Source: Clostridia bacterium
Lineage (GTDB): Bacteria; Bacillota; Clostridia; Oscillospirales; CAG-272
DNA length: 47,685 bases
Direction of reading: 5' to 3'
NCBI GenBank assembly: GCA_017462485.1
Contig: JAFTRA010000032.1
Location: 1 to 47,685, forward strand
The position numbers and the translations under genes were made by a program. This document shows, one piece after another, positions 1-47,685 of this stretch (the stretch's first letter is position 1; the number at the start of each line of letters is the position of its first letter). A model generated the notes under the pieces. The model saw only the letters and a list, made by a program, of their open reading frames with translations. It did not search any database and had not been told where the DNA came from.

Positions 1-114
1 AAATGCAGTTTTGAAATAATAGATTTTTTCATAGACGAGCCAATTTTTTTGAGAAATATGCGGATATTTAAGAAAAAATCGGTGATGTATAGGGGAAAAT
101 CTATCTTTCAAAAC

Positions 115-134
115 CTTATGAGTTCGATTCTCTT
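115..134 (+). repeat. 20-nt tRNA T-arm-like sequence, copy 1
   Basis: CTTATGAGTTCGATTCTCTT lies just upstream of the first gene. The same 20-mer recurs exactly on the minus strand at 24210-24229. GTTCGATTC resembles a tRNA T-loop, but no matching acceptor or anticodon arm can be folded around it here. Positions 1-114 hold no other recognisable feature. It may be a tRNA relic or a small dispersed repeat. Confidence 0.4.
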
Positions 135-156
135 ACGGCTACATAGGAGAAAACGT

Positions 157-1158
157 ATGAAAGCAATATTCCTTTGTGAAAAAACAGACAAGATATTTCA
201 CGTATATGCAGAAGAGACGATTTGCAAATTGCAAGCGCTCACCGAGATAGAGAAAAAGATTTATACGAAGGCCGACGTTCTTCGTGAGCCGTCGATGTTT
301 TCGGACGTTGAATTCATCTTTTCAACCTGGGGAATGCCCGAATTTTCGGAGGAGCAAATCAAATCCTGCTTCCCCTCCCTTAAGTGCGTGTTTTACGGAG
401 CAGGCACGGTGCAGAAATTCGCGCGTCCTTTCCTTGCATCGAACGTGAATATCTTTTCGGCGTGGGCGGCAAACGCTGTTCCCGTAGCTGAAATGACAGT
501 GGCCGAGATTATCCTTGCTAACAAGGGGTACTTCTTAACGAGCCGTCTTTTCCGTAAAGAAGGCAACCGCGCGGCAAAGAGCGCCTTTTACAAGTGCCAC
601 GGCAATTACGGTGAAACCGTCGGTATCATCGGCGCCGGCATGATTGGAAGACTCGTTATAGAGATGCTTAAGAGCTACCGCTTGAACGTTCTCGTGTTCG
701 ACCCATTCCTGCCCGACGAAAAGGCAGCAGAGCTCGGTGTTGAAAAATGCGACCTTCCTACCCTCTTCGAGCGCTCGTTTGTAGTTTCCAACCATTTGGC
801 TAACAATGCTCAGACCGTCGGAATGTTAAACTACGATTTGTTCTCAAAAATGAGAGGAAACGCAGTTTTCGTCAACACGGGCAGAGGCGCGCAGGTCGTT
901 GAGGATGACCTCGTACGCATATTGAGCGAGCGTAGCGACCTTACTGCGCTTCTCGACGTAACCTATCCCGAGCCACCCGTTGAAAATCACCCCTTCTACA
1001 CGCTGGAGAACTGTATCCTGACGCCTCATATCGCAGGCAGCGCAGGCGACGAGGTGGCGAGAATGGGCGAATATATGCTTCACGAGTTCGAGTCGTATCT
1101 TGCAGGCGAGCCTACAAAATACCACGTAACCGTAAAAATGCTCGAAACTATGGCGTAA
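157..1158 (+). CDS. D-isomer-specific 2-hydroxyacid dehydrogenase family protein
   Basis: This is a predicted cytosolic NAD(P)-dependent oxidoreductase that interconverts a 2-keto acid and a D-2-hydroxy acid; the substrate cannot be told from sequence. The 333-residue protein has the family layout: a Rossmann GIIGAGMIG motif near residues 156-164, a VNTGRG segment (the NAD/substrate-contacting Arg), a YPEPP segment (catalytic Glu) and a TPHIAG segment (catalytic His). The ATG at 157 is chosen over the in-frame codon at 49 because TAGGAGA lies 7-8 nt upstream and the family N-terminus starts here. It is followed by a hairpin at 1184-1213 and then uvrC. It could act on hydroxypyruvate, phosphoglycerate-like or other acids. 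Confidence 0.85.
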   Translation: MKAIFLCEKTDKIFHVYAEETICKLQALTEIEKKIYTKADVLREPSMFSDVEFIFSTWGMPEFSEEQIKSCFPSLKCVFYGAGTVQKFARPFLASNVNIFSAWAANAVPVAEMTVAEIILANKGYFLTSRLFRKEGNRAAKSAFYKCHGNYGETVGIIGAGMIGRLVIEMLKSYRLNVLVFDPFLPDEKAAELGVEKCDLPTLFERSFVVSNHLANNAQTVGMLNYDLFSKMRGNAVFVNTGRGAQVVEDDLVRILSERSDLTALLDVTYPEPPVENHPFYTLENCILTPHIAGSAGDEVARMGEYMLHEFESYLAGEPTKYHVTVKMLETMA

Positions 1159-1183
1159 AGCCTGTCCTAATAAAAATGCATCG

Positions 1184-1213
1184 ATGGAGGAACAAGTTTT
1201 TCTTGCCCTCCAT
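1184..1213 (+). terminator. Hairpin between the dehydrogenase gene and uvrC
   Basis: ATGGAGG and CCTCCAT form a perfect 7-bp stem that extends inward through AAG/CTT. The U-tract after it is poor (TTTTGC), so this is a weak terminator or partial attenuator ahead of uvrC. Confidence 0.4.
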
Positions 1214-1261
1214 TTTGCTTACAGCTTTATACGGCAGCCTTACAAAAAAAGGAGGAACCCT

Positions 1262-3097
1262 ATGTCAATTATCGAAACGCTCCGCGCAAAAGCCAATTCC
1301 CTGCCCGAAGCACCGGGTGTTTATATAATGAAGGATTCCTCGGAAAAAATCATATACGTCGGAAAATCAAAGAGACTTAAGTTCCGTGTGTCCAGCTATT
1401 TTTCTCAAAATCATACCTCGCCGAAAACCGCGAGAATGGTTAGCCTTGTCCGTGACTTCGACTATATAGTTTGCAAGACCGAAATAGAGGCTCTCACCCT
1501 CGAAAACGTTCTTATAAAGAAGCACTCTCCAAAGTATAACATAAAGCTAAAGGACGCAAAATCCTACCCTTATATTAAAATAACGAAGGACGAGTATCCG
1601 AAGCTTATCGTCACCCGTGAGAGAAAAAGTGACGGCGGCAAGTACTTCGGACCTTATAGCAGCGCCTCTGCCGCATACACAGCGCTTGAGACGGTCAAGA
1701 AAATTTTCTCTCTTCCCACCTGCAAGCGCACGTTCCCGAAGGACATAGGCAAAGAGCGCCCTTGCATATATCGCGATATGGGAAGATGCGTCGCACCCTG
1801 CGTAAAGGATGCGATAAGCGTGGAGGACTATAACAGCACCGTAAAGACAGCCGCACACGTGCTTGACGGAAACGTAAGCTCGACCTTAAGCTCGCTCACC
1901 GAGGAAATGATGAGAGCTGCCGAGGATATGAACTTTGAGCGTGCCGCCGCCTACAGAGACAGTATCGCCGCTTTAAAAAAGCTTGCGGAAAAGCAAAAGG
2001 TGGTTGCCGACGCAAAAATCAACAGAGACGTCTTCGCCCTTTACACCTCGGAAACCGAGGGCGTTCTCGCTACTCTCACGATTAGAGAGGGCTCTCTTGT
2101 CGGCAAGAATGAGTTTATGCTCTCTTCCGAGGCGCCGACAGCGCCCGAGGACGTGCTTAACCTTATTTTGAATTATTACGAGGGCGGCATATCAATACCA
2201 AAAGAGGTTATGATAGACTTCAAGGCAGAAGACGAGGACACCGAGCTGCTCTCGGAATATCTCACTCTCGTCGCAGGCAAAAAGGTCACGGTTCGCACGC
2301 CCGAGAGGGGCGATGGAAGAGCGCTTTGCGATATGGCTTACGAAAACGCAAAGGAAGCAGCAAGACAGTACAGACTTGACGGAGAACGTGAAAATAAAAG
2401 TCTCTCCCGTCTTGCGACTCTGCTCGGACTCGAGTTCCCACCCGAAAGAATCGAGGCATACGATATATCCAATATAGGCGACGAAAATATAGTAGCATCA
2501 ATGGTTGTATGCCTTGGTGGAAAAATGAAGAGAAGCGAATACAGGACCTTTAAAATAGCCACCACCGACGGCAGAGACGATTATGCTTCTATGCGTGAAG
2601 CGATAACCAGAAGGCTTTCTCATATAGGCGACGGCAAGGCATCGCTCGGTGAAAGACCTAATCTTATTTTACTTGACGGCGGTGAGGCTCACGTTAACGT
2701 AATAAAACCCATTCTCAAAAGAATGAATTTCGACATTCCCGTCTTTGGAATGGTTAAGGACGACTATCATAAAACCCGAGCAATAACCGACGGTGAAAGA
2801 GAGATTTCGATAGCAACAGAGATGAATGTGTACGCTTTTGTTTACAATATTCAAGAAGAAGCACACAGATTCGCCTATCTCAACTCGCAAAACGCAAAGC
2901 TTAAAAGCCTTACCCGTTCGTCACTTGAGAATATAAAGGGCATCGGCAAAAAGAAAGCGAAGCTTCTGCTTTCAAAAATGAGTCTTTCGGATTTGAAGAT
3001 AGCCGAATATGAAAAGCTCCTCGAAATCGACGGAATCAGCGAAAGAGATGCGAAGAACGTTTACGAATACTTTAGAGAAATAGCGAATCAAGAGTGA
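1262..3097 (+). CDS. uvrC: UvrABC excinuclease subunit C
   Basis: UvrC makes both incisions around a bulky DNA lesion in nucleotide excision repair after UvrB loading. The 611-residue product has the full architecture: an N-terminal GIY-YIG nuclease (GVYIM near 19-23, YVG near 32-34), a central UVR motif (about 200-235) that binds UvrB, the RNase H-like UvrC endonuclease domain (IEAYDISNIGDE, LLDGGEAH), and C-terminal helix-hairpin-helix repeats (IKGIGKKKA, EIDGISERDA). The ATG at 1262 has a strong AAAAGGAGG 5 nt upstream and gives the usual N-terminus; the upstream in-frame extension overlaps the hairpin at 1184-1213 and is rejected. rsmD follows 80 bp downstream. Confidence 0.97.
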   Translation: MSIIETLRAKANSLPEAPGVYIMKDSSEKIIYVGKSKRLKFRVSSYFSQNHTSPKTARMVSLVRDFDYIVCKTEIEALTLENVLIKKHSPKYNIKLKDAKSYPYIKITKDEYPKLIVTRERKSDGGKYFGPYSSASAAYTALETVKKIFSLPTCKRTFPKDIGKERPCIYRDMGRCVAPCVKDAISVEDYNSTVKTAAHVLDGNVSSTLSSLTEEMMRAAEDMNFERAAAYRDSIAALKKLAEKQKVVADAKINRDVFALYTSETEGVLATLTIREGSLVGKNEFMLSSEAPTAPEDVLNLILNYYEGGISIPKEVMIDFKAEDEDTELLSEYLTLVAGKKVTVRTPERGDGRALCDMAYENAKEAARQYRLDGERENKSLSRLATLLGLEFPPERIEAYDISNIGDENIVASMVVCLGGKMKRSEYRTFKIATTDGRDDYASMREAITRRLSHIGDGKASLGERPNLILLDGGEAHVNVIKPILKRMNFDIPVFGMVKDDYHKTRAITDGEREISIATEMNVYAFVYNIQEEAHRFAYLNSQNAKLKSLTRSSLENIKGIGKKKAKLLLSKMSLSDLKIAEYEKLLEIDGISERDAKNVYEYFREIANQE

Positions 3098-3177
3098 ATA
3101 ATATGACTTAGTTAGGTCTTGTTTTTCATCGACTTCGCCATCTATCGCACTTAAATACACATGAGAGGTACTATACC

Positions 3178-3738
3178 GTGTTAAAAATAATTACAGGAAG
3201 CGCCAAAGGAAAAATACTCAAAACACTTGAGGGAGAGGCTACGAGACCGACGTCCGAAAGAATAAAGGAAGCGGTATTTTCGTCTATCCAGTTTGATATC
3301 GAGGACCGTCGTGTGCTTGATATCTTTGCAGGCTGCGGCCAGCTCGGACTCGAAGCGCTATCGCGCGGAGCTGAAAGCTGTATGTTCGTTGACTCGTCGC
3401 GCGAGGCGATGGATATTGTAAAGGCGAACGTTTCTGCCACGGGCTTTAATTCAAAGTGCCGCTACCTCGTGAGCGATGCGAGAAACTATATAAGAAAAGC
3501 GTCAGGGCGAGAGGTCTTTGACCTTGTATTTATCGACCCGCCATACGCTCTCGAATGCTCTGCTGACATTATTCGTAGACTCGCCTCGGGGGGAATGCTT
3601 GCCGACGGAGCAATCGTGGTTTCCGAGAGCGGAACAGAGGTTATAAACCCCGACGATTTTCCCGAGTTCGAGGTAACGAAATCCCGTCAGTACGGCAAAA
3701 AAACCGCGATAAACATATTTCTCTACCACAAGCCGTAA
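3178..3738 (+). CDS. rsmD: 16S rRNA (guanine(966)-N(2))-methyltransferase RsmD
   Basis: RsmD methylates G966 of 16S rRNA using S-adenosylmethionine. The 186-residue length is typical. Visible motifs are the N-terminal GSAKGKIL...TRPTSERIKEAVFS region, the SAM-binding VLDIFAGCGQLGLEALSRGA (motif I) and the catalytic IDPPYAL (motif IV). The start is a GTG with AGAGGT about 9 nt upstream; no ATG is available. Neighbouring coaD 93 bp downstream is the usual partner of rsmD in Firmicutes, which supports both calls. Confidence 0.95.
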   Translation: MLKIITGSAKGKILKTLEGEATRPTSERIKEAVFSSIQFDIEDRRVLDIFAGCGQLGLEALSRGAESCMFVDSSREAMDIVKANVSATGFNSKCRYLVSDARNYIRKASGREVFDLVFIDPPYALECSADIIRRLASGGMLADGAIVVSESGTEVINPDDFPEFEVTKSRQYGKKTAINIFLYHKP

Positions 3739-3831
3739 TACGATTGGCTTAAGACACAAATTTAATTATTCGGGCTCTGTTTATCGCCCACGATTTAGAC
3801 GGCCGCCTATGGCGGCAGAATGGATAGAACT

Positions 3832-4314
3832 ATGAACGAAAAGAAAATCAACTCGGTAATCATTCCGGGCAGCTATGACCCCGTAACGCTCGGGCACGTT
3901 GATATAATAAAGCGCGCGGCTGAAAAATACGACGAAGTCTATGCCGTGGTCTTTATAAACCCAGATAAAAAATACACCTTTACGCTTGAGGAACGCGTAA
4001 AGATGCTTATGCTTGCGACAGACGAGCTTGACAACGTTCTCGTAAGCTACTCGAACGGTCTCGTTATCGACTATATGCGTGAGCACGAAATAGAGCTTAT
4101 CGTAAAGGGCTACCGCAACGACGTCGACCTCGAATATGAAAAACGCCAGGCAGAATGGAATCTTTATCACGGCGGCTATGAAACTGAGCTTTGGAAAGCT
4201 TCCCCCGAGCTTGAAGAAATCAGCTCAACCCTCGCAAGAGATAATATAAAAAACGATAAGAGTCTTCAAAGAATCTTACCTGCGAGCGTAATTGATTTTT
4301 TGAAAAACCGATAA
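3832..4314 (+). CDS. coaD: Phosphopantetheine adenylyltransferase CoaD
   Basis: CoaD transfers AMP from ATP to 4'-phosphopantetheine, the penultimate step of coenzyme A synthesis. The product keeps the nucleotidyltransferase signature PGSYDPVTLGH (T/HxGH) near the N-terminus and a YRND segment in the substrate pocket. The C-terminal ISSTLARDN stretch stands in for the usual ISSS.VRE motif and is somewhat divergent. Two ATGs compete: 3820 and 3832. The latter has GGATAG about 5 nt upstream and gives the family length (160 aa), so it is preferred without certainty. A perfect GCCGCC-TAT-GGCGGC palindrome at 3802-3816 sits just before the start and could occlude initiation. A terminator follows at 4408-4456. 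Confidence 0.93.
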   Translation: MNEKKINSVIIPGSYDPVTLGHVDIIKRAAEKYDEVYAVVFINPDKKYTFTLEERVKMLMLATDELDNVLVSYSNGLVIDYMREHEIELIVKGYRNDVDLEYEKRQAEWNLYHGGYETELWKASPELEEISSTLARDNIKNDKSLQRILPASVIDFLKNR

Positions 4315-4407
4315 GGCGAGGCTCTCTGAATTCGCCGCCCCCAATAAAATCACGGAATATTCATTTTAAAAACCCTCACAGCGTGGTGTCTCCGAAAATT
4401 AAAATAT

Positions 4408-4456
4408 AAGCGTTTTCCGTTTTATTCCAAATTGATTACGGCAAACGCTTTTTTAA
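4408..4456 (+). terminator. Intrinsic terminator after coaD
   Basis: AAGCGTTT (4408-4415) pairs with AAACGCTT (4443-4450), followed by TTTTTT. It ends the uvrC-rsmD-coaD direction and may also stop the convergent minus-strand unit less efficiently. Confidence 0.65.
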
Positions 4457-4457
4457 T

Positions 4458-5003
4458 TTATTGAGTTAAGGCTGACTGGTCGTCTTTGCTTTTTCTTTTT
4501 AAGAAATATCTTGTAAAGAAGATAACGATAGACGAAGCAGTTATGATTTCGTTGATAATGGCGGCGCTCGAACCGACACATATCGCATAAATTATCTGAG
4601 ATATGCAAACACCGAATGAAAGCAGCTTTGTTTTATTAGGATTTCTTTGCCAATATCCCAGACTTCCTAGTATGCAGGAAACAAGAGAGCATACGCTGTA
4701 TATGCTTTTCCAAGATATTATAACCGCAAAAACTCCGGCAACCATGAAAATCGGCAAAACCGCTCTGTTCTCTTCCTTTCCTTTGATAGCCATAATCAGA
4801 AACGTAATGCTGCGGCACGCTCCGACTATGGTAATCGCCATACCCGAGGTTGCGCCAATCATAAGAAAATGAGTTATCCATAAAATATCGGCGCATAGCT
4901 TTGCAAAAAGCAGGCGCTTTTTTGTTTTTTGCTGAAATATAACGAATCCGACACCAACAGCCAAAAATCCTATGCATTCGGCAATAATTTTTATATAATT
5001 CAT
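4458..5003 (-). CDS. YgjV-like (Imp-YgjV family) integral membrane protein
   Basis: The 181-residue protein is almost entirely hydrophobic, with about five or six predicted membrane helices separated by short basic loops, and a basic C-terminal tail (YFLKRKSKDD). Pairs of similar helices and the FQQKTKKRLLFAKL and GYWQRNPNKTKLL loops recall the YgjV inner-membrane family, whose function is unknown. Its ATG lies 1 nt after the stop of the upstream glycoside hydrolase-like gene, so the two are likely translated together. It could be a transporter or membrane partner for that enzyme, but nothing in the sequence proves a role. Confidence 0.7.
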   Translation of the reverse strand: MNYIKIIAECIGFLAVGVGFVIFQQKTKKRLLFAKLCADILWITHFLMIGATSGMAITIVGACRSITFLIMAIKGKEENRAVLPIFMVAGVFAVIISWKSIYSVCSLVSCILGSLGYWQRNPNKTKLLSFGVCISQIIYAICVGSSAAIINEIITASSIVIFFTRYFLKRKSKDDQSALTQ

Positions 5004-5004
5004 T

Positions 5005-6771
5005 TTATGCCTCTATTCTGACGTATTTTGAGGGAAGTATTTCTTTTCCTCTGTAAGCAGCAGTCTCTTTTCCAAAGTTTGCAACAATCTCAACGCCGTC
5101 CTCATATCTCGTTACACAGATGCCGCCATCAAGAGTTTTATAACTCTTTATAAACACCAGCTGTCTGTCACAAAGGGCCTCGTATTCCTTTGCGGAATCG
5201 TAAATCAGCCGAGCTGCCTCTGTAAGAGCTTCACGGCTTTCGGATGTAATATCTTCCTCACCCATCCAGTTATTGCTTATACCCGAAAATACGTTTTTCT
5301 TTGCGCTGAGGAACTTTGAATTTATGTATAGCGCTGACTTTCCACCCAAAAGAGCGAGAGTGGATTTAGCTTCATCTCCCTTTATTATAGCGTTAACTGT
5401 CGCTGATGAAACGTTATAAAGAACTATACCGTGATATATAAGCTCCATCATAGGAATTACCGCATCTACCATTTCATAGTCTTTCGGGAGGAATGAAAGA
5501 CGAGTTGAACGGAAACAGTTATAAAGCGAAAAATCAAGCTCACCGACAGAGAAATCTCTCATTCCCTCCGAGGAAAATCCGCCAAACTTCTCGGTATATA
5601 AGTTCATTATTTTACGAAGTATTTCGATTGCGCCGGAAAGCGTTACTCTGTGATTTTTGTCAAAGCAGGTATCGGGACGGCAGATGCTGAGGCAATCAAC
5701 GTAATGAAGTCCCGAGAATCCTAAACGCACAAGTTCCTTAACGTCACGCTCCGCATATCTTAGCTGTGTTACAGGGCACGCAGCATACGACGTACCGCCT
5801 CCCCAGTTTCCGTGGCTTCTTACCGAGCCGTCGGCATTTCTCGCAAGGTCATCTAAATTAAAGGTTTTTGCGATTTCGTAGTGGTCAGCGTGGTTGGTGT
5901 GGCAGCTTATTTTATATCCGAGCGACTTTACGTGCTCTATAGTCTTGATAAGCTCACTTTCACCGCCAAGCATCTCTTCTACAGGGAAAAGATCGGGCCA
6001 TCTTCCGTCATGTCCCTTAGCATTCCAGCCAACCAACGAAAGCTCTGCACCCTCTACTCCCTGCTCCTTCATCTTATCCGCAAGGAATCTTACGTCTGCA
6101 AACGTGCAGGCTACGTACATAGGGGGCTCGTTCTCTTCGGTCTGATGCAAAATTTGAGGCGGCACAGGCTTCCAACCCATACGTATTCTTATAAGCGGAT
6201 ATTTGCGGGCGTATTCAAGAGATTCTCTCTCTGCGCACTTGTCCCTAAGAGGTCTGATTTCACCCATTTCAAGACGGTAATTTCTCACCGCTCTCGCAAC
6301 GTCGTTATAATCGGCAGAAGCAGGCAGTGTGATAACTTTAAATACGATATCGTCGTACACGGGTTGACGGGCGGTTAAAATTTCCACGCAAATCTTGTAT
6401 TTTCCGTCAACGTACTCGCTCTCAAGCACATAAAGATAGGTGTTTTCTATCATTACAACGTACACCTCTTCAGCGTTTGCAACGGCAAAGATACTGAGAG
6501 AGGGATTGTCTATACGGATTTTTTCATTCATCGAGCGGGCGGCAAAGCGCACGAGAGCGGTTCCTGACGCCTTCTCGTCACCCGGGAGCAAATAATAGCC
6601 GTTATCTCCTGCCGACGTTTCAAATTGCGGAGCGGTAATTCTGAGCATTTTCTTATCCTTAAAGCTTTCAGCTCCGAGCGAAAAACGTCTTATTTTTTTA
6701 TCTTCCCTTTCAACGAATGCTAAAGCCTCGCCGTCGTCACAGCTTGCAAAAAACGAAAGTTTTTTCATCAT
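5005..6771 (-). CDS. DUF5696-like protein, putative TIM-barrel glycoside hydrolase
   Basis: A 588-residue predicted cytosolic protein without signal peptide. The N-terminal ~200 residues look like a beta-rich domain. The centre resembles the (beta/alpha)8 glycoside hydrolases assigned to DUF5696: LSLVGWNAKGHDG, a CHTNHADHY segment, GLHYVDCLSICRPDTCFD (candidate nucleophile Asp) and FSSEGMRDFSVGELDFSLYN (candidate acidic residues). A beta-rich C-terminal domain follows. The substrate is unknown. The ATG at 6771 is preferred because GGGAG lies about 8 nt upstream; the longer frame up to 6873 runs through the promoter. It is divergent from an AraC-type activator and coupled to a membrane gene, a typical sugar-utilisation layout. 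Confidence 0.75.
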   Translation of the reverse strand: MMKKLSFFASCDDGEALAFVEREDKKIRRFSLGAESFKDKKMLRITAPQFETSAGDNGYYLLPGDEKASGTALVRFAARSMNEKIRIDNPSLSIFAVANAEEVYVVMIENTYLYVLESEYVDGKYKICVEILTARQPVYDDIVFKVITLPASADYNDVARAVRNYRLEMGEIRPLRDKCAERESLEYARKYPLIRIRMGWKPVPPQILHQTEENEPPMYVACTFADVRFLADKMKEQGVEGAELSLVGWNAKGHDGRWPDLFPVEEMLGGESELIKTIEHVKSLGYKISCHTNHADHYEIAKTFNLDDLARNADGSVRSHGNWGGGTSYAACPVTQLRYAERDVKELVRLGFSGLHYVDCLSICRPDTCFDKNHRVTLSGAIEILRKIMNLYTEKFGGFSSEGMRDFSVGELDFSLYNCFRSTRLSFLPKDYEMVDAVIPMMELIYHGIVLYNVSSATVNAIIKGDEAKSTLALLGGKSALYINSKFLSAKKNVFSGISNNWMGEEDITSESREALTEAARLIYDSAKEYEALCDRQLVFIKSYKTLDGGICVTRYEDGVEIVANFGKETAAYRGKEILPSKYVRIEA

Positions 6772-6829
6772 TACAATATCTCCCAAAGCAAGAAAATTCA
6801 ATAAAAAGCATAATAACTTCAAGCTAAAG

Positions 6830-6858
6830 TTGATTTTATCATTTTTATATGCTATAAT
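6830..6858 (+). promoter_or_regulatory. Sigma-A promoter for the AraC-type regulator gene
   Basis: TTGATT (6830-6835), a 17-bp spacer and TATAAT (6853-6858), with transcription expected near 6865, about 37 nt before the ATG. It overlaps the oppositely oriented promoter at 6833-6861. Confidence 0.75.
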
Positions 6859-6861
6859 CAA
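6833..6861 (-). promoter_or_regulatory. Sigma-A promoter for the glycoside hydrolase-YgjV unit
   Basis: On the minus strand TTGATT (6861-6856), a 17-bp spacer and TAAAAT (6838-6833). Each element overlaps an element of the plus-strand promoter, so polymerase cannot occupy both at once. Confidence 0.65.
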
Positions 6862-6901
6862 TACAAAAATCAAACAACAATTTTGTAAAAAGGAACATTT
6901 T

Positions 6902-7747
6902 ATGACAGTAGAACATATAAATCCTCACGTTCGTTTTGCAATGACCTTTAAATATCATATAAGAAATGCAGCGTACGTAGCGTACGACGCACATATGTAT
7001 TATATAATTTCGGGTAAAGGGAGCGTTCTGACAAACGGCGTAAAAAAGCTGCGCTTTGAAGAGGGATGCGTCGTTATCATTCCTGCGGGAACTCCGTATC
7101 TTTTCTCCTCCGACGAAGAGGTTAAATGCGTTTCCGTAAATTTTGATTACACAAAAAGCAACTTAAAATCCGAAAAACCTATATTCCCTGCCGAAGAAGC
7201 TGAATTCGACTCGGAGAAAATATGCGACAGGGTGTTTTTTGACGACTACGACGTGCTGAACGAGAGTGCCGTTTTTGAATCTTGCGACTTTTTAAAAGAA
7301 AAGTTCGAAAAAATGGAGTCTGAATTGACCGCAAAAAGAAATTTGTATAAAGAAATCGCATCCGCTGAGCTTAAATCTATAATAACCGAGCTTCTTCGAA
7401 TAAACAATTCAAGCTCTGCAACAGACCGAAAAATCGCTAGTATTATGAATTATATAAGGGAGCACTATAACGAAGAGATTTCAAACACCTCTATATCGGA
7501 AAAATTTGGCTACCATCCTTACCATATTAACAGACTTATGAAAGCCTCTGTCGGCACAACGCTACATCAGTATTTAATATTTTATCGTATAGAGATGGCA
7601 AAGCGTTTTCTTTGCGATACCGAGCATACGGTATTTGAAATAAGCAAAACGTGCGGCTATAACAATTTCAGCAATTTCTCCGCTGACTTCAAGAAGAAAA
7701 CGGGATATACACCCCTTAACTATCGCGAACGAAGCAAAATAATATAA
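6902..7747 (+). CDS. AraC family transcriptional regulator
   Basis: A 281-residue regulator with an N-terminal cupin-like ligand-binding domain (YIISGKGSVLTNGVKKLRFEEGCVVIIPAGTPY, about residues 27-60) and a C-terminal double helix-turn-helix AraC/XylS domain (about 185-280, ending ISKTCGYNNFSNFSADFKKKTGYTPLNYR). The ATG at 6902 has AAAAAGGAAC upstream; the in-frame start at 6830 lies inside the promoter. It is divergent from the DUF5696-like enzyme and most likely controls that gene pair in response to a sugar. A bidirectional terminator separates it from pheT. Confidence 0.92.
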   Translation: MTVEHINPHVRFAMTFKYHIRNAAYVAYDAHMYYIISGKGSVLTNGVKKLRFEEGCVVIIPAGTPYLFSSDEEVKCVSVNFDYTKSNLKSEKPIFPAEEAEFDSEKICDRVFFDDYDVLNESAVFESCDFLKEKFEKMESELTAKRNLYKEIASAELKSIITELLRINNSSSATDRKIASIMNYIREHYNEEISNTSISEKFGYHPYHINRLMKASVGTTLHQYLIFYRIEMAKRFLCDTEHTVFEISKTCGYNNFSNFSADFKKKTGYTPLNYRERSKII

Positions 7748-7748
7748 C

Positions 7749-7805
7749 AAAAAAGGCACTATACCGTTTCTATCATAGAAAGCGTTTAGGTATAATGCCT
7801 TTTTT
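7749..7805. terminator. Bidirectional terminator between araC-type gene and pheT
   Basis: An A-rich 5' arm ending in GGCACTATACC (7755-7765) pairs with GGTATAATGCC (7789-7799) with one mismatch, flanked by A- and T-tracts on both sides, so it can act for both converging genes. Confidence 0.75.
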
Positions 7806-7859
7806 ATTTAAAACTCTTAATTTGAAAACAATCGTTTACAAAATACAGCGGTTATCAGC

Positions 7860-10292
7860 TTATCTTCTTTCCGCGCCAAAGGTTTTCGAGAGCTTCTTCA
7901 TAACTCCGTTTGCAACCTCTTCAACCTCGCTTGCGGTGAGAGTTTTCTCGTCAGAGCCGATTACAAGACGGATAGTAAGAGACTTCTTTCCGTCAGGAAC
8001 CTGCTTACCCTTATATTCGTCAACGAAGGAAACAGAACGAAGAAGTCCGCCCTTTGCCTTTTCCATAGCCGCCGTATAAATTTCTTCCCACTTAACCATA
8101 GAGTCAACGAGGAAGGAAATATCATAGTCGGTCATAGGATATTCGGGCATACGAACGAAGCGGTTAGTTCTAGACTTGAACGGTACAAGCTCGTCCATAT
8201 TTATCTCAACAAGAACAGCAGAAAGTACCTTTATGCCGCAAGCAAGAGCCGCTTTCTTCGAAAGCAGAGCGATATCGCCTATCTTCTTGTCGCCAACGTA
8301 GATATTCTGCCATACTACCTCGTCTGCGTAATAGGGCTTCTCTTCCTTCTTGAACGTGAATCCTTCCATATGAGTAAATCTCGGCATAGCCTCGATAATT
8401 CCCTTTGCGTGCCGGTAAAGAGCCGATATATCATCACTCTTTCCGACAAAGGCGCAACCGAGGTGACGCTCTTCGATAGGAAGCTTTTCGTTCTTATAAT
8501 TCGAGGTGTACCTTTCGTCAAGGAAGACCTTCGACTCCTCAAATATGTCGAATCTCTCGAAGTTGCGCTCGTTCTTAACTATAGCGCGGCATATATTCGG
8601 GAGAAGCGAGGATTTTATAAATCTCTCGGTGGGAGACGGAGGAGTAGCGAGAGAAAGCACGTTATCCGTTGTGGGAAGAATTGCGTTAACACATTCCTCG
8701 CTCATCCAAGGATACGTGAATATTTCCTGCATTCCGGAGCGGAAAGCGAGGTATTCCTTAACACGTCTTATGAGGTCAGTATCAAGCTGATTGATAGCGC
8801 CGTCAAACGATGTTGTTATCGTTGTCGCCTCAAAGTTCTCATAGCCGTACATACGGGCAACCTCTTCCATAATATCTGCCTTTATGGAGACGTCACCTGT
8901 CGAGCGCCAGGTGGGAACTACGACGTGCATATTCGTATCTGTAAAGCTTACCTTGAATCCCATAGCGCCAAGCTTTTTAGCAATAACTTCCGGAGGAATA
9001 CGCTTGCCGAGTCTTCTCTCAAGCCACAGGGTCTCAACGTCTATCTCGCTCTGAACAGTCTTCTTCTCGTATTTATCATTGAATGCAACGAGCTTCATAT
9101 CGGGATAAAGCTCGGAGAAGAGCTTCATCGAAAGCGAGAGAGCAACGTCGCAGCGTTCGGCATCAATAGCCTTTTCGTATCTTGAGGACGCCTCTGTTCT
9201 GTTATCGTATCGGAGTGCGGTTCTGCGGATTCCCTTCGACTCGAAGTTAGCTATCTCGAGTATAACGCTGTTTGTCGTAGGAAGCACGGAGTCTTTAGCG
9301 CCACCCATAACGCCCGCAAGAGCAACAGCGCCCTCGGCATCAGCTATAACGAGGTCATCGGAGGAGAGCGAGAGGTCCTTATCGTTGAGAAGCTGAAGCT
9401 TTTCTCCGTCCTCTGCGCGTCTTACGCATATATGGTCTATAATATGCGTGGAATCGAACACGTGCGTGGGCTGACCAACGGCAAGCATTACGTAGTTGGT
9501 AATATCAACGAGAGCGTTGATAGGTCTCATACCTACTCTCCAGATACGGCTCTGCATCTCAAAGGGCGAGGGCTTGATTCCAAGTCCCTCAATTTTAGCG
9601 CCTATATAGCGAGGGCATCTTTCGGTATCGGCAATTCTTACGTCATATACCTCTTTCACGTCGGGCACAAATTTATCAAACTCGACAAGGGGTAAATCGT
9701 AAAGAGCCGCAAGCTCTCTGGCAATTCCGTAGTGACCCCAGAGGTCAGGGCGGTTGGTCATAGACTTATTGTCTATCTCAAGTATGATATCGTTAAGTCC
9801 GAGAGCGTCTGCAAGGTGAGTGCCTGCGGGAGCGTCAAAGGCTGTGATATCCATTATTTCGTGATCATCACCCGCGGGGAAGAGGTCGGCAAGCCCCACC
9901 TCAACTGCGGCGCATATCATACCGAAGCTGGCAACGCCGCGGAGCTTGGTATTTTTGATTTCAACGGGCTCTCCCTCTCCGTGCCAGCGCACCATAGCGC
10001 CGGGGCAAGCAACGACTACCTTCATTCCGACCTCAAGATTCGAGCCACCGCAAACGATATCCTTGATATCATCCGCTCCGACGTCTACCTTGCAAACTCT
10101 GAGCTTGTCCGCATTCGGATGAGGTAACACCTCTTTAATTTCTCCGACAACGATATTATCAAATCTGTCGCGAAGATTCTCAGCGCCCTCAACCTCAACG
10201 GTGGACATAGTAAGGTCGTAAGCAAGACGCGAAAGGTCCATATCATCGGGAATTTTAACGTAATCCTTTATCCAATTAAGTGATAATTTCAT
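7860..10292 (-). CDS. pheT: Phenylalanine--tRNA ligase beta subunit
   Basis: The beta subunit of the cytosolic (alpha-beta)2 phenylalanyl-tRNA synthetase, which charges tRNA-Phe and carries the editing site. The 810-residue length is normal. Domains in order: N-terminal MKLSLNWIKDYV, the EMAP/tRNA-binding B1-2 domain (VVGEIKEVLPHPNADKLRVCKVDVG, about 45-160), B3/4 editing domain (RPINALVDITNYVMLAVGQPTHVFD), B5 domain (about 415-480), catalytic-like core and the C-terminal FDX-ACB anticodon domain (about 715-808). AAAGGAGAAG precedes the ATG. It follows pheS by 20 nt and shares its T-box control. Confidence 0.97.
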   Translation of the reverse strand: MKLSLNWIKDYVKIPDDMDLSRLAYDLTMSTVEVEGAENLRDRFDNIVVGEIKEVLPHPNADKLRVCKVDVGADDIKDIVCGGSNLEVGMKVVVACPGAMVRWHGEGEPVEIKNTKLRGVASFGMICAAVEVGLADLFPAGDDHEIMDITAFDAPAGTHLADALGLNDIILEIDNKSMTNRPDLWGHYGIARELAALYDLPLVEFDKFVPDVKEVYDVRIADTERCPRYIGAKIEGLGIKPSPFEMQSRIWRVGMRPINALVDITNYVMLAVGQPTHVFDSTHIIDHICVRRAEDGEKLQLLNDKDLSLSSDDLVIADAEGAVALAGVMGGAKDSVLPTTNSVILEIANFESKGIRRTALRYDNRTEASSRYEKAIDAERCDVALSLSMKLFSELYPDMKLVAFNDKYEKKTVQSEIDVETLWLERRLGKRIPPEVIAKKLGAMGFKVSFTDTNMHVVVPTWRSTGDVSIKADIMEEVARMYGYENFEATTITTSFDGAINQLDTDLIRRVKEYLAFRSGMQEIFTYPWMSEECVNAILPTTDNVLSLATPPSPTERFIKSSLLPNICRAIVKNERNFERFDIFEESKVFLDERYTSNYKNEKLPIEERHLGCAFVGKSDDISALYRHAKGIIEAMPRFTHMEGFTFKKEEKPYYADEVVWQNIYVGDKKIGDIALLSKKAALACGIKVLSAVLVEINMDELVPFKSRTNRFVRMPEYPMTDYDISFLVDSMVKWEEIYTAAMEKAKGGLLRSVSFVDEYKGKQVPDGKKSLTIRLVIGSDEKTLTASEVEEVANGVMKKLSKTFGAERR

Positions 10293-10312
10293 TTTTCTTC
10301 TCCTTTCCCGCC

Positions 10313-11350
10313 TTAATGGAATTGCTTCAAGAATCGAAGGTCTGTGCTATGGAAGAGACGAACGTCATCAACTCCGTAGCGCATCATAACGAGTCTGTCA
10401 AGTCCTATATTAACGTAGAAGCCCGTGTATTCATCGGGGTCAAGTCCTGCCGCACGGAGAACGTTCGGGTGAGGAGTTCCGCCGGGCATTATTTCAATCC
10501 AGCCGACGTGCTTACACACGCTACAGCCCTTACCGCCGCAAACGAGGCAGCCCATATCAATTTCAAAGCCGGGCTCAACGAACGGGAAGAAGCCCGCTCT
10601 CATTCTTACCGGAACGTCCTGACCGAACACCTTCGAGAGAATACTCTTTATCATAACCTTACCCGCAGTGTAGGTAAAGTCCTTATCAACTATAAGCGCT
10701 TCATACTGGAAGAATGCTCTCTCGTGACGAGCGTCGGTTGTCTCATTTCTGTAAACTCTTCCGGGATAAACGAAGCGGTAAGGCGGCTTGTGAGTCTGCA
10801 TATAGCGCACGCTGTCACCCGTGAGGTGAGGACGGAGGCAAAGCTTTTCGTTAGCCTCTCCCGAGTCGTGACCTTCAAGCCAATAGGTATCCATACTTTC
10901 TCTCGCAGGGTGATTCGGAGGGAAGTTAAGGTTATCGAACGCATAATATTCACTCGTTATTTCGGGGCCGCCGAACACCTCAAAGCCCATAGAACGAAAG
11001 GCATCGTTCAAGTCGTAGCACATCTGCGTTATAGGGTGAAGACCGCCCATAAGCGGAGCCTCTCCGGGTATCGTGCAGTCAAAATCGGGAGCAATTTCAG
11101 ACGCCTTAAGCTTAAGCGCCTCTCTCTTACCCTCAATCTGCTCTGCGAGAAGATTTTTAACGTTGTTTACTGCCTTACCCATCTCGGGGCGAAGCGAAAC
11201 GTCAAGCTTCGGCAGCTCCTTCATAAGCTCGGTAACGCTTCCCTGCTTTCCGAGAAGAGCGCCCTTCACCTCTTGCAATTCGCTCTCGGATTTTGCGGCT
11301 TCTATTCTAGCCGTACCCTCTTTGAGCAACGCTTCTAATTTTTCTTTCAT
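10313..11350 (-). CDS. pheS: Phenylalanine--tRNA ligase alpha subunit
   Basis: Catalytic alpha subunit of phenylalanyl-tRNA synthetase. The 345-residue protein has the N-terminal coiled-coil that binds tRNA-Phe (about 1-85) followed by the class II core: motif 1 around MCYDLNDAFRSMGFEVFGGPE, motif 2 PGRVYRNETTDARHERAFFQYE, and motif 3 YTGFYVNIGLDRLVMMRYGVDD. AGAAGGA is 8 nt before the ATG. It is the first gene of the pheST operon, with a T-box leader at 11392-11732. Confidence 0.97.
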   Translation of the reverse strand: MKEKLEALLKEGTARIEAAKSESELQEVKGALLGKQGSVTELMKELPKLDVSLRPEMGKAVNNVKNLLAEQIEGKREALKLKASEIAPDFDCTIPGEAPLMGGLHPITQMCYDLNDAFRSMGFEVFGGPEITSEYYAFDNLNFPPNHPARESMDTYWLEGHDSGEANEKLCLRPHLTGDSVRYMQTHKPPYRFVYPGRVYRNETTDARHERAFFQYEALIVDKDFTYTAGKVMIKSILSKVFGQDVPVRMRAGFFPFVEPGFEIDMGCLVCGGKGCSVCKHVGWIEIMPGGTPHPNVLRAAGLDPDEYTGFYVNIGLDRLVMMRYGVDDVRLFHSTDLRFLKQFH

Positions 11351-11391
11351 TTTAAAATCCTTCTTGTATATAAAATTTTATTATAAATAAA

Positions 11392-11431
11392 TAAAAAACC
11401 CGCATTTTCCTACGTCGGAAAATGCAGGGAC
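11392..11431 (-). terminator. T-box regulated terminator of pheST
   Basis: On the minus strand CCTGCATTTTCC and GGAAAATGCGGG form a strong hairpin followed by TTTTTT. It is the OFF-state terminator of the T-box. Confidence 0.9.
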
Positions 11432-11732
11432 AGTAAAATTTACCGCGATACCACTCTGCTTCGCCCACGCCTCGCGGCTGTGAGCCTCATTAAGTGCAAA
11501 ACTACACTCTTTGCGATATAACGGTCGCTCCCGGTAAAGCCTACTCGCAAAATCAAAATGATGACAAATACGCATGCGCTTCGGTTATCAAATTTCAAAA
11601 ATGCTTTAAGCCCACAGCTCACGGAATGAATTCGCTGAACGCACGTCACTGCCTCGCACCAAACGGCAGCTCTCTGAAAACGGTCGGACTCGGTTACTAC
11701 TTTCCGCTCAAACGCCTTTATTTAAAATAACA
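11392..11732 (-). promoter_or_regulatory. T-box riboswitch leader, phenylalanine (UUC) specifier
   Basis: This about 340-nt leader of pheST reads uncharged tRNA-Phe and then favours antitermination. On the minus strand it holds the T-box core AGAGTGGTATCGCGG (11457-11443), which pairs with the tRNA acceptor end, and a stem I region with an AGAGAGCTGCC...GGTGCGAGGCAG helix. The likely specifier codon is TTC (11630-11628) in the context GCGAATTCATTCCGTGAG, giving phenylalanine. The terminator hairpin at 11392-11431 follows the T-box core and overlaps its antiterminator partner. A cognate tRNA-Phe gene lies at 47610-47685. Confidence 0.93.
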
Positions 11733-11738
11733 TATGAG

Positions 11739-11767
11739 ATTTTATCAAATAAAAACGGTTTTGTCAA
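11739..11767 (-). promoter_or_regulatory. Sigma-A promoter of pheST
   Basis: Minus-strand TTGACA (11767-11762), 17-bp spacer and TAAAAT (11744-11739). It places the transcript start near 11732, directly in front of the T-box stem I. Positions 11768-11890 hold no other recognisable feature. Confidence 0.8.
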
Positions 11768-11892
11768 GTATTTTTATAAAAATATATAGTTTTTAAGGAG
11801 AACGGCAGACGCTATTTATTGCCACAATCACAGAATTTCTTCTAAAAACAGCCCTAAAGCTCGATTTAGCAAAAATACGTCTCGAAGAATAC

Positions 11893-11932
11893 AAAAAAGA
11901 GGTATCAAGCGATTGGTTGCTCAATACCTCTT
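11893..11932 (-). terminator. Terminator of the metallophosphoesterase gene
   Basis: On the minus strand AGAGGTAT-TGAGC and GCTTGATACCTCT form a long hairpin followed by TTTTTTG, 13 nt after the stop codon at 11946. Confidence 0.85.
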
Positions 11933-11945
11933 TATTGAAAGCATA

Positions 11946-13097
11946 TTAAAAGTCTATCTCTCGACTCTCAAGCGCTGCAAGTCCAACTCGGAATGCTCTT
12001 GCGGCAACGAGTCTATCATCCTCGTTATCGCTCTCGAGCATAGGCAAAAGATTTCTGAAAAGCTCGCCCTTAACGCTCATATCGCGGCGAAGCTTCTCGG
12101 TGCCGAAGAGCGGAAGCGTCTTGTCTATCATATCGAAAGAATAAAGTCCGAACGCCTCGGAATCAAGATTTCTCGGAACGATAAATCTCGGGTCAAGCTC
12201 GCCGACAAGCTCAATGCGAAGCGCGGTTTCAATACCGTACTTCTTTTCGCTGATAAGACGGCTTATGCGGTTGATTATCTCGTTATAAGCGTCAACTCCG
12301 GTTACGTCAATCTCTTCGGTATGGAAAGAGAGGTGACCAAAGGTAAGCTTACGAACGTCAATGGATATGCCACCATTCTTATCGTCAACTATAATAAGGT
12401 TTGCGCCGCCTATTCCGGGATTTTCAAAGCCTGTACATTCAAGCGAGCCGCAGTATGTATAGAAGGATGCGCCTATTCTCTCTGTATTTCCCGACTGGTG
12501 ACGGGAGCCGAGGGCATAGTAATCAGCGCCAAAGCGCTTCAAATCCTGCGTCGATATCGGGCAAGCATCAGAGCCGAGGCGTCCGTCAAGGTCGGCATAT
12601 CCGCAGACGATGTTTATTCTCGAAATATCGTCAACGTGGCGGTCGTACAAGGGGTTTTCGGTCATCTTATCATTCTTGAAGCCCCAGCCGTAAACGGTAA
12701 CGTTTAGCTCGTTCAAATCAAATCTTGAAAGGTGGTCATCGGCAAAAACCTTACAGTTAGAGGGCAAACGTCCGGAGGTGTATATAGGATTATTCTCATA
12801 GGAGTCCGACTTACCCGGAGCTATAATAAAGGTCGCATCGGGACAGTTCTTAAATTCTCTTATAAGCACCTCGGCGGTAGTGTTAGTCGCATAAACGGTA
12901 TCGAAAATATCACCGCACATAAGAACGACGTCAACTCCCCTGTCACGCACGTACTGCATCATACGGCTGAACGAATTACGAAGCTCTCTTCTTCTCTCCT
13001 CGCTCTTTTCCGCAGAAAGACCCGTATATGGAGTGTCCAGATGAATATCACCGCACTGCAAAAATTTTATATGTTTCTTTTCAGTTGTCTGACTCAT
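11946..13097 (-). CDS. SbcD/YhaO-type metallophosphoesterase with degenerate metal-binding motifs
   Basis: The fold and order of motifs match the calcineurin-like DNA repair exonuclease family (SbcD, YhaO): CGDIHLD (D17, H19) and CGDIFD (62-66) are intact. Later motifs are damaged. The GNHD motif reads GKSD (95-98), the expected His in the next motif is replaced (CGYAD, 165-169), and the usual GHxH reads GSRH (197-200). Several metal ligands are therefore missing, so a classical two-metal nuclease seems unlikely. The C-terminal half (200-383) is a capping region of unknown role. The usual ATPase partner (SbcC/YhaN) is not adjacent. GGAGG lies 6 nt before the ATG. It is a single-gene unit with its own promoter and terminator. 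Confidence 0.8.
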   Translation of the reverse strand: MSQTTEKKHIKFLQCGDIHLDTPYTGLSAEKSEERRRELRNSFSRMMQYVRDRGVDVVLMCGDIFDTVYATNTTAEVLIREFKNCPDATFIIAPGKSDSYENNPIYTSGRLPSNCKVFADDHLSRFDLNELNVTVYGWGFKNDKMTENPLYDRHVDDISRINIVCGYADLDGRLGSDACPISTQDLKRFGADYYALGSRHQSGNTERIGASFYTYCGSLECTGFENPGIGGANLIIVDDKNGGISIDVRKLTFGHLSFHTEEIDVTGVDAYNEIINRISRLISEKKYGIETALRIELVGELDPRFIVPRNLDSEAFGLYSFDMIDKTLPLFGTEKLRRDMSVKGELFRNLLPMLESDNEDDRLVAARAFRVGLAALESREIDF

Positions 13098-13162
13098 GTC
13101 AAACCTCCGTTTTCCATGCTTTATGATGAAGATTATAATAGAAGTTATAATTATCTAAATTA

Positions 13163-13191
13163 AGTATATCATTAAAATCTACCTTTTGCAA
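13163..13191 (-). promoter_or_regulatory. Sigma-A promoter of the metallophosphoesterase gene
   Basis: Minus-strand TTGCAA (13191-13186), 17-bp spacer, TATACT (13168-13163); start expected near 13156. Confidence 0.6.
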
Positions 13192-13220
13192 CATTTTTTT
13201 AAAAAAACATAGAAAATCTC

Positions 13221-13249
13221 TTGCAAGACTCGTAAAAATATGCTACAAT
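13221..13249 (+). promoter_or_regulatory. Sigma-A promoter of the DNA methyltransferase gene
   Basis: TTGCAA (13221-13226), 17-bp spacer, TACAAT (13244-13249). The resulting leader of about 115 nt (13256-13371) contains inverted repeats: GCACT-GTGAG-AGTGC near 13322-13336, and GCGCTCTC facing GAGAGTGCGC. It may be structured, but no known riboswitch is recognised. Confidence 0.6.
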
Positions 13250-13371
13250 ATAGTTAAATAAACCGTGGCAGAACAAAAAAGCCTTGATTTTCTTAAGCTT
13301 TTGCGCTCTCCGCGTTTTTTTGCACTGTGAGAGTGCGCATCGCAGAATAAATTCAAGAAAGGATAGGCTCT

Positions 13372-14892
13372 ATGTTAAATCTCGCTGTAAGAAACACGAG
13401 TAAGCTCGTAAGAGAAAAATCCAAAAGCGAAAATGTTCGCCTCGGACGACTTTTCACTAAAAAGAACACCGCGCGTCTTATGGCAAGCATGGTGAAGCTC
13501 GACCCCGAGAAAACCGCCTATACGATTCTTGACCCGGGCGCAGGCACGGGAATCTTAAGCACTGCGGTGGTTGAGCATATATGCAAAAACGCTCCGAATT
13601 GCCGTCAGATATTCCTCACCTGCTATGAAAACGACGAGGACTTCCTTCCTATGCTTGAGGATAACCTTGAGCGTATAAGGAAAAAGTGCCGCCACGATTA
13701 TGACGTCAGGCTCTTTGTTACCGTATATCCCGAAAACTATCTCATAGACGTCAAGAATCATTATACCGTAACCTTCTTCGACACTATTGAGGACAAGTTT
13801 GATATAATCATATGCAACCCGCCGATAGACCTTATTGAGAAATCGAGCGATGAGGCAAAGAGCGTTGGTTGCGTTACTATGCTTAAGGTTTCGTCAGCGT
13901 TCCTCTTCCTTACGGTTGCGTCCGTTCACCTTGAGGCAAACGGTCAGCTCGTTATTATGCTTCCTACTACGGTTGCGAGCGCTTCCTCGCTTACCGCTAT
14001 AAGACGTGATATTGCGTCAAGACTTTCGATAAGGAGTATCCATCTTTTCGTTGGAAAACAGAAGAACGCCAAAAGAGCTATACCTCTTAAAAAATCGGTA
14101 ATTATTTCATATGAAAACTCCGAAGAAAAATCGGATATAAGCATCTCGACCTCAACCGACGACGGCTCCGAGGCAAAGCTTTCGAAGCTCCCCCCTCTTC
14201 CCTACGGCTTCGTTGTTGATAAGAATGACGGCTCGCTCACCCTCCCGAAGAATATAGAGGAGACGAAAATCGTAAAATACATAGGAGCCTTCCCCGAAAC
14301 GCTTTCCTCTCTCGGTATGAAAATGAGCACGGGTCTTGTTATAGACTCAAAATGCGCCGATATTCTCTATGATGAGGAAATTCCCGGAACCATTCCGGTT
14401 ATACGCCCCTCGTCTATGATAGGCGGCGGTATCAAGATACCTATGCCACGAGCGAAAAAGCAGTATATCATGCCGACCGAAACGGCAATCTTCCAGCGAA
14501 ACAAAAATATGATAATCATAAAGCGCGTTCCCGCAAAGAGTGACGACAGATTTATAAACTCAGCCGTTTATTTCGCAGGTCAGCGCCCGGCAAATCAGTA
14601 TATATCGACGCATAACAAGATAAACTTCATTGATATGAAGGATAGCAAAGAGGAAATGTGCGCAAGACTTGTTTTCGGCCTTTACGCTATTCTTAATTCG
14701 ACGATATATGACAGATACGTATCCATAGTCTCAAAGTCGAAGCAAATCAACTCAAAGGAAATGAGAGACCTCCCCCTTCCGCCAAGACATATAATTGAAA
14801 ATATGGGTATGCGCCTTATGTCCGTAAGAGACACGTCTGTTGCCGCTTGCGACGCTATCGTTAATCCCACCTTGCATATTAAGGTAAAATGA
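13372..14892 (+). CDS. Orphan N6-adenine-type DNA methyltransferase (Eco57I/TaqI-like)
   Basis: A 506-residue SAM-dependent methyltransferase. The N-terminal RLGRLFTKKNTARLMASM segment resembles the start of gamma-type N6-adenine methylases. Motif I is DPGAGTG (54-60), an acidic residue follows at YENDED, and motif IV is ICNPPI (148-152). Canonical enzymes have NPPY/F/W, so the final aromatic is replaced by Ile. Residues from about 300 to 490 look like a target-recognition domain (MKMSTGLVIDS, IPVIRPSSM, NKINFIDMKD, LYAILNSTIYDRYVSIVSKSKQINSKEMRDLPLP), as in Eco57I-like enzymes. No restriction endonuclease gene is nearby. AGAAAGGA precedes the ATG. It may be an orphan regulator of DNA methylation or an inactive relic. 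Confidence 0.8.
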   Translation: MLNLAVRNTSKLVREKSKSENVRLGRLFTKKNTARLMASMVKLDPEKTAYTILDPGAGTGILSTAVVEHICKNAPNCRQIFLTCYENDEDFLPMLEDNLERIRKKCRHDYDVRLFVTVYPENYLIDVKNHYTVTFFDTIEDKFDIIICNPPIDLIEKSSDEAKSVGCVTMLKVSSAFLFLTVASVHLEANGQLVIMLPTTVASASSLTAIRRDIASRLSIRSIHLFVGKQKNAKRAIPLKKSVIISYENSEEKSDISISTSTDDGSEAKLSKLPPLPYGFVVDKNDGSLTLPKNIEETKIVKYIGAFPETLSSLGMKMSTGLVIDSKCADILYDEEIPGTIPVIRPSSMIGGGIKIPMPRAKKQYIMPTETAIFQRNKNMIIIKRVPAKSDDRFINSAVYFAGQRPANQYISTHNKINFIDMKDSKEEMCARLVFGLYAILNSTIYDRYVSIVSKSKQINSKEMRDLPLPPRHIIENMGMRLMSVRDTSVAACDAIVNPTLHIKVK

Positions 14893-14999
14893 CTTTTTCC
14901 AAAGCATATCAGGGCTAGCTCAAATACGTATTGGGCTAGCCTATTTGTATAACACCCCACCAAAATGCAAGCTCATAATTAAAGAAAGGAGAGCTCAAT

Positions 15000-17573
15000 A
15001 TGAAACGCGCCGTTATAGGAATAGTTGCGCACGTCGATGCGGGAAAGACAACGCTTTCAGAGGCTATGCTATACGTATCCGGCTCAAGAGAAAAGCTCGG
15101 AAGAGTTGATAAAAGAGATTCCTTTCTTGATACGCACGATGTCGAGCGAGAGCGAGGAATAACGGTATTTTCAAAGCAAGCCGTTATGAAGATAGGCTCG
15201 ACAGAGCTGACGTTAATTGACACGCCCGGCCACGTTGACTTCTCCTCTGAAACCGAGCGCTCGCTTTCCATACAGGACTATTCCGTTCTTGTAGTAAGCG
15301 CCCCGGAGGGCATAACGCCCCACACTATGACGCTCTATCACCTTATTTCAAAAAGGAAGATACCAACCTTTATTTTCGTCAACAAGACTGATATTGCCGA
15401 CAGAAAAAGGCGAGATATCCTCGACGAATTAAAAAGAGCCTTCGGCACGGGAGTCGTGGATTTTAACCTTGAAAAAGAGGACTTGCCGCGCTTTCTTGAG
15501 GAATGTGCCGCTGCCGACGAAAATCTTATGGAGGACTTCTTTGAGAAAGGTATTATCCCGGAAGAAAAAATTGCGCTCTCCATTAAAAAAAGACGCATAA
15601 TTCCCGCATTTTTCGGCTCTGCTCTTAAGTGCGAAAAAATAGATATTTTCCTTTCCGCAATTGACAGATATACGTTAAAAAAACGCTATTCCGACACGCT
15701 TTTGGGAGCAAAGGTTTACAAAATTGGCACAGACCCCTCTGGCGCAAGGCTTACCTATCTCAAGGTAACGGGCGGTAAAATTTCGATTAAGGACACCATA
15801 AATTACGTAGGAGCGGGTGGCAAGCTCTTTTCCGAAAAGGTAGAGGGCATAAGGCTCTATTCCGCAGATAAATTCAAGGCGCTGAAATGTGCCGAGGCAG
15901 GAATGACCGTAGCTCTGACAGGACTCACGAAAACCTCGGCGGGTCTTGGTATAGGCACGGAATGTGAAAGCAGCACCACTCTTGAGACTCCGCTCGACTA
16001 TAAAATGACGTTTCTTAACAAAGACTGCGACGTTTACCGTGCGTATCTTGATATCGCTCCTCTTGCCGAGGAGGACCCTGCTCTTCACTTGCGCTATGAC
16101 AGCGCCAGCTGTGAAATAAAAGTAAAGCTTATGGGTGAGATACAGACGGAAGTCCTCACCCGTGTGATAAAAGACCGCTTTGGATATGACGTTTCCTTTG
16201 ACGACGGCTCGATTTTATATAAGGAAACGATTTCAGAAAAGGTGTTCGGTGCGGGGCATTTCGAGCCCCTTATGCACTATGCAGAGGTACGACTTCGCCT
16301 TGAGCCGCTTCCATATGGCTCAGGACTTGTTTTCACCTCTGACTGCCCGAGCGACAGACTTAAAACCAACTGGCAAAGGCTTATACTCTCTCACCTTGAG
16401 GAAAGAGAGCATAAGGGGACACTCACCGGCTCTCCAATAACCGATATGAAAATTACTCTTATAACCGGAAGAGCCCACCCAAAGCACACCGAGGGCGGAG
16501 ATTTCAGAGAAGCGACATACCGCGCCTTAAGGCAAGGACTTATGAAGGCGGATATTATTCTGCTTGAGCCGATTTTCGATTTTGTAATCGAGCTTCCGCA
16601 GGATATGCTCGGCAGAGCTATGACGGATATATCATCTATGTCGGGCGAATATTCACCGCCGGAATTTACCGAAAGCACCGCAAGGCTTTCGGGTACCTGT
16701 CCCGTATCCACTATGAGAGGCTACGCCGGGGAGCTTCGCTCTTATACCAGGGGCGCAGGAAAGCTTACGGTGACCTCAGGAGGCTACGCCCCCTGCCACA
16801 ACGCAGAAGAGGTTATTGCCGCATTCGGTTATTCCCCAGAGCTTGATTCGTCGATTACTGCAGACTCGGTATTCTGCAAGGGCGGCTCCGGGTACTCTGT
16901 TCCCTGGTATGAGTCCGACGAAAAGATGCACACCGAAAATCCCGAAGAGGTACGCACTCCCACAGCCGACGAGCATATGCAAAGAAGAGTCTCTTCCTCG
17001 TATAAGGGTACTATCGACGAGGATAAGGAGCTTATGAAAATTTTCGAGAGCACCTACGGAAAGATAAAGAGACGCATCGCTCCAGAAAAGCGCGAAAATT
17101 CAGTCCCCGAGGAAAAGACGAGTCATAAGCGGTCAAAGCCTCGCGACAATGGCGAGGAATATATAATAGTTGACGGATACAATCTGATTTTCGCTTGGGA
17201 CAGACTAAAGAAGCTTGCCGCAGCCGAGCTTGCCCACGCAAGAGATACGCTCATTCACATAATGTCAAATTACCGCAGCTTTAAAAAATGCAACCTTATT
17301 CTCGTTTTTGATGCCTACAAGCGCCGCGATAACGACGGAGCTGTTGAGGAATGCGGTGGAATTACTGTGGTCTATACAAAGGAAAGGCAAACCGCAGATG
17401 CTTACATTGAGCGCGCGGCATACGACCTTGCTCCGAAAAACACTGTCAAGGTCGTCACCTCGGATTACGAGGAGCAGCTGGTTATTCTCGGAGTCGGCGG
17501 AATAAGAGTTCCGGCAAGGGAATTCATCGAAGAGGTTGAAGCTGTTACCAATCTTGAGCTTTACGGTATTTAG
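15000..17573 (+). CDS. Tet(M)/EF-G-like ribosomal GTPase fused to a Rae1/YacP-type NYN endonuclease domain
   Basis: An 857-residue fusion protein. Residues 1 to about 640 form a translational GTPase of the ribosomal protection type: G1 AHVDAGKTT (10-18), RGIT switch I (52-55), G3 DTPGH (74-78), G4 NKTD (128-131), then the domain II-V layout with LSGTCPVSTMRGYAGELRSYTRG in domain V. A charged linker (about 640-718) leads to a C-terminal domain (719-857) that matches YacP/Rae1: EEYIIVDGYNLIFAWDRLKKL, LVFDAY, TADAYIE and TSDYEEQ, with the expected acidic residues (D725, D771, D800, D822). In B. subtilis Rae1 is a separate ribosome-associated nuclease that cuts mRNA in the A site. The fusion suggests GTPase-guided delivery of the nuclease. 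GAAAGGAG precedes the ATG. Tetracycline resistance should not be assumed. Confidence 0.9.
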   Translation: MKRAVIGIVAHVDAGKTTLSEAMLYVSGSREKLGRVDKRDSFLDTHDVERERGITVFSKQAVMKIGSTELTLIDTPGHVDFSSETERSLSIQDYSVLVVSAPEGITPHTMTLYHLISKRKIPTFIFVNKTDIADRKRRDILDELKRAFGTGVVDFNLEKEDLPRFLEECAAADENLMEDFFEKGIIPEEKIALSIKKRRIIPAFFGSALKCEKIDIFLSAIDRYTLKKRYSDTLLGAKVYKIGTDPSGARLTYLKVTGGKISIKDTINYVGAGGKLFSEKVEGIRLYSADKFKALKCAEAGMTVALTGLTKTSAGLGIGTECESSTTLETPLDYKMTFLNKDCDVYRAYLDIAPLAEEDPALHLRYDSASCEIKVKLMGEIQTEVLTRVIKDRFGYDVSFDDGSILYKETISEKVFGAGHFEPLMHYAEVRLRLEPLPYGSGLVFTSDCPSDRLKTNWQRLILSHLEEREHKGTLTGSPITDMKITLITGRAHPKHTEGGDFREATYRALRQGLMKADIILLEPIFDFVIELPQDMLGRAMTDISSMSGEYSPPEFTESTARLSGTCPVSTMRGYAGELRSYTRGAGKLTVTSGGYAPCHNAEEVIAAFGYSPELDSSITADSVFCKGGSGYSVPWYESDEKMHTENPEEVRTPTADEHMQRRVSSSYKGTIDEDKELMKIFESTYGKIKRRIAPEKRENSVPEEKTSHKRSKPRDNGEEYIIVDGYNLIFAWDRLKKLAAAELAHARDTLIHIMSNYRSFKKCNLILVFDAYKRRDNDGAVEECGGITVVYTKERQTADAYIERAAYDLAPKNTVKVVTSDYEEQLVILGVGGIRVPAREFIEEVEAVTNLELYGI

Positions 17574-17673
17574 CCAATATCAACAAGCCTTACGACGATA
17601 AATTTAAGCGTCTTTCGTCGTACTAACCCTTGTAAACTTTAAGTAAAATCCATATAACAAACCCTACCCTGTG

Positions 17674-17706
17674 GGCTCGCAATTTTAAAAAGTTGCGAGC
17701 CTTTTT
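17674..17706 (+). terminator. Terminator after the GTPase-NYN fusion gene
   Basis: GGCTCGCAA and TTGCGAGCC form a perfect 9-bp stem followed by TTTTT. Confidence 0.85.
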
Positions 17707-17736
17707 GTCGTATTATTTATATATTTACAACTACTA

Positions 17737-17765
17737 TTGACATTTTTTCTCTAAAGTGATAAAAT
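17737..17765 (+). promoter_or_regulatory. Sigma-A promoter of the glycosyltransferase gene
   Basis: TTGACA (17737-17742), 17-bp spacer, TAAAAT (17760-17765), giving a start near 17772 and a leader of about 64 nt. Confidence 0.75.
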
Positions 17766-17835
17766 AAACTTGAAGATTTATGCGGCATAGACATTTGCCT
17801 TGCATTTATTTAATAACTCAAAGGAAGTATTTCAA

Positions 17836-19044
17836 ATGAGTGAAAATAACGTTAACGCTAAAGCCAAGGCTTCGGATAACAAGACCAAAGAGCCCCTAAC
17901 CCCCGGAATTGCTACCGAAACCGTAAATCCCGAAGCGTCAATTCTTGACAGGGAAATAAAGGTTTCGGTTATAATGCCCGTTTACAACGCGTGCAGATAT
18001 ATACGCCCCGCTATTGAAAGCATTCTTTCGCAAACGCTCCGTGAGATAGAGCTTATCTGCATTGACGACGGCTCTACCGATACGTCTCTCGATATGCTAA
18101 AGATATATCAGAAAGCGGATAACCGCATAAGAATACTCACCGAAACGAATGCAGGCCCCGGTCTCGCGAGAAACAACGGTATTAAGAGAGCTCGAGGAGA
18201 ATATCTCGCATTCCTTGACGCAGACGATTTCTATGAGCCGACCTTACTTGAGGAGCTTTATAACGTCTCAAAGGAAAAGAACCTCGATATAGCTATCTGC
18301 AAATACGATATCTTTGAAAACAAAAAAGCAAGATTCAGAGAGAACATTCCGAACGTGCATAACCGTATATATAATGACGGTGTAGTTACCTCAAAAAACG
18401 AGCATCCTGACAGAATTCTCGAATCCACCACCGGATCCGCTTGGAATAAGCTTTTCAGGAAGAGCTTCGTTATTGAGAAGGGCATTACGTTTCTCTCCGA
18501 CGCTATGATGTTTGAGGACGTGTATTTCACGGTTTCGGCTCTTGCCTTTGCCGAGAGAATAAGCAAGGTTGAAAAGGTTCTTGTTCACCACAGAGTTTAT
18601 AATCAGCAAAGCCGTGTGAGAACGTTCTCTAAGTACTATCCTCACGTGCCCTCGGCATTTGAGAAAACCAAGGAATTTCTTATGAAGGGCGGTATGTATC
18701 AGCCGCTTAAGAAGAGCTTCCTTAACCTCTCTTGCAGCCGTTGCTACCACATCTATAATCTGCTTAAATCCGACGCAAAAGAGGTCTTCTGGAATATGCT
18801 TCACGACTATTACAGTGAGGTTCTTGGATGGGAGGACACCTTGGCGGAGGACTTCAATAAGACGGAAATATGCGAATGGGCGGCTTACGTTGAAATGTAC
18901 ACCTACGAGCAGTACGTAAAACGAGTAAAGCAAGGCAGACAGATAAATACAGACAAAATAGACCAGACGCTCAAACAGAATAAGCGCTGGAGAAAATTCC
19001 GCGCTTTTCTTGCCAAGCTCTTCAAAAAGGGCGGCAAAAAATAA
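17836..19044 (+). CDS. Family 2 glycosyltransferase
   Basis: A 402-residue GT-A fold glycosyltransferase predicted to transfer a sugar from a nucleotide-sugar donor to a cell-surface acceptor. After a charged, low-complexity N-terminus (about 40 residues) the GT2 domain begins: VSVIMPVYNACRYI, CIDDGSTDTS, NAGPGLARNNGI and the metal-binding FLDADDFYEP (DxD-like). The C-terminal half is helical and basic, ending LFKKGGKK. There is no membrane segment, so it is cytosolic or peripheral. The ATG at 17836 has AAGGAAG 9 nt upstream; the TTG at 17800 is rejected. The esterase gene follows after 21 nt, so the two probably form an operon. Confidence 0.9.
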   Translation: MSENNVNAKAKASDNKTKEPLTPGIATETVNPEASILDREIKVSVIMPVYNACRYIRPAIESILSQTLREIELICIDDGSTDTSLDMLKIYQKADNRIRILTETNAGPGLARNNGIKRARGEYLAFLDADDFYEPTLLEELYNVSKEKNLDIAICKYDIFENKKARFRENIPNVHNRIYNDGVVTSKNEHPDRILESTTGSAWNKLFRKSFVIEKGITFLSDAMMFEDVYFTVSALAFAERISKVEKVLVHHRVYNQQSRVRTFSKYYPHVPSAFEKTKEFLMKGGMYQPLKKSFLNLSCSRCYHIYNLLKSDAKEVFWNMLHDYYSEVLGWEDTLAEDFNKTEICEWAAYVEMYTYEQYVKRVKQGRQINTDKIDQTLKQNKRWRKFRAFLAKLFKKGGKK

Positions 19045-19065
19045 TTTTTATAAGAAAGGCTGACT

Positions 19066-19848
19066 ATGGAAATTATAAATCTTTGGGATAACGTTCCCGG
19101 ATACGAAGAGGGGCACCACTTCCCAACACTTGAATACTACAAGGCGGAAAATAAGCGTGGCAGAGGTGCCGTCGTCATCTTCCCGGGCGGAGGATACAGC
19201 GGAAGAGCGGCTCACGAGGGCGAGGGATACGCACGCTTTTTGAATAGCCACGGTATTGACGCATTCGTTGTTCAGTACAGAGTCGCTCCTACAAGATTTC
19301 CTTATCCCCTGCTCGACGCAAGGCGCGCCGTAAGATACGTCAGGGGAAACGCGGAAAAATATGGAATAGATGCCGAAAAGATTGCCGTTATGGGCTCATC
19401 GGCAGGCGCTCATCTTGCGGAGATTACCGCGTCTTACAGAAAAGCTATTGACGGTGAGGGAGCAGACGCTCTTGACGATGTAAGTCCGTTCCCCAATGCG
19501 CAGATACTCTGCTATCCCGTAACCGACTTTGACAGTCATAACGGCTCTTATAAAAATCTCCTCGGAGATAGATGCGAGGAAATGATGGAAGAGCTTAACC
19601 CGATACGCCTCGTGACTCCCGATACACCTAAAACGTTCATTTGGCACACCGAAACGGACAAGGTCGTAAAGCCCGAATGCACTCTGAAATACGTAGCAAG
19701 GCTGCACGAAAATAACGTTCGCACAGAGCTTCACTTATATCCTGACGGATGGCACGGAATGGGACTCGCAGAGCAGAATCCCATAGTCAGCCGCTGGTCA
19801 AACGACCTTATCTTCTGGCTTAAAATGATGAAATATATAGAAGAGTGA
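19066..19848 (+). CDS. Alpha/beta hydrolase, acetyl esterase-like
   Basis: A 260-residue cytosolic esterase-like alpha/beta hydrolase. It shows the oxyanion-hole FPGGGYSGR (HGGG-like), the nucleophile elbow GSSAGAHLA, a candidate Asp in the TETDKV segment and a candidate His in PDGWHGMGL. Such proteins (BD-FAE/AxeA-like, xylan or carbohydrate acetyl esterases) remove acyl groups from sugars. It follows the glycosyltransferase gene closely and may act on the same glycan, but this is inference. AGAAAGG precedes the ATG. A terminator begins at its stop codon. Confidence 0.85.
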   Translation: MEIINLWDNVPGYEEGHHFPTLEYYKAENKRGRGAVVIFPGGGYSGRAAHEGEGYARFLNSHGIDAFVVQYRVAPTRFPYPLLDARRAVRYVRGNAEKYGIDAEKIAVMGSSAGAHLAEITASYRKAIDGEGADALDDVSPFPNAQILCYPVTDFDSHNGSYKNLLGDRCEEMMEELNPIRLVTPDTPKTFIWHTETDKVVKPECTLKYVARLHENNVRTELHLYPDGWHGMGLAEQNPIVSRWSNDLIFWLKMMKYIEE

Positions 19849-19876
19849 CGGTGCTTATAGGCATCGTTATTCTTTT
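19848..19876 (+). terminator. Terminator after the esterase gene
   Basis: ACGGTGC and GCATCGT pair over 7 bp (one G-U), starting in the stop codon and followed by TATTCTTTT. A second perfect hairpin, GGGAAGA-N7-TCTTCCC, lies just downstream near 19885-19905 without a U-tract. Confidence 0.55.
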
Positions 19877-19981
19877 CGCATAACGGGAAGAAAATTCCTC
19901 TTCCCTAAGAAAGCGCTGAAAATTCGAGTTTAGGGCAAAGACGTATTATGCCTATTCCCCGGCTACAGAATGGAGACCTCT

Positions 19982-21613
19982 ATGAAAAAGATTCTCATAT
20001 CTTTAATATTAATACTCTCGCTCGTGCTTTCGGGGTGCGATTTTTTAACGCCGCACGACACCGATGAGATGGGCAATGAATCAGGCAGTCAAAACGAAAC
20101 CTCGGGTTCGGACTCGTCACAAAGCGGAGATACTTCGGGCTCGGGCGGCAGCTCTTCCAATATAGGCTCGAAAGAATGTGACGGAGAGACTCACGCTGAT
20201 AACGACAATAACGGAAAATGCGACGGCTGCTCGATTTCCGTACTGACCGAGCTTAACTTCTTCGTGCTTAACGATTTTCACGGCAAGATGACGGACAGTG
20301 GCACGCAACCCGGAGCCGAAGAGCTTTCAAGCTACTTAAAGCAAAGGGCAGCGAATGAGCCTAACGCCATTATTCTCTCCTCTGGCGATATGTGGCAGGG
20401 TGGCGCCGAGTCGAATCTGACGAAGGGGCTTCTCGTCACGGAATGGATGAACGAGCTCGACTTCGTTTCTATGACACTCGGAAATCACGAATACGACTGG
20501 GGCGAGGAATATATTGAAGCAAACTGCGAGCTTGCAGAATTCCCGTTCTTAGCGATAAACGTTTACGATACAGAAACGAATGAGCGCGTAGAATACTGTC
20601 AAGGCTCGGTTATGATAGAGCGTGGCGGTATCGAAATAGGAATTATAGGCGCTATCGGAGACTGCTACTCCTCTATCTCCTCGGACAAGACCGAGGGCGT
20701 TTACTTCAAGGTCGGAAGCGAGCTTACGGCTCTTGTAAAGGCGGAGTCCGAAAAGCTTCGCGGGGAGGGGGCTGACCTTATCGTATATTCTCTTCACGAC
20801 GGACACACGAAGTCAACCTCAAGCTCGGTTATTACCGACGGTTATCTTCGCGGCTATTACGACCCCTCGCTCTCCTCGGGTGATTACGTTGATATCGTTT
20901 TTGAAGCTCATACGCACAGAACGTATAATTTCCGCGACCTTTACGGAGTTTATCATATCCAAGCAGGCGGAGACAATGAAGCGCTGTCCCACGCGGAAGT
21001 AAAGGTAAACTTCGCCAACGGAAGCACCGTCGTTACCGACACGTCGATAGTTTCAAGTGACGTGTACGACGACTTTGCCGAGGATCCGTATATGGACTTA
21101 CTCTTCGAAAAATACGAGGAACTTATATCCGACGCAAACGTAGTGCTTGGTACAACATCCTCTTACCGCTCAAGCACTTATTTGCGAAAGCTGGTCGCCG
21201 AGCTTTACTATGAATTTGCCCTGAAGCAATACGGTGACGAATACGATATTGCCCTCGGCGGCGGATACATCTCGATAAGAAGCCCCTACGAGCTTGAAGC
21301 GGGCGAGGTCACTTATTCCGACCTTATGATGCTATTTCCCTTTGATAACCCACTCGTGCTTTGCAGCATTAAGGGCTACCACCTACGGACAAAATTTTTC
21401 GAAACCTCTAATTCAGACTACTTTATAGCCTACGGTGAATACGGAGAGAGCATTAAGGACAATATTGACGATAACGCTACGTATTACGTTCTAGTTGATA
21501 CATACACCTCTCAATACGCTCCAAACAGACTTACCGTGATAGAAGCGTACCGCCCCGATTTCTTCGCAAGGGATTTGCTTGCGGAATATATAAAGTCGGG
21601 AGGGCTTGAATAA
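19982..21613 (+). CDS. Surface lipoprotein 5'-nucleotidase/2',3'-cyclic phosphodiesterase
   Basis: A 543-residue UshA/YfkN-type enzyme expected to dephosphorylate nucleotides outside the cell. A lipoprotein signal (MKKILISLILILSLVLSGC) is followed by a Ser/Gly/Asn/Asp-rich linker (about residues 25-65) and a CDGETHADNDNNGKCDGC metal-binding-like motif. The metallophosphoesterase domain follows: NDFHGK, SSGDMWQGG, GNHEYDWG, SLHDGH and FEAHTHR, all ligands present. The C-terminal 5'-nucleotidase domain (about 360-543) includes ALGGGYISIRSPYEAGEVTYSDL-like substrate loops. ATG at 19982 has GGAG 7 nt upstream; the ATG at 19970 lacks one. A terminator shared with argF lies downstream. Confidence 0.92.
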   Translation: MKKILISLILILSLVLSGCDFLTPHDTDEMGNESGSQNETSGSDSSQSGDTSGSGGSSSNIGSKECDGETHADNDNNGKCDGCSISVLTELNFFVLNDFHGKMTDSGTQPGAEELSSYLKQRAANEPNAIILSSGDMWQGGAESNLTKGLLVTEWMNELDFVSMTLGNHEYDWGEEYIEANCELAEFPFLAINVYDTETNERVEYCQGSVMIERGGIEIGIIGAIGDCYSSISSDKTEGVYFKVGSELTALVKAESEKLRGEGADLIVYSLHDGHTKSTSSSVITDGYLRGYYDPSLSSGDYVDIVFEAHTHRTYNFRDLYGVYHIQAGGDNEALSHAEVKVNFANGSTVVTDTSIVSSDVYDDFAEDPYMDLLFEKYEELISDANVVLGTTSSYRSSTYLRKLVAELYYEFALKQYGDEYDIALGGGYISIRSPYELEAGEVTYSDLMMLFPFDNPLVLCSIKGYHLRTKFFETSNSDYFIAYGEYGESIKDNIDDNATYYVLVDTYTSQYAPNRLTVIEAYRPDFFARDLLAEYIKSGGLE

Positions 21614-21642
21614 AAGCGGTTTGACCGTGCGAGGCTTACAAG

Positions 21643-21703
21643 AAAAAGAGCAAGAATAAAGGATTTTCTCCACGTGGGATATCGCTTTATCTTGCTCTTT
21701 TTT
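21643..21703. terminator. Bidirectional terminator between the nucleotidase gene and argF
   Basis: AAAAAGAGCAAGAATAAAG and CTTTATCTTGCTCTTTTTT pair almost perfectly, with A- and T-tracts on both sides, between converging genes. Confidence 0.8.
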
Positions 21704-21723
21704 ATATAAGTTCTTAACACGCA

Positions 21724-22710
21724 TTACAGTGTTGCGGCCATCACAGCCTTGATAGTATGCATACGGTTTTCGGCTTCCTCGAAAACTATTGACTGCTTGC
21801 TTTCAAACACCTCGTCTGAAACCTCGAGATATTCAAGCCCAAACTTCTCGCCAACCTCTTTTCCTACGGTCGTTCCAAGGTCGTGAAATGCGGGTAAGCA
21901 ATGCATAAATACAGCACGCTCCCCTGCGTTTTGCATAACCGCCTTCGTCACAGCATAGTCAGAGAGATCGTTAATACGCTCGCGCCAAACCTCGACAGGC
22001 TCACCCATGGATACCCAAACGTCAGTATAAATAACGTCTGCTCCAAGAGTTGCCGCTTTTACGTCTGTCTCAAATTTAAGAGTAGCTCCGCTTACCTCAG
22101 CAAGCTTCTTACACTCTTCGACAAGCGCTTTATCGGGGAAATACTTCTCAGGCGCGCAGGCAGTGAAATTCATACCGAGCTTTGCGCAGCCTACCATAAG
22201 AGAGTTGCCCATATTATACCTTGCGTCACCCATATAAACAAAGTTTATACCCTTGAGAGTGCCAAAATGCTCCTTTATAGTAAGGAAATCAGCGAGAATC
22301 TGCGTCGGGTGGAATTCGTTTGTAAGTCCGTTCCAGACGGGTACCTTTGAGTATTTTGCAAGCTCTTCAACGATATTCTGACCGAATCCGCGGTACTCTA
22401 TTCCGTCGTACATACTCGCAAGAACTCTTGCCGTGTCGGCAATAGTCTCTTTTTTTCCTATCTGCGAGCCGCTTGAATCAAGATATGTCACTCCCATACC
22501 CAAATCATATGCGGCGACCTCAAAGGCACAGCGTGTTCTCGTGCTTGTTTTCTCAAAAATCAAGGCTATGTTCTTACCCGTGTGTAGCTTATGCGGAATC
22601 CCCGCCTTTTTTTCAAGCTTTAGCTTCGCTGCCGAATCTATAAGATACTCTATCTCCTCCCGGGTATAATCGAGAAGCTTCAAGAAATCTCTTCCTTTTA
22701 AATTTATCAT
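21724..22710 (-). CDS. argF: Ornithine carbamoyltransferase
   Basis: ArgF joins carbamoyl phosphate and ornithine to make citrulline. The 328-residue protein carries the carbamoyl phosphate motif STRTR (56-60), GFGQ with the HPTQ loop ([14 protein letters not shown]), and the ornithine/citrulline motif HCLPAFHD. It is the last gene of the argG-argH-transporter-argF unit, 22 nt after the ABC ATPase gene. In this biosynthetic context it is anabolic ArgF rather than catabolic ArcB, although sequence alone cannot exclude the reverse. Confidence 0.95.
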
Positions 22711-22732
22711 AATAATTCCTTTATAAAGTTTA

Positions 22733-23470
22733 TTAAAGCACCTTCGATAGGAAGCTCTTAAGTCTTTCGGACTTCGGGTTGTCGAAAATTTCAGAAGGCG
22801 TTCCCTCTTCGGCTATTACTCCGTTATCGAGGAAAATAACTCTGTTAGCAACCTCTCTTGCGAAATTCATTTCGTGAGTTACGACTATCATAGTCATTCC
22901 CTCTTCCGCAAGCTCCTTCATAACGTCAAGAACCTCGCCCACCATCTCAGGGTCAAGAGCCGAGGTTGGCTCGTCAAAGAGCATAACCGTAGGCTCCATG
23001 CAAAGCGCTCTTACAATTGCAACTCTCTGCTTCTGACCGCCGGAGAGCATATCGGGATAATCGTTTGCTCGCTCGGCAAGTCCTACCCTTTCAAGCAGCT
23101 TCATCGCTTTTGCCTCTGCCTCTTCCTTAGGAACGCCCTTTAACATCATAGGAGATATAGTTAAGTTCCTCAAAATCGAGAGGTGCGGGAAGAGATTGAA
23201 CTGCTGAAAAACCATTCCCATCTTCTGTCTATGCAAATTTAGGTTTACATTTTTGCCCATCAAATTCTCATTTTCGAAAATTATGTTTCCCGAATCGGGC
23301 TTTTCAAGAAGGTTGAGACAACGCAAAAATGTTGACTTTCCGGAGCCCGATGCTCCTATTACGCAAAGCACGTCGCCCTTATGAATATCTACGCTGACGC
23401 CACGAAGCACGTCAACCGACTCAAAGCGTTTATATAAATCCTTTACCTTAATTATATCAATGCTTTCCAC
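22733..23470 (-). CDS. Polar amino acid ABC transporter ATP-binding protein
   Basis: ATPase subunit of a GlnQ/ArtP-type amino acid importer. The 245-residue product has Walker [11 protein letters not shown]-loop [11 protein letters not shown], signature LSGGQKQR, Walker [10 protein letters not shown] and the switch His in VVTHEMNF. The start is placed at a GTG (23470) with AGAGG about 9 nt upstream, which gives the usual N-terminus; a TTG at 23491 is possible. Either way it overlaps the end of the permease gene, indicating translational coupling. Confidence 0.93.
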
Positions 23471-24140
23471 TCTTTGATAACCTCTTTTCAAACACTCCCA
23501 GCAGCTTTGTCATAACCACCACGAGCAATAGATACACGAGCGCAAGCACCATAAGCGGATTGAATGCGTCGTAAGTATTGTTTCTTATAAGATTTGCCGC
23601 GCGAGTCAGGTCAACAACGGCAACGTAACCCGCAACCGAGGTCTCCTTAAGGAGAGCTATACACTCGTTACCGATAGCGGGAAGAATGTTCTTTATAGCC
23701 TGCGGAAAAATTATAGTTCTCATAGCTTGCCACTTGGACATACCCAAACTGCGAGCGGCTTCCATCTGACCTCTGTCAACAGCGTTGATGCCCGAGCGTA
23801 TAAGCTCCGCCATATACGCGCCCGAGTTTATACCGAACGCAATAACAGCTACCGTAACGCCGTTTGCCGATACGAGAATAAGATAATAGAAAATAAGGAG
23901 CAAAACCGTAATAGGTATTCCGCGGATTACCGTAGTATAAAAATCGCATAGCATATTAAGAAACTTAAGCTTTGGATTCCCGTCGGAGTAGTATTTAGCT
24001 ATTGCTATTCCCGCTCCTATAAGCACGCCTATTATAAGCGCTCCGAGCGTGATAAGAATAGTATTTCCAAAACCCTCGAAGAGCATTTTATATCTGTCTT
24101 CCTCAATGAAGGTTTTGTGAAGCTTATCAAACCAATTCAT
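23457..24140 (-). CDS. Polar amino acid ABC transporter permease
   Basis: The 227-residue membrane subunit of the same importer, of the His/Glu/Gln/Arg permease family. It has about five membrane helices, a [17 protein letters not shown] segment and the coupling-helix EAA loop [23 protein letters not shown]. Only one permease gene is present, so it would form a homodimer. AAAGGATTT precedes the ATG. It lies between the substrate-binding protein gene and the ATPase gene. Confidence 0.93.
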
Positions 24141-24168
24141 TATAAAAATCCTTTCGAAATTAAAGCCG

Positions 24169-24205
24169 AAGAGAGCCCTGAGCTTTAAAGCTCGGCTCTC
24201 TTTTT
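24169..24205 (-). other. Intercistronic hairpin between the binding-protein and permease genes
   Basis: GAGAGCC-GAGCTTT and AAAGCTC-GGCTCTC arms form a strong stem-loop. On the transcribed strand it has no U-tract after it, so it looks like an mRNA-stabilising or partial stop element that raises binding-protein yield over permease. A U-tract is present only in the opposite direction. Confidence 0.5.
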
Positions 24206-24209
24206 GGGC

Positions 24210-24229
24210 AAGAGAATCGAACTCATAAG
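24210..24229 (-). repeat. 20-nt tRNA T-arm-like sequence, copy 2
   Basis: Exact minus-strand copy of the sequence at 115-134. It lies in the gap between the binding-protein and permease genes, next to AGTTCG/CGAACT inverted repeats. No complete tRNA can be folded. Confidence 0.4.
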
Positions 24230-24259
24230 CTTGTCAGTTCGACTGTCTTACTGATATCT

Positions 24260-25033
24260 TTATTCTGCTGTGGGAGGAGTATAGGGCGCGCCGTATTTTT
24301 CGAAGAGCGCCTCAACCGTTCCGTCAGCTATAAGCTCTGCGAGTATCTTGTCTATCTCTTCAACAAGGTCCTCGGAGCCGAAAGCGAATGCGAAAGCGTA
24401 AGGCTCGGTGGTCAGGGGCTTGTCGAGAATTTTAACGCTGTCATCACCCTCGCACATAGCTGCTGCCGTGAGGTCGTCAACTACCCACGCCTGAACCTTA
24501 CCGGTGGTAAGAGCGGTCTTTGCGTCAGCGTTTGCTTCGTAGGAATCAACGTCGTAGCCTGCCTCTCTGCAGAATTCTTCGGCAGTAGTAGCGGTCTGAA
24601 CGGATATTTTTTTGCCTGCGAGGTCTTCCTTTGAAGCAATACTGCTATCGGAAGTAACTACTATGCACTGTGCCGCAAGGCAGTACTCGTCTGTGAAGAG
24701 AACGTTCTCTGCTCTTTCGGGAGTAACGGTAATGCCGGACATACCGCAGTCATACTTACAAGCTTGAATACCGGGGATAACCGATTCAAACGCCATTTCC
24801 TCAAATACGATTTCAACGCCAAGCTTTTCGCCGATAAGCTGCATAAGCTCAACCTCTATACCTACTATTTTGCCATCCTCAAGACTTTCAAAAGGCGGGA
24901 AATCGGGGCTTGTTGCAACAACGAGCTTACCTGCTTCCTTTACCTCGTCAAGAGTCTTACCCTTTTTACCGCAAGCGGTAAGAGCTCCAAGCGTCATAAC
25001 CAAACAAAGTAAAATACAAATTAACTTTTTCAT
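24260..25033 (-). CDS. Polar amino acid ABC transporter substrate-binding lipoprotein
   Basis: The 257-residue extracellular binding protein of the importer. It starts with a lipoprotein signal (MKKLICILLCLVMTLGALTAC, lipobox LTAC) followed by a typical SBP_bac_3 domain: GKLVVATSPDFPPFESLEDGKIVGIEVELMQ, SGITVTPERAENVLFTDEY, and KISVQTATTAEEF. Ligand is not certain; its place between argH and argF suggests arginine, ornithine or citrulline. It is 57 nt downstream of argH and probably in the same transcript. Confidence 0.93.
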   Translation of the reverse strand: MKKLICILLCLVMTLGALTACGKKGKTLDEVKEAGKLVVATSPDFPPFESLEDGKIVGIEVELMQLIGEKLGVEIVFEEMAFESVIPGIQACKYDCGMSGITVTPERAENVLFTDEYCLAAQCIVVTSDSSIASKEDLAGKKISVQTATTAEEFCREAGYDVDSYEANADAKTALTTGKVQAWVVDDLTAAAMCEGDDSVKILDKPLTTEPYAFAFAFGSEDLVEEIDKILAELIADGTVEALFEKYGAPYTPPTAE

Positions 25034-25090
25034 AAATAATACCTTAATACCTTTCTTTTTTGTAAACAGTGTTTTTCATTTAATTTTATA

Positions 25091-26476
25091 TCAGCGTGAT
25101 TTCTCACTTATAAATTTTTTCATATCCTCTATCTGCCCCTCTACCGAAGCGTAGCCCGTAGAGCCCTCGGAGATTCTCTTCGCCACGCAGGTTTTAAGAG
25201 ATATTTCCTCATATAAATCCTCTGCAAATATATCCGAATACTCCTTATATTCCGAAAGAGGCATATTATCAAGCACGTATCCCGACTTTATGCAGTGGGA
25301 AACGATTTCTCCAACCGTTTTATACGCACTTCTGAACGGAACGCCGCGCTTCGTAAGATAATCGGCAAGGTCTGTAGCGTTTATAAAGCCACCCTCTGCC
25401 GCGCGGTACATATTCTCGCTCTTTACCTTCATAGTTCTTACCATCGGGGCAAAGACCTCGAGGCATTTTATAACCGTTTCCGCTCCGTCGAAGAGCGATT
25501 CCTTATCCTCTTGCATATCCTTGTTATACGCAAGCGGCAAGCCCTTAAGCATTGTGAGGCTTCCCATAAGGTCGCCGTAAACTCTGCCGCACTTACCTCG
25601 GACAAGCTCCGCCATATCCGAATTTTTCTTTTGCGGCATTATCGAGGAGCCTGTCGTGTAAGCATCGTCAAGCTCGACGTAAGAGAATTCCCAGCTCGAC
25701 CAAAGAATTATCTCCTCGGAAAATCTCGACAGGTGCATCATAATTATCGAGAATACCGATAAAAGCTCTACCGCAAAATCTCTGTCGGACACCGAGTCTA
25801 TACTGTTTTTCGTATATCCCAGAAAGCCAAGCTTTTCTGCGGTATAGGCTCTCGATATAGGGTAGGTCGTTCCGGCAAGAGCGCAAGCTCCGAGAGGAGA
25901 ATAATTCATTCTTTCGACAGCATCAGAGAGTCTTGACAAATCTCTTTTGAACATTTCGGCATACGCAAGCAGGTGGTGAGCAAATACTATCGGCTGCGCC
26001 CTTTGTAAATGCGTGTAGCCTGGCATAATATCGTATTTATGCTTATCAGCAACCTCAACTATCGCGTCTATGAGATTTACAAGAAGGGTGTCTATCTCAA
26101 GGCATTTTCCCCTCATATAGAGTCTTGTATCAACTGCGACCTGGTCGTTTCGGCTTCTTGCCGTATGGAGTTTTTTCCCAAGCTCCCCCTCCCTCTCGGT
26201 AAGAGTTGCTTCGATGAACATATGAATGTCCTCGGCTTCCATATCAATGAGAAGCTCGCCCGACTCTATATCGGAAGATATTTTTTCAAGAGCAGAAATT
26301 ATCTTTTCAGCTTCAAGAGCGGTGAGAATTCCCGCTTCCTCGAGCATCGCCGCGTGAGCCATAGAGCCTTTTATATCCTCTTTATACATAACAGAGTCTA
26401 TATGTATCGACGAATTGAAGTCATCGGCAATTTTATTCAGCGCTCCGTCGGTTCTGCCTGCCCACATTTTTTTCAT
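25091..26476 (-). CDS. argH: Argininosuccinate lyase
   Basis: ArgH splits argininosuccinate to arginine and fumarate. The 461-residue protein has the N-terminal MWAGRTDGALN segment, HTARSRNDQ, the HLQRAQP substrate region and the fumarase-superfamily signature GSSIMPQKKN. It lies 23 nt downstream of argG and is clearly co-transcribed. GGAA lies about 6 nt before the ATG at 26476. Confidence 0.97.
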   Translation of the reverse strand: MKKMWAGRTDGALNKIADDFNSSIHIDSVMYKEDIKGSMAHAAMLEEAGILTALEAEKIISALEKISSDIESGELLIDMEAEDIHMFIEATLTEREGELGKKLHTARSRNDQVAVDTRLYMRGKCLEIDTLLVNLIDAIVEVADKHKYDIMPGYTHLQRAQPIVFAHHLLAYAEMFKRDLSRLSDAVERMNYSPLGACALAGTTYPISRAYTAEKLGFLGYTKNSIDSVSDRDFAVELLSVFSIIMMHLSRFSEEIILWSSWEFSYVELDDAYTTGSSIMPQKKNSDMAELVRGKCGRVYGDLMGSLTMLKGLPLAYNKDMQEDKESLFDGAETVIKCLEVFAPMVRTMKVKSENMYRAAEGGFINATDLADYLTKRGVPFRSAYKTVGEIVSHCIKSGYVLDNMPLSEYKEYSDIFAEDLYEEISLKTCVAKRISEGSTGYASVEGQIEDMKKFISEKSR

Positions 26477-26499
26477 AACAAATTCCGTTCTGTAAGTTA

Positions 26500-27735
26500 T
26501 TAAATAAGTTTCTTTCCGTTCTTTGCGCTAACCTGCGCCTGAACCTTAATAGGAAGTCCGTAAAGGTTAATAAATCCTGCGGAATCCGCCTGATTATATA
26601 CGTTATCCTCACCAAAGGTTGCTATTTCCTCGGAGTAAAGCGACCAGTCGCTCCATACACCGGCCTTTATAATGTTGCCCTTATAAAGCTTGAGCTTAAC
26701 CTTGCCGGTAACGTTTTCCTGCGTCTTATCAACGAATGCGGAAAGGGCTTCTCTCAAGGGAGTAAACCACTGACCGTTATAAACGAGCTCCGCAAAGGTT
26801 ATGGAAAGCTTCTGCTTCTCGTGCATAGTCATCTTGTCAAGGCAAATAGTTTCAAGATAGTTATGAGCCGCATAGAGAATTGCTCCGCCGGGAGTCTCGT
26901 AAACGCCGCGGCACTTCATTCCTACAAGACGGTTCTCTACGATATCAAGAAGTCCGATGCCGTTAGCTCCGCCAAGCTTGTTAAGCTCGAGGATTATGTT
27001 CTTTGCGCTCATTTTTTCACCGTTGAGAGCGGTGGGAACGCCCTTCTCGAAGTCGAGCGTTACGTAAGTGGGAGTATCGGGGGCATCAATGGGAGAAACG
27101 CCCATTTCAAGAAATCCGGGCTTCTCGTAAAGAGGCTCGTTTCCGGCATCTTCGAGGTCAAGTCCCTCGTGAGAAAGATGCCAGAGATTTTTATCCTTTG
27201 AATAGTTGGTTTCTCTGTTTATCTTAAGGGGTACGTTATGCGCCTCGGCGTATTCTATCTCTTCCTCGCGGGATTTGATGCTCCACTCACGCCAAGGAGC
27301 TATTATAGGCATATCGGGAGCGAACGCCTTTATGGTAAGCTCAAAGCGAACCTGGTCGTTACCCTTACCCGTACAGCCGTGACAGATAGCGTCTGCGCCC
27401 TCTTTTATTGCTATTTCGGCAATTCTCTTCGCTATTACGGGACGTGCAAACGACGTGCCGAGCATATATTCCTCGTAAAGAGCGCCTGCCTTAACGGTGG
27501 GGATTACGTAGTCGTCAACGAACTCTTCGGTAAGGTCCTCGATATATATTTTCGAAGCGCCTGTCTTTATTGCCTTTTCCTCAAGTCCCTCAAGCTCGTC
27601 TGCCTGACCGACGTTACCCGAAACTGCGATAACCTCGCAATTATTGTAATTTTCCTTTAGCCACGGAATGATTATCGACGTATCAAGTCCGCCGGAATAT
27701 GCAAGTACTACTTTTTTAATTGATTTCTTATCCAT
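26500..27735 (-). CDS. argG: Argininosuccinate synthase
   Basis: ArgG condenses citrulline and aspartate with ATP to argininosuccinate. The 411-residue protein has the ATP PP-loop [26 protein letters not shown] and GREWS-like ([18 protein letters not shown]) segments, and the citrulline/aspartate site [10 protein letters not shown]-like region ([11 protein letters not shown]). The ATG at 27735 has GGAGG 5 nt upstream; the longer frame to 27882 enters the leader. It is the first gene of the arginine unit. Confidence 0.97.
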
Positions 27736-27853
27736 AGTGTCCTCCAAAAAACAAAACCTCGGGAAACGCTTCTTCGGAATAGCCAACATCAACCTAAACC
27801 TGACACGCCTAAAGCAATTATTCCCGCGGGGTGTGATGAATTTATATGCACAT

Positions 27854-27882
27854 ATTCTAGCACTAAACAAATAAATATGCAA
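27854..27882 (-). promoter_or_regulatory. argG: Sigma-A promoter of the arginine operon
   Basis: Minus-strand TTGCAT (27882-27877), 17-bp spacer, TAGAAT (27859-27854), start near 27847 and a leader of about 112 nt. The remaining gap to the bile salt hydrolase gene (27883-28169) is very AT-rich; it contains the ARG-box-like sites described at 27973-27988. Confidence 0.7.
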
Positions 27883-27972
27883 CCCTTTTTAGCAAAAAAA
27901 TTAATTTTTGTAAATTTTATACATAAATACTCATAAAACAACGCATATTTTGTGCAACAGAACGTGAATGCT

Positions 27973-27988
27973 ATGAATATTTATGCAT
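27973..27988. promoter_or_regulatory. ARG-box-like operator upstream of argG
   Basis: ATGAATATTTATGCAT matches the ArgR/AhrC box pattern (TGAATAAAAATGCA-like). A second similar site, GCATATAATTCAT, overlaps it at 27985-27997, and looser matches (AAATACTCATAAA) occur nearer the promoter. Paired ARG boxes are typical for hexameric ArgR/AhrC. The distance from the promoter (about 90 bp upstream) is larger than usual for simple repression. Confidence 0.5.
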
Positions 27989-28169
27989 ATAATTCATTAA
28001 ACAATGCATATTTTAAATATTTTGCTCTCCCTTTAGCTAAAGCTTAAAAGGAAAAATAAGTTTCTAATTTAAATAGCCATAAGAGATTTATCATAAATTA
28101 CTTCCTTTTTATCAAAATATAAATAAGTATTTTAATTTAAATATAATACCTTTAATTTGGAGATATATT

Positions 28170-29147
28170 ATGTGCACAGCGATATCGTTTAAAGAAAAAT
28201 CCAACTTCTTCGGCAGAAATCTTGACCTTGAATGCTCGTATGGCGAAGAAGTTATCATAACTCCGAGAAATTACGGCTTTGAATATCGGCATAGCGAATC
28301 ACCTATGGAGCATATGGCTATTATAGGCATCGGTGCGGTTCTCGACGGATATCCTTTATATTACGATGCGGCAAACGAAGCAGGACTCGCTATGGCAGGC
28401 TTAAACTTTGTTGGTAACGCAAAATTTCACACCGAAGAGCAGGACTTTTACAATCTCTCGCAATTTGAGCTTATACCGTTTATCCTCGGGAGCTGCAAAA
28501 CGGTAGCCGATGCCAAAAGGATTCTATTAAAAACCCGTCTTCTCAGAACGCCCTTTAACGAAAGCACTCCGCCCTCAGAGCTTCATTTCTTTATAACGGA
28601 CGGCAAGGACTCACTCACCGCCGAGCCTATGGCAGACGGCTTTAAGGTGTACGAAAACGAAATAGGCGTTCTTACGAACAATCCGCCCTATCCCTATCAC
28701 GAACAAAACATCAATAATTATATAAATTTGACAAGTGCCGTGCCTGAGAACCGATTCTCCGATGAGCTTCGTCTCGTGCGTTACAGTCGCGGAATGGGAA
28801 GCATAGGACTCCCGGCAGACCCCTCCTCCGCATCAAGATTCGTAAGAGCCGCATTCACGAAATTCAATGCGGTAAAAAAGAGCGATAAATACGAAGAGTT
28901 GTCAGAGGTGTTTCACGTGCTTGAGTCGGTATATCAGGTCGAGGGCGTTGCAAAATGGGGTGATTCGTATGAGAAAACACAGTACACATCGGTAGCAAAT
29001 CTCAGCACGGGTGAGTACTTTTATAAAACCTATTCAAACTCAAGAATAACCGCAGTGAAGCTCACGGAAGAAAACAAAGCCGGCGAAACACTCATCCGCT
29101 TTCCCCTGCGTCAAAGAGAGGATATTCTCTTCGAGAACGGCAACTAG
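28170..29147 (+). CDS. Choloylglycine hydrolase family protein, probable bile salt hydrolase
   Basis: A 325-residue Ntn hydrolase predicted to cleave the amide bond of glycine- or taurine-conjugated bile acids. Met is removed to expose Cys2 as nucleophile. Other family residues are visible: FFGRNLDLE (R16, D19), NEAGLAMAGLNF, VLTNNPPYPYH (Asn of the oxyanion hole) and GLPADPSSASRFVRAAF (catalytic Arg), the last being typical of bile salt rather than penicillin V acylases. There is no signal peptide, so it is cytosolic. GGAG lies 9 nt before the ATG. A possible TATAAT at 28142-28147 lacks a good -35. It points to an intestinal habitat. Confidence 0.88.
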   Translation: MCTAISFKEKSNFFGRNLDLECSYGEEVIITPRNYGFEYRHSESPMEHMAIIGIGAVLDGYPLYYDAANEAGLAMAGLNFVGNAKFHTEEQDFYNLSQFELIPFILGSCKTVADAKRILLKTRLLRTPFNESTPPSELHFFITDGKDSLTAEPMADGFKVYENEIGVLTNNPPYPYHEQNINNYINLTSAVPENRFSDELRLVRYSRGMGSIGLPADPSSASRFVRAAFTKFNAVKKSDKYEELSEVFHVLESVYQVEGVAKWGDSYEKTQYTSVANLSTGEYFYKTYSNSRITAVKLTEENKAGETLIRFPLRQREDILFENGN

Positions 29148-29223
29148 CCGTACGCTTGACTCGCACAAAAGCCAAAGACTTTCCACATCACGAATGTTAG
29201 GCGTTCTATAAAACGTTTCCCGC

Positions 29224-29252
29224 TTGACAAAATAGTGCCAATATGCTATACT
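29224..29252 (+). promoter_or_regulatory. Sigma-A promoter of the NagD-like gene
   Basis: TTGACA (29224-29229), 17-bp spacer, TATACT (29247-29252), start near 29259, 30 nt before the ATG. Confidence 0.75.
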
Positions 29253-29288
29253 GCTCTTGTAAAACAAAGATTGGAGATTTTCTGCAGT

Positions 29289-30074
29289 ATGGAAAAGATT
29301 TTGGAAAAAGCAGGCTTTATCTGCGATATGGACGGTGTTATCTACCACGGTAAAAACATTCTTCCGGGTGCGAAGGAATTCGTTAACTGGATGATTGAAA
29401 ACGGCAAGAAGTTCGTATTTCTTACCAACAGTCCTGAAAGAACGCCTCACGAGCTCAGCATGAAGCTTGAGCGTATGGGTCTTTCGGTTACGGCTGACCA
29501 CTTCTACACAAGCGCTATGGCAACCGCAGAGTTTCTTCACAGTCAGGCCCCCGGCTGCACAGCTTACGTTATAGGTGAGGCAGCACTTGCAAAGGCTCTT
29601 TACGACCAGAAAATTTATATGAACGATATAAACCCCGATTACGTAGTTGTTGGTGAAACCAGGACCTACTGCTTCGAGAAGCTTGAAAAGGCTATCGAGC
29701 TTGTAAACCGCGGCGCAAAGCTTATCGGTGCAAACCCCGACACGATTGGCGTTACCGAAAAGGGCATTATGCCCGCAACCGGCTCTCTCGTCGCTCCTAT
29801 TGAAATAGCTACGGGAAAGAAGGCTTACTTCGTCGGCAAGCCCAATCCTCTTATGCTTCGCCACGGACTTCGTAAGCTCGGCTGCCATAGTGCCGATATC
29901 GCTTTCGTGGGCGACAGAATGGACACCGACATTATAGCGGGCATTGAGTCGAACGTTGACACCGTGCTCGTGCTCAGCGGCGTTACTGCAAAAGAAGATA
30001 TTGACAACTTCCCCTACCGTCCAAAATACGTTCTTGACGGTGTTGGAGATATCGTAAAATCGGCTAAAAAATAA
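29289..30074 (+). CDS. HAD-IIA family hydrolase, NagD-like
   Basis: A 261-residue phosphatase of the NagD/pNPPase subfamily, likely acting on small phosphorylated sugars or nucleotides. Motif I is FICDMDGVIYHG (nucleophile and acid Asp), motif II TNSPER, an invariant Lys lies in GKPNPLM, and motif IV is VGDRMDTDI. A C2-type cap domain lies between about residues 60 and 190. The ATG at 29289 has TTGGAG upstream; the frame opening at 29235 contains the promoter and is rejected. Confidence 0.9.
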   Translation: MEKILEKAGFICDMDGVIYHGKNILPGAKEFVNWMIENGKKFVFLTNSPERTPHELSMKLERMGLSVTADHFYTSAMATAEFLHSQAPGCTAYVIGEAALAKALYDQKIYMNDINPDYVVVGETRTYCFEKLEKAIELVNRGAKLIGANPDTIGVTEKGIMPATGSLVAPIEIATGKKAYFVGKPNPLMLRHGLRKLGCHSADIAFVGDRMDTDIIAGIESNVDTVLVLSGVTAKEDIDNFPYRPKYVLDGVGDIVKSAKK

Positions 30075-30094
30075 CTTTTATTTACAATCATATT

Positions 30095-30132
30095 AAAAAT
30101 GGTGAAGAATTTTTACATTCTTCACCATTTTC
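30095..30132. terminator. Bidirectional terminator, left border of the XRE module
   Basis: AAAATGGTGAAGAAT and ATTCTTCACCATTTT form a perfect 15-bp stem. It serves both the NagD-like gene and the convergent XRE gene. Its inner 20 bp are almost identical to the terminator at 30857-30895. Confidence 0.85.
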
Positions 30133-30202
30133 GTTTTACCATATCTCGTACATATTCATTCTGTAAAACTTTTTTCTTTAGAGTACAACATCAAAACAGA
30201 TT

Positions 30203-30436
30203 TCACATATTTCCAATATGTTTTAACTTTCTAGGCGTGTCGATAAATCCTGCCAGATAATCAAGAGAAACATTGTAATATTCTGCCAAAACAACCATAC
30301 GCTCAAACGGAATAGATCTTTTTCCATTTTCATACTGAGCATAATAGGATTGAGTGGTACCTATAATTTTCGCAATTTCTTCTTGACTTTTTTCAGCATC
30401 TTCTCTAAGATCCTTGAGTCTTTGATATGTGTTCAT
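30203..30436 (-). CDS. XRE family helix-turn-helix regulator
   Basis: A 77-residue Cro/CI-type DNA-binding protein with a helix-turn-helix at about residues 17-40 (SQEEIAKIIGTTQSYYAQYENGKRSIPFERMVVLAEYYNVSLDYLAG), the classic SinR-like layout. AGGTGG is 5 nt before the ATG. It is divergent from the DUF6809-like gene, and two matching 18-bp palindromes occupy the shared region; it is very likely an autoregulator or repressor of that gene. Length and context suggest a small accessory or prophage-derived module. Confidence 0.88.
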   Translation of the reverse strand: MNTYQRLKDLREDAEKSQEEIAKIIGTTQSYYAQYENGKRSIPFERMVVLAEYYNVSLDYLAGFIDTPRKLKHIGNM

Positions 30437-30489
30437 TTTTTACCACCTTGTGCTTTTTAAAAATTATAACACAAAAGAACTAAAAAGCA

Positions 30490-30541
30490 TTGACTTTAGT
30501 TCACATCTGAACTATAATATATTTAGTTCACTTTTGAACTA
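30490..30541 (+). promoter_or_regulatory. Promoter with two palindromic operators for the XRE regulator
   Basis: TTGACT (30490-30495), 17-bp spacer, TATAAT (30513-30518). Two palindromes of the form TAGTTCA-N4-TGAACTA lie at 30497-30514 (inside the spacer and touching the -10) and 30524-30541 (at the transcription start), centres 27 bp apart. A half site AGAACTA lies near 30476. Binding at either would block the promoter of the DUF6809-like gene. Confidence 0.8.
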
Positions 30542-30560
30542 TCAAGAAAGGGGGTAAAAA

Positions 30561-30830
30561 ATGAAAGAAACACTTGAAAAACTATGGAACGAATATCTTG
30601 CTAACGAATGCTCCGCAATAAGCACGGATGAAGAGCGGAATCTTACAAGAAAGACTGTAGAGCTACACAAAAAAGCAAACACCTTACTTAACAACAATCA
30701 AATAAGCGCTGTAGAAAAATACGTTGATGCGCTGTGTGATATCGAAGCTTTATTTGTGAAAAAGGCATTTTTAAAGGGATGCGAATTTTCGATTTCGTTT
30801 CTGCTGGAAGCGCTAAATTTCAAAAATTAG
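30561..30830 (+). CDS. Small helical protein, possibly DUF6809
   Basis: An 89-residue, charged, all-helical protein with no signal peptide or membrane helix. The pattern (ETLEKLWNEYLAN near the N-terminus, a central EKYVDALCDIEALF and a C-terminal KKAFLKGCEFSISFLLEAL) resembles the small DUF6809 proteins often found beside XRE regulators in Clostridia; the function is unknown. AAAGGGGG lies 6 nt before the ATG. It is the probable target of the adjacent repressor. It might be the effector of a tiny regulatory or toxin-antitoxin-like pair, which is speculation. Confidence 0.7.
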   Translation: MKETLEKLWNEYLANECSAISTDEERNLTRKTVELHKKANTLLNNNQISAVEKYVDALCDIEALFVKKAFLKGCEFSISFLLEALNFKN

Positions 30831-30856
30831 CAATACGCTTTTCATCTATGCTTGTC

Positions 30857-30895
30857 AAAAAGGACGAAGAATTTTCACATTCTTCGCCCTTTTTA
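30857..30895. terminator. Bidirectional terminator, right border of the XRE module
   Basis: AAAAAGG-CGAAGAAT and ATTCTTCG-CCTTTTT arms with one internal mismatch; T-tracts on both strands. Serves the DUF6809-like gene and the convergent HAD gene. Confidence 0.85.
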
Positions 30896-30922
30896 TTTTG
30901 CCTTTTACGTGTTTTCAAAGCA

Positions 30923-31924
30923 TTATTTCATATTCGCTATAATCGACTTTATGACTTCCCTCTCCTCGTCACTCAAGCTGTCAGACGAGGAATTGAGAAG
31001 CTTTTCAAGCGTAGTTCTCTTCTTGTATCTTTCGGCATGCTCCGAAAGCACCTTTTGCTCGGACTTCTGCTTCTCCTTTGCGGCTACCTCGTCGATAACG
31101 TTCTTCATATATGCGAATATCGCACTGTCCTCGGAATAGTCCGCAGGCGCATAGAAATTAAGTCTGCCATCGGCAAAGAGCTGATAAACCTTCTTTTTGT
31201 TATTGGTTACGGGGTCGTAAACTCCTATCGAATAACCGCCCTTTTGCTTAACGAGAGTCATACAGGGTATATCGGTTGCGCTGTCACCTATATAAACTAT
31301 GTTTTCATAGTCCACGTTGCGCTCGCTGTGCGGCATACTGTCATTTACTCTTCCGTCATATTCTTCAAGATAACCCTTTGCTATTCTGAATATAAACTGC
31401 GTTTTCGTAGTATAATTAACAACCTGCGCGGGCCACTCTGCAATTCCGTCAGCCGAGTAAAGATACGAGGAAGCGTAAACTCTCGTTATATAAGGAGCAA
31501 TCTTACTTCCCTCAATGATTTCCTTGAGTCCTGAGGATATTATATAATGCTCGACGTCTATTCCTCTTTCGGCAGCATATGCGTTTACGTTCTCAAACCA
31601 CGAAAGAACTCCGCGGTAAAGCTGAACGTCGGCACCGATTTCTTTAAAATACTCACGGCGAAGCGACTTTCCCTTGAACTTCGAGTATTTTATAAGCTCG
31701 TACATCCACGCAAGGTTATTGTCCATAAGATTATCTACGGCAAGCATATCCGATTCGTGCCAGAATTCCCCCTTATCAACACCGAACGAGGGAATAAGAG
31801 TAAAGGTCTGCATATCGTCGGGTGAAAGCGTTCTGTCAAAATCATAGCAAATCGCCATTTTGGGCCTTTTCTCACCGCCCGTGAAATCCATAGCCTGTTG
31901 GAATACAAATTCTTCTCTTTCCAT
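30923..31924 (-). CDS. HAD family phosphatase (phosphoserine phosphatase-like)
   Basis: A 333-residue HAD-superfamily protein. Motif I is ICYDFDRTLSPDD, motif II lies in YIISSGLKEIIEG, and motif III/IV is NIVYIGDSATDIPCM. A long cap (about residues 35-110) and a charged coiled-coil tail (about 265-333) extend the fold. The substrate is unknown. The ATG at 31924 has GGAGA 7 nt upstream; the ATG at 31936 has none. It is a single-gene unit with a sigma-A-like promoter at 31979-32007. Confidence 0.82.
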   Translation of the reverse strand: MEREEFVFQQAMDFTGGEKRPKMAICYDFDRTLSPDDMQTFTLIPSFGVDKGEFWHESDMLAVDNLMDNNLAWMYELIKYSKFKGKSLRREYFKEIGADVQLYRGVLSWFENVNAYAAERGIDVEHYIISSGLKEIIEGSKIAPYITRVYASSYLYSADGIAEWPAQVVNYTTKTQFIFRIAKGYLEEYDGRVNDSMPHSERNVDYENIVYIGDSATDIPCMTLVKQKGGYSIGVYDPVTNNKKKVYQLFADGRLNFYAPADYSEDSAIFAYMKNVIDEVAAKEKQKSEQKVLSEHAERYKKRTTLEKLLNSSSDSLSDEEREVIKSIIANMK

Positions 31925-31978
31925 ATTTATCTCCATTCTGTCGCCAAAGGTAAAAATTGGATTTTATTTACTGGATAT

Positions 31979-32007
31979 ATTTTACTATATTTTAAAGCTT
32001 AATGCAA
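31979..32007 (-). promoter_or_regulatory. Sigma-A promoter of the HAD phosphatase gene
   Basis: Minus-strand TTGCAT (32007-32002), 17-bp spacer, TAAAAT (31984-31979). Confidence 0.6.
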
Positions 32008-32088
32008 TATTTAGAGTAAAAAAAATAAATATTATTGGTGTTTTTATAAAATATTTGGGGAGAATTACCCCTATTTTTGCAAAATCAA

Positions 32089-32117
32089 TTGAAAAAGAGC
32101 GATTTTTGGTGTATAAT
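32089..32117 (+). promoter_or_regulatory. Sigma-A promoter of the DHH-DHH-surE operon
   Basis: TTGAAA (32089-32094), 17-bp spacer, TATAAT (32112-32117). The transcript should begin near 32124, immediately before the first hairpin of the leader. Confidence 0.75.
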
Positions 32118-32123
32118 CTACGT

Positions 32124-32292
32124 AAGGCTCATCTGCAAGCTCGTTTGCAAGGGAGCCGAGGACGATTGCTCCGCGGTGGCTCGCAAAATGCGAGCGGAGT
32201 GCGCAGCACCAAGCGGCAACGCTTGGCACCGCACAGGAGTATAATATTTAGTAAGACTGTTTAATTTCACATTAAACACGAAAGGAATAGCT
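32124..32292 (+). promoter_or_regulatory. Highly structured 5' leader RNA of the DHH-DHH-surE operon
   Basis: This 170-nt leader is GC-rich in an AT-rich gap and folds into successive hairpins. (1) GGCTC/GAGCC (32126-32157) with an inner TGCAA/TTGCA. (2) CTCCG/CGGAG with an inner CTCGC-AAAAT-GCGAG (32168-32202). (3) CCAAGCG-GCAA-CGCTTGG, a GNRA-capped 7-bp stem closed by TGCG/CGCA (32200-32233). (4) GTTTAAT-TTCAC-ATTAAAC (32259-32277), just before the ribosome binding site. I do not recognise any described riboswitch class. It could be a cis-regulatory RNA or a separate small RNA. Confidence 0.6.
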
Positions 32293-33228
32293 ATGTTCGA
32301 AAAAATGCTTGAAGCCATTAAGGCTTATAATAAAATAATTATTCACAGACACAAGAACCCCGACGGAGACGCTCTCGGAAGCCAGATAGGACTTAAAAAT
32401 ATTATTCTTGAAAACTTCCCGGAAAAAGAGGTTTATATAGTCGGCGATATGTCCCAGCGATTCAGCTTTATGGAAGGCGCTTTTATGGACGTCATTCCCG
32501 ACAGCACGTACAAAGATGCTCTCGCGATAGTGCTTGACACCTCGGCAGAGGCTCTTATATCCGACCCAAGATTCAAAACGGCGGCATTGACCGTCAGAGT
32601 TGACCACCATATATTCTGCGAGAAAATATGCGAAATCGAGATAACGGACACGTCGTACGAAAGCTGCTGCGGTCTTGTTACCGAGTTCGCTATTGAGTGC
32701 GGGCTTCGTCTTAATTCTCTTGCCTCAAAATCGCTATATACGGGAATGATAACCGACTCCGGCAGATTCAGATACGACTCGACGAACTCTAACACGTTCA
32801 GGCTTGCATCTCGCCTCATGGAAGCAAAATTCGACACTAACGATATTTACTCTAATCTTTACGTTGACGACATCGATTTTATAAAACTGCGAGCAAAGTT
32901 TACGCTCAAGATAAATATTGCCGATTTTGGTGTTGCCTACATATACACACCAATAGACGAAGCGAAAACCTACGGAGTAGATAGCTTCACGCTCTCTCGC
33001 GGAATGGTCAACACTATGGGCGATATCCGTGGCGTGAACATATGGGTAAACTTTACCGAAACCGAAGACGGAGTACTTGCCGAGCTGCGCTCTAATAAAT
33101 TCAACATCAATCAAATTGCCGTAAAGTACGGTGGCGGCGGTCACGCAAAAGCAAGCGGAGCAACCTTGAAATCGCGCGACGAGGCTATGCATATGCTCGG
33201 TGACCTTGTTGTTTTAGCAAAGTCATAA
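32293..33228 (+). CDS. DHH family phosphoesterase, NrnA-like (paralogue 1)
   Basis: A 311-residue DHH/DHHA1 protein of the NrnA/GdpP catalytic type, which degrades nanoRNA, pAp or cyclic-dinucleotide products such as pApA. Metal motifs are intact: HRHKNPDGDALG (18-29), VLDTS, VDHH and ITDSGRFRYDS. The C-terminal DHHA1 substrate motif is GGGGHAKASGA. There is no membrane or PAS/GGDEF-like domain. GAAAGGA precedes the ATG. A paralogue follows 31 nt later, then surE, forming an operon. Confidence 0.92.
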   Translation: MFEKMLEAIKAYNKIIIHRHKNPDGDALGSQIGLKNIILENFPEKEVYIVGDMSQRFSFMEGAFMDVIPDSTYKDALAIVLDTSAEALISDPRFKTAALTVRVDHHIFCEKICEIEITDTSYESCCGLVTEFAIECGLRLNSLASKSLYTGMITDSGRFRYDSTNSNTFRLASRLMEAKFDTNDIYSNLYVDDIDFIKLRAKFTLKINIADFGVAYIYTPIDEAKTYGVDSFTLSRGMVNTMGDIRGVNIWVNFTETEDGVLAELRSNKFNINQIAVKYGGGGHAKASGATLKSRDEAMHMLGDLVVLAKS

Positions 33229-33259
33229 TTTCCCATATTTGTAAAGAAAGGTTAGCAAA

Positions 33260-34237
33260 ATGAGAGAAAAGCTTTTGCAAATACTTAAAAAAATAGAAGA
33301 ATACGACAGAATAATTTTGTTCCGTCATTTTCGCCCCGACGGTGACGCAGTAGGCTCAACCAAGGGACTTGCCGCAATCCTCAAGGAAACTTTCCCAAAC
33401 AAAGAGATACTTCTTCAAAATTCGGATTTTTCTGAATATCTCTCATTTCTCGGCGGTGAGGACGAGCCGATAGCAGACGAGCTTTATAGAGATGCCCTCG
33501 GTATAGTTATCGACACGGCTACGACGAAAAGAATATCTAATCAGAAATTTTCGCTCTGCCGTGAAATTATAAAAATAGACCATCATATCCCCGTCGAAAG
33601 CTACGGCTCTATTGAGTGGGTAGAAGAGCTTCGTTCGTCTGCGTGCGAAATGATAGCGGCATTTTATGACACGCTCCGTGACAATCTCGTAATGACTCCC
33701 GAGGCGGCTAAATACATTTATTGCGGTATGGTAACCGATTCGGGCAGATTCAGATTCAGAGACGTATCGGGGGAGACCTTAAGGCTTGCGGGTATTCTAC
33801 TCTCGTTCGGCATTGATACCGAAACGCTTTACGCTAACCTCTATCTTGAGGACTTCGACTCCTTCAAATTCGAGTCCTACGCAAAGAAAAAAATGAAAAT
33901 ATCCGAAAACGGTGTCGTTTCCCTCTTCGTTACGAAGCGTATGCAGAAAAAATTCTCGCTCTCAAAGGAAGATGCAAGTGCCTCGGTTTCCTATATGGAC
34001 TCCATCAAGGGAAGCCTTATCTGGATTGCTTTTATTGAGGGCGAAGATGGTGAGATACGTGTCAGACTGCGTTCAAGATTCGTCACGGTAAGCGAGCTTG
34101 CCGAGCGTTATCACGGCGGCGGTCATGCCTGTGCCGCCGGAGCTACAGTTTATTCGAGAGCCGAGATGAACCGACTTCTTTCCGAAGCAGACGAACTTCT
34201 CGGAAAATATAAATCCGAAAACGAGGGCTGGCTATGA
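33260..34237 (+). CDS. DHH family phosphoesterase, NrnA-like (paralogue 2)
   Basis: A 325-residue second DHH/DHHA1 phosphoesterase. Motifs: FRHFRPDGDAVGS, VIDTAT, IDHH, VTDSGRFRFRD and GGGHACAAGA. Sequence similarity to the upstream gene is spread over the whole length, so the pair arose by tandem duplication and then diverged; the second copy may have a different substrate preference. Its stop codon overlaps the surE start (ATGA), so surE is translationally coupled. Confidence 0.92.
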   Translation: MREKLLQILKKIEEYDRIILFRHFRPDGDAVGSTKGLAAILKETFPNKEILLQNSDFSEYLSFLGGEDEPIADELYRDALGIVIDTATTKRISNQKFSLCREIIKIDHHIPVESYGSIEWVEELRSSACEMIAAFYDTLRDNLVMTPEAAKYIYCGMVTDSGRFRFRDVSGETLRLAGILLSFGIDTETLYANLYLEDFDSFKFESYAKKKMKISENGVVSLFVTKRMQKKFSLSKEDASASVSYMDSIKGSLIWIAFIEGEDGEIRVRLRSRFVTVSELAERYHGGGHACAAGATVYSRAEMNRLLSEADELLGKYKSENEGWL

Positions 34238-34953
34238 GGATACTTATAACCAACGACGACGGAATTTTCGCGCCGGGGATAGTCCCTCTGGTTGAATGGG
34301 CAAAAGGGCTCGGCGAGGTCACCGTAGTTGCCCCGAAGACAGAGCAAAGCGGAAAGAGTCACGCAATAGAATTTGTAAAGCCGTTTGAAATAAAAAAGGT
34401 AGATATATTCGAGGGCGTTACCGCATATTCCTGCGATTCTACTCCCGCCGACTGCGTAAGATTCGGAATTGTGGGCCTTAATGAGACCTACGACCTTATT
34501 CTTTCGGGGATAAACCGAGGTGTTAACCTTGGCGTCGATATGATATACTCGGGCACGGTTGCCGCCATTTTCGAGGCTTCTTATTGGAAGCACAAGGCAC
34601 TCGCCATATCAACCTACCCTGACTCAAGAGACGAGGCTGCGGCAACTCTTGACGAAATATATAATTATATAAAGGAACATAATCTTTTTGATTATAACGA
34701 TATATATAACGTAAATATCCCGAAAAGCCACATCGGAATAAAGATAACCAAGCAAGGCTCTCCGTACTTTGACGACGGCTTTAAGCCCATCGGAGACGAT
34801 ATGTATATTCAGACCGGTGAGATGATACCCGACGAATTTCCAAGCGATGAAGCAAGGGATACCGTGGCTCTCAAAAACGGTTATATATCTATAACTCCCC
34901 TGACGCTTAACCGCACGAATTTCGAAGCTTTTTCGAATCTTACTGAAAAATAA
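34234..34953 (+). CDS. surE: 5'/3'-nucleotidase SurE
   Basis: SurE removes phosphate from nucleoside 5'- and 3'-monophosphates and some exopolyphosphate. The 239-residue protein has the N-terminal metal site MRILITNDDGIFAPGI, the VVAPKTEQSGKSHAIE loop, and SGINRGVNLGVDMIYSGTVAAIFEA. It overlaps the upstream DHH gene by 4 nt. In this operon it could process the mononucleotides released by the two DHH enzymes. Confidence 0.95.
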   Translation: MRILITNDDGIFAPGIVPLVEWAKGLGEVTVVAPKTEQSGKSHAIEFVKPFEIKKVDIFEGVTAYSCDSTPADCVRFGIVGLNETYDLILSGINRGVNLGVDMIYSGTVAAIFEASYWKHKALAISTYPDSRDEAAATLDEIYNYIKEHNLFDYNDIYNVNIPKSHIGIKITKQGSPYFDDGFKPIGDDMYIQTGEMIPDEFPSDEARDTVALKNGYISITPLTLNRTNFEAFSNLTEK

Positions 34954-35002
34954 AGCGCAGTATCAAGCAACATCAAAAACTTATATTTCCAAAAAAATAA
35001 AG

Positions 35003-35042
35003 ATGGCAGAGGAACATCAGCGTTTCTCTGCCATTTCTATTT
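35003..35042. terminator. Bidirectional terminator after surE
   Basis: ATGGCAGAG (35003-35011) pairs with CTCTGCCAT (35026-35034), followed by TTCTATTTT on the plus strand and an A/T-rich tract on the minus strand, where the convergent lipoprotein unit ends. Confidence 0.75.
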
Positions 35043-35049
35043 TCACTAT

Positions 35050-35649
35050 TTAGTTTGCGTACTGATAGTAAGCGCTTCCGCCGTCGTAGCTGAGCTCAAC
35101 GAATCTTACAGCTTCTCCGTTAAGGGTTATCTTAAGCTTAACGTCCTTTCCGAAATCAACACCGAAAACGTCAGCAGTCTTTTCCTTAGGTACTTTTACC
35201 TCGAGAACGTCACCCGCATCATTGATGTAAGCTTCCTTTCCGAAAGAAGAAAGGTCAAGCGCTACCGCAGCTGTAACTGCCGAAAGGTCAACGCCTATAT
35301 CCTCCGAATATACACCGTCGGCACTGCGTGTAACCGTACCGCTAACGGTACTCTTTATTTCGTCGTCCTCGCCCACTTCTATCGGGTTGAATTTCTCGTA
35401 AGAATACTTTATAACAGCTGAACTGTCATCTCTGAAATAAACCTCAAATCTCGTCTTAAGTGTACCAAGAGCAGTATTGCTGGTAACGTCGATAAGTACG
35501 GAAGAGGCATCGGTATTGGCAATAGCTTCTTCAAAATCCGAAACCTTTGGGCCGAGACCAACAGCTCTCTTAGCCTTGTTTACGAAAGCGCAGGAGCAAA
35601 GAAGCACCAAGCAGCTTACAAGCAGAACAACAGACAGAATTTTTTTCAT
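35050..35649 (-). CDS. Putative lipoprotein, tandem family member 3
   Basis: A 199-residue predicted lipoprotein with signal MKKILSVVLLVSCLVLLCSC (lipobox LCSC). The mature part is beta-rich and ends in LSYDGGSAYYQY. It has no recognised domain. It resembles the two upstream genes in length, lipobox, and the general order of segments (N-terminal linker, central repeatable strand patterns, C-terminal SYD motif). The start is uncertain: the ATG at 35649 gives the family-like N-terminus, but a GTG at 35679 has a better spaced GGAGG. Confidence 0.7.
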   Translation of the reverse strand: MKKILSVVLLVSCLVLLCSCAFVNKAKRAVGLGPKVSDFEEAIANTDASSVLIDVTSNTALGTLKTRFEVYFRDDSSAVIKYSYEKFNPIEVGEDDEIKSTVSGTVTRSADGVYSEDIGVDLSAVTAAVALDLSSFGKEAYINDAGDVLEVKVPKEKTADVFGVDFGKDVKLKITLNGEAVRFVELSYDGGSAYYQYAN

Positions 35650-35804
35650 TTTTATGAATATTCCTTTCATCAGAGACACCACTTGCCTCCGTTTCATTCA
35701 CTCGTCTAAAATATTACAAAGATTTTTACCGATACACCGCAGAAAACTTACCTTTTCAAAGCGGGCTTGTATATTCCCCTAGCCAAGCTTAACAGCGCAC
35801 GCCT

Positions 35805-36512
35805 TTACTCAAAGGTAACCGCCTGAATATCGTAAGAATAGTTAACCGTAATTACAAACTCAGTATCCTCAACCTCGATAGCGTTCTCGTCTTCGCCAAT
35901 CAAGTGCTCGTCGATTACGTATTCGATAACAACGCTTGAAATACGTTCACCGGCTGCAACAACCGTAATGGTAACGTCGTATTCAAAGTCAGTTTCGGAA
36001 TCAATGAAGTTCTCAAGAACCTTGGAAGCGTTTTCCGCACTTACCTCAAGAACTATCGTTTCGGAGGTAGCGTCAGAGAAATAGTTAACGCTGTCCATAT
36101 AATCAACCTTGAGATTCATGGAAAGCGTGCCGGGTTTAGGAGCAAAATCCTTACCGTCGGCATTCCAGCTCACGCCCTTATCGGTACTCGTTCCCTTACC
36201 CTCGTAATACCAGTTGTTTGTAACCTGAGTGTTTATGTAGTTGGTTTTTCCGCTGTCAACCTTATTAAGCGTCTGAACCTCGCTGACCATGGTAGTTGCA
36301 GTCTTACCGTTAACCGTACCCGTGGTAAGAGTGAAAACGCTGTTTAATTCAACGTAGTCGTTAAACGTCTGATTAACAACCGTTACCGCCTTGGTAGGAG
36401 CGCTTGATGCGAACATTTCGTCAAATCTTTCAAGATTCTCGTCCTTTTTAGAGCAAGAAACGACGGTGAGAAAACTGCAAATCAAAAGTAATACGGCAAT
36501 AATCTTCTTCAT
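35805..36512 (-). CDS. Putative lipoprotein, tandem family member 2
   Basis: A 235-residue predicted lipoprotein (MKKIIAVLLLICSFLTVVSC, lipobox VVSC). After a charged linker it has SSAPTKAVTVVNQT, shared with the next gene's SSAPTKIVT segment, and ends in a beta-rich VNYSYDIQAVTFE. No catalytic motif is visible. AGGAA precedes the ATG. It is exported and anchored to the outer face of the membrane; its role is unknown. Confidence 0.75.
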   Translation of the reverse strand: MKKIIAVLLLICSFLTVVSCSKKDENLERFDEMFASSAPTKAVTVVNQTFNDYVELNSVFTLTTGTVNGKTATTMVSEVQTLNKVDSGKTNYINTQVTNNWYYEGKGTSTDKGVSWNADGKDFAPKPGTLSMNLKVDYMDSVNYFSDATSETIVLEVSAENASKVLENFIDSETDFEYDVTITVVAAGERISSVVIEYVIDEHLIGEDENAIEVEDTEFVITVNYSYDIQAVTFE

Positions 36513-36603
36513 TTTTCTATTCCTTTCGGTTATTTACAAGGATTAGTACGACGAAAGCTACTAAATTTTATCGTCGCAGTCTTGTTAGTTCGGCTCTCTT
36601 AGA

Positions 36604-37245
36604 CTAATCAAGCGTGATAAGCGAATAGTCGTAAGACGTATTTATAACCACCGTCGCGCCGGTTCCCTTTGCGGTGTAGGATATTTTAACGTTATAAAGG
36701 TACTTACCGTTCGTATCTACCTCAAGGAGAATGTCACCCTCAGCGTCAATGTTTGAACCGAAAACTCGAAGAGAATCCTCTGCCGAAACGTAAGCCTTAA
36801 GGTCGTTTCCGCTATCCGAAAGCTCGTGGCTCTTGAATCCGGACTTCTCAAGGTTAAGGCTCTCGGAGAGATAGCCTATAGCTTCATCAGCGCTCCAGCT
36901 TTCGCCCGACGCCGAAGAAACAGTTCCGTCAGCCGCATAATAAACAGTTCCCGAAACAGTCTTTATACCACCGGGTATCATTTCCTCTACCGTGGCATAT
37001 CTCTGATATTCAAAATCAAACTGAGCTTTTCCGCTCGCTCTGTCCTTTTGAGTTATATACATAGAAGAGAGCGTGTCTACGCCTACATACTCGGTTCTGG
37101 TAACTATCTTCGTGGGAGCCGAGGATTCAACCGTCTCTTTAATGGTTTCAAGAGTACCTATTTTGAATACCTTCTTTACTCCGCCGCATGAAACGCATGC
37201 CACAGCACATACCAAAATCAAAAGCAGGCATATAATTTTTTTCAT
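36604..37245 (-). CDS. Putative lipoprotein, tandem family member 1
   Basis: A 213-residue predicted lipoprotein (MKKIICLLLILVCAVACVSC, lipobox CVSC). Features: a SSAPTKIVTRTEYVGVDTLSSMY segment, GTVYYAADGTVSSASGESWSAD, and the C-terminal NTSYDYSLITLD, all echoing the following paralogue. It is the first gene of the three, with a sigma-A-like promoter at 37339-37367 and AGGAGA upstream of the ATG. Function unknown. Confidence 0.75.
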   Translation of the reverse strand: MKKIICLLLILVCAVACVSCGGVKKVFKIGTLETIKETVESSAPTKIVTRTEYVGVDTLSSMYITQKDRASGKAQFDFEYQRYATVEEMIPGGIKTVSGTVYYAADGTVSSASGESWSADEAIGYLSESLNLEKSGFKSHELSDSGNDLKAYVSAEDSLRVFGSNIDAEGDILLEVDTNGKYLYNVKISYTAKGTGATVVINTSYDYSLITLD

Positions 37246-37338
37246 ATATATTCTCCTTTGGCGTTATTATCCGGTTTAGCGCATAATACAGTCGTTCGTG
37301 TCTCTGCCAAGCCGACAGACACGAGTCTATATATAATA

Positions 37339-37367
37339 ATTATACATTTTAAATATAGAAAAGTCAA
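37339..37367 (-). promoter_or_regulatory. Sigma-A promoter of the lipoprotein cluster
   Basis: Minus-strand TTGACT (37367-37362), 17-bp spacer, TATAAT (37344-37339). The leader holds a CGTGTCT/AGACACG inverted repeat near 37286-37312. Confidence 0.75.
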
Positions 37368-37501
37368 GAGCGCTGCGCTCGAATAATACTTTGTGTCTGA
37401 CGAAAATAGGAACGGAAATTTATTCAAAATCACCAATTTTTTACCGTGTTGGCTAAAATCAACACCGAGCTTTGTGTATTTTCTCCCCGTGATTACTTCG
37501 C

Positions 37502-38401
37502 TCAATCCGAGGGAACGGTGTTATCGACGGCAACCGTCCTGACGTAATCCTTGGTTATTGAAAGCAGCTTTTTCGCAACAGCCGTCGGTGTATAATCCTC
37601 TCTCAATGCAACAGCGAGCTTTCTGTAAACCGCGGGCGCTATGGGAACGAACATAGCCGAATCCTTCCTGTCGGAAATAATCAGCTCCGAAAGCATACTG
37701 ATTCCCTGACCGTGTTCCACCATCGAAATTATGGCGGGGTCGTCAACGTAGGTCTGCGTTACGAAGGGCTTTATCGAATTCTCCTGAAAAACCGCGCTTA
37801 TATCATCGTCAAAGCCTAGTCCCGGCATAAGAAATTTCGTTCCGTTGAAGCCCGAAAGCCTGAATTCGTCGGAATTATCCAAAGGATAACCCTTAGGCAG
37901 AACAGCGTAAAACTTATCAAGCGCAAGCGGTATCCACTTGAAGCCGTATTTCGCAAGCTTTGTTCCAAACACCATATCGAATCTGCCCGACTCAAGTCCC
38001 GAATAAAGCTCCTCAACCGTACCTGTCTGGATATTTACGGTAACCTCGGGGAACTGCTTTCCAAACTCCTCGACGATTGATGGAAGCCAATGCGTCGCAA
38101 GGCTTGAATAAGCGCCTATCCGTATTATGTTATCACCGTAGGATTTGAGTATTTCTATCTCGTTGAAAAGTGCGTCCTCACAGTTGACAAGCTCTCTGAT
38201 TCTCGGTATTATCTTCTCTCCGCTCGCGGTGAGCTTAACGCCAAAATAGCCTCGCTGGAGAATCGGAAATCCAATTTCTTCCTCGAGACTGTTCATCATA
38301 TGCGTCATACCGGATTGGGTATATCCGAGGCTGTTCGCCGCGGCGGAAAATGAGCCCATATCCACTGCGGCGAGAAGCGCTTTATATTTACTTACGTTCA
38401 T
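37502..38401 (-). CDS. LysR family transcriptional regulator
   Basis: A 299-residue LysR regulator: N-terminal winged helix-turn-helix (YKALLAAVDMGSFSAAANSLGYTQSGMTHMMNSLEEEIGFPILQR, about 6-50) and a C-terminal periplasmic-binding-like effector domain (about 90-295). The ATG lies 1 nt after the stop of asd, so it is co-transcribed and its ribosome site lies within asd. LysR regulators are usually divergent from their targets; here the operon arrangement suggests control at another locus or feedback on asd. Confidence 0.9.
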   Translation of the reverse strand: MNVSKYKALLAAVDMGSFSAAANSLGYTQSGMTHMMNSLEEEIGFPILQRGYFGVKLTASGEKIIPRIRELVNCEDALFNEIEILKSYGDNIIRIGAYSSLATHWLPSIVEEFGKQFPEVTVNIQTGTVEELYSGLESGRFDMVFGTKLAKYGFKWIPLALDKFYAVLPKGYPLDNSDEFRLSGFNGTKFLMPGLGFDDDISAVFQENSIKPFVTQTYVDDPAIISMVEHGQGISMLSELIISDRKDSAMFVPIAPAVYRKLAVALREDYTPTAVAKKLLSITKDYVRTVAVDNTVPSD

Positions 38402-38402
38402 A

Positions 38403-39491
38403 CTACTTTATTACTTTCGTGATGTAGCCCTCGCGGTAAAGAAGCTCGGCGATGAGCACAGCTCCGCCCGCAGCTCCGCGAAGAGTATTATGCGAGAGAC
38501 CTACAAATTTGAAGTCGTAAACGCTATCGGGACGAAGTCTTCCGAGCGACACACCCATTCCGCCGTAAAGGTCACGGTCAAGGGCTGTTTGAGGCCTGTT
38601 ATCCTCTTCAAAGTAAGTGAGGAACTTTTCGGGAGCCGAGGGAAGACCAAGCTTCTGGGGCTTGCCGACGAAGTTATTCCAATCCTCAAGAATCTGCTCC
38701 TTCGTGGGAGTATTCTCAAACTTAACGAAAACTGCTGCCATATGACCGTCGGTAACGGGAACTCTCAGACACTGTGTAGTTATAACCGGCTCTTCTGCGG
38801 GAACAATAATGCCGTCCTTTACCTCACCGAAGACGCGAAGAGGCTCTTTTTCGCTCTTTTCCTCCTCGCCGCTGATAAACGGGATAAGGTTATCTATCAT
38901 TTCGGGCCACTCGTTGAAGGTCTTACCCGCGCCGCTTATAGCCTGATAGGTCGTAGCCACAACCTCCTTGATACCGTACTTACGCAGGGGCGCAAGAGCG
39001 CCTACGTACGACTGAATGGAGCAGTTCGGCTTAACAGCAATAAATCCGCGCTCCGTACCGAGTCTTTTACGCTGGGATTTAATTACCTCAAGGTGAGAAT
39101 CGTTAACCTCCGGAATAACCATAGGAACGTCGGGCGTCCATCTATTTGCCGAGTTGTTTGAAACAACGGGAATCTCTGCCCCGGCGTATCTTTCCTCGAG
39201 CGCCTTTGTCTCGTCCTTCGACATACTGACAGCGCAGAAAACGAAATCGCAAAGAGCCTTTACCTCTTCTACGTTTTCGGAAGAAATAACCTTCATAACC
39301 TTTATTTTTTCGGGGCATTCGGTTTTCATCTTCCATCTGCCTGCCACCGCTTCGTCATAGCTCTTTCCCGCAGACCTGGGACCTGCGATAAGAGCGCTTA
39401 TCTCAAAATAAGGATGCTCGGAGAGAAGCATTATAAACCTCTGACCTACCATACCTGTTGCGCCGATGATACCAACCTTAAGCTTTTCCAT
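38403..39491 (-). CDS. asd: Aspartate-semialdehyde dehydrogenase, archaeal/fungal type
   Basis: This enzyme reduces aspartyl phosphate to aspartate semialdehyde for lysine, diaminopimelate, threonine and methionine synthesis. The 362-residue protein has the NADP motif GATGMVGQRF (10-19), the catalytic KPNCSIQ (Cys157), the acceptor segment QAISGAGKTFNEWP and the His-containing VPVTDGHMAAVFVKF. Length and segments such as LPSAPEKFLTYFEEDNRPQ match the archaeal/fungal subfamily better than the E. coli type. Promoter at 39551-39579; GGAG precedes the ATG. Confidence 0.93.
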   Translation of the reverse strand: MEKLKVGIIGATGMVGQRFIMLLSEHPYFEISALIAGPRSAGKSYDEAVAGRWKMKTECPEKIKVMKVISSENVEEVKALCDFVFCAVSMSKDETKALEERYAGAEIPVVSNNSANRWTPDVPMVIPEVNDSHLEVIKSQRKRLGTERGFIAVKPNCSIQSYVGALAPLRKYGIKEVVATTYQAISGAGKTFNEWPEMIDNLIPFISGEEEKSEKEPLRVFGEVKDGIIVPAEEPVITTQCLRVPVTDGHMAAVFVKFENTPTKEQILEDWNNFVGKPQKLGLPSAPEKFLTYFEEDNRPQTALDRDLYGGMGVSLGRLRPDSVYDFKFVGLSHNTLRGAAGGAVLIAELLYREGYITKVIK

Positions 39492-39550
39492 ATGTAAACT
39501 CCGTTCTGCGCAAGCTGCGCAATATAATAATTAAAATAAATAATGACATT

Positions 39551-39579
39551 ATAATACCACACTTTATTTGCTTTGTCAA
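39551..39579 (-). promoter_or_regulatory. Sigma-A promoter of asd-lysR
   Basis: Minus-strand TTGACA (39579-39574), 17-bp spacer, TATTAT (39556-39551); leader of about 50 nt with a TGCGCA-N3-TGCGCA inverted repeat. The leader is too short for a lysine riboswitch. Confidence 0.75.
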
Positions 39580-39663
39580 TCTTTTTAATTTTAAAGACCA
39601 TACAAAACTTTACAGACGTACGGCGCACATTTGTATAAATTGCTTTAAGCGGTTATGCTGCGT

Positions 39664-39699
39664 AAAAAAGAGCACGAGCTTTTATATCCCGTACTCTTT
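39664..39699 (-). terminator. Terminator of the spoIIIA operon
   Basis: Minus-strand AAGAGTACGGG and CTCGTGCTCTT form an 11-bp stem with two G-U pairs, followed by TTTTTT, downstream of spoIIIAH. Confidence 0.8.
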
Positions 39700-39731
39700 C
39701 ACAATTATTTATCAATGCGCCGACTTCTGCC

Positions 39732-40280
39732 TTACTTGTTTATGATGCTTACTTTTTCGGGGCTTATGCCTGTCGTTTCATAAACGATAGCGAGTATTTG
39801 AGCGGTCTCTTTCGCCTGGAGACTTTCAGCCTTTACGATAACGCTCACGGAATCATCGCCTATAACGGCAACACATTCCTCAAAGCCTTTAGCCTTAACG
39901 AGCGTTTCTATGTTTGCTTCGTTCTGAATATCGGTTGCAATAGCGGATATCTTTGCCTGCGCTTCTGCCTTGGTTGCTTCGTCAGCGTCTGCCGAGGAGC
40001 TTACCATAGTGAGAACGTCAATAGCTTCGTCTCTGGACTGCTGGCGCGTAAGAAGAGCGGCGGCAAAATAATCGTTCTCTCCCGCGGCGGCATCGGTTCC
40101 GACCGAATCACTGAAGTTATCCTCCATATTGTTATCTCCGTATCCGAGTGAATCCACGGGGTCATAGAACCAACGGTAGTTAAGATATACCGCAAGACCG
40201 ATAAGAACAACCGCCATCGTCACAACGATGCTTCGAGCGGCTTTCGACGAGAAGAATTTTTTAAGCTTTTCGTTTTTCAT
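39732..40280 (-). CDS. spoIIIAH: Stage III sporulation protein AH
   Basis: SpoIIIAH spans the outer forespore (mother-cell) membrane and meets forespore SpoIIQ to form the feeding-tube channel. The 182-residue protein has one N-terminal membrane helix (about 15-36) and a C-terminal YscJ/FliF-like ring-building domain (about 90-182: SSADADEATKAEAQAKISAIATDIQNEANIETLVKAKGFEECVAVIGDDSVSVIVKA). A 110-nt gap separates it from spoIIIAG and contains GCCGCAG/CTGCGGC pairing just before GGGAG and the ATG. Confidence 0.93.
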   Translation of the reverse strand: MKNEKLKKFFSSKAARSIVVTMAVVLIGLAVYLNYRWFYDPVDSLGYGDNNMEDNFSDSVGTDAAAGENDYFAAALLTRQQSRDEAIDVLTMVSSSADADEATKAEAQAKISAIATDIQNEANIETLVKAKGFEECVAVIGDDSVSVIVKAESLQAKETAQILAIVYETTGISPEKVSIINK

Positions 40281-40391
40281 TTTACATTACTCCCTTTCTC
40301 TGCCGCAGATATGTATTCTGTTGGCTGCGGCGCTCTTTGTTAAAACTTATGACGTGGAAAGCGGTTATATTCCCACGCCGAAAAAATATTT

Positions 40392-40811
40392 TCACTTTTC
40401 CATTTTGAGAACGCAAACTCTGTTCGAGCCTATATCAAAAAGCGCGGTCATACACTCGGATATTTCTCGCTTTACGTGAAGCTCATCGCCGCCCTCGCAT
40501 ATAACGGTTACTCCCATAACCTTCGGCGGCTCCTGCCTGGTTACGTTAGAGCCCTTGTATTCAACCGACTCCCCCTCGGAAAAGGTAACCGTCACCTTAC
40601 ACTTTCCGACTCCGTCTATCGATGAGCAGAGCTCGGTAAGCTCCTCTTCAAGCTCCTCTTTGTATTCCGACAGAGTTGACGAGCCGCCCTCACTTTTCTT
40701 TTCACCGCCCGAAAAGAATATCAAAGCAATTCCGAGAATAGCGGCAAGCAGCGCAAATATTCTCCTTTTATCAGCCTTAAGGTAAGCTATAATATCAGTC
40801 GTCTTTTTCAA
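40392..40811 (-). CDS. spoIIIAG: Stage III sporulation protein AG
   Basis: SpoIIIAG forms a large ring in the mother-cell membrane of the SpoIIIA-SpoIIQ complex. The 139-residue protein has one N-terminal membrane helix (about 15-32: RIFALLAAILGIALIFFSGG), a charged linker, then a compact ring-building domain (LEEELTELCSSIDGVGKCKVTVTF). It is shorter than B. subtilis SpoIIIAG. It overlaps the end of spoIIIAF by 17 nt. Confidence 0.9.
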   Translation of the reverse strand: MKKTTDIIAYLKADKRRIFALLAAILGIALIFFSGGEKKSEGGSSTLSEYKEELEEELTELCSSIDGVGKCKVTVTFSEGESVEYKGSNVTRQEPPKVMGVTVICEGGDELHVKREISECMTALFDIGSNRVCVLKMEK

Positions 40812-41259
40812 ATTTTACCTCCGTTTCGCAATCACCAAGCTCCATATCCTGAACGTATCTTCGGATAGACGGTATATCAGAAATTGCCGCCCTGCCCGAA
40901 AGAGTCACGCGTATTGTTTTTGCCGTAACCGTATTCTTGTCAAACTCCTCGCAAGTAACCTCAACGTTCCCCTCCGAGAGCGAAAACTCATCGACAACTG
41001 CCAGCTTTATCCCACGGCAAAAGGATTTTTCCATTACTTCATCCGTAACCGTGTCAAATTTTTCCGACTCATATTCGTAAAAATCCAAAGAATAGTCCGA
41101 GAGGGAGTCTATAACGGGGGTTATGAGAGACGCGAGCAGAATTATTCCAAAAACGAACCTTGAGCTTCTCTCACGCTCCGCATCGTACGAAGCAAACGAC
41201 GAAAAGGCAACCAGCGCAAGCATTGACAGTATATATAATGCCGAACCCACTAAAATCAC
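40795..41259 (-). CDS. spoIIIAF: Stage III sporulation protein AF
   Basis: A 154-residue membrane protein with two N-terminal helices (about 1-20 and 33-52: FVFGIILLASLITPVI) and a soluble domain with the ring-building-like fold (EVTCEEFDKNTVTAKTIRVTLSGRAAI). Part of the SpoIIIA complex. It overlaps spoIIIAE by 4 nt (ATGA). Confidence 0.88.
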   Translation of the reverse strand: MILVGSALYILSMLALVAFSSFASYDAERERSSRFVFGIILLASLITPVIDSLSDYSLDFYEYESEKFDTVTDEVMEKSFCRGIKLAVVDEFSLSEGNVEVTCEEFDKNTVTAKTIRVTLSGRAAISDIPSIRRYVQDMELGDCETEVKFEKDD

Positions 41260-42431
41260 CCTCCGAGAGTCTTTGTTACTATAATAATTTCAAGAACGTA
41301 TATAAGCAAGGACGAAGCAAGTATCGCCACGACCGTGTCAATTGCCGAACGCAATGACGTGAAAAATCGCTCCCCGAAGCTCCCGCCGGAAAACGACGTG
41401 ACGGTAATACACGTACCCACGCAAAACCTCAAAAACAGCAGCTTCACGAGAGGCGCTCCCATAACCGAAAGGAGCGCTACGCAGGAAAGAACTCCTACCG
41501 TTCCCGAAAGCAGCTTGACTCCGGATATAAGCGTCGAAAGAGCACCCGATACCACGCCACCCACAATGGGTATCATATTTGATATAGCGTATCTTGCCCC
41601 TTTTTGAAGAGTGGAATCAGCCGCTGCGGTAATCAGCGTCTGGCAAGCAAGCGTTGATACGACTATAAGTGAGGATATTCCTATAAGAGTGTTAAACCAG
41701 CCGCGAGCGCCCTTAACTATTCCACCCGTCAGCGCGCCCGTGTCAAAAGAGGACAGCATAGACGCCGAAAATATAAGAGATGATATGGGCAAAATAAGCC
41801 CCGAGAGAAGCTCGGATACGAATGAAAGAGCAAAGCTCATAGCGGTGCCTGCAGCTGCCGCCGTGGCAGTCCCCTTACCTATTGCCGTAACCGCCAGAAC
41901 GGTCGGTATTATCTTTGAGAAAATTTCGCTGCCGGACCCTATTCCGTCGCCAACCGCAGCGAGCGCTTCTTTCATAAGCTCGAACACGGGCAGAGCAAGG
42001 GCAACAGAAAAGGCAGCCTTTACGGTTTGAGATATCTCTCCAAGGTCAGCGGATAAAACCTCAAACAACGAGAAAATCATAGCTATAGCAATAAATGAAA
42101 AAAACGTTTTTGCACTCGCCTCGGATTTAAGAACGTCTGCTATATATTCAAAAACCGAAGCGGCAGAGACAACGCCCGACACCTCTTTTATATCTCTTGG
42201 AACGTCGCTCGGCAAAACCGATAAAAACTCCTCGTATATTTTTGAAAGCTCTTCCTCTGTCCCGTAAATATCCCCGTTTTCTTTTGAGATTTTTTCGTTA
42301 CTTCCCTCCAAAAAAGACTTATTATGCAAATCTTTATTTTCATTTTCGCTTGAAAATGAGCATAGCAAAAAAACGCATACAAGAATTAAGCACAATACAA
42401 CTGATGCTTTTAACTTCAATTTATTCTTCAT
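41256..42431 (-). CDS. spoIIIAE: Stage III sporulation protein AE
   Basis: SpoIIIAE is a multi-pass membrane protein proposed to be a permease-like part of the feeding channel. The 391-residue protein has an N-terminal signal-like helix, an acidic region (about 30-90), then about eight membrane helices with many Gly, Ala and Ser residues (GTATAAAAGTAMSFALSFVSELLSGLILPISSLIFSASMLSSFDTG). The ATG at 42431 is preferred to a TTG at 42452; neither has a strong ribosome binding site. Confidence 0.92.
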   Translation of the reverse strand: MKNKLKLKASVVLCLILVCVFLLCSFSSENENKDLHNKSFLEGSNEKISKENGDIYGTEEELSKIYEEFLSVLPSDVPRDIKEVSGVVSAASVFEYIADVLKSEASAKTFFSFIAIAMIFSLFEVLSADLGEISQTVKAAFSVALALPVFELMKEALAAVGDGIGSGSEIFSKIIPTVLAVTAIGKGTATAAAAGTAMSFALSFVSELLSGLILPISSLIFSASMLSSFDTGALTGGIVKGARGWFNTLIGISSLIVVSTLACQTLITAAADSTLQKGARYAISNMIPIVGGVVSGALSTLISGVKLLSGTVGVLSCVALLSVMGAPLVKLLFLRFCVGTCITVTSFSGGSFGERFFTSLRSAIDTVVAILASSLLIYVLEIIIVTKTLGG

Positions 42432-42487
42432 AATCTTATTTCTATCCGGCAAACCGCCGATTTTCAGACAAATATAAAATCACCTTT

Positions 42488-42928
42488 TCAAGAAACAAGC
42501 GAGCCTGCCGCCGAAAGTATTTCTTCTATAAAAGGCACAGCAAGAATAACAAGCTCTATTCTTGCTCCGACGGTAATACATTTTCCGATTCCCGCCTCAC
42601 CTATTTCACGGCATATATCCGACGATATTCCTGCAAGATATCCTATCCCCACAGCCTTTGCCGCTGCCTTCACGTATTTTTCCGACTCCGGATACGAAGA
42701 AAGAAAAGAAAGCGCTCCGCCAAGAGTGGAAAATCTCGAAAGAAGCGACGATGCGAACGCAAGAGCCACAACCGCGGCAACGAGCGGCGCTCCCTTGAAT
42801 CCGAAATTTTTCAAGATAACCACTAGCGCCGCGCTTATCAAAAGGCAGGCGCAAAGCTTTTCAAATCCACTTTCTGTGTTCGCAAAGGCAGTAGCTGTTA
42901 CAATTGAAATATTCAGTATTTTCTGCAT
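42488..42928 (-). CDS. spoIIIAD: Stage III sporulation protein AD
   Basis: A 146-residue membrane protein with about four helices, matching SpoIIIAD (MQKILNISIVTATAFANTESGFEKLCACLLISAALVVILKNFG, ending IELVILAVPFIEEILSAAGSLVS). The ATG at 42928 lies 1 nt after the spoIIIAC stop; the longer frame to 42982 would overlap spoIIIAC and is rejected. Confidence 0.9.
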   Translation of the reverse strand: MQKILNISIVTATAFANTESGFEKLCACLLISAALVVILKNFGFKGAPLVAAVVALAFASSLLSRFSTLGGALSFLSSYPESEKYVKAAAKAVGIGYLAGISSDICREIGEAGIGKCITVGARIELVILAVPFIEEILSAAGSLVS

Positions 42929-42929
42929 A

Positions 42930-43124
42930 TCAAATACCGAAAATACCCCTAACCGTGTCGAAAAGCTCGGATATTTGACCAAAAAGTATAACTAAAATTG
43001 CGATTATTCCCGCAAGCGATACAAGTGTTCCCTGGTCATCTCTTCCTACCTTTGAAAGTATCTGGCAGCTAATAGCCACCACCATTCCTATTCCGGCAAC
43101 CTTTAATACAAAATCTAAATCCAT
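42930..43124 (-). CDS. spoIIIAC: Stage III sporulation protein AC
   Basis: A 64-residue protein with two membrane helices and the characteristic SpoIIIAC pattern (DFVLKVAGIGMVVAISCQILSKVGRDDQGTLVSLAGIIAILVILFGQISELFDTV). GGAGG lies 5-6 nt before the ATG. It precedes spoIIIAD by 1 nt. Confidence 0.93.
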   Translation of the reverse strand: MDLDFVLKVAGIGMVVAISCQILSKVGRDDQGTLVSLAGIIAILVILFGQISELFDTVRGIFGI

Positions 43125-43177
43125 TTTTCCTCCAAAGCTTGACGTCTTACCTTTTCGCCGATGCCTTATAAGGCTAC

Positions 43178-43681
43178 TTAAATCACTAATATGACAGCGC
43201 TGATAAACGCTGCCGCCAAAAGCAGCTTTGCCGCTTTAATCTTTTTTTGAGCTTCAGCCTCAACCTCTTTTGCTCTTTTCTCAAAATGCAGAAGTGCTTC
43301 GGCTACGCGACGTCTTTCCTCCTCTATACCGCACCGTCCGAAATCCGATAAAAGCGACTTTAGTTTTTCTTCATCGCACGGCTTTAGATTCGATGATATT
43401 TCTTTTATCTTGTCCCTAGAAAATACAGTTGTCGAGCCAGGCTCTCCATTAACGAAAGTATTCTTTAAAAAGCTCACGCAGGCACCGTCTTTACTCAAAT
43501 ATTTCGCTACTATTTCCGAAATTGGCAAATCGCTTGACAAAAGAGACGTGCTTATAAATTTCAAAAGCTCAGCGGTGGACTTATATTCTTTGATAGCGTT
43601 CTTTTCCTTTACGGTATATTCCGACACGAAATACCAAGCCGCAGCGCCTGCTACGGCAACTCCTATAAGCCCGCCGCTCAT
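43178..43681 (-). CDS. spoIIIAB: Stage III sporulation protein AB
   Basis: A 167-residue protein with membrane helices at both ends (about 3-21 and 148-166) and a charged helical middle, resembling the type II secretion F-like SpoIIIAB. Its start overlaps the stop of spoIIIAA by 4 nt, showing translational coupling. Confidence 0.88.
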   Translation of the reverse strand: MSGGLIGVAVAGAAAWYFVSEYTVKEKNAIKEYKSTAELLKFISTSLLSSDLPISEIVAKYLSKDGACVSFLKNTFVNGEPGSTTVFSRDKIKEISSNLKPCDEEKLKSLLSDFGRCGIEEERRRVAEALLHFEKRAKEVEAEAQKKIKAAKLLLAAAFISAVILVI

Positions 43682-44565
43682 ACGTATCTATGCTCACAGC
43701 GAAAGGCTCCGCCCTCACGGTAAAGCCTTACAAAGAGATTAAAATAACCCTCGTCGAAAAGCATAGAAACACTGCGCTTTTTAATAACCTCATCAAAGCT
43801 TGCCGCGTGAGCCGTCGCTATTATTGGAACACCGCCTCTGCCGACGCAAAGCAGAGCTTCGGTTTCTTCCGAATTCCCTATTTCGTCTATTATCACGACC
43901 TCGGCAGACATCGTTCTCAGGGCTATCTCAAGTCCGACGCTTTTTGCGTATCCTGAAAGAATATCTACCGACACCCTCTCGTAGTCCTCGAGGATAAATT
44001 CACGCCTTTCGTCTATTACGAGTACCCTCAAGCCAAGCCTTTGACTTATCAACCCCGCAAGAGCCCGAAGTGCCGAGGTCTTTCCCTCGCCTGGAAGCGA
44101 ATATATCAAAGCTCCGCCTTTTCTCTCTTTCCATAGAGAAAAGATTTCTTCCGCATTCTCGGAGGGTGAGGTTGGAAGTCTGAAAACCAACGAGCTGACC
44201 TCAGACACAAGCCCCCTATCCGAAAGGCGCGCTGAAATACCCACTCTTATGCCGTGAGAAAGACTAACGAAACCGTGAGAGGTTTCGCCGGTGTGCGCAT
44301 ACGCCGAACCACCTATAACTCTGTCGTATATTTTGGACACCTCGTCCATTCCGACCTTTGTCATAAGGGGGATATTCTCCCCCGAAAGCACAAGAGCAGA
44401 GCGACCTCTTCCTCTGACTCTCACCTCGGAAAGTCCGGACGGAAAATCACGCCTCATACTACCTACCCTGAGTATTTCACGCACAAGGCGCTCGGGAAGT
44501 GTGTCAAATACGAGCGCAAGTATGCGTGCGTCGCGTAAATTATTTTTTTCGGCTGTTAAAAGCAT
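43678..44565 (-). CDS. spoIIIAA: Stage III sporulation protein AA, secretion ATPase-like
   Basis: SpoIIIAA is the cytosolic ATPase of the SpoIIIA complex, related to type II/IV secretion ATPases. The 295-residue protein has Walker A LPGEGKTSALRALAG and Walker B VVIIDEIGN, plus GRGGVPIIATAHAASFDE. Walker A is slightly unusual (SLPGEGKTS for the usual GPPGCGKTT). The ATG at 44565 has AAAGGAGAT 6 nt upstream; the longer frame to 44610 is rejected. First gene of the operon; a sigma-E promoter is expected upstream (about 44570-44640) but I cannot place it confidently. Confidence 0.93.
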   Translation of the reverse strand: MLLTAEKNNLRDARILALVFDTLPERLVREILRVGSMRRDFPSGLSEVRVRGRGRSALVLSGENIPLMTKVGMDEVSKIYDRVIGGSAYAHTGETSHGFVSLSHGIRVGISARLSDRGLVSEVSSLVFRLPTSPSENAEEIFSLWKERKGGALIYSLPGEGKTSALRALAGLISQRLGLRVLVIDERREFILEDYERVSVDILSGYAKSVGLEIALRTMSAEVVIIDEIGNSEETEALLCVGRGGVPIIATAHAASFDEVIKKRSVSMLFDEGYFNLFVRLYREGGAFRCEHRYV

Positions 44566-44594
44566 TTTTATATCTCCTTTATTTAGTAACTTAC

Positions 44595-44623
44595 TTGACA
44601 TTGTTCTCAAAATATGGTAAAAT
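44595..44623 (+). promoter_or_regulatory. Sigma-A promoter of the AbrB-like gene
   Basis: TTGACA (44595-44600), 17-bp spacer, TAAAAT (44618-44623); start near 44630, leader of about 80 nt. It is divergent from spoIIIAA. Confidence 0.8.
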
Positions 44624-44709
44624 GTTAAATGGTGAGGGTTGGCAATTGTTCTTCCCTTCCTGCCGAATCTCTCGGCATCGCAAAGTTTATATCAAGGGAG
44701 AAAACTAAA

Positions 44710-44952
44710 ATGAGAGCAACAGGTATCGTTCGTAATATTGACGAGCTTGGACGTATCGTTATTCCAAAGGAACTCAGAAACAAAATGGATATGCACGAGG
44801 GTTCTGCCGTCGAGATATTCACGGAGGATGGAAAAATCTGCTTAAGAAGATTTTACAAGGGGTGCCACTTCTGCGGAGGCAGCAATTCGGTATCCGAATT
44901 CAAGGATAAGCTTGTATGCAGGGCGTGCCTCGACGAGCTTAAAAGCATTTAA
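44710..44952 (+). CDS. AbrB/SpoVT-family transition regulator with C-terminal CxxC pair
   Basis: An 80-residue DNA-binding protein. The N-terminal swapped-hairpin AbrB domain is clear (MRATGIVRNIDELGRIVIPKELRNKMDMHEGSAVEIF, residues 1-37). Instead of the B. subtilis AbrB multimerisation tail, the C-terminus has CHFCGG...CRACL, two CxxC pairs spaced for a zinc ribbon. The ATG at 44710 has AGGGAG about 8 nt upstream; upstream in-frame codons have none. It faces spoIIIAA, fitting a role in the growth-to-sporulation switch (inference). Confidence 0.9.
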   Translation: MRATGIVRNIDELGRIVIPKELRNKMDMHEGSAVEIFTEDGKICLRRFYKGCHFCGGSNSVSEFKDKLVCRACLDELKSI

Positions 44953-45010
44953 CAATACACTATATGCAGCGAAAATTTAAAAAATTATAAATTTGAAAGG
45001 ATTATTTACT

Positions 45011-46036
45011 ATGAAAGTTGTAACATTCGGTGAACTCATGTTAAGACTCCAGCCCTACAATTACGAAAGATTCGTTCAGTGCGACCACGTTGAATTCACG
45101 TTCGGCGGCGGTGAAGCAAACGTTGCGGTATCTCTCGCTAACTACGGTATGGATGCGGCTTACGTTACCAAGCTTCCCGCGCACGCTATAGGTCAGGCGG
45201 CTGTTAACAGCCTTCGCCGTTACGGTGTTGATACCACGAAAATCGTTCGCGGCGGTGACAGAGTAGGCATCTATTTCAACGAAAAGGGCGCTTCCCAGAG
45301 AGGCTCGGTTTGTATCTATGACCGTGCTAACTCGGCTATCGCAAAGGCTTCTCGCGAGGACTTTGATTGGGAAAAGATTTTCGAGGGCGTTGATTGGTTC
45401 CACTTCACCGGTATTACTCCCGCTCTTGGCGCAAACGTTGTTGAAATCTGCAAGGATGCGTGCAAGGCAGCAAAGGCAAAGGGCATCAAGATTTCCTGCG
45501 ACCTTAACTATCGCGGTAAGCTCTGGACAAGAGACGAAGCTCGTGCCGCTATGACTGAGCTTTGCCAGTACGTTGACGTTTGCATCTCCAACGAGGAAGA
45601 CGCAAAGGATGTATTCGGCATCGAAGCAGAGGCTACCGATATTTACGGCGGTAAGCTCAACCACGACGGTTACAAGTCTGTTGCTAAACAGCTTGCGGAC
45701 AAATTCGGCTTCGAGTATGTTGCTATCACGCTTCGTGAGAGCCGCTCTGCATTTGACAACGGCTGGTCCGCTATGCTCTACGACGTTAAGGCTGACGAAT
45801 ACTGCTTCTCCAAAAAGTACGATCTCCACATCATCGACCGCGTAGGCGGTGGTGACAGCTTCGGCGGCGGTCTCATCTACGCTCTTATGAACGGAAAGAG
45901 CGCACAGGGCGCAGTTGAATTCGCAGTTGCAGCTTCCGCACTCAAGCACTCCATCGAGGGCGACTACAATATGGTTACTCTCGCAGAGGTTGAAAAGCTC
46001 GCAGGCGGCGACGGCTCGGGAAGAATTCAAAGATAA
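45011..46036 (+). CDS. kdgK: PfkB family sugar kinase, probable 2-dehydro-3-deoxygluconokinase
   Basis: This kinase is predicted to phosphorylate 2-keto-3-deoxygluconate from uronate or pectin breakdown. The 341-residue protein has the N-terminal GELMLRL, FGGGEANVAVSLANYG, CDLNYRGKLW, ISNEEDAKDVFG and the ribokinase signature DRVGGGDSFGGGL with the catalytic Asp. Length and segments fit KdgK better than fructokinase or ribokinase. The ATG at 45011 has GAAAGGA upstream; a TTG at 44993 is rejected. No KDPG aldolase or uronate gene is adjacent. Four structured repeats begin 4 nt after its stop. Confidence 0.87.
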   Translation: MKVVTFGELMLRLQPYNYERFVQCDHVEFTFGGGEANVAVSLANYGMDAAYVTKLPAHAIGQAAVNSLRRYGVDTTKIVRGGDRVGIYFNEKGASQRGSVCIYDRANSAIAKASREDFDWEKIFEGVDWFHFTGITPALGANVVEICKDACKAAKAKGIKISCDLNYRGKLWTRDEARAAMTELCQYVDVCISNEEDAKDVFGIEAEATDIYGGKLNHDGYKSVAKQLADKFGFEYVAITLRESRSAFDNGWSAMLYDVKADEYCFSKKYDLHIIDRVGGGDSFGGGLIYALMNGKSAQGAVEFAVAASALKHSIEGDYNMVTLAEVEKLAGGDGSGRIQR

Positions 46037-46040
46037 TAAA

Positions 46041-46470
46041 GCTGCCTTGAGCGCAGCGAAATGGCAGCTACAGGTTAGCAGCATAAAGTTTTCGTGATTT
46101 GGAGCCTATAATCCAAATCAATTTGCTCCGCAAATACCGAAAACTTACGAACCTAAGTGAGATTCGAGCTGCCTTGAGCGCAGCGAAATGGCAGCTACAG
46201 GTTAGCAGCAAAAAGTTTTTGCGGGTTGGGTTAAGAATTCCAACCCGCTTTTCTTTTAGAAAAGTTCCAAAAACTTGCGAACTGAAGTGGGACTCGAGCT
46301 GCCTTGAGCGCAGCGAAATGGCAGCTACAGGTTAGCAGCATAAAGTTTTTGCGGGTTGGGTTAAGAATTCCAACCCGCTTTTCTTTTAGAAAAGTTCCAA
46401 AAACTTGCGAACTGAAGTGGGACTCAAGCTGCCTTGAGCGCAGCGAAATGGCAGCAACAGGTTAGCAGCA
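46041..46470 (+). repeat. Four-copy structured repeat array downstream of kdgK
   Basis: A 43-bp core starting GCTGCCTTGAGCGCAGCGAA occurs at 46041-46083, 46168-46210, 46298-46340 and 46428-46470 (periods 127, 130, 130). Cores form GCTGCC/GGCAGC hairpins. The spacers share a layout: outer stem a enclosing hairpins b and c. In spacer 1, a = AAGTTTTCG/CGAAAACTT, b = TGATTTGG/CCAAATCA, c = ATTTG/CAAAT. In spacers 2 and 3, a = AAGTTTTTG/CAAAAACTT, b = CGGGTTGG/CCAACCCG, c = CTTTTCT/AGAAAAG. The primary sequence differs but pairing is kept. Array is followed by a terminator. Confidence 0.85.
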
Positions 46471-46490
46471 AAAAGTAAATTAAAGACAAA

Positions 46491-46518
46491 AAAGACGAGA
46501 TTTTTCTCGTCTTTTTTT
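46491..46518 (+). terminator. Terminator after the repeat array
   Basis: AAAGACGAGA and TCTCGTCTTT form a perfect 10-bp stem followed by TTTT. It ends any transcript running through kdgK and the repeats. Also usable from the minus strand. Confidence 0.85.
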
Positions 46519-46563
46519 GTATAGCATCATAATTACGCATTCAATGTGCTTTTATCTCTTTAT

Positions 46564-46896
46564 TTAACTTTTGATGATAACAGTCACCTTTTTGCCTAAT
46601 TTCTCAAAAAAGTTTATTGTGTGTTTAGTGCCTTTTGATTCCCCATCCCAAAAAGCAACGGCTTCATCGGAATACTCTGCTATTTCCTCGTTTCTTTTTA
46701 TTGGTGCCGCTCTTCCATATAAGTTATACTTTGGCAAAAATTCAGTGATTTTTATTCCGTTCCTTTTCGCATACTCTTTTGCCAAAGTATCAACTCCTTT
46801 TGCGCCTCCCGAAACTATTTCAGTGACACCGGCGGGAATATATTCATCGATAACAATTTGGTTGAGTTTTCTTGATCCTACAATAGCCAGCTTCAT
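46564..46896 (-). CDS. SLOG-domain (YspA/DUF2493-like) nucleotide-binding protein
   Basis: A 110-residue Rossmann-like protein of the SLOG superfamily: MKLAIVGSRK at the N-terminus, the ligand-binding SGGAKGVDTLAKEYA (29-43) and RNEEIAEYSDEAVAFWDGESKGTKHTI (74-100). Such proteins bind nucleotide-derived ligands and are frequent in phages, plasmids and conflict-related loci; specific function unknown. GAGGATG lies 7 nt before the ATG. It is divergent from an RHH regulator, with a 19-bp palindrome between. Confidence 0.82.
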   Translation of the reverse strand: MKLAIVGSRKLNQIVIDEYIPAGVTEIVSGGAKGVDTLAKEYAKRNGIKITEFLPKYNLYGRAAPIKRNEEIAEYSDEAVAFWDGESKGTKHTINFFEKLGKKVTVIIKS

Positions 46897-46923
46897 ATTT
46901 GCATCCTCAATTTAAACATATTT

Positions 46924-46942
46924 TAGATACATTATGTATCTA
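46924..46942. promoter_or_regulatory. 19-bp palindromic operator between SLOG and RHH genes
   Basis: TAGATACAT-T-ATGTATCTA, a perfect 9-bp inverted repeat with one central base. On the minus strand a possible promoter TTTACT-N17-TAAAAT lies just upstream, so binding here would block transcription of the SLOG gene. The likely binder is the adjacent RHH protein. Confidence 0.6.
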
Positions 46943-47008
46943 TATTAAGCATTTTAACACATAATAGGTGTAAAGTAAATACAAAATATATTTATATTGA
47001 GGTTTGTT

Positions 47009-47185
47009 ATGGCTACAAAAAGCTTATCTATCAGAATTGAACAAGAAATGCTTGATAAATTACACGTAATTGCAGATTATGAGGGGCGCAGTGCCAACAG
47101 TCAAATACTTGTTCTTATCAGAGATCTTATCGAATCATATGAAGCAAAACACGGAGAAATCAAAACGGGAAAAAGAGCGAAATAA
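47009..47185 (+). CDS. Arc-like ribbon-helix-helix regulator
   Basis: A 58-residue protein with an N-terminal beta strand (TKSLSIRIEQEMLDKL) and two helices (HVIADYEGRSANSQILVLIRDLIESYEAK), the Arc/MetJ-type pattern including the RSAN turn. A basic tail (KTGKRAK) follows. GAGG lies 7 nt before the ATG; the TTG at 46997 is rejected. It is likely a dimeric repressor of the divergent SLOG gene. A tRNA-Gly-type terminator follows at 47232-47270. Confidence 0.83.
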   Translation: MATKSLSIRIEQEMLDKLHVIADYEGRSANSQILVLIRDLIESYEAKHGEIKTGKRAK

Positions 47186-47209
47186 TTTTTCTTAATAAAC
47201 TAATATAAA

Positions 47210-47273
47210 GGTTAATGCGGGTGGACGCCTCTACCGCTCCATAAAAAAAGCACCCTGCTTTGAGGGTGCTTTA
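47210..47273 (+). repeat. Partial copy A: tRNA-Gly 3'-end-like sequence plus terminator, inverted relative to the intact tRNA
   Basis: Starting GGTTAATGCGGGTGGACGCC and running through CCGCTCCATA into AAGCACCCT-GCTTTG-AGGGTGCTT, this matches copy B at 47461-47509 with about 90% identity. Its CCGCTCCATA plus hairpin is nearly the same as the end of tRNA-Gly and its terminator read on the minus strand. It also works as the terminator of the RHH gene. Confidence 0.7.
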
Positions 47274-47317
47274 ATAATATAACTTGCCAGCTGAAAGATT
47301 TGTAATGCGGATTACGG

Positions 47318-47497
47318 GTGACGAGCGAAAAACAGTTGATAACTGTTTTTCACGACGGAAGTCAACAAAGCAAGGAGTTCGCGAAAGGCTTTATGCTCGA
47401 CAATGAACGACTATGCGACTTGACAGGTCTCGAACACGCTAACCTCGACGCGAAGCTAGAGGTTAATGGCGGGTGGACGCCCCTATCCGCTCCATAG
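47318..47497 (+). CDS. Small hypothetical protein (59 aa), GTG start
   Basis: A clean 59-codon frame beginning VTSEKQLITVFHDGSQQSKE and ending LEVNGGWTPLSAP. Codon use looks protein-like, but the ribosome binding site is weak (GGAT about 8 nt upstream) and the frame is bounded upstream by a stop. Its last codons lie in the tRNA-Gly-like inverted repeat. It could be a real small gene, or the C-terminal remnant of a larger gene cut at the tRNA. No family is recognised. Confidence 0.35.
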   Translation: MTSEKQLITVFHDGSQQSKEFAKGFMLDNERLCDLTGLEHANLDAKLEVNGGWTPLSAP

Positions 47498-47540
47498 AAA
47501 AAGCACCCTCAAAGCAGGGTGCTTTTTCTATGGAGCGGAT
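47485..47540. repeat. 25-bp perfect inverted repeat that includes the 3' end of tRNA-Gly
   Basis: Left arm 47485-47509 and right arm 47516-47540 are perfectly complementary, separated by CAAAGC. The core AAGCACCCT/AGGGTGCTT is the terminator of the minus-strand tRNA genes. The outer part (ATCCGCTCCA) is the tRNA-Gly acceptor end plus CCA, so the mirror arm is a duplicated fragment of the tRNA. Confidence 0.85.
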
Positions 47541-47606
47541 TACGGGGCTCGAACCCGCCACCTCCACCTTGGCAAGGTGGCGCTCTACCAAATGAGCTAA
47601 ATCCGC
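47531..47606 (-). tRNA. tRNA-Gly (GCC)
   Basis: Cloverleaf on the minus strand: acceptor GCGGATT/AATCCGC, D-arm AGCTCATTTGGTAGAGC, anticodon arm CACCTTGCCAAGGTG with anticodon GCC, T-arm GCGGGTTCGAGCCCCG-like, discriminator T and encoded CCA. Only 3 nt separate it from tRNA-Phe, so they are co-transcribed. Confidence 0.96.
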
Positions 47607-47609
47607 ATA

Positions 47610-47685
47610 TGGTGCCTCCGGTCGGAATCGAACCAACGACACGGGGATTTTCAGTCCCCTGCTCTACCAACTGAGCTACAGAGGC
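47610..47685 (-). tRNA. tRNA-Phe (GAA)
   Basis: Cloverleaf on the minus strand: acceptor GCCTCTG/CGGAGGC (one G-U), D-arm AGCTCAGTTGGTAGAGC, anticodon arm GGGGACTGAAAATCCCC with anticodon GAA, T-loop GGTTCGATTCC, discriminator A and encoded CCA. It ends at the window edge and appears complete. It is the ligand type read by the pheST T-box at 11392-11732. Confidence 0.96.

Follow-up and report, generated by a model that had tools for sequence, protein, structure and literature searches.

How a nuclease gains access to mRNA inside ribosomes, and how the stalled ribosome to be cut is chosen, is an open question in the field. According to the accessible parts of PMC10100781 and PMC12320835, Rae1 is a translation-dependent endonuclease that attacks mRNA in the A site. 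The window analysed here, a stretch of 47,685 nucleotides from a Clostridia bacterium (GenBank assembly GCA_017462485.1, contig JAFTRA010000032.1), holds a gene in which a nuclease domain of this type is joined to an EF-G/Tet-type GTPase. What does such a protein do, and how does it relate to free-standing Rae1 and to the tetracycline resistance proteins? The reading preferred here is that it is probably a GTPase-borne Rae1, carried on a Tet-related translational GTPase, which took over from the free-standing enzyme of other Bacillota and cuts mRNA on stalled ribosomes.

The accessible part of Atkinson 2015 (PMC4342817) reports ten Clostridiales species whose Tet proteins gained an NYN RNase domain resembling YacP, and raises as possibilities a novel way of resisting antibiotics or the cleavage of rRNA; this work predates the description of YacP as Rae1, which dates from 2017 (PMC10100781, accessible part). 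With a Tet-type GTPase followed by a C-terminal YacP-like NYN domain in a clostridial genome, and with relatives that are likewise Clostridia, the window protein very probably belongs with these fusions. A literature search, whose coverage stopped short of the main Rae1 papers, including Condon 2018, found the fusion described in PMC4342817 alone; it found no experiment on any such fusion (ribosome binding, GTPase or nuclease activity) and no report of it as a substitute for Rae1 whose GTPase does not belong to the tet(M)/tet(O) clade. Added here to Atkinson 2015 are the replacement of yacP, the separate clade of the GTPase, a motif in the linker, and a C-terminal loss in the nuclease domain.

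One reading frame for a GTPase and a nuclease

The gene is a single uninterrupted reading frame of 857 codons on the forward strand (15000..17573), which starts with ATG and has an AAAGGAG ribosome-binding-type site close to its 5' side. No promoter-like site was seen 5' of it. A hairpin with a 12 bp stem (14912..14942, forward strand; weak by shuffling, z -1.98) precedes the gene and may be either the terminator of the preceding gene or a leader structure, and a terminator-like hairpin with a 13 bp stem and a T-rich tail follows it (17673..17702, forward strand). Since there is a terminator-like hairpin on either side, the fusion gene may form its own unit; terminator-like sites in the region number 6, against 3.4 expected from shuffles.

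The encoded protein begins with a G domain (residues 5-225; 15012..15674, forward strand), matched by Pfam GTP_EFTU with an E-value of 1.3e-46 and carrying the motifs G1, switch I, G3, G4 and G5, which start at AHVDAGKT 10, RERGIT 50, DTPGH 74, NKTD 128 and GSALK 206. EF-G-like domains II-V follow (residues 226-601; 15675..16802, forward strand). Pfam matches EFG_IV at 404-517 and EFG_C at 521-601, and domains II and III (EF-G_D2 and EFG_III) match by sequence only below the Pfam cut-offs; taken together, Pfam, the alignment, the AlphaFold model and Foldseek place an EF-G-like G domain and domains II-V in the protein. The tip loops of domain IV read GHFEPLMHYAEV (419-430) and GRAHPKHTEGGDFREA (490-505). 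Behind domain V, the alignment delimits a conserved tail with the motif SVFC..G.G..V.W..MH (residues 602-650; 16803..16949, forward strand), which leads into a charged, mostly disordered linker (residues 651-719; 16950..17156, forward strand) that holds the helix motif DKELMKIFESTYGKIKRR. The YacP/Rae1 NYN domain closes the protein (residues 722-850; 17163..17549, forward strand), with a match to NYN_YacP of E 6.2e-44 and 150.3 bits against a cut-off of 24.6, and a match of E 2e-23 to the structure of B. subtilis YacP (PDB 5mq8/5mq9).

The AlphaFold2 model, built from 67 sequences, has a mean pLDDT of 88.1 and is mostly confident in both the GTPase and the NYN parts; in the linker, residues 653-671 and 690-713 are disordered and flank a helix at 672-686. 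With a pTM of 0.65 and no inter-domain error given, the model serves for the parts and not for judging where the NYN domain sits against the GTPase. The 50 rows shown of a Foldseek search with this model are all of EF-G or EF-2 type, which confirms the EF-G fold of the GTPase half, and the fold of the NYN domain therefore rests on sequence and model confidence. The joining of the two halves is not due to chance: related loci in genomes with a name number at least 590, and the best 80 of them, in a ranking by score that favours full-length fusions, all match through the NYN domain (query end 837-857). The GTPase-NYN architecture is thus confirmed as real.

The preliminary description, made from the sequence alone, had named both domains, assigned the C-terminal one to Rae1/YacP, and pointed to D725 and D800; the Pfam and structure matches bear out the first two, and motif mapping puts these residues where they had been placed. 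The four motifs start at VDGYN 724 (D725), VFDAY 769 (D771), TADAY 798 (D800) and TSDYEE 820 (D822), and their aspartates are presumably, from what is known of the family, the catalytic residues of the NYN active site. All are kept in every fused row that has a residue there (84/84 for D725 and D771, 83/83 for D800 and D822), as are their equivalents in free-standing rows (49/49, 49/49, 49/49 and 48/48), the rows for this and the following counts being available loci, mostly chosen by score rather than drawn at random. The conservation of acidic residues that the description had asked of relatives therefore holds.

Its claim of a full NYN domain did not stand. The window domain follows the 166-position Pfam model only as far as position 131 and is without the C-terminal segment of free-standing YacP: 35 residues follow the TSD motif, against 63-72 in 48/48 aligned free-standing rows. 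Fused rows vary in this respect, with 35-47 residues in 38, 52-62 in 20 and at least 63 in 25 of the 83 measurable ones, so the segment has been lost in 38/83 fused and 0/48 aligned free-standing rows. The loss is not strictly confined to fusions, since a free-standing gene of 160 aa outside the alignment (genome G593) matches the NYN model only to position 146. Because nearly half of the measured fused domains are without the segment, these alignments suggest that the GTPase or the linker helix may now provide part of the docking.

The fusion and free-standing yacP

The genome of the window, 98% complete, has one NYN_YacP match, the fusion itself, and none beside rlmB. The same exclusion is found across the class. 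In a sample of 243 genomes, 161 have an NYN_YacP domain; the fusion is present in 89 of the 243, a free-standing yacP in 72 and neither in 82, and no genome has both, against about 26 with both if the two were independent (Fisher p 2e-18, with kinship ignored). That fusion genomes would do without a stand-alone yacP, a check proposed with the preliminary description, is thus true in 89 of 89 cases. Fusions were counted by whole-protein match, and include four split or interrupted genes (G436, G618, G573, G452) and four cut by contig ends (G555, G539, G568, G461); the 72 are the remainder of the 161, and the seven of their frames looked up separately, of 160-196 aa, are all free-standing. Second NYN matches were found in three fusion genomes (G506, G557, G591), at 21 bits and hence below the cut-off of 24.6; the other genomes with two matches have an equal-score pair on two contigs in one case and a gene split over two contigs in the other. 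A phylum sample gave NYN_YacP matches in 208/398 genomes at E 0.001, 205 of them above the cut-off, with at least 19 rows of fusion-sized frames; two matches in one genome occur twice in this sample, once as a pair on two contigs and once as a split gene.

Common descent accounts for part of this exclusion. The fusion is spread over 57 genera of the class sample, and three genera (g288, g293, g342) each include fusion-only and free-standing-only species. As a third of the class (82/243) has no NYN_YacP at all, the function of Rae1/YacP must be dispensable.

Free-standing yacP encodes a protein of about 170 aa and has a characteristic place in the genome: in 43/49 loci, rlmB and sigH are each no more than 1.5 kb away. 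This slot was looked at from the side of rlmB in 13 genomes. Six of them are fusion genomes in which rlmB lies next to sigH, and in 6/6 the space between the two genes is without an intact yacP. In G443, which is without the fusion, the order is mrnC-rlmB-yacP-sigH; in its fusion-bearing congeners G506, G557 and G591, as well as in the fusion genomes G414 and G502, the match to sigH comes 90-283 bp after that to rlmB. In the slot of G502, one search picked up a faint resemblance to YacP (lowest E 0.001 among the matches listed) and another found none. A further congener with the fusion, G418, has a slot of 609 bp that holds a decayed yacP with no intact frame: residues 48-143 are found in one frame and 125-168 in another, at 46% and 64% identity (E 1e-16 and 2e-13). 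Nothing in this slot matches the first 47 residues of YacP, and 0/100 shuffled versions of it gave a match at E 10. The remaining six genomes carry no information on the slot: sigH was not found in the stretch examined in G440, G433, G592, G605 and G378, and in G000 there is just one weak match to a sigma factor, lying on the other side. The order rlmB-yacP-sigH is not universal, since the free-standing yacP of G440 lies about 13 kb from rlmB.

The NYN tree, with 85 fused and 49 free-standing rows, places 84 fused rows and one free-standing row on one side (98/99), and a test of the fused rows as a single clade gave no rejection (p 0.31). The free-standing row is that of G592, whose gene has no rlmB or sigH nearby and which falls inside the fused clade in the free tree (99/89). 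It was considered as a fused domain that had split off, and is kept as a lead, given that this same test leaves room for a fused clade that excludes it. A second fusion event (G581/L156) was set aside, having weak support (92/50) on a long branch.

From these genome comparisons the fusion seems to have replaced free-standing yacP as a single copy, one for one. At the level of sequence, this replacement is demonstrated, as are the architecture and the conservation of nuclease and GTPase residues.

The two activities might still be independent and joined for convenience, with the fusion only tying together their expression and their localisation at the ribosome. The modules do occur apart: among 16 class-sample genomes with an unfused GTPase (two of them partial matches), 10 have a free-standing NYN_YacP and 6 have none, and at E 1e-75 this GTPase is not seen in 62/72 of the genomes that have Rae1 as a separate gene. 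The presence of unfused relatives in genomes without any NYN_YacP (6/16) indicates that the GTPase has some role apart from Rae1. The linker, too, is long and mostly disordered, with 60-111 residues across fusions (median 69, 37% charged). Its motif is recognisable: most fusions share D.EL..IFERTYG, and others a diverged form, EEVDKILN.TYYANQGKK; a simple pattern for the motif matches 46/63 rows, and conservation reaches at least 90% at E677 and I681 across 67 aligned fusions. This conserved helix motif, the presence of the fusion in 57 genera and a C-terminal loss found almost only in fused forms make a union of convenience unlikely.

The GTPase half and tetracycline

The place of the GTPase was examined in a quick tree with 63 fused rows, 17 unfused close relatives, 17 Tet-type and 7 EF-G-type rows. 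Fused proteins and unfused relatives form one branch with a support of 100, and the 17 Tet-type rows, including plasmid tet(M) and tet(O), group apart with a support of 95. By these sequences, the GTPase is classed as a subfamily of its own, akin to the Tet proteins yet separate from the clade of tet(M) and tet(O). The free tree set one unfused row from L. salivarius inside the fused branch; its origin by loss of the NYN domain within the fused clade was considered and dropped, as a tree constrained to keep the 63 fused rows in one clade has the better likelihood; the fused GTPases thus fit one clade.

This bears on the possibility of an antibiotic-response factor, proposed in the accessible part of PMC4342817, in which a Tet-like protein would clear the drug from the decoding site and the RNase would act on rRNA or mRNA. 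The window GTPase is indeed similar to TetM/TetO, and the NCBIfam model tet_protect matches it over residues 6-594. The score of this match is, however, 363.5 bits against a cut-off of 775, and the other tetracycline models fare no better (M/W/O/S 235.2/1100, M 200.6/1420, Q 239.7/1425, Otr(A) 269.4/900). The GTPase lies outside the clade that unites tet(M), tet(O) and the 15 other Tet-type rows. The tip loops GHFEPLRHYAEVHL and GRAHxKHTEGGDFRQA are common to fused proteins and unfused relatives and differ from those of Tet and EF-G, and the tail SVFCxHGxGFxVxW...MH, also common to both, is absent from the aligned Tet and EF-G rows. Loop III of domain IV has the length found in tet(M) but reads KHTEGGDF instead of SPVSTPADF, and the C-terminal tail is different as well. 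According to the accessible part of PMC4750697, Tet(M) can withstand altered residues in loop III, so an effect on tetracycline may still be conceivable despite the other loops.

The neighbours of the fusion gene in the window are ordinary, with pheS and pheT a few kb off, and across 61 loci of relatives no neighbour family occurs in more than 15, with positions mixed (the largest clusters, leaving out overlaps with the gene itself, reach 15/61 and 9/61 loci, on either side and strand). In favour of an antibiotic-response factor, two fusion genes lie on large plasmid records, both typed non-mobilizable. Against it, the fusion replaces a widespread RNase one for one. An antibiotic-response factor is therefore improbable, somewhat more so than independent activities, and tetracycline resistance by the window protein is unsupported. 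The wording ribosomal protection-type, used in the preliminary description, has to be given up on the same grounds of clade, score, tip loops and tail, which leaves that interpretation partly supported as a whole. Caution is also due with database labels, since some records (Agathobacter rectalis, L. salivarius) name members of this subfamily as tetracycline resistance proteins, while the window protein does not reach the curated cut-offs.

Proposed function and comparison with known systems

An anti-phage or toxin-like factor that shuts down translation on demand by cutting mRNA on ribosomes, for which the A-site cleavage of mRNA by the toxin RelE (PMC5224514, accessible part) would be a precedent, is highly improbable for a single-copy replacement of a widespread gene with no strongly recurrent neighbour in 61 loci and with nothing found in a scan against 5027 defence models.

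The preferred reading is the GTPase-borne Rae1. One-for-one replacement with the conserved aspartates kept suggests that the fused NYN domain does the job of Rae1, and as the GTPase half keeps its G motifs and its EF-G-like layout, ribosome-dependent binding would be expected. Ribosome-dependent GTPase activity and A-site nuclease activity are accordingly attributed to the fusion by analogy with the two families. A single A site should not have room for an EF-G-like domain IV and a Rae1 domain at once. Since both would compete for it, they would have to act in turn, or on two ribosomes.

A likely mechanism can be drawn from this. The GTPase module, through its G domain, the tip of domain IV and the conserved tail, would recruit the protein to ribosomes with a vacant or blocked A site. 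GTP would then be hydrolysed and the GTPase module would let go, after which the tethered NYN domain could reach the A site, or a neighbouring ribosome, and cut the mRNA, feeding decay or ribosome rescue. Under this scheme mRNA cleavage would be controlled by GTP: the GTPase checks or clears the stalled A site and hands over to its own endonuclease, as a "clear and cut" factor that displaced free Rae1. We hold this more specific version only tentatively, with the balance somewhat against it; the order of events, the trigger and the control of cutting by GTP hydrolysis are conjecture. An A-site endonuclease replaced by a GTPase-borne version makes the question of access and choice testable with one protein and point mutants.

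Among known systems, Monoglobus WP_320690501.1 is fused as well and shares 47.9% identity with the window protein over residues 1-849. L. salivarius proteins such as WP_324177469.1 have 42-44% identity over residues 1-646, but are unfused and have no NYN domain. The NCBI name for both, "translation factor GTPase family protein", carries no function. The likeness to tet(M) and tet(O) lies in the EF-G-like layout, the G motifs and about 27-28% identity over window residues 1-598; the window protein differs from them in its separate clade, its other tip loops, its SVFC...MH tail and the additional NYN domain. With B. subtilis Rae1/YacP (PF05991) it shares an NYN domain that aligns over residues 3-132 and the VDGYN, VFDA, TAD and TSD motifs, whereas in the window this domain is fused behind a GTPase, away from the order mrnC-rlmB-yacP-sigH, and is without the C-terminal segment of the free-standing protein. 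The Tet-NYN fusions of Atkinson, compared by their description in the accessible part of that paper, have the same architecture and the same taxonomic range as the window protein.

Unfused relatives and free-standing NYN genes

The unfused sister GTPases (L137-L151, L152 and L173), which range from 632 to 687 aa, carry the same domain IV tip loops and the same conserved tail as the fusion protein. In L. salivarius, a 248-kb plasmid carries one of these unfused sisters, close to an rpsN gene.

In genome G592, an NYN gene similar to the fused NYN domains is free-standing (L046, 1486-2004, minus strand), with neither rlmB nor sigH nearby, and its product starts with MSSEYLLVDGYNIIFAWPELKEL. The same genome also encodes an unfused GTPase, and the pair could possibly reflect the fission of a fusion. 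Genome G418, which has the fusion, contains a decayed yacP (L274, 2217-2826) flanked by rlmB and sigH.

Interrupted and split fusion genes

The fusion gene of the single-contig genome G573 (L153, 2973-5694, minus strand) is broken by one in-frame TAG, lying between residues ~269 and 274, which may indicate a pseudogene, an error, or recoding. In G618 (L068) and G436 (L069), two overlapping frames encode the GTPase and NYN parts separately. The frame break falls at different points in these two loci, and may represent sequencing errors or frameshifts.

Genetic context of the fusion

Directly upstream of the fusion in the window lies an N6-adenine methyltransferase-like gene (13372-14892), with weak Eco57I/N6_Mtase matches. 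Both genes are separated by a hairpin with a 12-bp stem and a GGGCTAGC repeat (14912-14942), which folds only mildly better than its shuffles (z -1.98) and may act as a terminator or leader element.

Fusion genes are also present on large plasmid records from Agathobacter rectalis (L033) and Monoglobus (L032), both typed as non-mobilizable; the annotation of the A. rectalis fusion calls it a tetracycline resistance protein of the TetM/TetW/TetO/TetS family.
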